The notes: generated by a model not told the origin, from the sequence alone. Counted from the stretch's first letter, positions 1-40,902 are shown. The stretch: 40,902 nt of DNA from Candidatus Berkelbacteria bacterium Licking1014_7 (GCA_007376535.1 VMGK01000011.1:1-40902), one strand, 5' to 3'. A program made the numbers and translations.

Positions 1-2
1 TC

Positions 3-425
3 CGTTATGAAGATGGAAAACTCGGCGACCAGATGTATCTTAATGACTGGCCAAGTAGATTTAATGGTGTGCATATCCTTCAGCATAAAGGCGGCGGAAT
101 GGCGCCATGGAATATAAAAAATTATATTCTTTCTCAAAATGGCGGCAAGGTGTTTATTGATGACCAGCCACTGATTTTTTATCATTTCCATGCTCTGAAA
201 TTTTTTTCTCAATATGATTTTGAACTTTCTTCGGGTTACAATTTCAGTTTCAGCCAGCAGGAAAAATTATTAGTCTATAAACCATATTTAGAAGCAATCA
301 GGCGAGTCATGATTCAAGTTAATAAAATTGACCCTAATTTTTATTTTGGATTTTCCAAGAAAACATTGAAGTATAGAATGATGAATAAAATTTTGGCAAC
401 TAAAAGCTTTTTATGGCGAAAATGA
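3..425 (+). CDS. C-terminal part of a glycosyltransferase / nucleotide-diphospho-sugar transferase-like protein (5' end outside the window)
   Basis: Frame is open to the window edge (RYEDGKLGDQMYLNDWPSRFNGVHILQHKGGGMAPWN...); motif style and polysaccharide-locus context. Confidence 0.5.
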   Translation, partial: RYEDGKLGDQMYLNDWPSRFNGVHILQHKGGGMAPWNIKNYILSQNGGKVFIDDQPLIFYHFHALKFFSQYDFELSSGYNFSFSQQEKLLVYKPYLEAIRRVMIQVNKIDPNFYFGFSKKTLKYRMMNKILATKSFLWRK

Positions 426-2251
426 TAATCAAAAAATGGTGGAAAAACAACCTTTTTATAATCAGCTTCCTCACGGCTAGTTTTATTTTTTTATTAGTTA
501 TCAATAACTGGTTTTGGCCAACTCCCGATGAATATTTATATGCATCAGTAGCGCGTTCGATCATAGCCGGTATTAAAGGAGAAATCTGTCTTTCTTGTTT
601 TAACACCGAGCATACCTATCTAGTTTCCGCGATGGTGGCTATTTATCAATGGCTTTTAGGGCTAGGCGATATTGAACTGATAGCCAGTCGTATACCGATA
701 ATCTTTTTTTCTTTGGGGACTATCTACATCCTTTGGTTAATATCTGGAAAAATTATTGAGAAAAAGGAAGAACGAAGTTGGTTTTTGTGGCTGCTACTTT
801 TAATCCCCGGTTATTTTGTTTTATCGGTCAGATTTCTTTTGGACGTTCCTTTAACTTTTGGCTTCGCGCTTTTAATCTATTTATTAATTATCCGGGCGCG
901 GGCAATCTGGATTGGATTAGGGCTTGCTCTTATTTTGTTGATTAAGGACTACGGGTTTTTTCTGGCCGCCCCTTTGATTATTATCAGTTTCATCCTTGAT
1001 GCCTTTGAGGCACGACAATCTACAATATTAAAAAACATAGTCAATTTTGTAATCCAAATATTGATTGTTTTTCTTCCTTCGTTTTTTGTAATCGTTATTT
1101 TTTTGGCTTTTAATTTTTTGCCCTATCCGAGACTGTTAGAAACCGGGCTGATTGAATATCTTGGCGATGGATATATTGTGTTTGTCAAGGTAATTTCATG
1201 GTTGACGAGCAAAATCGCTCCCTTTATTAATCCTTCAGACGGAATTTCCTATGCACAAGCATTGGTCCAGAAAGCCAGACAATTAGAGTTTTCTGGTAAA
1301 TTCCCCACCACTATTTTTGATTCACCCCTCACCCCGGAAATTAGCGCGGGATTTTTTAAAAAAATATGGTTAATTTATCAATATAATTTTTCCGAACAAG
1401 ACGTAATGATATTTGCTTGGCCGCTTTTTTTCACAGGTTTAATTTTAAGAATAAAAGCAATAATTAAAAGCGGTAAAGCTTGGCTTTCAAAACGAAACGA
1501 TATTTTGTTTCTCGTTTTGGTCCTTATCTTCTTCTATGTTAACTGGCATGAAGCTCTCAATATTCACGGATTTCGTTTAACCGTACCCATTACTTTAGCT
1601 TTGGTGTATTTTAGCTACTGTGGTCTTAAAGAAATTTTAGCAGGAGGTAACCACAAAGCTAGGATAATTTTTATTTTTTCCTCAGTAATCTTTTTAAGTT
1701 TATATATGGCTTTTGTCTTTCAAATAAGAGAGTATGGCAGCCTAATTTCCGCTCAATCAATGGTTGGTTGGTTATTGCATTATAAATTACTGATTTTTTT
1801 AATTCTTTTTTCAAGCGGATTTTTATTCCTTTGGCTTTATCCTATTTTGTCCTGGAAACGAAAAAAATTACTTCTATTAATCGGATTGCTATTTTTCTTT
1901 GTCCTTAAATTTTTTCCATTTTATCTTGAATCTAAAGCCGCTAACAAACAATATGATTTTGATTATGGTTTACCAGAAGCTGTTCCATATCTCGAGCAGA
2001 TAAAGCAGCAAGATGTTAACATAGCAGCTAATGCCAATCCCTATATGATGGATTATTATGCCAAAACCTTGAACCTTCCCAATGAAGGAAGTGCCCCTGT
2101 GATGAGAGATTTAAAAAGGTTTAATAGATATATTTTTTATTGGTATCGGTCAACATACCCTCGACTTGATATTAGTTTTTTAGTCGCGCATAAAATAAAC
2201 TATATTTTTTTTGTTAATCGGGAAATTGGAGATCAATCTTATCAAGAATAG
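413..2251 (+). CDS. Polytopic membrane glycosyltransferase, GT39/PMT-like
   Basis: 612 aa, many TM segments, N-terminal NNWFWPTPDEYLYASVARSI resembles the GT39 first-loop acidic motif region. Confidence 0.65.
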   Translation: MAKMIIKKWWKNNLFIISFLTASFIFLLVINNWFWPTPDEYLYASVARSIIAGIKGEICLSCFNTEHTYLVSAMVAIYQWLLGLGDIELIASRIPIIFFSLGTIYILWLISGKIIEKKEERSWFLWLLLLIPGYFVLSVRFLLDVPLTFGFALLIYLLIIRARAIWIGLGLALILLIKDYGFFLAAPLIIISFILDAFEARQSTILKNIVNFVIQILIVFLPSFFVIVIFLAFNFLPYPRLLETGLIEYLGDGYIVFVKVISWLTSKIAPFINPSDGISYAQALVQKARQLEFSGKFPTTIFDSPLTPEISAGFFKKIWLIYQYNFSEQDVMIFAWPLFFTGLILRIKAIIKSGKAWLSKRNDILFLVLVLIFFYVNWHEALNIHGFRLTVPITLALVYFSYCGLKEILAGGNHKARIIFIFSSVIFLSLYMAFVFQIREYGSLISAQSMVGWLLHYKLLIFLILFSSGFLFLWLYPILSWKRKKLLLLIGLLFFFVLKFFPFYLESKAANKQYDFDYGLPEAVPYLEQIKQQDVNIAANANPYMMDYYAKTLNLPNEGSAPVMRDLKRFNRYIFYWYRSTYPRLDISFLVAHKINYIFFVNREIGDQSYQE

Positions 2252-2377
2252 TAATTTTAAAAAATTGATCGTGTTGATGAAAAATATTTAATATTGATGA
2301 GAAAAAGTTATAATAAAAGCAATCACCGGCTTCAATGGTGAATTTATCGAATTAATATATAAGAGAGGATTATTGAA

Positions 2378-3805
2378 ATGAATATGAAAATTACTGATCG
2401 GAAAAAAATTGTTGTAGAACTTATAAATAACATGGCATCAAGCCGAAATTCTTGGATTAGGAAAAATAGGTATTATTATACAGAGCTTACTAAGTTTTTA
2501 AAATATAATATTCCCGAAGGTTCTGAAGTGTTGGAGATCGGTTGTGGAACCGGCGAGATTTTAGCCAGCCTAAAACCAAAAAGAGGCGTTGGTATCGACA
2601 TCTCTGCGAAAATGATCGAGATTGCCAAAAAGCAATACCAAAATTTGGAATTCGAGGTGATGGACGCTGAAAAACTCAAGCTGAATGGTGAATTTGATTA
2701 TGTTATTATCTCAGATACGATCGGCTATTTTGAGGATGTTCAAAAAGTATTTCATGCTTTAAAAAATGTTACTTACCGATCGACGCGGGTTGTAATTACC
2801 TACCAAAACTTTCTGTGGATGCCAGTCCTTGGGTTAGCAGAGCTATTAAGGTTCAAGATGCCCTCTAAAAAACTTAATTGGCTGAATCTCGACGATATTG
2901 TTAATTTATTAGAAATTGAAGGATATGAAATGGTTAAGCAAGGCAATCGGTTTATTTTCCCATTTTATATTCCTATAATCTCTTTACTATTAAACCGTTA
3001 TATCGGCAATCTTCCATTGATCAACCATCTGGGCCTGATTGGGTATGTGGTTGCGCGTCCGACAGGCAAAGTGAAAAAAAAAGATTATTCGGTTAGCGTT
3101 ATTGTACCCGCGAGGAATGAAAAGGGAAATATTGAAAATATTGTTAAGAGAGCCCCCCGAATAGGCAATTCCACAGAAATTATTTTTATTGAAGGACACT
3201 CAGGCGACGGTACGCTTGAAGAAATTAAAAGAGTTTGCCAAACTTACAGGAGCGATAAAAAGTTATTGTATGCAATTCAAACCGGCAAAGGCAAAGGCGA
3301 CGCCGTTAGAAAAGGATTTGATCTAGCATCTGGGGAAATATTAATGATCCTAGACGCCGATTTAACCGTTCCGCCAGAAGATTTACCAAAGTTTTATTCC
3401 GCTTTAGTATCCGATAAAGCGGAACTAGTCAATGGTTCGAGGTTGGTATATCCAATGGAAAGAGAAGCAATGCAAACTCTAAACATACTCGGCAACCGTT
3501 TTTTTTCGATAATGTTCACTTGGTTGCTTGGACAGAAGATTAAAGACACGCTTTGTGGGACTAAGGTTATGTTTAAAGACGACTATATAAAAATCGCTCA
3601 TAACCGGTGTTTCTTTGGTAATTTTGATCCGTTTGGAGATTTTGATTTGATTTTCGGCGCCGCCAAGCTTAACTTGAAGATTAAAGATATTCCCATTCGT
3701 TACAGAGCTCGTCAATATGGAGATACCAATATTTCTCGGTTTAAGCATGGGTGGCTTTTGTTAAAAATGGTATTATTTGCAATGAATAAAATTAAATTTA
3801 TTTAG
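2378..3805 (+). CDS. Fusion: class I SAM methyltransferase (N-term) + GT2 family glycosyltransferase (C-term)
   Basis: VLEIGCGTGEIL SAM-binding motif, then VSVIVPARNEKGNIENIV ... ILDADLTVPPEDL of GT2; SD-like agagagg upstream. Confidence 0.85.
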   Translation: MNMKITDRKKIVVELINNMASSRNSWIRKNRYYYTELTKFLKYNIPEGSEVLEIGCGTGEILASLKPKRGVGIDISAKMIEIAKKQYQNLEFEVMDAEKLKLNGEFDYVIISDTIGYFEDVQKVFHALKNVTYRSTRVVITYQNFLWMPVLGLAELLRFKMPSKKLNWLNLDDIVNLLEIEGYEMVKQGNRFIFPFYIPIISLLLNRYIGNLPLINHLGLIGYVVARPTGKVKKKDYSVSVIVPARNEKGNIENIVKRAPRIGNSTEIIFIEGHSGDGTLEEIKRVCQTYRSDKKLLYAIQTGKGKGDAVRKGFDLASGEILMILDADLTVPPEDLPKFYSALVSDKAELVNGSRLVYPMEREAMQTLNILGNRFFSIMFTWLLGQKIKDTLCGTKVMFKDDYIKIAHNRCFFGNFDPFGDFDLIFGAAKLNLKIKDIPIRYRARQYGDTNISRFKHGWLLLKMVLFAMNKIKFI

Positions 3806-3813
3806 AGATATAT

Positions 3814-4176
3814 ATGATTTATAAAATTTTGTTGCTCGTCGCTATTCTTTTCAATGTTATTGCTCAGGTAGTGCTTAAAATATTTGCAAGAGGTACCCAC
3901 TCGGCTGGTTCTGGACTCGACATAGCCACTAAACTAAAAGTATTCTTGACTAACCCGCTTTTCTGGATCACACTTGTTTTTTATGGACTAAGCTTTGTAT
4001 TATACACAGTAGCTCTGTCGAAAATTGAGCTTAGTCGGGCTTATCCGGTCAGTAGTATCGGAGCGATAGTATTAATTTTGATAATCTCAGCTTTGTTTCT
4101 CGGTGAATCCTTAAATATTTACAAGGTGGCGGGAATAGTATTATGTCTAATTGGAATTGTTGTAATATTTCGTTAA
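3814..4176 (+). CDS. SMR/EamA-type 4-TM transporter, possible lipid-linked sugar flippase (ArnE/F-like)
   Basis: 120 aa, four hydrophobic segments, ELSRAYPVSSIGAIVLILISALFLGE typical of the EmrE/SMR fold. Confidence 0.7.
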   Translation: MIYKILLLVAILFNVIAQVVLKIFARGTHSAGSGLDIATKLKVFLTNPLFWITLVFYGLSFVLYTVALSKIELSRAYPVSSIGAIVLILIISALFLGESLNIYKVAGIVLCLIGIVVIFR

Positions 4177-4178
4177 AT

Positions 4179-4904
4179 ATGTCAGATATTCTATCGCAGC
4201 ATCGTAAAATTTGGAATACCAAAAAAATTCTCAGGGTAATTTATACCCGTTGGTATAATAAAATTATAAACGATCTCAATAAGGATGGCAGATTGACAGT
4301 CGAAATCGGCGCTGGCGGAGGAAATTTTAAGGATTTTTATCCCCAGGCAATTGCTTCTGATATAGATGACCATCCTTGGTTGGATATGGTTTTTGATGCG
4401 CATTCTATGCCGTTTGAAAATGATTCAGTCTCTAACTTAGTAACGATAGACACGCTTCACCATCTCCAGAATCCAATAAAGTTTTTGCAAGAATCATTTA
4501 GAATACTGAAGAAGGGTGGTAGAGTGATTATGGTAGAACCGTTCCCCTCGCCTTTTTCTTTGCTGGTTTATCGGCGTTTTCATAAAGAACCTTTTTTAAT
4601 GGATGCTGACTATTACAAAACATTACATAGTAAAGAAAAATATCCTTGGGAATCAAACCAAGCCATACCTTACTTGATATTTTTTAAAGATAAATACAAA
4701 TGGGAAAAATTGATGGGCAAAAAGTTCAAAATTGTTAAAAAAGAAAAAATGAGTTTTTTGCTGTACCCTCTTTCTGGCGGGTTTGAGCATAAATCATTAA
4801 TTCTTTATATATTTATTCCAGTATTTCAATTAATAGAATGCTGTCTTTACCCCCTGAAATCTTTAATGGCATTTCGTTGTTATATAGTTTTAGAAAAATG
4901 TTAA
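4179..4904 (+). CDS. Class I SAM-dependent methyltransferase
   Basis: LTVEIGAGGGNF, DAHSMPFENDSVSNLVTIDTLHHLQNP, ILKKGGRVIMVEP; the ATG at 4179 avoids overlap with the upstream gene. Confidence 0.75.
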   Translation: MSDILSQHRKIWNTKKILRVIYTRWYNKIINDLNKDGRLTVEIGAGGGNFKDFYPQAIASDIDDHPWLDMVFDAHSMPFENDSVSNLVTIDTLHHLQNPIKFLQESFRILKKGGRVIMVEPFPSPFSLLVYRRFHKEPFLMDADYYKTLHSKEKYPWESNQAIPYLIFFKDKYKWEKLMGKKFKIVKKEKMSFLLYPLSGGFEHKSLILYIFIPVFQLIECCLYPLKSLMAFRCYIVLEKC

Positions 4905-6511
4905 AAAAACTTTATTTCCAATTAGGGAGAGTGAAACCACGATGGTATTTTTTAGCGATATTGACAGCACCCCTCATTTTAATAATATTTTCATTATATA
5001 TTAAAAAGAGTAGCGGACCCCACTGGTTGGGTGGTAATTCCGATCCAAGCTATGCGTATTTACTAAACGGTTTAAACGCAATTCAGTTAAAGGATATTGG
5101 GCATTTTGATCATCCGGGCACTCCCGTTCAAGTGTTAAGTGGTGCTATTGCTCGCAGTTTAAGTTTTATCCGTCATCTTAGCGATAAAGATTTTGTCTCG
5201 CATGTTTTAGCCGATCCTGAATACTATTTGAATGCGATCAATTATGTTTTTTTAATAGCAATTTGCGTTCTTCTGGTAGTAGTCGGTTGGTGTATTTATA
5301 AAAAAACGAAAAGTGTTATGCTATCGCTTTTGACTCAATCGGGCGTTTTTTTCTCCTCGGTTACTTTTGGCTATCTTAATGCTATTGCTCCTGAACCACT
5401 CTTAATTTTTAGCGACCTACTGATTACTTTGATAGTTGTTAAGCTAGTTTTTGATAAAAAACCTAACTGGAACAAATACGGTTTAGAATTTGCTCTGGTT
5501 GCAGGTTTTGGCATAGCCACAAAAATTACTTTTTTACCGTTGCTGATATTACCATTGGTAGTCTTGCCTAAAATTAAAGATAAAATTTTGTTTATGATCG
5601 GACTGATTCTGGCATTTATCTTTTTTACCCTTCCAATTAGGCATCATTATAGGGAATTTTTTGACTGGGTTTATAGACTCTTTTTCAATTCAGGTATCTA
5701 CGGCACAGGACCGGCTACGGTTGTGGATCTATCGGCCTACTTGGGCAACATCAAAATGCTATTGATTACTATCTATCCTTTTTTTGGCTTGTTACTATTA
5801 GATAGTCTAATTTTACTCGCTGTTATATTAGTAAAAAGAAAAAATAGTGAAAAAACTTTCCCCATCCAGACCAAAATACTTTTAGGGCTGACACTTTCGA
5901 TTATCGTAGGCATTTTAGAGGTTGCAAAGCATCCGGGTCAGCATTATTTCATACCTTTTATTGGGACTGCGGGCTTACTTGTCTTTTTATTTATTCAAAA
6001 CCTGCCAGCAATTAAAAAAATAAATAGTGGATTTTATTCTGTATTTGTCGTAATGTTAATAATTTCAATAATCGGTTCATTGGTCTCAACCTTACATCAA
6101 ACAAGATTTGCGTCATTGTCCTTAATTAGTCAAAAAAACAAAATTGCCTCTGTCAATCAACTAAGGGATGGTAGATATAAGGATTTTATCAAGGTTGATT
6201 ATTATCGTTCGTCTTCTGTGGCGTCGGCTTTAGAGTTTGGCAATATGTTTTCGTCGAATATCAATGCCCCAGAGCTGAAAAAACTTTATCCAACAGCGTA
6301 TAATTTTAACATCTGGAGACAGAAATATTATTTTTGGGGAGATGAGATAACATTTGACGATCTGCTCGCAAAATCAAAAGGGGCGATTATCTTCCAGGGT
6401 CCACCTTTTGAAGGGGGTTATTATAAAGATAATCCAGAATATCGTCCGAAAGTTCCGCTTATTGATAAGATTAATGGAGATATAGAAACTATTTATCAGT
6501 ACTCAAATTAA
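4898..6511 (+). CDS. Polytopic membrane protein, GT39-like glycosyltransferase
   Basis: Multiple TM segments, [15 protein letters not shown]; the ATG at 4898 overlaps the upstream stop (atgttaa). Confidence 0.55.
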
Positions 6512-7601
6512 TGTCCAGCGGCTTTTTGTTAATGGCGGCGATTATTTTTTCTTGCTGTGATTTGATTAATTCTGGATAAATCGGAAGGGAAATAATTTTG
6601 GTAACAATTTCTTCGGTTGTCGGCAATTTTATGGCTGGCGGGCGGTAAATCGGCTGTAAATGAGCCGGAATAAGATAATGAATTTGAGTCATTATATTTT
6701 TTTTCGCTAATGCCGTCATCAATTTATCGCGGTTATTGGTTTGTATAACAAAAAGATGCCAAACGGGCTGTGCCCATGGTTGGACTTTTGGTAGCTTAAT
6801 GGTCGGAGATTTTATCAGTTCTAGATATTTCTGGGCGATTTTGATTCTTTTTTTATTCCACTCATCCAAGTATTTTAATTTTACTGATAATATCGCCGCC
6901 TGCAATTCATCAAGGCGACTATTCCGGCCAAGCAACACATGCTCATAACGATTTTTTTGCCCGCCATTTCTAAGCATTTTTATCTTGTCAGCGATTTTTT
7001 TATTATTGGTAATAACCGCTCCGCCGTCTCCCAAAGCCCCGAGATTTTTAGTCGGATAAAAACTAAAGCAAGCCGCGTCTCCCAGCGACCCGACTCTTTT
7101 TCCTTTGTAGCGGGCGCCGTGAGATTGGCAGGCGTCTTCTATAACAACCAATTTATGTTGTTTGGCAATTTTTAGAATCGGATCCATATCTGCCGGATGT
7201 CCATAAAGATGCACGGGAATAATTGCTTTAGTTTTTTCAGTAATTCTTTTTTCAATATCTTTTGGGTCAATAGTATAGGTTTTTTCGTCAATATCAGCAA
7301 AAACTGGTCTGGCGCCGGTCGCTGATATTCCAAGCGCGGTAAAGGTGGCGGTAAACGATGGGCAGATTACTTCGTCGCCTCTACCGATATCGAGCGCAAG
7401 AAGCGCCAAAGTAATAGCGTCAGTTCCGTTGCCAACACCAATACAATATTTTGTCTGGCAATACTTAGCAAACTCCTTTTCAAACTGTTCAACTTCCGAA
7501 CCCAAAATATACCATCCGCTATCAATAACTTTCTTGATAGTGGTAAGAATTTCTTGACGGATTTTTTTGTTTTGTTTGCCGGGATTAGATACTAATTGCA
7601 T
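6489..7601 (-). CDS. DegT/DnrJ/EryC1 aminotransferase (FdtB/QdtB-like sugar 3-aminotransferase)
   Basis: [43 protein letters not shown]-lysine region; beside an FdtA-like gene. Confidence 0.88.
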
Positions 7602-8008
7602 GATAAAAGGTATTTTTTAAATTCGTTATAATCTCGCAAATAATCATTTTTGTTAAATAATTCAGATGCGAGAACAAGAAAGGTTGTGTTTGGCGCAAAA
7701 TCTTCCATACTATGCCAGATTTTAGACAGAATAATCACGCCTTCATTAGGTTTCGACAATAAAACTTCAGTTTTCTTTTGACCATTATCAAGTTTAATTA
7801 TCGCCGATCCAGATAAACAAAACAAAGCTAAGATAGTTTTTTTATGGGCATGAAAACCGCGTTTACCATTTTTTCTGGTATTTAAGATGTAAAAAATTCG
7901 CTTGATAGAGAAGGGAATGTGTTTTTTATATTCTCCAAATATCAGATCGCCTCTTTCATCACGGATAATAGGTAGTTTAATTTTTTGTGGTAGATGAGTG
8001 TTTTTCAT
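7592..8008 (-). CDS. dTDP-6-deoxy-hex-4-ulose 3,4-ketoisomerase (FdtA/QdtA, WxcM-like cupin)
   Basis: [28 protein letters not shown] motifs; adjacent to RmlA/RmlB/aminotransferase. Confidence 0.85.
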
Positions 8009-8729
8009 GATAAGATTTTACAAAATTTGATGTTTCTAACAAACTTTCAATTGTCCCGGCGTCAAACCATTCTTTTTTCAGTTTTATGGCTCGTAATTTA
8101 CCTTCTTTAAGATAAAGATTATTGATATCTGTTATTTCATACTCACCGCGGGCTGAAGCTCTTTGACCGATACACTTCTTAAAACAAGTATTGTCATAAA
8201 CGTAAATACCCGTAATTGCCAAATTGCTTTTTGGTTTTTTGGGTTTTTCTGCCACTGAAATAACATTATTATTTTCATCAATTTCAGCGATACCAAATCT
8301 TTGAGGATCACCAACTTCTTTCAAAAAGATCATCGCCCCGTCTTTAAATTTTTTCAAATGAGTCGTTAAATCATCCCAAAAAATATTATCTCCAAGTATT
8401 AAGATACAATTTTCGGTTCCAATATAATCTTTGGCAATCCATAAACCATCAGCAATTCCCGAAGGTTTATTTTGGATTCCGTAAACAATTTGGATTTGTT
8501 TGCCATTTTTATCCTTAAAATCTTGTCCAGATCCCAAGAGATTGACAAAATCATTAATGTGGGGCGGATTAGTAATAATGATGATGCGATTAATTCCTGC
8601 CTTCACCATCGCTTCAATCGGGTAATAAATCATCGGTTTATTGTAAATTGGTAACAGGTGCTTGTTGGTAACTTTTGTAATTGGGTATAATCTTGTTCCA
8701 AACCCACCGGCTAAAATAATACCTTTCAT
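7977..8729 (-). CDS. rmlA: Glucose-1-phosphate thymidylyltransferase
   Basis: MKGIILAGGFGTRLYPITKVTNKHLLPIYNKPMIYYPIE; short (250 aa) form. Confidence 0.93.
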   Translation of the reverse strand: MKGIILAGGFGTRLYPITKVTNKHLLPIYNKPMIYYPIEAMVKAGINRIIIITNPPHINDFVNLLGSGQDFKDKNGKQIQIVYGIQNKPSGIADGLWIAKDYIGTENCILILGDNIFWDDLTTHLKKFKDGAMIFLKEVGDPQRFGIAEIDENNNVISVAEKPKKPKSNLAITGIYVYDNTCFKKCIGQRASARGEYEITDINNLYLKEGKLRAIKLKKEWFDAGTIESLLETSNFVKSYHEKHSSTTKN

Positions 8730-8734
8730 TTTTT

Positions 8735-9730
8735 TTAATTAAAATTATTTTTGACTAATTTTCGCCACCAGTGTTGATTTTTGCGATACCATTCTATGGT
8801 ACGAGAAATTCCATCCCCAAACGATACTTTTGGTTGCCATTTTAATTCTGTAGTGATCTTATTGTGATTAATGGCATAATGCATGTCATGACCAGGTCTG
8901 TCGGCGACAAAGGTTTTTAGCGACAAAGGTTTTTTTAACTGCCCCAAAATCGTATTGGCGATTTCTATTCCGTTTTTTTCCGCATCGCCCCCGATACAAT
9001 AGGTCTCGCCGACTTCGCCACGATGCAAAATTAAATCTATTGCCCGGCAATGATCTGCCACATATAAATAATCTCTCACCGCCCGCCCTCGTCCATAGAT
9101 TGGCAAGGGAATATTTTGCAGCGCATTGGTAATAAATAATGGAATTATTTTTTCAGGAAACTGATATGGACCATAATTATTTGAGCAATTTGAAATTGAC
9201 ACTGATAGTTGATATGTTTCAAAGTAAGCCCTTACCAAATGGTCAGAAGACGCTTTAGACGCAGAATAAGGTGACCTTGGGTTATAGCAAGTATTTTCAC
9301 AAAATTTAACCTTACAATTTAGTGGCAGTGCGCCAAAAACTTCATCTGTGGAAATATGATGAAACCGTTCTATATTTTCTTTTTTTGCCACATCTAATAA
9401 AATTTGCGTACCCACTATATTGGTTTTAATAAAGATAGCTGGTCCATTAATGGAGCGATCGACATGGGATTCAGCCGCAAAGTTGACGACCCAGTTGCAT
9501 CCGCAAATCGCCTCCTTTACAGTTTTATAGGCACAAATATCTCCTTTGATAAACTTATAACGTGGTTCATTTTTGAGTAGGGCAAGATTTGCGATATTGC
9601 CGGCATAAGTCAGTTTATCAAGATTGACAATTTGATAAGATGGGTATTTTTTTAACATATATAAAATAAAATTTGATCCAATAAATCCAGCGCCACCTGT
9701 AACTAAGATTTTTTTTGATTTTTTACTCAT
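8735..9730 (-). CDS. rmlB: dTDP-glucose 4,6-dehydratase
   Basis: ILVTGGAGFIGSNFI, FAAESHVDRSI, STDEVFG, YSASKASSDHLVRAY. Confidence 0.95.
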   Translation of the reverse strand: MSKKSKKILVTGGAGFIGSNFILYMLKKYPSYQIVNLDKLTYAGNIANLALLKNEPRYKFIKGDICAYKTVKEAICGCNWVVNFAAESHVDRSINGPAIFIKTNIVGTQILLDVAKKENIERFHHISTDEVFGALPLNCKVKFCENTCYNPRSPYSASKASSDHLVRAYFETYQLSVSISNCSNNYGPYQFPEKIIPLFITNALQNIPLPIYGRGRAVRDYLYVADHCRAIDLILHRGEVGETYCIGGDAEKNGIEIANTILGQLKKPLSLKTFVADRPGHDMHYAINHNKITTELKWQPKVSFGDGISRTIEWYRKNQHWWRKLVKNNFN

Positions 9731-10907
9731 GTAAAACTTCTTTAATATATTGCTCTAACAATTTGCCAACCCTAGAAATATCAAAAACATTTTTAATAAG
9801 TTTTTTTCCGTTATTACCCATTTCATTATTTAATTTATGATTTTTTAAGATAGATATCAATTTTTTTATGTAGATATCTTTATCGTGAGAGATTTCATAT
9901 CCGGCTTTATATTTATTTAAGAATGGAATAGAAGATTGATGGTTGGTGATAACTGGCGTACCCAGTGCCAATGACGCCAGGCAGGCTAGCGAAGTTTCTT
10001 CATAATGTCGGGGCATAAAGACAAAAATCTTGGCAATTTTATAAGCCGGGTAGTTATCTGTTTCATAAAGGGGACCGATGATTTTTACATACATTTTTAA
10101 TTTTAGATTTACGATCATATTTTGTAGAGTTTTAAGGTAATACCCATCATCTCTACCAATTATAAGCAATTGAGCATCAGGTATTAATTTGATTATTTCT
10201 GGCATTGATTTGATTAAGAAATCAATACCTTTAAGACGGTTAATTCTGCCTATGTAAAGTATAATATTTTTATATGATTTAATGTCATATTTTTTTCTGA
10301 ATAATCGGGTATTGATTTTAGATTGCTTGAAATATTTCAAATTGATTCCGAGTGGAAAAATTTTACATCTGGACTGATCTGCTTGATATTTACAGTATAA
10401 TTTTTTTTCATGTTCGGTTTGCCCTAATAAAAATGATGCGCCCGCAACCATTCTTTTTGTCCAAATTGCATCAATAACTTGTTTTATATATTTTTTTAAT
10501 CCATGAGGAATGGGGATAGATCCATAAGCGGCAAGGCAATACGGAATTTTATATTTTTGACAGAACCGAAACGCGATAATATTTTGATAATTTCTGAAAT
10601 CCGATAAAAATACAAAGTCAAATCTTTTAATATTCGCTTTGAGTGCTCTTGCAAAACCAATGGGAACAAAAATTTTATAATTCCATGCCAGCCAATTATT
10701 GATATTTTTAAACCGTTTGATTGTTATGTTCTGAATTGTTTCTGTTGCTTTAAAATTTCTTTTTTCGGACAGTGCGTCTGTGGTATAAAATTCTACTTTA
10801 TTTCCCGCTTTGGTTAAGTGTATAGCCAGGTCGTGATTGATTCTTGGAGGACCACCATATCCCCACGCAGGAAAGGCGTATGGGGCAATAAATAATATAT
10901 TTTTCAT
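9723..10907 (-). CDS. GT4 family glycosyltransferase
   Basis: YGGPPRINHDLA N-term, ILYIGRINRLKGIDFLIKSM, EETSLACLASLALGTPVI. Confidence 0.87.
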   Translation of the reverse strand: MKNILFIAPYAFPAWGYGGPPRINHDLAIHLTKAGNKVEFYTTDALSEKRNFKATETIQNITIKRFKNINNWLAWNYKIFVPIGFARALKANIKRFDFVFLSDFRNYQNIIAFRFCQKYKIPYCLAAYGSIPIPHGLKKYIKQVIDAIWTKRMVAGASFLLGQTEHEKKLYCKYQADQSRCKIFPLGINLKYFKQSKINTRLFRKKYDIKSYKNIILYIGRINRLKGIDFLIKSMPEIIKLIPDAQLLIIGRDDGYYLKTLQNMIVNLKLKMYVKIIGPLYETDNYPAYKIAKIFVFMPRHYEETSLACLASLALGTPVITNHQSSIPFLNKYKAGYEISHDKDIYIKKLISILKNHKLNNEMGNNGKKLIKNVFDISRVGKLLEQYIKEVLHE

Positions 10908-11710
10908 AGATGAATCAAATTATAAATTTTTGTAATTATACAATTATGTAAGTTATGAATGACGATTAAAAATTTATTTTTGGTATATTTTTTTACTACC
11001 TCAAAATCTTCTTGGAATTGTTGATTAAAGTTTGTTTTACCTTTAGATTTAGCATGAATTCTAAATTGTGCTACATTATCTTTTAATATAATTGGGTCGG
11101 AAATTTTCCCGATTCTTAACCAAAAATCATAATCCATGGCATAATGCAGATGTTCGTTAAGCCAGCCGATTTTATCATGCATCGAGTGGCGCCAAAATGT
11201 GGCTGACTGACTAATGAAATTTAAAACAAGCAATTTATTATAACTATAATGATTTAACCAGAAATTTTTATATTTTTGAATAAAATGGCGAACCGGTCGT
11301 CCATTGGAACCTACGATTTGGCAGTATCCGGTTAACCATTGCGATTGTGGGTTTTGAGAGAATTTTTGCGCAACTAATTGAAAACAATTGGGCAAATAAT
11401 AATCATCGCTGTTTAACCACGCGACAATATCTCCTGACGCTTTTTTAAATCCCTGATTGATCGCGTCCGATTGCCCTTTATCTTTTTTGCTCCACCAAAT
11501 ATATTTTATTTTTTGACACTTGGTTGGATATTTTTTTTCTTTTAATAATTTGTGGTATTTTTTTATTATCTTAACGGAGTTATCCGTCGAGCCGCCATCA
11601 GCGACAATATATTCTATTTCAAAATCGCCTGTTTGCGATAGAACACTCTTGATTGTTTGGTCAATAAATTGTCCCTGATTGTATGAGGGAGTAATTACAG
11701 AAAATTTCAT
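10904..11710 (-). CDS. GT2 family glycosyltransferase
   Basis: FSVITPSYNQGQFIDQTIKSVLSQ, YIVADGGSTDNSV, VAWLNSDD. Confidence 0.9.
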   Translation of the reverse strand: MKFSVITPSYNQGQFIDQTIKSVLSQTGDFEIEYIVADGGSTDNSVKIIKKYHKLLKEKKYPTKCQKIKYIWWSKKDKGQSDAINQGFKKASGDIVAWLNSDDYYLPNCFQLVAQKFSQNPQSQWLTGYCQIVGSNGRPVRHFIQKYKNFWLNHYSYNKLLVLNFISQSATFWRHSMHDKIGWLNEHLHYAMDYDFWLRIGKISDPIILKDNVAQFRIHAKSKGKTNFNQQFQEDFEVVKKYTKNKFLIVIHNLHNCIITKIYNLIHL

Positions 11711-12219
11711 ATCTCCTGGCTTTTTTCAATTATCTTGGTCGTTGATATACCGCCTTTTATTTTATTGGGCGGGTTGCGGCGGCAGGCGATAAATTGTCCG
11801 CCGATTGATTCAATCAATTTTCTTTTATATTCAAGTTTTTTGTCAGTAAGCGGAACCACATATACATCCGGCTTAACTCTTTGCGTTAATTTTAAGTGAT
11901 CCATATTATAATTTACTAACGGCTCGCGACAGATTATTACATAGTCAACTATTTCCAGTCCTGCCAGCAATCTGCTTCGCAATGTTTCATTATTAATGGG
12001 GCGACCTTTCCCTTTGTATTTTTTGATTGTCTCGTCTGACCCAAGTCCGACAATTAAAATATCTCCTTTGCTCTTGGCATAATTAAAAAAAATCAAATGC
12101 CCTAAGTGCAAAATATCAAAACAGCCGGTAACTAAAACTGTTTTTTTATTCTGTTTTTTAAATTTTTCTGTCAGTTTTTTTATTTTATGATAACTGACGA
12201 TTTTTTTATCCGATTGCAT
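11707..12219 (-). CDS. Cytidylyltransferase-family nucleotidyltransferase (RfaE2/TagD-like)
   Basis: TGCFDILHLGHLIFFNYAK (HxGH), KYKGKGRPI. Confidence 0.85.
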   Translation of the reverse strand: MQSDKKIVSYHKIKKLTEKFKKQNKKTVLVTGCFDILHLGHLIFFNYAKSKGDILIVGLGSDETIKKYKGKGRPINNETLRSRLLAGLEIVDYVIICREPLVNYNMDHLKLTQRVKPDVYVVPLTDKKLEYKRKLIESIGGQFIACRRNPPNKIKGGISTTKIIEKSQEI

Positions 12220-12224
12220 CGCGT

Positions 12225-13193
12225 TTACTCTTGTTTTCCGTATTTTTTTTCAACTTGGGCTTTAACCCATGGATAATGAATGGCAATACCTTGTTTAAGT
12301 GTAAATTTCGGTTTCCAGCCAGTTGATTTAATCCGTTTGATACTAAAATTACGCGAAGTGACACTGTGAGGACCTTTAATATGCTTGATTTTCAATTTTT
12401 TACCGGACACATCAATTATCGCTTGCGCTAATTCATCTACGGTCACATATTCATCGCTTCCGATATTGGTTGGTTTTTCAATATTTGATTTCATCAACGC
12501 GCGAATGCCATTGATAAGATCTACAATACAAGTAAAATCGCGCACTTCTTTGCCAGTTCCCCAAACTTCGATTTTTTCACCCGATTTAGCGAGCGCAACT
12601 TTTCGGCTTAAAGCGTCAGCGGCTTTTTCTCGTCCGCCTTCCCAGTTGGCTTCCGGACCATAGGTTGTATTAAAGCGGGCGATGCGAATCGGCATATTAT
12701 AACGATTGCCGAATGCCGTCAACACCCTTTCGCTGTAAAGTTTTTCCCAACCATATTCATTATCAGGAAACGCCGGATAAACTTCTTCTTCGCTAATCTT
12801 GGGCGCGTTATGCGGCATATCACGATAAACACAGACCGATGAAGAATAAAAATATTTTGGTTTCTTTTTCAATTTAACCGCTTCCGAAGTCATGTAAACA
12901 TTGATCAAAACATTGTTTTCCAGCATATCGCACTCGCCGGGCTTCATGTAGCCAGCGCCGCCGCGGTCAGCTGCCAATTGATAGACCTCGTCAAACCCGC
13001 CGGCGACTTTAAGCGCCTTGGCACAATTTTCTCTAATACGTAGATCAAGGATCTTAAATTCGTCGGCTACGTTTTTGGCAAATTCGTGTTTTTTAATATC
13101 CACCCCTCTGACCCAATACCCCTCTTTTTTTAATCGTTTTATCAAATGTCCACCGATGAACCCACCCCCTCCGGCTACAAGCGCTTTTTTCAT
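12225..13193 (-). CDS. Extended-SDR NAD-dependent epimerase, GDP-mannose 3,5-epimerase-like
   Basis: ALVAGGGGFIGGHLIKRL, QLAADRGGAGYM, YGWEKLYSERV; aggag SD before ATG. Confidence 0.85.
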   Translation of the reverse strand: MKKALVAGGGGFIGGHLIKRLKKEGYWVRGVDIKKHEFAKNVADEFKILDLRIRENCAKALKVAGGFDEVYQLAADRGGAGYMKPGECDMLENNVLINVYMTSEAVKLKKKPKYFYSSSVCVYRDMPHNAPKISEEEVYPAFPDNEYGWEKLYSERVLTAFGNRYNMPIRIARFNTTYGPEANWEGGREKAADALSRKVALAKSGEKIEVWGTGKEVRDFTCIVDLINGIRALMKSNIEKPTNIGSDEYVTVDELAQAIIDVSGKKLKIKHIKGPHSVTSRNFSIKRIKSTGWKPKFTLKQGIAIHYPWVKAQVEKKYGKQE

Positions 13194-13280
13194 ATTTTTC
13201 TCCTTTTGATTATTATTTTAACGAACGAGGAGCGCGTGGACGAGTATTCTCGCTTCATTGAATTTTCAATTGAATGAATT

Positions 13281-13476
13281 AAATCAAAAAGCAAAAGTCA
13301 AAAAGCAAAAACAAATATTAAAATGTAAAAATATTTTTAATTTTTGATATGCCTGCCCCGTATTCCCACCATTGCGGTGCGGGATGTTCGGGGTCATTTT
13401 GCCTGCCCAGCGAAATGAAATCTACTTGCAAATTCCTATAATTAGGATATTGCAAGAGATTGAATGAAGATGGGAT
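13281..13476. repeat. Dispersed repeat R2, copy 1 (196 bp, full length)
   Basis: Near-identical to 40712-40902 and, over its first ~116 bp, to 33231-33346; internal hairpin CCCCG..CCCACC/GGTGcGGG..CGGGG. Confidence 0.95.
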
Positions 13477-13480
13477 TCCT

Positions 13481-13819
13481 TTATTTTCTGGAAATTTTTT
13501 TCAACGCGATTTTGCGAACTAATTCGTTTAATTCTGTTTCTACCCGATCGGATTTTAGATATACCCGATAAACCACAAAAAACACAAATACCAGCGCGAT
13601 GCCAAATATTCTGCCCATACCGATAATTTGACCACCCAGCGCAAAAGTGATTTTATCCACCAGAATCGGGAAAAATGCCAGTAAAACAATCAATCCCCAG
13701 GCAATAACCCAAAAAATAAACACCGACAGCGCTTCCCTGCCCCGGCGAAAATCGTTCCAACTTTTTGAAATGACCAAACCGGCTAAAAAAGCAGAAATGG
13801 CTTGAATGAAAAAAATCAT
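13481..13819 (-). CDS. DUF2304-like small membrane protein, partner of GT2
   Basis: 112 aa, 3 hydrophobic segments (RRGREALSVFIFWVIAWGLIVLLAFFP); translationally coupled to the upstream GT2. Confidence 0.7.
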   Translation of the reverse strand: MIFFIQAISAFLAGLVISKSWNDFRRGREALSVFIFWVIAWGLIVLLAFFPILVDKITFALGGQIIGMGRIFGIALVFVFFVVYRVYLKSDRVETELNELVRKIALKKISRK

Positions 13820-14493
13820 AAATTCCTTTTCAATAAATTGGTAATAATATTGACCGCGTTGGCGATTGATTGACCCTTACTCCGCGAATGTTTTGTATAA
13901 ATTACTTTAATCGGAATTTCGCTAAAACGCAAGTCGTATTTTTTAATTTCGCTAAACATTTCCGTGCAAATTTCATATCCGCTGGTTTTGGGTCTAATCA
14001 GCGAGAGCGCCTTTTTGTTGTAAGCCCGAAAGCCGGATTGCGAATCAGTGGTCCAAATACCGGAAAAAAGATAGGTGATACAATTCATTATCCAGTTGCC
14101 CAGAATCTTTATCACTGGCATTGCTTGGGGGTTTTTCATGCGTGTGCCAATCACCACATCGGCTTTGTTCCCCACGATTGGTTTGATAATTTTTTTTAAG
14201 TCATTAGGTGAGTGTTGTCCGTCCGCGTCCATAGTTGCCACAATGTCATACCGCTGATTTTTAGCATATTGCAATCCGGTCTTATAGGCACTGCCTACGC
14301 CCAGATTTATAATATGCCGCAAGACCTTAGCGCCGGCTTGACGGGCTAATTGCGCGGTGCGATCTTGCGAGCCGTCGTCAACCACAATCGTTTTAATCTG
14401 AGAAATTCCGGGCAATTTTTTGGGAATGCTTTTGACCACTTCAAAAATCATTTCCTCCTCGTTATACGCTGGTAAAACAATCGCCAGTTTCAT
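13816..14493 (-). CDS. GT2 glycosyltransferase (dolichol-phosphate mannosyltransferase-like)
   Basis: MKLAIVLPAYNEEEMIFEVVKSIP, IVVDDGSQDRTAQLA, TMDADGQHSPNDL. Confidence 0.92.
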   Translation of the reverse strand: MKLAIVLPAYNEEEMIFEVVKSIPKKLPGISQIKTIVVDDGSQDRTAQLARQAGAKVLRHIINLGVGSAYKTGLQYAKNQRYDIVATMDADGQHSPNDLKKIIKPIVGNKADVVIGTRMKNPQAMPVIKILGNWIMNCITYLFSGIWTTDSQSGFRAYNKKALSLIRPKTSGYEICTEMFSEIKKYDLRFSEIPIKVIYTKHSRSKGQSIANAVNIITNLLKRNL

Positions 14494-14530
14494 ATCTTAA
14501 AAATGACACAAAATCAAAAAAAAATCAAGT

Positions 14531-15067
14531 TTAGAACCTTAAATATTCGTTGAACGCGTCAATAAAATGGCTATGACGGATAAATTTTTCCGGCAGACAT
14601 TGCCGTAAAAATTGCGTTAGGTCAATCATTTTGATTTTAGATGACTTGTCAACCTCAAGGGTAAGCGGAATAGAAAGCCAAAACGGAAAATTAAAATACA
14701 GGCGCGCCTTGCCTTGCTTGAAATTTAAAATACTAAAAGACGCAAACGCGCCCCAGGGATAAAAACGGTTTTTGCGGGTAAGTCCGTCGGCTGACATTTT
14801 GATTTTAATTTTTTTGGGCTTTTCAAAGCTCAGTTTCACAAAAACCAAAATCGCCGCTAACATTATGATGGTTAAAAAATAAAAAGCATTGAACAAAAGA
14901 ATTAAAATCAAAAGCGCCGCTATAATCGTGAACGCGCTTGACCACCAGATATTTTTTTTATGATAGGGAAATTCCGGGGTCTGAAATTCAATTGTTTGAG
15001 GTTTTTTGGTTTGGATCTTTGCCGCGAGTTCAGTTTTTGATGGTTGGTTGATTTTTTTATTTAGCAT
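14531..15067 (-). CDS. Conserved-looking membrane protein of unknown function (two TM segments)
   Basis: ORF to 15148, but a promoter-like TTGCTC-N17-TATAAT-N6-ATG places the start at 15067 (MLNKKINQPSK...). Confidence 0.75.
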   Translation of the reverse strand: MLNKKINQPSKTELAAKIQTKKPQTIEFQTPEFPYHKKNIWWSSAFTIIAALLILILLFNAFYFLTIIMLAAILVFVKLSFEKPKKIKIKMSADGLTRKNRFYPWGAFASFSILNFKQGKARLYFNFPFWLSIPLTLEVDKSSKIKMIDLTQFLRQCLPEKFIRHSHFIDAFNEYLRF

Positions 15068-15073
15068 ACTTTT

Positions 15074-15102
15074 ATTATAAAAGGTATTAGACCCCAGAGC
15101 AA
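15074..15102 (-). promoter_or_regulatory. Sigma70-like promoter TTGCTC-N17-TATAAT, 6 nt before ATG 15067
   Basis: Read directly on the minus strand; -35 lies in palindrome CCAGAGC-tt-GCTCTGG. Confidence 0.65.
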
Positions 15103-15265
15103 GCTCTGGACTCCAAAATAACTCGCTTTGCTCGTTATTTTGTTCCACAGCCAGCTGTAAACCTTTTTTTGCCGTCGCTCGCTCGGAAATGATCCCGCCT
15201 GGGCGGAATCATTTCGCTCGCTTCGCTAGGCAATAACAAAACTTTTACAAAATACCACAAAAATC

Positions 15266-15337
15266 GCCCTCGGGAGGAATCGAACCTCTAACCTTTGGAT
15301 CCGCAATCCAACGCTCTGTCCGTTGAGCTACGAGGGC
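15266..15337 (-). tRNA. tRNA-Arg, anticodon GCG, no encoded CCA
   Basis: Acceptor GCCCTCG/CGAGGGC, D-arm GCTC/GAGC, anticodon arm TTGGA-TTGCGGA-TCCAA, T-loop TTCGATT. Confidence 0.93.
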
Positions 15338-15434
15338 AAGGGCATGGCGGGCAGACCTGTCCGTTGCCTGTTTTCCTATTTTAGACCTTTTTAGTTTGAT
15401 TTTCAAGTTAAACTGCGATAAAATAGAAATAGTT

Positions 15435-15522
15435 GGTGGGGTGCGGGAGTGGTTTATCCGGCCTGTCTTGAAAACAGGTATCTCGGTTTTCGGGATCGTG
15501 AGTTCGAATCTCACCCCCACCG
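15435..15522 (+). tRNA. tRNA-Ser, anticodon TGA
   Basis: GGTGGGG/CCCCACC acceptor, CCTGT-CTTGAAA-ACAGG, long class II variable arm, GTGAG-TTCGAAT-CTCAC. Confidence 0.95.
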
Positions 15523-15577
15523 AGTATATACTAAGTTGAGAAATAGAAACATAAAAGAAAGATTTCAAGATAAATTT

Positions 15578-15661
15578 GGAGGAGCAGATCATTGGTGAGA
15601 TCAACACCCTGCTAAGGTGTGTCCGTAAAAGGACCTGTGGGTTCGAGTCCCACCTCCTCCG
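15578..15661 (+). tRNA. tRNA-Ser, anticodon GCT
   Basis: GGAGGAG/CTCCTCC acceptor, ACACC-CTGCTAA-GGTGT, long variable arm GTCCGTAAAAGGAC, GTGGG-TTCGAGT-CCCAC. Confidence 0.95.
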
Positions 15662-15782
15662 AATAAATTTTTGCTGTTGCAAAAATTTATCCCTATCTAC
15701 AAATTACACACACAAATTACAAAAATTAATGGCGAAAATCGCCAAAGCGCTTGGTGTTTCAATTGAGGATTTATTGGAATAA
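15659..15782 (+). repeat. tRNA-Ser-adjacent repeat, copy A: palindrome ataaatttttgc-tgtt-gcaaaaatttat + ctacaaattacacacacaaattacaaaaattaATG + XRE-HTH C-terminal remnant (MAKIAKALGVSIEDLLE*)
   Basis: Matches the minus-strand sequence 25724-25600 following tRNA-Ser(CGA). Confidence 0.9.
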
Positions 15783-15834
15783 AAGGTCGATAATTTTAAT
15801 TTAAGATTTAATATAAGAAAGTGAGGTAAAAAAT

Positions 15835-16338
15835 ATGAACCAAACACAAACACAAGAACCACAAAAAATCCAGCCGACTGGTTGTTGTGGCCCTTTTAAC
15901 CCCGAGCCTTGGCATGAAAAAGCAGTAACATGGAATAAAAAGCTCTTTGTAAAAGACCATGTTGCAAGCTTTTTACATATTCCCCTAAATTTTGGTAAGA
16001 AAGTAATTAAGAATATGGAACTGATTGAAAAGGCGAATGCCAAAGCGTCCCAACAGCTAATGTTAACTGATGAAAAATCTCTCTGGGGCGCTGATATTTA
16101 TATTGATGTTTCCAAAGATGTTCCGGGCACGCAAATGGCAACACTTTCGGGAACATTTCTTACCAAAGTATTTGAGGGACCATATCAAAATGTCGGCAAA
16201 TGGGCGCAAGAAATGAAGGAATATGTAAGGGGCAAAGGCGAAGAATTAAAAAAACAATATTTCTGTTACACTACTTGTCCAAACTGTGCCAAAGCGTATG
16301 GGAAAAATTATGTTGTTCTTTTCGCACAGATAAAATAA
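15835..16338 (+). CDS. GyrI-like/'hydrolase'-annotated small protein family
   Basis: TGCCGPFNPEPWHEK...FHIPLNFGK-type family sequence; gtgagg SD upstream. Confidence 0.65.
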   Translation: MNQTQTQEPQKIQPTGCCGPFNPEPWHEKAVTWNKKLFVKDHVASFLHIPLNFGKKVIKNMELIEKANAKASQQLMLTDEKSLWGADIYIDVSKDVPGTQMATLSGTFLTKVFEGPYQNVGKWAQEMKEYVRGKGEELKKQYFCYTTCPNCAKAYGKNYVVLFAQIK

Positions 16339-16486
16339 AAAGAATTTGCCGCAACGTAATCCCGCCGCTGGCGGGAAACGTGGCTGGGACGTATAAATTT
16401 TCTTTCATACCAGTAGTCAAGTCGAGAAAGTAAAATTAAAAACCCTTTTGGGTGGTCCCCTTCTGGGCCTTTCTATTTAGGTATAG

Positions 16487-16498
16487 GCGATTAATCGC
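16487..16498. promoter_or_regulatory. Perfect 12-bp palindrome GCGATTAATCGC upstream of the membrane protein gene (possible operator)
   Basis: Direct reading; located about 35 nt before ATG 16533. Confidence 0.3.
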
Positions 16499-16532
16499 TC
16501 TTTGACAAAACAAATCAAGGAGGTGAAGACCA

Positions 16533-17288
16533 ATGGGTATTCTAAGATTAGTGATCTTCGGATTACCGCTTTGTATTCTTCAAGTCGCGATAATCGTTGA
16601 TCCAAAATGCCGACCTGCCTTCTATATTCTAGAATTGCCTTTGATTATCGGCATCGGAATTCCTCTGATTATCTTTTTCGTCTGGAAGATGTTTTTCTCT
16701 CATTTGAGTAATAAAATTTCTTCCTCTTATTGGGGCGCTAGTCTGGTGGTGATTGTCCCTGTCTATCTTGTTTATCTTTTCTTTTCTCACGAACCGCGAT
16801 TTTTTTATGGTCTTTGGCTAATGGGACAAGTTTTCTGTTGTCTTTATTGTCTTTCAATTTTGACTATCGGCATCTTAACCATTGACATTCTTGGTTTTCT
16901 TCTGCTTTTCACGCCATTGCTGGCTTATGGTTTCCATCCTCAAATCACTCAGCATTTTAGCTGGGCCGCCGGTCAACAACTTAGCACTTATTGGATTTGG
17001 CTTGCTCCCTTGATTATGCTCTGCGTTTATTTGGGTTTCTGGCTGCTTAAAAATGGCTGGCTTTGGGAATATCTGGAAAAAACGCTCTCGCCTGTTCAAT
17101 TTTACCTTCTTGATGGGTTTATTAACCTAATAGTAACAGTTATTACAGTAGCGATCTTATTTGTTGTGTATTGTGTTGGTATTGTCTTCTTTTTCGCGCT
17201 CGCGTGCGGGTTTGTGGCTATGCTTGGAATGGGCAGTATACTTGCTCCAATTTTGGGTCTTCCTAAACCACCGTGTTGGGATTGGTAG
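16533..17288 (+). CDS. Polytopic membrane protein, unknown function
   Basis: 251 aa, 6-7 hydrophobic segments; strong SD ggaggtg. Confidence 0.7.
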   Translation: MGILRLVIFGLPLCILQVAIIVDPKCRPAFYILELPLIIGIGIPLIIFFVWKMFFSHLSNKISSSYWGASLVVIVPVYLVYLFFSHEPRFFYGLWLMGQVFCCLYCLSILTIGILTIDILGFLLLFTPLLAYGFHPQITQHFSWAAGQQLSTYWIWLAPLIMLCVYLGFWLLKNGWLWEYLEKTLSPVQFYLLDGFINLIVTVITVAILFVVYCVGIVFFFALACGFVAMLGMGSILAPILGLPKPPCWDW

Positions 17289-17313
17289 AGGACTTTAGAG
17301 AATGCTTTCCATC

Positions 17314-17350
17314 AGGGACAGTCCTTTTTTAGGGACAGTCCTTTTTTTTA
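17314..17350 (+). terminator. Tandem duplicated terminator-like element (agggacagtccTTTTTT x2)
   Basis: Two consecutive copies of a 17-mer with a short stem followed by a T-run, just after the stop of 16533-17288. Confidence 0.45.
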
Positions 17351-17430
17351 TTGCAATTACTAATTTACTTCTATCTTTCGTTATTTTACTGGTTTCGCTA
17401 CAGGAGGGAGACGGTTCTCTTTCGGGATTT

Positions 17431-17488
17431 CAAGTTTTTCTTTGCCTGCCCTCCGTAGCCTTGGCGTAGGATGGGGCGGCAAATTCTT
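17431..17488 (+). repeat. Dispersed repeat R1 copy 1 (58 bp)
   Basis: caagtttttctttgcctgccctccgtagccttggcgtaggatggggcggcaaattctt, identical in four places. Confidence 0.95.
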
Positions 17489-17627
17489 TAATTATTTTTT
17501 ATGTTCTTTGCTTTTTTATCACCGTAATTACAGCAGTTATAAATAAAAAGTCCCTTTTACTGTTCCATCTACATGAGAAGTTTTATAAAGACTCAAACCA
17601 GTATGCCGAATATCGCCTATTATAAAT

Positions 17628-19040
17628 TTATAATTTCTCAACAAAAATTGGCGTGTCGGAAAGTTTGATACTGCCAGCGTCTATTTCTTGGCTTTCGCCG
17701 TAAATATCAGTTACTTTTACTTTTCCGGAAATTTCAGCGGGTAATTGCGCGCTTCCCCACAAGACATAGACTGCTTTATTCCCGTTAATAAATTTATACT
17801 GACCGATTTGACTTGTTGCGCCGCTGTTATCATCTTTCCCTTCTGTAAATTTTTCCTGCAGTGTTTCTATCTTACCGAAAGAATTAATCTTATCCACTAA
17901 ATTCAGATAAACTTTGTGGGTTGAGTTATTTGAGAGATCTATTTTGGGTTTTGGCTCCTTTTTATCTTTTTCGCCTTCTTTGGGTGGTTTGAATGCGTCG
18001 GGATTATCCCAAGTTGTCCAATTTTCAATGTAAAACAATTTGTCAGCACCTTGCGCTAAAGCAAAAACAGACGATTTGGCTAATGTCCTGTTAAACTCCT
18101 CAATATCTTTCGGCTTATCTTGCAACTCGCCAAACTGGACTTCTGTCACCCAAACCGGCTTGTCTTTAATGCCAAATTTCTCTAAATATTTTTTAAACTT
18201 CATTACATACATATCTTCTCTTTTCTCGTCAGTATTGATGGTATGAATATTGGCAATATCAAAATAGTTTCCCCCGCCGCCAGCCAATATAGGATTCCAA
18301 AAATCCTGAAAATTCTGCTGCATGCCAGCCATCCCAGCATGGGCGACTTTCGCTTCTGAATCGGCTTTTTTAACAGCCTCATAAGATGTTTTTAAGATTT
18401 CTAAATATTCTTGAGAACTTCCGACAAAAAATTTCAATTCCTCGCCTGCTCCACCAATACCTCCGCCCTGCATTTCCGGTTCGTTCATTATTTCCCAGTA
18501 TTTTATAGGAGTTTTTAGGCCGGGAGCATCATTCACTCCATCGCCATCATACCTTTCAACGACTTTTTCAACAAAATTAGCATAGGCCTTTATATCGCAT
18601 GGCGCACCTATTTTTAGATCTTCATCACTATTTTTCAAATGCCCTGTCGCTTTATATTTATCTCCCTGACGACAAACATCTTGATCCCAATTCGCATAAG
18701 GCCAGACCATGGCAATATGATAAACATCTCCCGAGAAATAGTCATCTTTCCCCTTTAATCCTTCATCTGTAAAAGTCCAATCATATTCTCCTTTTTCCTT
18801 TTCTATTTCGTTCCAGGTAATTGGCAATCCTCGCATCCAGTAAGCTCCTTTTTCGCCGGCTACTTTGGACAGATGAGTAGCTTCTTTTTGAGGATCTATT
18901 TGAGGTATCCTATCCTCGATTCCTACCGGCTCGCTTTCCGGCTTTGGCTGGAGATACCTTTGCCGAACAACAAGCCCGCCGATGCCCAGACCGGCGAGAA
19001 TTAAAATGACTAATATAATTACTAATACCTTTTTCTTCAA
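17628..19040 (-). CDS. Membrane-anchored clan GH-A-like (GH5/GH39-like TIM barrel) glycoside hydrolase
   Basis: N-terminal TM anchor; YWEIMNEPEM (acid/base E) and KPVWVTEVQFGE (nucleophile E); TTG start with AAGGA SD. Confidence 0.65.
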   Translation of the reverse strand: MKKKVLVIILVILILAGLGIGGLVVRQRYLQPKPESEPVGIEDRIPQIDPQKEATHLSKVAGEKGAYWMRGLPITWNEIEKEKGEYDWTFTDEGLKGKDDYFSGDVYHIAMVWPYANWDQDVCRQGDKYKATGHLKNSDEDLKIGAPCDIKAYANFVEKVVERYDGDGVNDAPGLKTPIKYWEIMNEPEMQGGGIGGAGEELKFFVGSSQEYLEILKTSYEAVKKADSEAKVAHAGMAGMQQNFQDFWNPILAGGGGNYFDIANIHTINTDEKREDMYVMKFKKYLEKFGIKDKPVWVTEVQFGELQDKPKDIEEFNRTLAKSSVFALAQGADKLFYIENWTTWDNPDAFKPPKEGEKDKKEPKPKIDLSNNSTHKVYLNLVDKINSFGKIETLQEKFTEGKDDNSGATSQIGQYKFINGNKAVYVLWGSAQLPAEISGKVKVTDIYGESQEIDAGSIKLSDTPIFVEKL

Positions 19041-19058
19041 TTTTAATTCCTTCCCAAA

Positions 19059-21062
19059 CTAATTATTTGTTTCCGTCACTGAAATATCGCTGTAGCCGCA
19101 GGTGCCGATATTATCTGCCGCAGCATCATAGACCCAGCCAAGAGAGTCGCCGGTTTGCGGTTTTAAAGTAAGAGACTCCTTTTTCACCAGATGCTTTATA
19201 CCGTCTGCTGTGGTGTAGTTTAAGTTAAGCGAAACAGCAGCTGCTTTCGCTTTATCTTGATTTACTACAACCATATTACAATAGATTTTGTATTTGTCTG
19301 AAGTGGCCGGTGATGTTTTTACCATTTCATAGCATTGATCTTTGGTTTTATTCCATCTAACACAGGTATCTTTTAAGGAACCGCATCCTTTGCCCGCACA
19401 CGATCTTCCCGTTTCTCCAAATTCACGAATTCTCACATCAACGGAGTCGGAAACGCGCGTTGCATTTTTGATAAAATCGGAGTCGTCGTCTTTGGCTGTC
19501 TCTGTTTTTTGTGTTTGACTTGTCTCCACTTTTTCTGTCGGTGTCGATTGCGAGTCATCTGTTTTGAGATCTTTCTTGGGCAAAATAAAGAACACAACAA
19601 TAGCTCCACAAACCAGTGCTACGGCTAATACTCCAAAGAGTATGGTCAGTAAAGTTTTTTTACTTAATCTATTTTTTCGATAGAAAGCATAGGCTGCTAC
19701 TACTGAAACAAGCGCTAAAACGATTACCGCTAAAGATAAAATAATGATTGATGATGGTTTTGCGTTTTTGTCTTGCTGTTCGACAGAGGCGTCGGTCTGC
19801 GATTTGGCCTCTTTTTTTTCGCCGAGAGCGTAAAAATATCCTCCCTCGTCTCCTAGATAAATAGTGCCATCTTGGGCGACTGCGGGCGATGAGGCAAAAC
19901 CGGCTCCATTAACATTTTTCCATCTCCAAAGCTCTTTGCCGGTTGTATCAAGAGCGTACAATGTGTCAAAAACGTCGGCAAAAATTAAAATCCCGTCTTT
20001 TGAAAGCGGCGCGCTGGTGATGATAGTTTCCTTGCCCGGATAGCCTTCAAATAACTTTGGGTCTTTGCCAACTTTTACATCAAAATGCCATTTTTCTTTG
20101 CCGGTTTTTTGGTCCAGAGCGTAAAAATTGCCGTCCCATGAACCGATATAGATATTCCCGTCGCTGCCGATTGTCGGCATCGCGCTGATGCCGCTGCCGG
20201 TCTTGAAGCGCCATTTTTCGGTGCCATCTGAGTTAATAGCATAAACGTACCCTTCTTTTGAGCCGGTAAATATCGTGTTGTCGGGCCCAATGGCTGCCGG
20301 TCCTTCGAGCCATTGCTCAAGCATAAACTCCCATTTTTTCTTTCCATCCGAGGTCAGGGCAATAATTTTTCCCTTGTTATCGGTCGGATTGGCGGCGCCC
20401 GAGATAACCGTGCCATCGTCAGCAATACTCGGCACTATACTTATACCCGAGGGTTCGGGAGAAAACCATTTTTTAGTACCGTCGGGATTTATAGCATAAA
20501 GCCCTGATTCTCCGCTTTTCCCTTCAAATCGAGCCGTACCGATATAAATAGTGCCATCGGGTCCGATATTTGGTCCATTCCAAAAATCGTTATCCCAATT
20601 TATCGGGAAACGCCATTTTTCAGTGCCATCGGGATTAAGCGCGTGAAGATAGTCGGAAGCCGTATTGATATAAATAGTTCCGTCCTTGGCGATAGCCGGA
20701 CTTGCCATAATTGCCTTGGACGTATTCCACCTTGCATCATACGACGGCTCGGTAAGCTTGACCTTCCATTTAACCGAGCCGTCCTTATTAAAGGCGTAGA
20801 AAAAACCGTCGTGCGAGCCAACATAGATGGTGCCATCAGCACCAATAACCGGGGACGATTCTATCGCGCTTTCGGCTTTGTAGCTCCAGAGTAGCTCCTT
20901 TTTGCCCTTGCCTATCTCATAAGGACTAGAGTTTGTGTGCTTTGCATCATGCCCAAAAAGAGGCCATGGAGGGTCAGCCGTTTGGGCAAGGGTGCTACTA
21001 GCCGAAAAAGTCCAAACAACAATTAAAACTGAAATGACATAAAGCCAAGTTTTTTGTGTCAC
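19059..21062 (-). CDS. Secreted PQQ-type (BamB-like) beta-propeller protein with two C-terminal TM segments and a Cys-rich C-terminal domain
   Basis: Repeated SSPxIGxDGTIYxGSxDGxxYALNxDGxxKWxF blades; GTG start at 21062 preceded by GGAGGGG; signal peptide KTWLYVISVLIVVWTFSASSTLAQ. Confidence 0.85.
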   Translation of the reverse strand: MTQKTWLYVISVLIVVWTFSASSTLAQTADPPWPLFGHDAKHTNSSPYEIGKGKKELLWSYKAESAIESSPVIGADGTIYVGSHDGFFYAFNKDGSVKWKVKLTEPSYDARWNTSKAIMASPAIAKDGTIYINTASDYLHALNPDGTEKWRFPINWDNDFWNGPNIGPDGTIYIGTARFEGKSGESGLYAINPDGTKKWFSPEPSGISIVPSIADDGTVISGAANPTDNKGKIIALTSDGKKKWEFMLEQWLEGPAAIGPDNTIFTGSKEGYVYAINSDGTEKWRFKTGSGISAMPTIGSDGNIYIGSWDGNFYALDQKTGKEKWHFDVKVGKDPKLFEGYPGKETIITSAPLSKDGILIFADVFDTLYALDTTGKELWRWKNVNGAGFASSPAVAQDGTIYLGDEGGYFYALGEKKEAKSQTDASVEQQDKNAKPSSIIILSLAVIVLALVSVVAAYAFYRKNRLSKKTLLTILFGVLAVALVCGAIVVFFILPKKDLKTDDSQSTPTEKVETSQTQKTETAKDDDSDFIKNATRVSDSVDVRIREFGETGRSCAGKGCGSLKDTCVRWNKTKDQCYEMVKTSPATSDKYKIYCNMVVVNQDKAKAAAVSLNLNYTTADGIKHLVKKESLTLKPQTGDSLGWVYDAAADNIGTCGYSDISVTETNN

Positions 21063-21189
21063 AGTCCCCTCCTTACCCCCCTTCCGCCCGCCTCGCCTTG
21101 CCTGCCCGACCGAAACTCGTGAGTGAAGGCGGGAACCGGAGCGGAAAGGACGATTTCCCGCCGTCGCCCTACGGGCTATGGCGGACAAG

Positions 21190-21247
21190 CAAGTTTTTCT
21201 TTGCCTGCCCTCCGTAGCCTTGGCGTAGGATGGGGCGGCAAATTCTT
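21190..21247 (+). repeat. Dispersed repeat R1 copy 2
   Basis: Identical 58-mer. Confidence 0.95.
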
Positions 21248-21456
21248 TTAAACTTTATAATAAATTTTAGAATATGTACCAATGACTTACTGAACTGTTG
21301 CACAAATTTATTCTTTAATAAAACATCGAGCCAGCGTACTTAATGCTTGCTATCCATTTCAATAAGGAAATGCTGAAAAGCGTTTTAATCTGAAAAAACT
21401 CCTATTGGAATAACTTATTTATAAAACATAAACTTTGTTCGGTAATTTGTGGATAA

Positions 21457-22509
21457 CTACGGTTTGTTTTTCAATACATAGTATGTCGCCTTGCCTTTGT
21501 CTTGTTTTTCAATCAGTTCAAGTCCAATTAACTTTTTAAAATCCAAATTCCGCGTCGGTCTGGCACGTTTTGTAAGCAGTGCATAGTCGCTGTCTTTAAT
21601 AAACCCATGTTTTTTAATGTAATCTATTACTATATGGTGATACGATTGTAATTTGGTGGCAGGAGTACTATTTGATTTGGCGAGTTCACCGCCTACGCGC
21701 AACAATTCATCAATAATGCCATCGGTAAAATACTCCAACCATAAGGTAAAATCTATCATATCTTCGAGATCATAATAATTTCCAACTAGGCCTACATTTT
21801 GAAAGTACTTAGTAACATTTTGGTTATAGTAATTTTCAAAACTGAAAAGATTAAAAGTGTTTAACCCCATGCCGGCCAGTAACACTTTTGTGGCCAGTCG
21901 AGCGGTTCGGCCATTACCATCTATGAAGGGATGAATGATGACAAATTGCTTATGGAAAATACCTGCGATAATCAACGGGTCTAGTTTGGCTTTATTTTCA
22001 TTTACATACATAAGCAAATTGTCAATGAGGCGAGGGACATCCTGATGATCGGGAGGAAAATAAATTGGTTGTCGGGTTTGGGGATTATTTACAAATACCG
22101 GCTCTTGTCGAAGATTACTGGATCTAAATTTGTCAATCAAGCCAGCCATAACTATTTTTTGAATATCAAGAATAAGTTTTAAATTAAAAGAATTCTTACC
22201 TTGTTGAAATAGTGTATTGAGATGCTCGAGCGCGCGATTGTAATTAAGAACTTCACGTTCACTATCCCTAACATGCTCTGGCGCGTGTTTCATAATCTTT
22301 TTTACTTCGGTAAGCGGGAGTGGATTTCCTTCAATGCTCGTGGAAGAGTGGGCTGAAACTTCGCGGGCTCTACGTTCAAAATCCAAAAGAACAACTTTTG
22401 AAAAATGACTGTGATTTAATTCGGACACTAATTCAGCAATATGTTTAATATTAGCTAAAAGTCGCGGGGTGATGGTATAGTGAGGTTGAAATATAGTAAG
22501 TTTAGCCAT
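21457..22509 (-). CDS. Fic family protein (Fic/DOC, class II-like with N-terminal inhibitory motif) with C-terminal winged-helix-like region
   Basis: HPFIDGNGRTAR active site; SSTSIEGN inhibitory motif; start at MAKLTIF set by TTGCCA-N17-TATAAT-N6-ATG (ATG 22515 is an alternative). Confidence 0.92.
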   Translation of the reverse strand: MAKLTIFQPHYTITPRLLANIKHIAELVSELNHSHFSKVVLLDFERRAREVSAHSSTSIEGNPLPLTEVKKIMKHAPEHVRDSEREVLNYNRALEHLNTLFQQGKNSFNLKLILDIQKIVMAGLIDKFRSSNLRQEPVFVNNPQTRQPIYFPPDHQDVPRLIDNLLMYVNENKAKLDPLIIAGIFHKQFVIIHPFIDGNGRTARLATKVLLAGMGLNTFNLFSFENYYNQNVTKYFQNVGLVGNYYDLEDMIDFTLWLEYFTDGIIDELLRVGGELAKSNSTPATKLQSYHHIVIDYIKKHGFIKDSDYALLTKRARPTRNLDFKKLIGLELIEKQDKGKATYYVLKNKP

Positions 22510-22515
22510 AGACAT

Positions 22516-22544
22516 ATTATAGACGATTATTAGACGAATGGCAA
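22516..22544 (-). promoter_or_regulatory. Sigma70-like promoter TTGCCA-N17-TATAAT, 6 nt before ATG 22509
   Basis: Direct reading on the minus strand. Confidence 0.6.
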
Positions 22545-22808
22545 CCGACAATTGACATTTGTCGCGGCAAAGCCGCGCTACGGCTGACGCAAGGTTGCCG
22601 ACCCGGTAAATGTTTTGGTAAACGAGTATTCGTTCCTGCCTTCGGGGTTTAAATGCGTGAGTGTAAATTGGCGGTGTCTGTTTGAAAATATCCGAACTGA
22701 AATTGCGTCTGGGCTCGGCGGGCGGAAGGGCAAAGACCAAACCCCCTTTCCGCCCGCCGCACCTGTCCGCCTCTGGCGGAGAAGCGACCCTTTCGGATTG
22801 GACGATTT

Positions 22809-22866
22809 CAAGTTTTTCTTTGCCTGCCCTCCGTAGCCTTGGCGTAGGATGGGGCGGCAAATTCTT
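22809..22866 (+). repeat. Dispersed repeat R1 copy 3
   Basis: Identical 58-mer. Confidence 0.95.
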
Positions 22867-22989
22867 AATTTAATCTTATACCAAATTAAAGGACTTGACA
22901 AGAAATTATTATGAATATATATTCAATATAGATAGTCAAACAAAGGTCGAGCTATCTATTAAAAATTAAGGAAGAAGGTGAAAAAAATT

Positions 22990-23232
22990 ATGCCAAGATT
23001 TGATGGAACTGGTCCAATGGGACAAGGCGCAGGAACTGGCCGAGGTCTAGGCCCTTGCGGGGGCGGTATGAGACGAGGCTGGGGTTGCCGCGGCGGTTAT
23101 GGTTTCGGTTTCAGGAGATTTATTTCTCCTAAAAACGAACTTGCCGCTTTAGAAGATGAGGAAAAAATGCTTGAGGAAGAATTAGCGGCAATCAAAGAAG
23201 AAAAAGCAGCCCTAAAAGACCAGCAAAAGTAA
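22990..23232 (+). CDS. DUF5320 family small Gly-rich protein
   Basis: MPRFDGTGPMGQGAGTGRGLGPCGGGMRRGWGCRGG + coiled-coil C-term; ORF start could be GTG 22978. Confidence 0.85.
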   Translation: MPRFDGTGPMGQGAGTGRGLGPCGGGMRRGWGCRGGYGFGFRRFISPKNELAALEDEEKMLEEELAAIKEEKAALKDQQK

Positions 23233-23327
23233 AAGAAGGCACGGGACCGGCCTTCCGCCAAAGGCGGAGGGTCGGGCGACCTTCTTTCAATCAAAATTTA
23301 TCATAAAATATAGAAATAATCAATCTT

Positions 23328-23630
23328 ATGCCAAGACCAAGACTTTGTAGAAAAATTAAATTTAATCCAAACATAACCTATTTCAAACCTCAAGGTGTGC
23401 CAATGAGATTTTTAGAAGTTATTAAATTGACGCTTGAAGAAGTCGAAGCTTTGCGACTTAAAAATATTGAAGATCTTGAACAAACAGAATGTGCTAAAAA
23501 AATGAATACATCGCAAAGCACTTTTCAAAGAATTCTTTCGTCTGCTTATAAAAAAATTTCCGTTGCTTTAATTAACGGAAAAGCAATTGAAATTACAAAC
23601 GAAAACATCAAAAAGGAAAAATCAAAATGA
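23328..23630 (+). CDS. DUF134 / UPF0251 HTH protein
   Basis: MPRPRLCRKI...YFKPQGVPM...LTLEEVEALRLKDxExLxQxECAKKMxxSQSTFQRIL pattern. Confidence 0.9.
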   Translation: MPRPRLCRKIKFNPNITYFKPQGVPMRFLEVIKLTLEEVEALRLKNIEDLEQTECAKKMNTSQSTFQRILSSAYKKISVALINGKAIEITNENIKKEKSK

Positions 23631-23722
23631 GGAAAAGCCCGCTTCTGGCCAAAATAAAGTTCGAGCCGACATTTTTTCAGGTTCTTTGGCGGTTTTTGCC
23701 TCGCAAAGCGAGGCGACAATTT

Positions 23723-23780
23723 CAAGTTTTTCTTTGCCTGCCCTCCGTAGCCTTGGCGTAGGATGGGGCGGCAAATTCTT
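23723..23780 (+). repeat. Dispersed repeat R1 copy 4
   Basis: Identical 58-mer, ends directly at the stop codon of the REase gene. Confidence 0.95.
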
Positions 23781-24446
23781 TTATTGAATTCCGCCCTCGG
23801 CTAATAACGCTTCGGGTTTATACATTCCCTTATTACTCGCGTTAAACTCGTGTTTAACTTGAACCAGCATTTTTTCAAGCGTATAAAGTTTCCAATGAAC
23901 TGGCACGAAAACTGATTTCCCGTTTCTTTTTTCTTTCACTGTTTCAAAACCTACCATCAAATGGCGTGCGTCATGAGTAATTTTAGAACTTTCAGAGGGC
24001 TGAAAATAAAATGCCCTAAAAGACGAACCGATACTTTTTTGATTATAAGTTTTACATTCTAAATATGTTATTCTGCTATCAACATCTTTAATAAAAACAT
24101 CTGGATAGCCAGCGCTTTGGTGTTTGCCATTTGAAGTTAAAGGGATTTCTGCTTTCATGCCCACGCTATTAAGAGCGTCTTTTACAAAAGGTTCTATATG
24201 ATTGCCAACCTCATTTGGTCTTGCTGTTGAAATTCCTGTTTTGTAAGCATTACTAACCGCGATATCCATTGCTTTTGTAAGACGGCTTAATAATTCTTTG
24301 TCTTCTCGGCTATTTTTATCAAAAGCTAAAACTTCATGTCTGGAAATGGCTTTGATAGCAATGGGGAAAGGAATATCCTTTAACGGCTTTAGAAATTTTG
24401 AAATTGTTTCTTCTAATTGTTTTACGTAATTATTTTGGTATGTCAT
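23781..24446 (-). CDS. Type II restriction endonuclease-like, PD-(D/E)XK
   Basis: GYPDVFIKDVDSRITYLECKTY (PD...ExK); overlaps the stop of the MTase gene. Confidence 0.7.
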   Translation of the reverse strand: MTYQNNYVKQLEETISKFLKPLKDIPFPIAIKAISRHEVLAFDKNSREDKELLSRLTKAMDIAVSNAYKTGISTARPNEVGNHIEPFVKDALNSVGMKAEIPLTSNGKHQSAGYPDVFIKDVDSRITYLECKTYNQKSIGSSFRAFYFQPSESSKITHDARHLMVGFETVKEKRNGKSVFVPVHWKLYTLEKMLVQVKHEFNASNKGMYKPEALLAEGGIQ

Positions 24447-25597
24447 TTTTGAAAAATTAAAATATATTCTTTTTGCATGACATTATATAAGCCATAAATT
24501 ATTTTTTCCATTTTCTTGATGGTCTTAAAACCCATTTTTTCACAGTACTCAATTACATTTTGAGTAGTGTTTATCTCTTGACCTTGAAAAGTCACATTTC
24601 CTATAACCACGACGCAATATTTATCTTTCTTTAAAACCCTATACATCTCACTATACGCTTTTTCCATATCTTTGTCATACAGCTCAAATTTATTTAATCC
24701 AGTTCCACGGACGCCAATAAAATCTTCTTTTATTTTGTCTAAATCGTATCCGAGCGCTTTTAATGAGTGGGCATCGTTAGCGACATAGTTTAAGGCAATG
24801 GAATATGGCGGAGATGTAATAATTCCGTCTACAGATTCATCTTTCAAGTTTATTTTTCTAGTATCGCCCTCTATAATTTTTGTCTTGCCTATTTTTAAAT
24901 TATGCTTTTTAATGGCGTTGCTGTAATCTTCAACGGACGCAATCATTTTTAAGGCGTCGCTAACAAATGAAGAATCAAAATTTCTTCCCCTTCTTGATTG
25001 ATCGCTATGCGCCATCATTTCGGCAACTTTATAGAAATTTTTTATCCTTTCATCGTTTGGCTCTCTACCATTTTTTTTGAAAAGATAATAATCTTTATAT
25101 TTTTTAATTTCGTCAATAATATCAACCGATTCTGTTTTTACCTTTGAAATAAGAACGCAAAGCGGGCTTATATCCAATCCTATTGCGTTTATTCCTAATA
25201 TCTGGGCTTCTAAAACAGCAGTGCCGCTTCCGACGAATGGGTCAAATAATGTTTCACCATTTTGGATTTTTATAATATTCATTAACGCCCTGATCATTTG
25301 AGGGTGAAATTTGCCCTTATACGGATAAATCCAATGAGTTAAATATTGATTAACCGATTTTGTTTGGTTGTATTTTTGTAAATTGTAATAATCGGAATAA
25401 TCACCATCTATTGTCTTAAAATATGCGAGTCTTCTTTTTAATACATCAAAATTGCCATCGTCTTTTAGCTCAAATTCCCTAAAATCGTTTGTAACTTTTA
25501 GAACGGGCTTAAATGATTGTAATTCCAACCTCGCCAATGCAAGCTCATAAATAAATTGAATATTGTCTAATAGTTTTAGGGTTTTTGTATTCGCCAT
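24443..25597 (-). CDS. DNA N-4 cytosine/N-6 adenine methyltransferase
   Basis: DPFVGSGTAVLEAQILG and IITSPPYSIALNY motifs. Confidence 0.9.
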   Translation of the reverse strand: MANTKTLKLLDNIQFIYELALARLELQSFKPVLKVTNDFREFELKDDGNFDVLKRRLAYFKTIDGDYSDYYNLQKYNQTKSVNQYLTHWIYPYKGKFHPQMIRALMNIIKIQNGETLFDPFVGSGTAVLEAQILGINAIGLDISPLCVLISKVKTESVDIIDEIKKYKDYYLFKKNGREPNDERIKNFYKVAEMMAHSDQSRRGRNFDSSFVSDALKMIASVEDYSNAIKKHNLKIGKTKIIEGDTRKINLKDESVDGIITSPPYSIALNYVANDAHSLKALGYDLDKIKEDFIGVRGTGLNKFELYDKDMEKAYSEMYRVLKKDKYCVVVIGNVTFQGQEINTTQNVIEYCEKMGFKTIKKMEKIIYGLYNVMQKEYILIFQK

Positions 25598-25599
25598 AG

Positions 25600-25724
25600 C
25601 TATTTTATTAAATCCTCAATTTGTACCTCTAATGCTTTGGTTAATTTTGCCATTAATTTTTGTAATTTGTGTGTGTAATTTGTAGCTAGGGATAAATTTT
25701 TGCTGTTGCAAAAATTTATTCGGA
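25600..25724 (-). repeat. tRNA-Ser-adjacent repeat, copy B (inverted relative to copy A) with XRE-HTH remnant MAKLTKALEVQIEDLIK*
   Basis: Same sequence as 15659-15782 except palindrome loop AACA instead of TGTT and a diverged remnant. Confidence 0.9.
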
Positions 25725-25803
25725 GGGTGCAGGACTCGAACCTGCAAGGGCTTTCGCCCACGGCTTTTCGGGAGCCGCGCAATAGCCATTCTGCCAACCC
25801 TCC
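25721..25803 (-). tRNA. tRNA-Ser, anticodon CGA
   Basis: GGAGGGT/ACCCTCC acceptor, CGGCT-CCCGAAA-AGCCG, long variable arm GGGCGAAAGCCC, GCAGG-TTCGAGT-CCTGC. Confidence 0.95.
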
Positions 25804-25830
25804 CCTATTTCTTTTTTCCCATTTCTTGCT

Positions 25831-26655
25831 TCATTCTCTCTTCCTCACTGTCACTTCTATTCCTCTTTTCTTTTCAACCGTCTGGACTATTTTATCTGTT
25901 TTACCTAAATTTTTATCTAAATCAACCCCAACATTCACTCCCACGATTTGTTCGGTATTTGTTCGCTTTTTAAGAATAATTTTTTGTTGAATGATAGTAA
26001 AAATAGTTGAGACCACCCAGTAAAGCGGTAGGGCGGACGGCAAACTGCGCGAAATTAAAATCGTCATTATCGGAAAAATAAACATCATTTGCCGCGTCAT
26101 TGTAGCCATCGCATCCATCTTTTTGTCTTTTTCAATGATTGGCTGCATTTGCCAAACGCTAATAAATTGGGTAATCCCCGCCAAAATCGGTAAGACCCAC
26201 ATTTCGGGCTTTCCCAAATCAATGCCTAAAAAATACATATTAAGATGGGTTGGCACTGGCGCCCACGAATATAACAAATCAAACCGATGTCCTTCTTTGC
26301 CAATCTCGCGAAAAATAAAATACAGAATAAACATCACGGGAATTTGCGCCAACACCGGCAAACACGAACTCAAAGGATTTATTTTATACTGGCGATAAAT
26401 CTCCATTGTCTTTTGCCCCTGCAGCGCGGGATTATCTTTGTGCTCCTCTTTGATTTTCTGTATTTCGGGCTGAAGTTCCTTCATTTTTTTCTGCGCGCGG
26501 GTGGCAGAATTGGTTGACGGCAAAAGCGCCAGACGCACCAAAATCGTTAAAATAACAATTGCCCAACCCAATGATTGCCCGGGCATAACAAATGCGATTA
26601 AAATCAACAGGTTAAACAAGGGCTTTAACAAAATGATTTTTAGAAAATATTTCAT
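25831..26655 (-). CDS. yidC: YidC/Oxa1 family membrane protein insertase
   Basis: QSLGWAIVILTILVRLALLPS..., MKELQPEIQKIKEEHKDNP, PLSSCLPVLAQIPVMFILY. Confidence 0.93.
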   Translation of the reverse strand: MKYFLKIILLKPLFNLLILIAFVMPGQSLGWAIVILTILVRLALLPSTNSATRAQKKMKELQPEIQKIKEEHKDNPALQGQKTMEIYRQYKINPLSSCLPVLAQIPVMFILYFIFREIGKEGHRFDLLYSWAPVPTHLNMYFLGIDLGKPEMWVLPILAGITQFISVWQMQPIIEKDKKMDAMATMTRQMMFIFPIMTILISRSLPSALPLYWVVSTIFTIIQQKIILKKRTNTEQIVGVNVGVDLDKNLGKTDKIVQTVEKKRGIEVTVRKRE

Positions 26656-26885
26656 GGTTGATCCACTCCCCCCTTGCTCCAGGGATTACAACGCAAAACG
26701 CGCCATAAACCCTTAGAAACCCCTTTAAAGACACCATACTTCTCCACTGATAGATATGCGTACGAACTACAAGACGGCTCAAATTTACAGTATCCAGCGG
26801 GAAAACGGCGCGCCAGCCAGCCGTGATCTGGGGATAAGGTCTTTTGGTAAAGTATAATTAATTTTAAGATAATGTCTTTTGCCAT
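26652..26885 (-). CDS. yidD: Membrane protein insertion efficiency factor YidD
   Basis: LIILYQKTLSPDHGW...CKFEPSCSSYAYLSVEKYGVFKGVSKGLWRVLRCNPWSKGG. Confidence 0.95.
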   Translation of the reverse strand: MAKDIILKLIILYQKTLSPDHGWLARRFPAGYCKFEPSCSSYAYLSVEKYGVFKGVSKGLWRVLRCNPWSKGGVDQP

Positions 26886-27205
26886 TGAATTAAATCGTTT
26901 GAAAAATCTTGAAAACTGGTTTTGAAATCCGGCTTTTTATAAACAGTGATCACCACATCTAATTTTTTTTTGCCTAAGTCGTGATTATCAAGCAAATCCC
27001 TGAGAATCGCTTTAATTTGCCGGCGGTAGCGATTGCGAACCACGGCTTTATTGCTGATATTTTTTGATACAATTATACCAATTCTAATTTGTTCAAAGGT
27101 CTGAATGCTTCTAATTTTTAAAAGTTTCAGATATCTGGGACTAGAAAAACGAAAAACCTTTTTAAAATCTTTGTCTAACTTTAAAGATTGGGTTTTTTTA
27201 AGCAT
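26864..27205 (-). CDS. rnpA: Ribonuclease P protein component
   Basis: KDFKKVFR, RIGIIVSKNISNKAVVRNRYRRQIKAILR; start MLKKTQSLK set by TATAAT-N6-ATG. Confidence 0.93.
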   Translation of the reverse strand: MLKKTQSLKLDKDFKKVFRFSSPRYLKLLKIRSIQTFEQIRIGIIVSKNISNKAVVRNRYRRQIKAILRDLLDNHDLGKKKLDVVITVYKKPDFKTSFQDFSNDLIQWQKTLS

Positions 27206-27211
27206 AACCCA

Positions 27212-27240
27212 ATTATAAAGGGTATTAAACCGCGGGGCAA
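27212..27240 (-). promoter_or_regulatory. Sigma70-like promoter TTGCCC-N17-TATAAT, 6 nt before rnpA ATG 27205
   Basis: Direct reading on the minus strand; -35 lies in palindrome GGGGC-tt-GCCCC. Confidence 0.65.
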
Positions 27241-27270
27241 GCCCCCAAACAAAAACCAAACAAAAAAATC

Positions 27271-27374
27271 TTATCCACAAAGTTTTCCACAGACATCCGC
27301 AGTTCGGCTTTACGGGTATAAATGTTCGGTTTTTATTCATAAAGGTCTTGCCTACCCTTGACGATTGTGGAAAA
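27271..27374. promoter_or_regulatory. DnaA-box-like cluster between rnpA and dnaA (TTATCCACA 27271-27279; TTTTCCACA 27283-27291; TGTGGAAAA 27366-27374)
   Basis: Direct match to the DnaA-box consensus or near-consensus. Confidence 0.6.
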
Positions 27375-27386
27375 CTTGCTTATGTT
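27358..27386 (+). promoter_or_regulatory. dnaA promoter TTGACG-N17-TATGTT, 6 nt before ATG 27393; contains the DnaA-like box in the spacer
   Basis: Direct reading. Confidence 0.65.
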
Positions 27387-27392
27387 AAAAAT

Positions 27393-28754
27393 ATGGATAT
27401 AAAAGATGTGTGGAAAGCGGTTTTAGGCGAACTGGAAGTTATTCTTTCAAAAGCCAACTTTACCACTTGGTTTAAAAACAGCGCGCTTTTATCTTTAGAT
27501 AAAGATATTGCCACTATTGCCGTGCCAAATGATTTTGCTGCCAGTTGGTATAGAAAAAAATTTGAGAGTCATATTGTTGCAGCGTTAAAAAAACATTTTC
27601 CTGAAGTTAAAACCATTGATTACAAAAAACTTGACACTAACATAACCCGGCAAATTCAAAACGATTTTTTTAAACAAGTGAGGACGACTGTCTCAGCGCG
27701 CCCGATAAAAACCGCGAGTTCTTATGTCACTAATCTGCAAAATAAATTTACTTTTGATAATTTTATCACTGGCGCCAGCAATCGCCTGGCTTTTGCCTCA
27801 GCCCAGGCAGTGGCGCAAAATCCAGGCATTTTATACAATCCATTTTTTATCTATGGCGGAGTAGGATTGGGTAAAACCCATTTAATCCATGCTATCGGCA
27901 ACGCGGTTTTAGAAAAAAAACCCCACTCAAAAATACTTTATACCCCGTGCGAGGACTTTTGCAATGAATTTGTGAGTTCAATCCAAACCAACAAAACAAT
28001 GATGTTTAAGAAAAAATATCGCGAAGTAGATGTATTTTTAGTGGATGATATTCAGTTTTTATCACGGAAAGAAGGCACTCAACAAGAATTTTTTCACACC
28101 TTTAACGCGCTTCACCAAAAAAACAATCAAATTATTATGACCTCCGATCGCCTGCCCAGAAATATTCCTTGCCTTGAAGACCGACTTACAAGCCGTTTTG
28201 GCGGCGGAATGGTTGCGGACATTTCCACGCCCGACACTGAAACAAGGCAAGCCATCTTAAAAGCCAAAGCGCTTGAAAGGGGTTGGGATGTGCCGGAAAA
28301 AATAATCGAATATATTGCTCAAAACATCAAAACCAATGTGCGTGAATTAGAAGGCGCCTTAAACCGCTTAGCCACCGAAGCGCTTGTCTCTAAACAAGAA
28401 TTAACTGAAGAATTTTCTCGCAAAACATTAGAAAATATTATTAATTCTTCTGAACAAAAAAACTTTGATCCAGCGCAAATTATTAAAAAGACCGCCCAAT
28501 TTTTTAATGTTGCGGAAAAAGATCTATTGGGAAAAAGTCGAGAAAGAAAATTTGTTCGTCCACGACAAATTATTATGTATCTAATTAGAGAAGAATTAAA
28601 CTGGGCGTTTCCTAAAATCGGCGAGATATTAGGTGGTAAAGATCATACCACTATTATGCACGGCGTAAAAATTATTACCAGGGAAATTAAAAAAGATCGG
28701 GATTTAGATAATAATATTATTTTAATTAAGCAACAATTATACAGCGCTGGATAA
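27393..28754 (+). CDS. dnaA: Chromosomal replication initiator protein DnaA
   Basis: NPFFIYGGVGLGKTHLIHAIGN, VFLVDDIQFLSRKEGTQQEFFHTFN, GGKDHTTIMHGVKII. Confidence 0.97.
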   Translation: MDIKDVWKAVLGELEVILSKANFTTWFKNSALLSLDKDIATIAVPNDFAASWYRKKFESHIVAALKKHFPEVKTIDYKKLDTNITRQIQNDFFKQVRTTVSARPIKTASSYVTNLQNKFTFDNFITGASNRLAFASAQAVAQNPGILYNPFFIYGGVGLGKTHLIHAIGNAVLEKKPHSKILYTPCEDFCNEFVSSIQTNKTMMFKKKYREVDVFLVDDIQFLSRKEGTQQEFFHTFNALHQKNNQIIMTSDRLPRNIPCLEDRLTSRFGGGMVADISTPDTETRQAILKAKALERGWDVPEKIIEYIAQNIKTNVRELEGALNRLATEALVSKQELTEEFSRKTLENIINSSEQKNFDPAQIIKKTAQFFNVAEKDLLGKSRERKFVRPRQIIMYLIREELNWAFPKIGEILGGKDHTTIMHGVKIITREIKKDRDLDNNIILIKQQLYSAG

Positions 28755-29086
28755 AATTGTGGATAACTTTTTTTTCCACTATTTAACGCAATTTTATCCC
28801 AATTTTATCCACAGAAAATCTGTAGTTATCCAGATATTTTCCACCAACTCTAAGCCCGTTTTTACACAAATTCACCCGACTTATTACTACTTTATTATTT
28901 ATATGTAAAATAATAAAGTAAAATTAAGAAATTTTTAATTTATTATTTCAATTGTAAATTCTTAGTTTTTAATTCTTATTTAATCATAGGCTTCGCCCTC
29001 TTGTAATAATAAAAAAAAACAATTAAAAAATAATGCCCATAAATTTTTATGGGTAAACCCCCACACTCTTAAGGGTGTGGGGGTAA
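28755..29086. other. Candidate oriC (dnaA-dnaN intergenic region)
   Basis: TGTGGATAA 28758-28766, TTATCCACA 28805-28813, TTATCCAGA 28826-28834, then a strongly AT-rich tract ~28878-28985. Confidence 0.75.
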
Positions 29087-29098
29087 ATGGAGAAAATT

Positions 29099-30205
29099 AT
29101 GAAATTTACTTGCACGCAGGAAAATTTATCAAAAGCGTTAAATATTGTTTCCCATATTTGCACTACTCGCTCTACCCTGCCGATTTTAAGTAATGTTTTA
29201 TTTTCAATTGAAAAAGGACGGCTGAAAATTTCTTCCACTGATTTAGAAATAGGGATTTCAACTTTTATCGGCGCCAAAATTGACGAGGAAGGAAGTTTTA
29301 CTGTTCCTTCTCGGCTTTTAGTGGAATTTGTCAACACTAATACCGATAAAAATATTGCCATTTATAAAGAGGGAGATAAATTAAATTTATTGAGCGAACA
29401 ATTTAACGCGCGCATTAAAGGGCTTGAGGCAGATGAATTTCCCAGTATTCCAGATGTAAAACCAGATAATACAATTGAGGTCTCGGGAGCGCTTTTGTCT
29501 GAGGCGATTTCTCAAACCGTCTTTGCCACGGCAATTGACGACAATAGACCAGTGCTTACTGGCGTTTTGTGTAAAGTGGAAAACGACTTGTTAAAAATTG
29601 TGGCAACAGATAGTTTTCGTCTGGCGGAAAAAACGGTAAATTTAGCCAAAAAATCAGATAAGAATTTTCAATTTTTAGTGCCAGCCAGAACATTTCAAGA
29701 ATTGTCGCGGCTTTTGTCAGAAAAAATTGAGTCGGTTAAAATATTTATTTCATCTAATCAGGTTCAGTTTTGTCTATCGGATGCGATTTTAATTTCTCGT
29801 TTGATTGCCGGAGAATATCCTGACTATACGCAAATTATTCCCAATGTTAAAAAAACCAGTATTTTGGCGCCTCGGCAGGAATTATCCAACGCCATTAAAA
29901 TGGCGAGTTTTTTTGCTCGCGAGGCGAATAATAATGTTAAAGTTAAAGTGGGAGACAAAAATGATTTGCAAATCGTCGCCACTTCGGCGCAAATGGGTGA
30001 TAATGTGTCTAAAACACAGGCAAAAATTGAGGGAGAGGCAATAGAAATATCGTTTAATGCTAAATATTTACTTGACCCGTTAGGGGTAATTGATGAGTTA
30101 GAGGTGATATTTGATCTCAATGGAAGGTTTAGCCCGGGCGTGATAAAGCCGGTTAAAGCCAAGGATTATTTGTATATCATAATGCCGCTCCGGCTGGAAG
30201 AATAG
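29099..30205 (+). CDS. dnaN: DNA polymerase III beta subunit (sliding clamp)
   Basis: MKFTCTQENLSKALNIVSHICTTRSTLPILSNVL, DNRPVLTGVL, IMPLRL C-term; ggag SD before ATG 29099. Confidence 0.96.
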   Translation: MKFTCTQENLSKALNIVSHICTTRSTLPILSNVLFSIEKGRLKISSTDLEIGISTFIGAKIDEEGSFTVPSRLLVEFVNTNTDKNIAIYKEGDKLNLLSEQFNARIKGLEADEFPSIPDVKPDNTIEVSGALLSEAISQTVFATAIDDNRPVLTGVLCKVENDLLKIVATDSFRLAEKTVNLAKKSDKNFQFLVPARTFQELSRLLSEKIESVKIFISSNQVQFCLSDAILISRLIAGEYPDYTQIIPNVKKTSILAPRQELSNAIKMASFFAREANNNVKVKVGDKNDLQIVATSAQMGDNVSKTQAKIEGEAIEISFNAKYLLDPLGVIDELEVIFDLNGRFSPGVIKPVKAKDYLYIIMPLRLEE

Positions 30206-30238
30206 GGTAGAATAATCTCAAATGTAAAAACTTTACAA

Positions 30239-31279
30239 GTGAAACTACTTTCTTTGCGTCTGCAAAATTTTAGAAATTATACTGATTTTGTTTTTGAGCC
30301 AGACGGTCTAACGGTTTTGGTTGGCAAAAACGGCGTTGGCAAAACAAATATCATTGAAGCCATCAGGTTTTTGACGATTTTCAAAAGTTATCGTTCCAAA
30401 AAACAAATTGAAGTGATAAAATGGAGTGAGGATTGGATGCGGTTAGAAGGCAGGGCGAAAATAGCGAACAAAAACCGAACATTGGAAATGTATCAAGATA
30501 AGACCCAAAAGGTGGCAAAAATTGACAAAGTTAATAAAAATATTACTCAAATGATTGGACTTTTTCGGTCGGTATTATTTGCGCCAGAGGATTTGAGTTT
30601 GGTGCAGGGCGCGCCCGGTTTAAGGAGAAAGTGGTGGGATATTGTGCTTTCGCAAAAAGATCGAAAGTACTTAAAAAAGTTAGTGATGTATTATAAAGTT
30701 TTGAAAAATAGAAATCATTTGTTGTTAAAAATTTTTAGCGGACTTGCTAATCAAGACGAACTTGATTACTGGGATAATCAATTAGTGGAAAACGGCGAAT
30801 TTTTGCAAAAAACCAGGCGAACATTTACCGAACATTTTAATAAATCAGCGTCACATTATTATCATACAGTTAGTTCTGAGCAACAAAATCTTCAAATAAA
30901 TTTGAAGATTAAAGATATTTCTTTACCCTTATTAAAAGAGCGCTTAAATTTTGACATAAAAATGCGCGCCACTACTGCTGGACCCCATCTTGATGATTTT
31001 TATTTTGAACTGGGCGGGCGGGATCTGGCTACTTTTGGGTCGCGGGGAGAATTTCGCAGCGTGATTTTGGTTTCAAAGATAATTGAGGCAGATTTTTTGC
31101 GCGAAGAAAATGATTTGCCAGTGATTTTATTGGACGATATTTTGAGCGAGTTAGATCAAAAACGTCGAAATCATTTATTTGAAATGTTTGGAGAACATCA
31201 GGTTATAATGACTACGACTGATGCAGCCGGGATTGAGGAAAAGGTGAGAAAGGGAGCGAAAATTGTTGAGTTGAATTAA
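30239..31279 (+). CDS. recF: DNA replication and repair protein RecF
   Basis: LRLQNFRNYTDF, VGKNGVGKTNIIEAI, LPVILLDDILSELDQKRR; GTG start. Confidence 0.95.
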   Translation: MKLLSLRLQNFRNYTDFVFEPDGLTVLVGKNGVGKTNIIEAIRFLTIFKSYRSKKQIEVIKWSEDWMRLEGRAKIANKNRTLEMYQDKTQKVAKIDKVNKNITQMIGLFRSVLFAPEDLSLVQGAPGLRRKWWDIVLSQKDRKYLKKLVMYYKVLKNRNHLLLKIFSGLANQDELDYWDNQLVENGEFLQKTRRTFTEHFNKSASHYYHTVSSEQQNLQINLKIKDISLPLLKERLNFDIKMRATTAGPHLDDFYFELGGRDLATFGSRGEFRSVILVSKIIEADFLREENDLPVILLDDILSELDQKRRNHLFEMFGEHQVIMTTTDAAGIEEKVRKGAKIVELN

Positions 31280-31432
31280 AAATTTCTTCATTACACGACT
31301 TACGCACTTTTAACAATTTTTAATATATTTTCGCAGGATAATTGACTTCGACGCCATCCGCAGCCGAGCGGGCCGGTCTTTGATCTTGCGAAGCAAGCAT
31401 CAAAGGAGCGAGGCTTAATTCTTATTTATTTT

Positions 31433-31693
31433 ATGTCTTTTGAACAGATTTCGGATTCAATTGTGAGGCGGTTTCCCCAAAAACCCTTAGTGGCGTCGCA
31501 AATTTGCGCCCAAGCGCAGATAGTTTTTGAAGATAGCGCGCAAGTGATTTCTTTTAATGACGGCACGATTAAAATTAAAACAGACGGAGTGAGTGCGATA
31601 AAAATTCGCCTAAAAAGCGATAAAGTGATTGCAAAAATCAATCAGAAACTAAGGCAAGAGTTGGTGGAGCGATTAGTGATTGGGGTGAGTTAA
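31433..31693 (+). CDS. DUF721 / DciA-like short protein
   Basis: 86 aa with a DUF721-style core (LVASQICAQAQIVF...GTIKIKTDGVSAIKIRLKSDKVIAKINQKL), immediately after recF. Confidence 0.65.
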   Translation: MSFEQISDSIVRRFPQKPLVASQICAQAQIVFEDSAQVISFNDGTIKIKTDGVSAIKIRLKSDKVIAKINQKLRQELVERLVIGVS

Positions 31694-31718
31694 GGGCTAA
31701 AATCGGGCGTGAGTTGAA

Positions 31719-33218
31719 TTACTCACTAGCTGTGAGATGGTACACCTTATCATTGATAATGTCGATTTGTTTGTTTAGAATAATCCAGGTTTGCATGAGA
31801 TATAATCTTTTATATGATACATCAATAATGGCTTTTCCGTGTTGCTGGTTTTTTTCTCTTGTGGAGTAGCTAAGTACGGCAATTCCATATTTGTCGGTTT
31901 TGGTTGACTTGTTGGACAGGTTGTCTGTAATTAACGCATTTTTTATCAATTTCCCCTGTTTGTTTTTAATAACAAAACCAATAATAATTGGTTTTGTTGA
32001 TTGTTCGGTATTAGATATTGTGTCTATTTGCGATTTTGCTTCGCCTTTTGCGGTTCCTCTGGCGACGGTTTTGTCGCCGGTGGTTATACTTTCGTCAAAA
32101 GCTTTAATGGTATATTCTAAACTCTTATCTGTTTGATGATAATATATATTATCTGACAAGGGAACTCCTGCGGCAGGGCTGCCAGTATAATAAATGCGAT
32201 AGGAAATATTATTATTCTTTGGATCTGGTTCTGCCCACCAGATTTTGACATATTCACCAGACGGGTTTTCTGTCGCATCACTCGCCCAGCTATCAACCCT
32301 TTTAGTGTTGGTGGTTAGTGTTTTTAGTTGTGTGGCAGGGGATTTTGTGGCGCGGGCACTGTCTCCCCCACTGACCCTGTTGCTCCCAATGCCACTTTCT
32401 GCTGCGGCAGGGGCAGCCGCATCTGCCGCCACTTTCATCACTTCGCTTTTACAGCCAAGTTCATAGTTGCCGCTGGCGTCTTTTTTTATCAAGTCATATA
32501 TTTTTATATAATAATAAGTAATTTTGTCTTTTGGAACGGTTAGTGTGGTTGATTGATCGGCTCCATTTATTTCTTTTGGTGGTTTCCAGTCGGAATTGTT
32601 ATCTGACCAGTAAACTCTATAAGTATAATTATCGGTTTTATCTGGGGCAATCACATTTGTCCATCTTAATTCAGCGGTTGTATCGGCGCGAAAAACCTTA
32701 AAATTCAAATTTTTGCATACATCGATTGTTCCTTCTTTTGGCGCCTCAGATGAAGCGCCGACTACACTGCCAGCCGGGGGCTGATCGCTGCCACCGCCTG
32801 GACTGGTGGTTATAGTTGGTTCTTTTAAGGATTCAGGGTGGGAAATGGACTTGATAAAGACCACTGCCAGCAAAATGACTGCCAATCCCAAAATTGCGCC
32901 GATAATCAGTTCTTTGGCTTCGCCCACTGCCTCTGACGATCCGCTGGAAGAAACATATTTGGCGCCAGCAATTGCTATCATCATTACCGCGCCAGCCGAA
33001 GCAATCGGTATGGCGTATTTTTTAAGTATCTCATTGATTAGTTCGCCAATGGAAGTGAAAGTGCTTACGGTTTCGTTTTCGGGGGTTGTTGTTTTTGTGG
33101 CTTCATTAATAATGTATTTTGTTTGCGCCTGAAACTCGTCAGCGTTAATTGGCGCGATAAAAAATCCCGAGATTGACAAGAGACCCAAAATTGAAATCAG
33201 AAAAATAAGTTTCCGCAT
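31719..33218 (-). CDS. Secreted/membrane protein: signal peptide, VirB2/TrbC-like two-TM region, fibronectin type III-like domains
   Basis: INEILKKYAIPIASAGAVMMIAIAGAKYVSSSGSSEAVGEAKELIIGAILGLAVILLAVVFIKSI; FN3-like TAELRWTNV...YTYRVYWSDNNSDW; TATAAT-N6-ATG at 33218. Confidence 0.7.
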   Translation of the reverse strand: MRKLIFLISILGLLSISGFFIAPINADEFQAQTKYIINEATKTTTPENETVSTFTSIGELINEILKKYAIPIASAGAVMMIAIAGAKYVSSSGSSEAVGEAKELIIGAILGLAVILLAVVFIKSISHPESLKEPTITTSPGGGSDQPPAGSVVGASSEAPKEGTIDVCKNLNFKVFRADTTAELRWTNVIAPDKTDNYTYRVYWSDNNSDWKPPKEINGADQSTTLTVPKDKITYYYIKIYDLIKKDASGNYELGCKSEVMKVAADAAAPAAAESGIGSNRVSGGDSARATKSPATQLKTLTTNTKRVDSWASDATENPSGEYVKIWWAEPDPKNNNISYRIYYTGSPAAGVPLSDNIYYHQTDKSLEYTIKAFDESITTGDKTVARGTAKGEAKSQIDTISNTEQSTKPIIIGFVIKNKQGKLIKNALITDNLSNKSTKTDKYGIAVLSYSTREKNQQHGKAIIDVSYKRLYLMQTWIILNKQIDIINDKVYHLTASE

Positions 33219-33224
33219 AGTTAT

Positions 33225-33230
33225 ATTATA
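33225..33230 (-). promoter_or_regulatory. -10 element TATAAT, 6 nt before ATG 33218, abutting repeat R2 copy 2
   Basis: Direct reading; no convincing -35. Confidence 0.45.
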
Positions 33231-33346
33231 AATCAAAAAGCAAATATCAAAAAGCAAAAACAAATATCAAAATGCAAAAATATTTTTAATTTTTGATATG
33301 CCTGCCCCGTATTCCCGCCAAGGCGGGATGTTCGGGGTCATTTTGC
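33231..33346. repeat. Dispersed repeat R2, copy 2 (short form, 116 bp)
   Basis: Matches the first ~116 bp of copies 1 and 3; stops at ...ggtcattttgc. Confidence 0.95.
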
Positions 33347-36300
33347 TAAACACTTCGCGGTAGCGGATCGAGCCAAAGAATTTATCCAATGTTTCCTGAC
33401 GGAAAGTGATAATTTGAATTGGTTTGGTAAGTTCGTCCGGACTGTCGTACGGTTCTTTGGCAAATTTACCGCCGTCTTTATAATGATAGCCCAGATCCAT
33501 TGTATCAGAGACCAAGTCGTCAACTTTGGCTTGGGCGGCTCTCATCGTGCCGGCTTGATAGTTTTGATTGTTCATTCCGTCAAATACGCCTAAGCCCAAA
33601 CTGAGCGCTGGATCTGCGGGCGCGCTGGCAATGCCCGGATAATAGCCGTCCGCTGTGCAAACATATTTGATTTTATAAGTGCCGAAAAGGTTGGTGAGGA
33701 TAAAAGCGGCAATCATTATGCCGAGCGTCACTGGATCAGGCGAAGGCACCACATAATAATAAATCGCCATTCCGGTCAACATCGCGGTTGAGCCCGGCAC
33801 CAATCCCAGATCCTGGTCAATCGCCACCATCTGTTCGCCAAAAATTTCAGTAACAACCAATGTGAGCACGATCGCAATAATTTCGCCCTTGGCTTGGGAT
33901 AAATTGGCTCCCTCAACATTAACAGTGTTAAGCGCCAAAAGCTTGTCAGCGCCTTGCGCTGTGGCAACGGCGGCTTTGGCGGTTTTATAGGCGCGTAAAG
34001 CGCCGTCAAACGTTTTATATGCTTTATAGACCTCCAACGATTTTCCCACCGGCAAACCGAGTTTTGCGTCAGCAAAAGAAAAAGCAAAAGTTTGCCATTG
34101 GGTTTTGTATAGATTGGTTAAGTCATTTACCATTGTTTTATAATCGCCAGTTCCCGTGGCTAAATAAATTGTTCTAAAAGTGCCGTTTTCAATTTTAATT
34201 TTTCCAAAAACCTGCTTGGTATTCATATAGCCCTCTAAAGCGGCAAAGCCGTCCAGCGCAATTTTGTCAATATTGTCTTTGGAAGGATTTGTAATATAAT
34301 TTAGCACTGCGTCTCTGGTTTTGGAATCGTTTTTGAAAATCGCCCCCAGAAGCGTGTTATCATTAATGTAATTTAATCCCAAATCCGCCAGCGCTGACGC
34401 TTTGCCGTTTTCATCCGCTTCAAACATTTTTTGGGCAAAGCCAGCCGGAATGTGCGGGTCTAATTTGTAAAGTTGGGAATCCATAATTTTATATTGCAGA
34501 TTTTTTTGATAGCCCTGACGGAGTTGGGCTTCTTCCCGCCTCATCCCTTCGGTTTTTAGATCGTTTTCTAATTGTTTAATCGTATTATGGTCAGCCGAAC
34601 CCAAAGCGCTTACTTCACTTTCAAAATTTTGTTCATAATTTTGTTCCCCAGCGTCATTAATCCGAGTTTGATCGGACGGATTTCCCAAAATCGCCTTGCG
34701 ATAGTCGTCATAAGTGGGCGCGATATTGGGAGGCACTCCCCTTTTTTGCGCCTCAGAAGCATGGTCGTCGGTTTTAGGCATTAGAAAATTATTAACCATA
34801 TACACGCCGGAAATTAAGCCGATCACCCGGGTATCGCCTTGCGCCAACAATCCCATATCTTGCGTGATCAATTGTCTGGCAGATTGATTGCTGGCCGGAG
34901 CGATGCGATCAATGGCATTGTTTGAATTTTGATTGATTAGTTTGATAATATCTTCTTCAAAGCCAGTGATGTCGCATTTTTTACTGCCAAATGCCCAGCC
35001 GCATCGCTCCACAAAAACATCGGTTTTATATAAATTGGCGATTTTATTGCCAATACCAAAATTGTCATCTAACATTATCATTCCCTGATCAACTAATTTT
35101 ATTATTCCACCTTCCGGGTCTTGTAAAATGTTAGAAAAGGTGCCAGAGGCGAAATTTAATTTATCATCTATGATTGGAGAAAATGTGGTATAAAAATCGG
35201 TCTTTGAAATCGCGCTGGGATTTAGGATGAGATTGCTTAAAATGTTATTCAGACCGCCGGCAAAAGTATTTTTATAATCACCTTCTAAGCCCAATTGCTG
35301 GGCTAATTGTTCAGACGCTTTGGCAACAGCGCCCGAGTTTCTCAGCAAATAGTCAGCGGTATTTTTTGCGTCAGAGGCATTATCTAAAAATTGTTTGACA
35401 TTGATTTCAGCGGTAAGCAGTTTTTTAATATTCCCCTGCGGCACATAAAGCATTTTTTCAAGAGCGCTGATTTGCGTCTGGAAATTTTGCACCTGCTGCT
35501 TTTCTGTTTCTGAAACACCCAGACCTTTTTCAAAATACTCTTTATCTTTCCACCAGACACTGTCTGTCTGGCGCAGACCGTTAATGCGGATGAGCAGGCG
35601 CGTCTTAAAAGTGTCAAGCCGTTGTTTGGCTTCGTCGGATGAACTTCCCACATCTTGTTGAAATTGCGATTGAGTATAGTCGTCGGAAAACGGCAGCGGA
35701 ATCCTAAACGCTTGGCTAAAAATAAAAGGTCCGTTTTTGTCTAAAATGGTTTGAATAGTGGCGTTTTCGTCGTTGGGATTAATACTGCCGGGATTAAGTC
35801 CTAAAATTTGTTCGGTTCTGCTGGCGGCCAAGTTGCGCGGCACACTGCCGGATAAGTCCACTGCTGGCATATCCAATAATCCAAAAATTACTTCTGAACT
35901 AATTTGGTTTAGGGCGGAATTGATCGCTTCATTTTTTTTGTCTTTGGTTTCATATTTGGCAGTATAGGCATTAAACAGGGTTTCGCCTCTGCCCGGGGTG
36001 AGCCGCAGGCCATTATCAAATTTGGCGCCGGCAATGCGGTTAAAAACACTCTTGGTGTCCCCGGATAAGATTCCAAAAATATCGTCCGGAGTCAAGAAAT
36101 AGCCGCCCAAATTAAATTCTTGTTTAATCGCTTGGCTAAAAGCGGTGTATTTTAGGGTCTGGCGACCGATTTTTTTGTAATATAAATTGATTGATTTCTC
36201 GCGAGTAAAGTCGTCGTTTCGTTCCGGGCTGGATAAATACTCTTGGGTCGCGCCTTGATACAGCCCGAGCAGGCGATCAATTTCCGCCGGTGTTTTTTCG

Positions 36301-38939
36301 TTAATTAAATCGTCAAAAAATGTCTCGCCAAAGACCTGTTGAAATTTGGCTTTGCCAACCGAAATATAGAAACTATCGGCTGTCAAATCCGGGTTTTGCT
36401 CAGTGACAAAACCAAAAGAGCCGCTGGGAAGTCCTAAATTTTGGGAGAGAGTTTCCGCGCCAAAAGCTAACGCCGCTTTTTCTGGGCTGATTTCGTTTTT
36501 GGCCAGTTTAATAATCGTGTCAATAAGCGGTTTTTTCTGTTTGTAAAGCGCTTTATATTTGTCTTTTTGCGAAAGTTCGCTTGCCGGATTGGCGCCGCCG
36601 GACTGAGAAGCGCTATCCGCGCCTTGAACCTCCGGATATTCCCCCTCAATCGCCGCCCGTAGGTGCAATTGGGCTAATGCCAAGTGTTGTTTGAGTTCAG
36701 CGGTCTTTTGATCAGTGTTATTTTTTTCCGCTTCAATTTGGAGTTTGTCTGTTTCGGTCTGGGTTAATTTTACCGCGGCCTTTATTCCATTAATGCTCGG
36801 TTTTTTTAAGATGTTGGTAAGGGTGTTTTTGATGTTGCTGGCAGGTTGGGAAAAGGCGCTATTATTTTTTAAGCCCGAGATTTGGGCTTGGAGGGCAATG
36901 GCTTGGTCAAACTGGCTTTGGGCTTGTTCCAGAGCGTTTTTTCTGAAATCAAAATTTGCCTTGACTTCCTGGATTTCCGGGTGTCGGGCTAAGAGTTCTT
37001 GTTCGGTTTGCTGGGCGAGTTGGCTGTTTTTTAACAAACTGGCGAAGATTTTTGTCCCTTGGTGCTGAAAGACCTCGCTGGCGCCGGTGCCCTGAAAAAC
37101 GCGGACAAAGTCATTGGCTGATAAATTAAGCGCCGAAATCAGTATCGCTTCCGGCAGATCTTTTTGCTCGTATTTTTTATAGCAATGGAAGGTGGTGGAA
37201 AAAGATCTGGGATTAGGAAAACCCGGATTATTTTCTTGAATTTCGCCCATTTCTGCCCGACCGCCGATGGTCTCGCAGTTTTGCTTAAAACCGCCTTCTG
37301 TTTCAAATTGGGTCTTAAAATCTTGTTCCGCATAAGAATACTCGCCGCCTTTTAGCGGATTGGGTGAAGAGTTCCGGTCTATTTCCACGTTTTGCAAAAG
37401 ACCATAAATGATATTTCGGCTGTTGGTTTCGCTGGTTATTCTTTCAGATAAAATCTGAGCGCCGATTTGTTTTAAGATTGGCTGGTCTCCGGCTTTGGCT
37501 TTGTTAAAGGAATCTTCTGGCAAGCCCAGCGCTTCATCAAGTTGATTGGGGTGGTAGGCGGTATGTGATTTATCTTTGGTTTGCGCTGCAAAATGTTTTT
37601 TGCCGATTTGAATCAAAATTTCCTCGCCGTTTTTGCCCAGCAAAGAACCAGCCGGCAGACGCAATTTGTCTTCTAAATTTCTTCTGCCTAAATTTTCAAT
37701 CATCTGGTCGTAACTTGCTCCGGTAAAAACGCCGCGCGGCAGTCCAATCGCTTCTTCAATATAGGCGGAACCCAGCGCTTCAACCCCGCCTTTCATATCT
37801 TTCCAATCCGGTGTTTTTTTGGTTTGCAAAATTGACATTACAAAACTTGAGCCCAGATAATAACTGATATCTTCCACTGACGCGGTTTTTAGATCTTCGG
37901 CTGACAGACCGCTGGTGAGTCCCAGTTCCTGGAAAAGATCAGCCAGATTGCCGCTGGCTAGATTTTTGAAAATATCATTCATTGTGTCGCCAAACGGGGA
38001 TTTAAGGTCTGATATGCCTGACTTGGTTTGGTAGGCGACTTTGATCGCTTGGGGCGCTTGGGGAATTTTTTTGTCTTTACCTAATCGTTTCTTTTTAATC
38101 AAGGTGCATTTTAATAAATCAATTTCAGAAATATCCAACGCCTGTCCGCGAAAATGCGGATCTTCCGCGCCCTCTGGCATTTGGGGGTGATTTTTGGCAG
38201 TCGCGCCTTCGTCTTCAAAGTCCTTCCAAATTCGTTCAACTTTAATCCGTTCGTGCCCGGCTCCGCCTTCATTAGACGGAGTAACAAGGTAAATGAGTGC
38301 TTCTAATGTGCGCCGATCCACAGTCAAGTCCTTATATTTTTCTAATGTTGAATCGCGATATTGATAATTATTATCTTCAGCCAAAGCGCGAATTTGATCT
38401 CTGCCGTCTTCTAAATGATTTTCATCAATTTTAGACAGCGCGATACGCAAAATGTATTTATTGTTGGGGTCAAAAATTTGATTGAGTCCGTCTTTAACTA
38501 AATTTTGCGCCGTGGCTTGATCCGCGTTTTTTAAGGAGTTGGACAGGTCGGTTAAAATTTGGCTTTCATTGTTGCTTACGAGCAATTTTCCGCTGGACGA
38601 GTCAATTTTTGATTTGAGAATTTCAATGTCAGTGGGGTTGAGAATAAGTTTGGGCGAGCCGACAATACTCAAATTAATCTTTTCCGCAATGTTTTGCAGG
38701 GACTGGTTTCTGGCATTTATTTTTTGTTCTTCTTCAGTAAGTTTATAAGGACTTTCTCCTTTGAGCGCTTGTTGATAAAGTTGCTCTTCTTCTTGGGCCG
38801 ATATTTCGTCTTCGGTTGAGTCCGGTTCTTGGGCTTTGGCTGGTTTAATGATTAAATTAAAATCTTGGCCATAGAAAAAAGTAGCAAAAGTAAGCTGGAA
38901 AGCGATTAATAAACAGAGAATTTTTGTTGGGGTTGACAT
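33267..38939 (-). CDS. Giant (1890 aa) secreted repeat protein, unknown function
   Basis: Single long ORF; signal peptide MSTPTKILCLLIAFQLTFATFFYG; recurrent LGLPxGSF motifs; HFRGQALDIS motif; TM segments near the C-terminus. Confidence 0.85.
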   Translation of the reverse strand: MSTPTKILCLLIAFQLTFATFFYGQDFNLIIKPAKAQEPDSTEDEISAQEEEQLYQQALKGESPYKLTEEEQKINARNQSLQNIAEKINLSIVGSPKLILNPTDIEILKSKIDSSSGKLLVSNNESQILTDLSNSLKNADQATAQNLVKDGLNQIFDPNNKYILRIALSKIDENHLEDGRDQIRALAEDNNYQYRDSTLEKYKDLTVDRRTLEALIYLVTPSNEGGAGHERIKVERIWKDFEDEGATAKNHPQMPEGAEDPHFRGQALDISEIDLLKCTLIKKKRLGKDKKIPQAPQAIKVAYQTKSGISDLKSPFGDTMNDIFKNLASGNLADLFQELGLTSGLSAEDLKTASVEDISYYLGSSFVMSILQTKKTPDWKDMKGGVEALGSAYIEEAIGLPRGVFTGASYDQMIENLGRRNLEDKLRLPAGSLLGKNGEEILIQIGKKHFAAQTKDKSHTAYHPNQLDEALGLPEDSFNKAKAGDQPILKQIGAQILSERITSETNSRNIIYGLLQNVEIDRNSSPNPLKGGEYSYAEQDFKTQFETEGGFKQNCETIGGRAEMGEIQENNPGFPNPRSFSTTFHCYKKYEQKDLPEAILISALNLSANDFVRVFQGTGASEVFQHQGTKIFASLLKNSQLAQQTEQELLARHPEIQEVKANFDFRKNALEQAQSQFDQAIALQAQISGLKNNSAFSQPASNIKNTLTNILKKPSINGIKAAVKLTQTETDKLQIEAEKNNTDQKTAELKQHLALAQLHLRAAIEGEYPEVQGADSASQSGGANPASELSQKDKYKALYKQKKPLIDTIIKLAKNEISPEKAALAFGAETLSQNLGLPSGSFGFVTEQNPDLTADSFYISVGKAKFQQVFGETFFDDLINEKTPAEIDRLLGLYQGATQEYLSSPERNDDFTREKSINLYYKKIGRQTLKYTAFSQAIKQEFNLGGYFLTPDDIFGILSGDTKSVFNRIAGAKFDNGLRLTPGRGETLFNAYTAKYETKDKKNEAINSALNQISSEVIFGLLDMPAVDLSGSVPRNLAASRTEQILGLNPGSINPNDENATIQTILDKNGPFIFSQAFRIPLPFSDDYTQSQFQQDVGSSSDEAKQRLDTFKTRLLIRINGLRQTDSVWWKDKEYFEKGLGVSETEKQQVQNFQTQISALEKMLYVPQGNIKKLLTAEINVKQFLDNASDAKNTADYLLRNSGAVAKASEQLAQQLGLEGDYKNTFAGGLNNILSNLILNPSAISKTDFYTTFSPIIDDKLNFASGTFSNILQDPEGGIIKLVDQGMIMLDDNFGIGNKIANLYKTDVFVERCGWAFGSKKCDITGFEEDIIKLINQNSNNAIDRIAPASNQSARQLITQDMGLLAQGDTRVIGLISGVYMVNNFLMPKTDDHASEAQKRGVPPNIAPTYDDYRKAILGNPSDQTRINDAGEQNYEQNFESEVSALGSADHNTIKQLENDLKTEGMRREEAQLRQGYQKNLQYKIMDSQLYKLDPHIPAGFAQKMFEADENGKASALADLGLNYINDNTLLGAIFKNDSKTRDAVLNYITNPSKDNIDKIALDGFAALEGYMNTKQVFGKIKIENGTFRTIYLATGTGDYKTMVNDLTNLYKTQWQTFAFSFADAKLGLPVGKSLEVYKAYKTFDGALRAYKTAKAAVATAQGADKLLALNTVNVEGANLSQAKGEIIAIVLTLVVTEIFGEQMVAIDQDLGLVPGSTAMLTGMAIYYYVVPSPDPVTLGIMIAAFILTNLFGTYKIKYVCTADGYYPGIASAPADPALSLGLGVFDGMNNQNYQAGTMRAAQAKVDDLVSDTMDLGYHYKDGGKFAKEPYDSPDELTKPIQIITFRQETLDKFFGSIRYREVFSKMTPNIPPWREYGAGISKIKNIFAF

Positions 38940-38995
38940 AGATAAGAATTAGTGATTATATTTAGTAGATTTGTTCTTTGAAAGGAGTGGAGCCA

Positions 38996-39520
38996 ATGAA
39001 GGTGAATCGTCTATCTATCGCCCTGCCTGTCGTATTGGTTTTTGGGAGCGCTGGTGCGGCTGGCGCTGATATGACCATGGTTGACGGCGCAGAAATTCAT
39101 TATTCCAAGAAAACATTGCGTCAGCAGGAAAAGCGGGTTAAAGACACTTTTGATAAAATTGTCAAGCGGCTGGCTGGTCGCGATTGGCAAAAACAAATGA
39201 AAGAATTGATTTATACGGCTGATGGGGTCTTGAGCAGAAATCTAGACATAAAAGAACCTGGCGTGATGAAGATGTTGTCTTATATGCGCAGCGGGTTATT
39301 GCGCGGTGAATTGAGACATACCAAGACCGCTTTTGCTCGCATTCATTGGAAGTTTACGAATAATGACGGAAAAAAATCAGCATTCAAAGGCAAAGAGGTG
39401 GCAACATTGGTTAAAGGCAAGCCGGACAAAGATGGTTTTCAGGAAAGAATCGTCATTCGTATGTTTGATGTGGCTGGCGCCTATCGGATTTGGGATATTG
39501 AGGATATCAGCGAGCAGTAG
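38996..39520 (+). CDS. Small secreted protein, unknown function
   Basis: Signal peptide MKVNRLSIALPVVLVFGSAGAAGA; ggag SD; followed by a terminator. Confidence 0.75.
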   Translation: MKVNRLSIALPVVLVFGSAGAAGADMTMVDGAEIHYSKKTLRQQEKRVKDTFDKIVKRLAGRDWQKQMKELIYTADGVLSRNLDIKEPGVMKMLSYMRSGLLRGELRHTKTAFARIHWKFTNNDGKKSAFKGKEVATLVKGKPDKDGFQERIVIRMFDVAGAYRIWDIEDISEQ

Positions 39521-39550
39521 AGCCGTTTTGGCTATTTGTTAATAATCCTG

Positions 39551-39575
39551 CCCCGCCCAAAAGCGGGGTTTTTTT
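39551..39575 (+). terminator. Rho-independent terminator
   Basis: CCCCGC-ccaaaa-GCGGGG followed by TTTTTTT. Confidence 0.9.
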
Positions 39576-40704
39576 ATTCTTTTATTTCAATCGGAATTCC
39601 GGACTTAATTAAAGGAAAAATGTATTTAAGATGAGAGTTGAACATTCTGATGCAGCCATTGGTGGGATAAAGGGCTTGTTGTTTTTTCGGATCGCTGCCA
39701 TGGATAATAATTGCTCCTCGTTGGGGAATTGTGAGCCGTATTTTATAATAACCTAATGGTGTTCCGTAGATAGAGCTACGAAGCATTTGTCCGGTGTGAA
39801 CTTTTTTGCCGATAGTATAAGTTCCGCTAGGCGTGGCATTGTCACTTTTTTTAAATCCCGATGTTTTGTGATTTTTGCCAATGTCAATCGGCGCGCTGCC
39901 CAAGGTTTTTCCCTGACTGTCTAAAAAATACATCCGTCGTTTAGTTGGATCGTTATTGCTTTTTATCACTAAAATTTTAGCGATCTCAATGTCTTTGAGG
40001 TGTTCAAAATCAGCTCCGGCTGGCGCAAGATAAATGGTGGATGTTTTTTCTATTTCGTCAATTAGGGCGCTGAATTTTTCAATCGTTGTCTTGTCTGAAA
40101 CATTGGTAATTTGCGGAAGCAATCCCTGCGCCTCTTCAATCTGTTGAAATATTTTTTTGACCTCGTCTTTGTCTTGGGTTGGCTGGGGAATTTTTTTAAG
40201 ATCGGTTTGCGTTTCCGCAAGCCATGAACTGAAAGTGGGATTATTTTCTAAAATGTAGTTTCGTTGCGCTTCATAATCACCCGCCAAATTTAATAATTTT
40301 CTAATTAAATCATTATCAGTCGTTTCCTGAAGTTCGCTGGTGCCAGTGTCTCGCGGGTCTCCTCCGCTGGAGATGCTGATAATCACAAACATTATTCCGG
40401 CAATTAAGACGGTGATAATGGCAATTACCAATGCCACGGGAATTCCATAACTCAAGGCCAGGGCTAATATTTTTTTGACGATAAATCGCTGGACAAGTTT
40501 GGCTTTGTCAGAAATTGCGCGCGCCAAATCGCCAGTAAGTTGCTCTTTGGCTTTGGCTCCAAGACCTCTGGTGGGCGACGTTTGCTCTGTCGCTGGCGCG
40601 TTTTCATTGTCCGGCGCGCCGGCTTCATTGACGTTTTGCCCGCCTTCGCCTTCGCCTGTCTCGCTTTCTGGCGCTGGTTGTGGTTTTTCTTCTTCTGGAA
40701 TCAT
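39574..40704 (-). CDS. Membrane-anchored L,D-transpeptidase (YkuD domain) with an acidic disordered N-terminus
   Basis: GAIIIHGSDPKKQQALYPTNGCIRMFN catalytic HG...GCIR motif; one TM at ~residues 80-115. Confidence 0.88.
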   Translation of the reverse strand: MIPEEEKPQPAPESETGEGEGGQNVNEAGAPDNENAPATEQTSPTRGLGAKAKEQLTGDLARAISDKAKLVQRFIVKKILALALSYGIPVALVIAIITVLIAGIMFVIISISSGGDPRDTGTSELQETTDNDLIRKLLNLAGDYEAQRNYILENNPTFSSWLAETQTDLKKIPQPTQDKDEVKKIFQQIEEAQGLLPQITNVSDKTTIEKFSALIDEIEKTSTIYLAPAGADFEHLKDIEIAKILVIKSNNDPTKRRMYFLDSQGKTLGSAPIDIGKNHKTSGFKKSDNATPSGTYTIGKKVHTGQMLRSSIYGTPLGYYKIRLTIPQRGAIIIHGSDPKKQQALYPTNGCIRMFNSHLKYIFPLIKSGIPIEIKE

Positions 40705-40711
40705 AGAAAAT

Positions 40712-40902
40712 AATCAAAAAGCAAAAAGTAAAAAGCAAAAACAAATATTAAAATGTAAAAAGATTTTTAATTTTTGATATGCCTGCCCCGTATTCCCGCC
40801 AAGGCGGGATGTTCGGGGTCATTTTGCCTGCCCAGCGAAATGAAATCTACTTGCAAATTCCTATAATTAGGATATTGCAAGAGATTGAATGAAGATGGGA
40901 TT
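40712..40902. repeat. Dispersed repeat R2, copy 3 (full length, runs to the window edge)
   Basis: Near-identical to 13281-13476. Confidence 0.95.

Follow-up and report, generated by a model that had tools for sequence, protein, structure and literature searches.

What do the genes for exported proteins beside the replication genes of Candidatus Berkelbacteria bacterium Licking1014_7, a tiny, presumably parasitic bacterium, build? The DNA analyzed here (the window) is the entire contig C12, 40,902 bases long, from a genome of 806 kb in 41 contigs, and the contig stops at its right edge. The original prediction placed an envelope or secretion module of four ORFs between positions 31719 and 40704, and all four are present, at the positions first proposed or close to them (Table 1). 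The genes for the pilin-like protein, the giant protein and the YkuD transpeptidase are all on the minus strand, facing dnaA-dnaN-recF-DciA, and the locus adjoins the replication origin. The fourth ORF had been counted as a secreted component of the module. It sits on the plus strand between the giant and transpeptidase genes, no relative of it was found in any fetched locus, and it was rejected as a module member. In Patescibacteria, type IV secretion systems (T4SS) with MPF_FATA affinity, pilin arrays and a location near dnaA are described phylum-wide in PMC12102498. We consider it probable that our locus is the origin-proximal, envelope-facing end of this chromosomal, MPF_FATA-related T4SS, acting by the mechanism proposed below.

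Table 1. Features of the locus, with positions counted from the first base of the window.
Feature	Position	Strand	Basis or remark
dnaA, dnaN, recF, DciA-like	27348..31693	+	Flank the module, as they do in relatives
VirB2-like T4SS_pilin (PF18895) with long extracytoplasmic C-terminal part	31719..33218	-	Profile search
Interspersed repeat, copy 1, 115 bp	33231..33345		Just upstream of pilin ATG
Giant secreted LGLP-repeat protein, 1890 aa	33267..38939	-	ORF and homologue searches
Giant C-terminal conserved block, residues about 1761-1866, to ...YREVFSK	33342..33659	-	
Giant insert between halves, LGLP-type units	33660..37979	-	
Giant N-terminal conserved block, residues about 196-320	37980..38354	-	Alignments
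HFRGQALD, H-x6-D zinc-type motif (M15/LAS signature), residues 262-269	38133..38156	-	Alignment
174-aa protein, signal-like N-terminus	38978/38996..39520	+	ORF calling
Stalk-TM-enzyme protein with YkuD L,D-transpeptidase domain, 376 aa	39574..40704	-	YkuD E 1.4e-15
Interspersed repeat, copy 2	40712..40826		Just upstream of transpeptidase start, near contig end

The pilin-like protein has 499 aa from the ATG at 33218 (514 aa for the full ORF). PF18895 matched residues 71-137 of the 514-aa ORF in the protein scan (E 2.5e-5, 24.7 bits against a cut-off of 26.6) and scored above the cut-off in the genome search (30.0 bits), while an HMM built from the C1 pilin array of the same genome gave E 7.7e-15. 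Two hydrophobic segments (83-101 and 119-137) form a two-TM hairpin. The family assignment of the original prediction therefore stands, but not its plural FN3-like domains: a single, weak FN3-like stretch is discernible in the exterior (fn3 E 0.018). A pilin occupies the same position in G002 (L056_11, phmmer 4.4e-12) and in G001 (L054_1), where it is fused to a C39-like domain. The genome of the window has nine PF18895 matches, eight on C1:3826-7077 and one in the window. The C1 array consists of seven pilin genes in a row with eight PF18895 domains (L034:3778-7386); some of its members have additional extracytoplasmic parts, and genes for an M48 peptidase and a solute-binding protein adjoin it.

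Core T4SS genes were also found in this genome. Contig C33 carries PrgI, TrsD, VirB4 and a hydrolase together, about 5-10 kb from its end. They encode PrgI (3.3e-12), a 338-aa TrsD-like protein, a 604-aa VirB4 (P-loop_TraG 2.2e-30) and a 612-aa VirB1-like hydrolase with NlpC/P60 and Amidase_3 domains. The TrsD identity is based on position, on the match to genes at the same place in relatives and on a weak TraC_F_IV match. Beyond the VirB4 of C33, the components that were to be sought according to the original prediction include a TrbL/VirB6 protein of 889 aa on C1 (1.6e-5, 25.2 bits against a cut-off of 25.9) and a coupling protein, represented by two TraG-D_C matches over the cut-off on C3. 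A second AAA_10 match, on C1, is FtsK-like and was rejected as another VirB4. Directly upstream of PrgI on C33 (L036:6233-8935) there is a gene for a ClpA/ClpB-like protein with a double AAA region and membrane segments at its N-terminus, possibly a T4SS-linked unfoldase, and a similar-sized gene is found at the same place in Berkelbacteria relatives (L110, L114 and L189). Since C12 stops at the right edge of the window, a VirB4 beyond that edge is not demonstrable. The ends of C12 and C33 were compared and do not overlap, and C33 terminates in an unrelated open frame. With the core on a separate, non-overlapping contig, the adjacency of VirB4 to the window genes is inferred in this genome. 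Joining C33(+) to C12(-) would restore the gene order of the relatives, with two propeller-like genes in place.

That order was read in the loci of 42 giant-bearing genomes. The T4SS core (VirB4/TrsD/PrgI) lies within 1.2-6.4 kb of the giant gene in 26 of the 42, the replication genes dnaA/dnaN/recF/DciA are beside it in 29, and both are present in 21; most of the remaining loci are interrupted by contig ends. The usual order is dnaA-dnaN-recF-DciA, giant, stalk enzyme, PEGA/beta-propeller, wall hydrolase, VirB4, TrsD and PrgI. The full run, with the pilin between the giant and DciA, occurs in Ca. Berkelbacteria CG06_land_8_20_14_3_00_43_10 (L056 = L189), which belongs to the order of the window, and the complete Berkelbacteria genome CP011213.1 is among the syntenic loci. 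A conserved neighbourhood that includes a secretion ATPase, on which the original prediction had made its reading depend, therefore exists in relatives, and the synteny of the relatives and the core genes of this genome together support a type IV secretion apparatus. The membrane-anchored PEGA/beta-propeller protein is conserved between the stalk enzyme and the wall hydrolase (L037:4506-5549, L040:15793-17064 and others).

The giant, the pilin-like protein and the transpeptidase could instead form an independent surface or attachment operon, an adhesin or S-layer-like coat, which the T4SS merely neighbours, both being near the origin for gene dosage. Origin-proximal genes do gain dosage, according to PMC12102498, the giant-like gene of Kazan is divergent from PrgI-VirB4, and the pilin is beside the giant only within the order of the window, the eight other pilin matches being on C1. 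However, gene order and strand with VirB4 are maintained in the 26 genomes, across many families, and the module contains wall enzymes that stalk-giant fusions tie to the giant. We regard such an operon as quite unlikely. Gene neighbourhood is not, for the T4SS reading either, a proof of a physical complex.

The protein encoded nearest to the right edge agrees with the membrane L,D-transpeptidase originally proposed. It has an acidic N-terminal tail, one TM segment at residues 91-109, a helical stalk and a YkuD domain in which the HG..NGCIR motif is intact (expected HG...(S/N)GC(I/V)R). Residues 3-228 match an HMM made only from the stalk proteins of relatives (58.5 bits), and in the locus-wide search with this stalk HMM the window transpeptidase had E 2e-17. 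The C-terminal enzyme of the stalk protein changes with the family: it is M23, C39_2 or NlpC-like, and M15-like in four. Those four M15-like stalk proteins of giant loci end in an uninterrupted SQHxxGxAxDI ... NH(I/W)HI. Among the 25 stalk enzymes examined YkuD was found in the window alone, and no YkuD match in relatives was on a giant-bearing contig. The transpeptidase is thus one version of a membrane-stalk protein that is itself conserved but exchanges its wall enzyme from lineage to lineage. In G031, G036, G004, G010, G023, G005, G019 and Kazan the tail, TM segment and stalk are fused to the N-terminus of the giant (loci L037, L038, L072, L104, L105, L108, L109 and Kazan). These gene fusions in relatives therefore link the window transpeptidase to the giant.

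The window giant has a signal-like segment at its N-terminus followed by LGLP-type units, and no Pfam family matched it. Its N-terminal block has the consensus D.R..L.YLVTP..GGAGHERI.V.RI ... HFRGQALDISEID, and a hydrophobic hairpin, conserved and located around LGLVPGSTAM (residues about 1679-1755), closes the insert. Likeness to the relatives breaks off at YREVFSK, and the terminal His motif (e.g. DHIHxGF) that is present in all 33 other complete giants is missing, whereas the giant of G001 has it. The reason is that the final ~24 codons and the stop are provided by copy 1 of the 115-bp repeat, which is about 93% identical to copy 2 over 115 aligned bases. Either the gene was truncated by the repeat or the assembly collapsed at it. 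In tblastn, partial copies came up on C13, C34 and C35, and copies also lie close to contig ends, so that the repeat may break or collapse the assembly.

Homologues of the giant were found in 39 of the 61 genomes searched, this genome included, and in further genomes with a compact divergent query. Compact giants such as L104_12 (836 aa) and L072_6 (899 aa) are among the family. They carry SxHxxGxAxD (SAHxxGQAxDISEID) near the N-terminus and [D/x]xxH[I/V]G[F/Y] in the last few residues, with the terminal His about 5 residues before the C-terminus. An insert made of LGLP-type units or coiled coil, about 400 to 2,500 residues long, separates the two motif halves. In the H-x6-D motif the H is present in 26 of 28 aligned homologues and the D in 27 of 28, and D, R, L, S, H, G, A, D, Q, G and H are invariant across 11 giants. 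A His plus a hydrophobic residue within the last 14 positions was found in 33/34 complete giants, against 35/444 control ORFs. The C-terminal block follows a hydrophobic stretch in 28/34. From these motifs the giants look like a zinc peptidase split by a very long helical insert. The signature is that of Peptidase M15 / LAS enzymes (Pfam M15_2, M15_3, M15_4 and VanY), which share SxHxxGxAxD and a later D/x-x-x-H; in the giants, in contrast, the last ligand is hundreds to 2,500 residues downstream, past the helical insert, and some members have lost ligands.

Profile and structure searches bear on this likeness to different degrees. When 145 genomes of the phylum were searched with Peptidase_M15_2, the sole match was the giant of G016, at the same N-terminal block (E 1.4e-4), and the spliced terminal blocks matched only four Pfam families, including M15_2 (1.3e-3) and M15_4 (0.059). 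With hhalign, the N-half of the spliced sequence aligned in register with M15 (P 1.2e-4) and the C-half by a short motif only. The order-swapped control gave a similar score, because the N-half drives the hhalign score, and hhalign is therefore no proof of domain assembly. AlphaFold2 modelled both terminal blocks of the G010 giant with pLDDT mostly 85-95 and an uncertain insert, and predicted the LGLP insert of the G027 giant as all-helical. Foldseek of both models against PDB and BFVD gave no match at E<=0.001, so the assembled M15/LAS fold is a hypothesis. Profile searches of PDB with full and spliced giants gave no meaningful match, and a PHROGs search nothing relevant.

Catalysis by the giant, if it occurs, cannot be general across lineages as far as the motifs tell, since only 30 of the 42 long giants or fragments match the strict N-motif pattern, the other 12 having lost or changed it, and the motif is degenerate in Kazan. 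Some members are probably structural, because the Kazan giants have lost the N-terminal ligands. The Kazan loci (L117-L122) contain short stalk-giant fusions of 618-700 aa that are divergent from PrgI-VirB4. The giant seems to be restricted to the class of the window and Kazan, as its motif was not found in the large T4SS-locus proteins of other classes. In Moranbacteria (L136, L138, L141, L144, L150 and L162), proteins of 900-1,200 aa with two predicted TMs and without the motif of the giant are encoded shortly downstream of VirB4; they are maybe its functional counterparts in another class.

A large protein with an M15-like signature and a conserved hydrophobic hairpin, encoded beside a secretion ATPase, could also be a substrate of the T4SS, a wall-degrading or pore-forming effector for the host bacterium and not a structural part. 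However, the signal-like N-terminus in the window and the anchoring by the stalk-TM part in the fused members would imply Sec export and tethering, and the constancy of its place in the locus suits a machine part better. We consider an effector very unlikely.

Taking the giant as part of the secretion apparatus, we propose the following mechanism. After export, the giant would be kept at the secretion site by the stalk. The terminal halves of the giant would join as an M15/LAS-type zinc peptidoglycan-peptidase domain, which may work in some lineages and have degenerated in others, and the long helical insert, together with the hydrophobic hairpin, would form a rod or scaffold across the wall and surface. 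The enzyme borne by the stalk, here a transpeptidase, would crosslink or seal the wall. Together, the giant, the stalk enzyme and the lysozyme/NlpC/amidase hydrolase would make and stabilise a wall opening for the channel, and the FN3-bearing pilin would present a surface tip to the host cell. The idea of a contact machine, also part of the original prediction, is a functional inference whose sole support is a published finding, reported in PMC12102498, that a saccharibacterium cannot do without its T4SS.

Several of these components have known parallels. The chromosomal T4SS of Patescibacteria described in PMC12102498 likewise has VirB4, TrsD, PrgI/VirB3, VirB6 and arrays of VirB2-like pilins, is near dnaA/dnaN and has wall hydrolases downstream of VirB4; the giant, the enzyme-swapping stalk and the propeller protein are added here. 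Giant or large proteins, transpeptidases and fibronectin all go unmentioned in the main text of that paper, and we found no description of the giant or of enzyme swapping in the openly accessible literature. The location of the T4SS near oriC is thus already published; the new elements are the split-domain giant and the stalk with its interchangeable enzymes. Hydrolases of the VirB1 / PrgK-TraG type in monoderm conjugation are also wall-active domains on membrane-anchored proteins encoded beside VirB4, and the NlpC/P60 and amidase protein of C33 fits this role. However, the loci described here have up to three wall-enzyme genes per T4SS, and one of these enzymes changes catalytic class between lineages, being a transpeptidase in the window.

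Phage tail tape-measure proteins are also long and helical, with lineage-specific length and hydrophobic segments, and often carry a peptidoglycan peptidase. In the BFVD search, several tail or tape-measure entries were among the highest-ranking ones, the best of them with E 2.4e-3. However, this is a lead only, with TM-scores of about 0.1, no E below 0.001 and no sequence similarity. By analogy, the giant could be a novel envelope part of the T4SS: a zinc peptidoglycan peptidase interrupted by a helical rod of 0.4-2.5 thousand residues, with a membrane-active hairpin and tethered by the stalk, that would make a local opening in the wall and, like a tape-measure protein in phage tails, bridge or measure the gap to the partner cell. 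We put this forward tentatively, as a possible but rather doubtful extension.

In the single species of ultrasmall epibiont for which this was tested, the T4SS is essential, and its role there has been described as completely unknown (PMC11665869). The outer parts of this system have been largely undescribed until now. For a large group of Patescibacteria, a conserved set of such parts is now defined, composed of the giant, the stalk with exchangeable enzymes, the propeller protein and the decorated pilin. The giant offers a testable metal site, and the locus provides genes, motifs and residues through which the breach or remodelling of the wall at cell contact may be approached.
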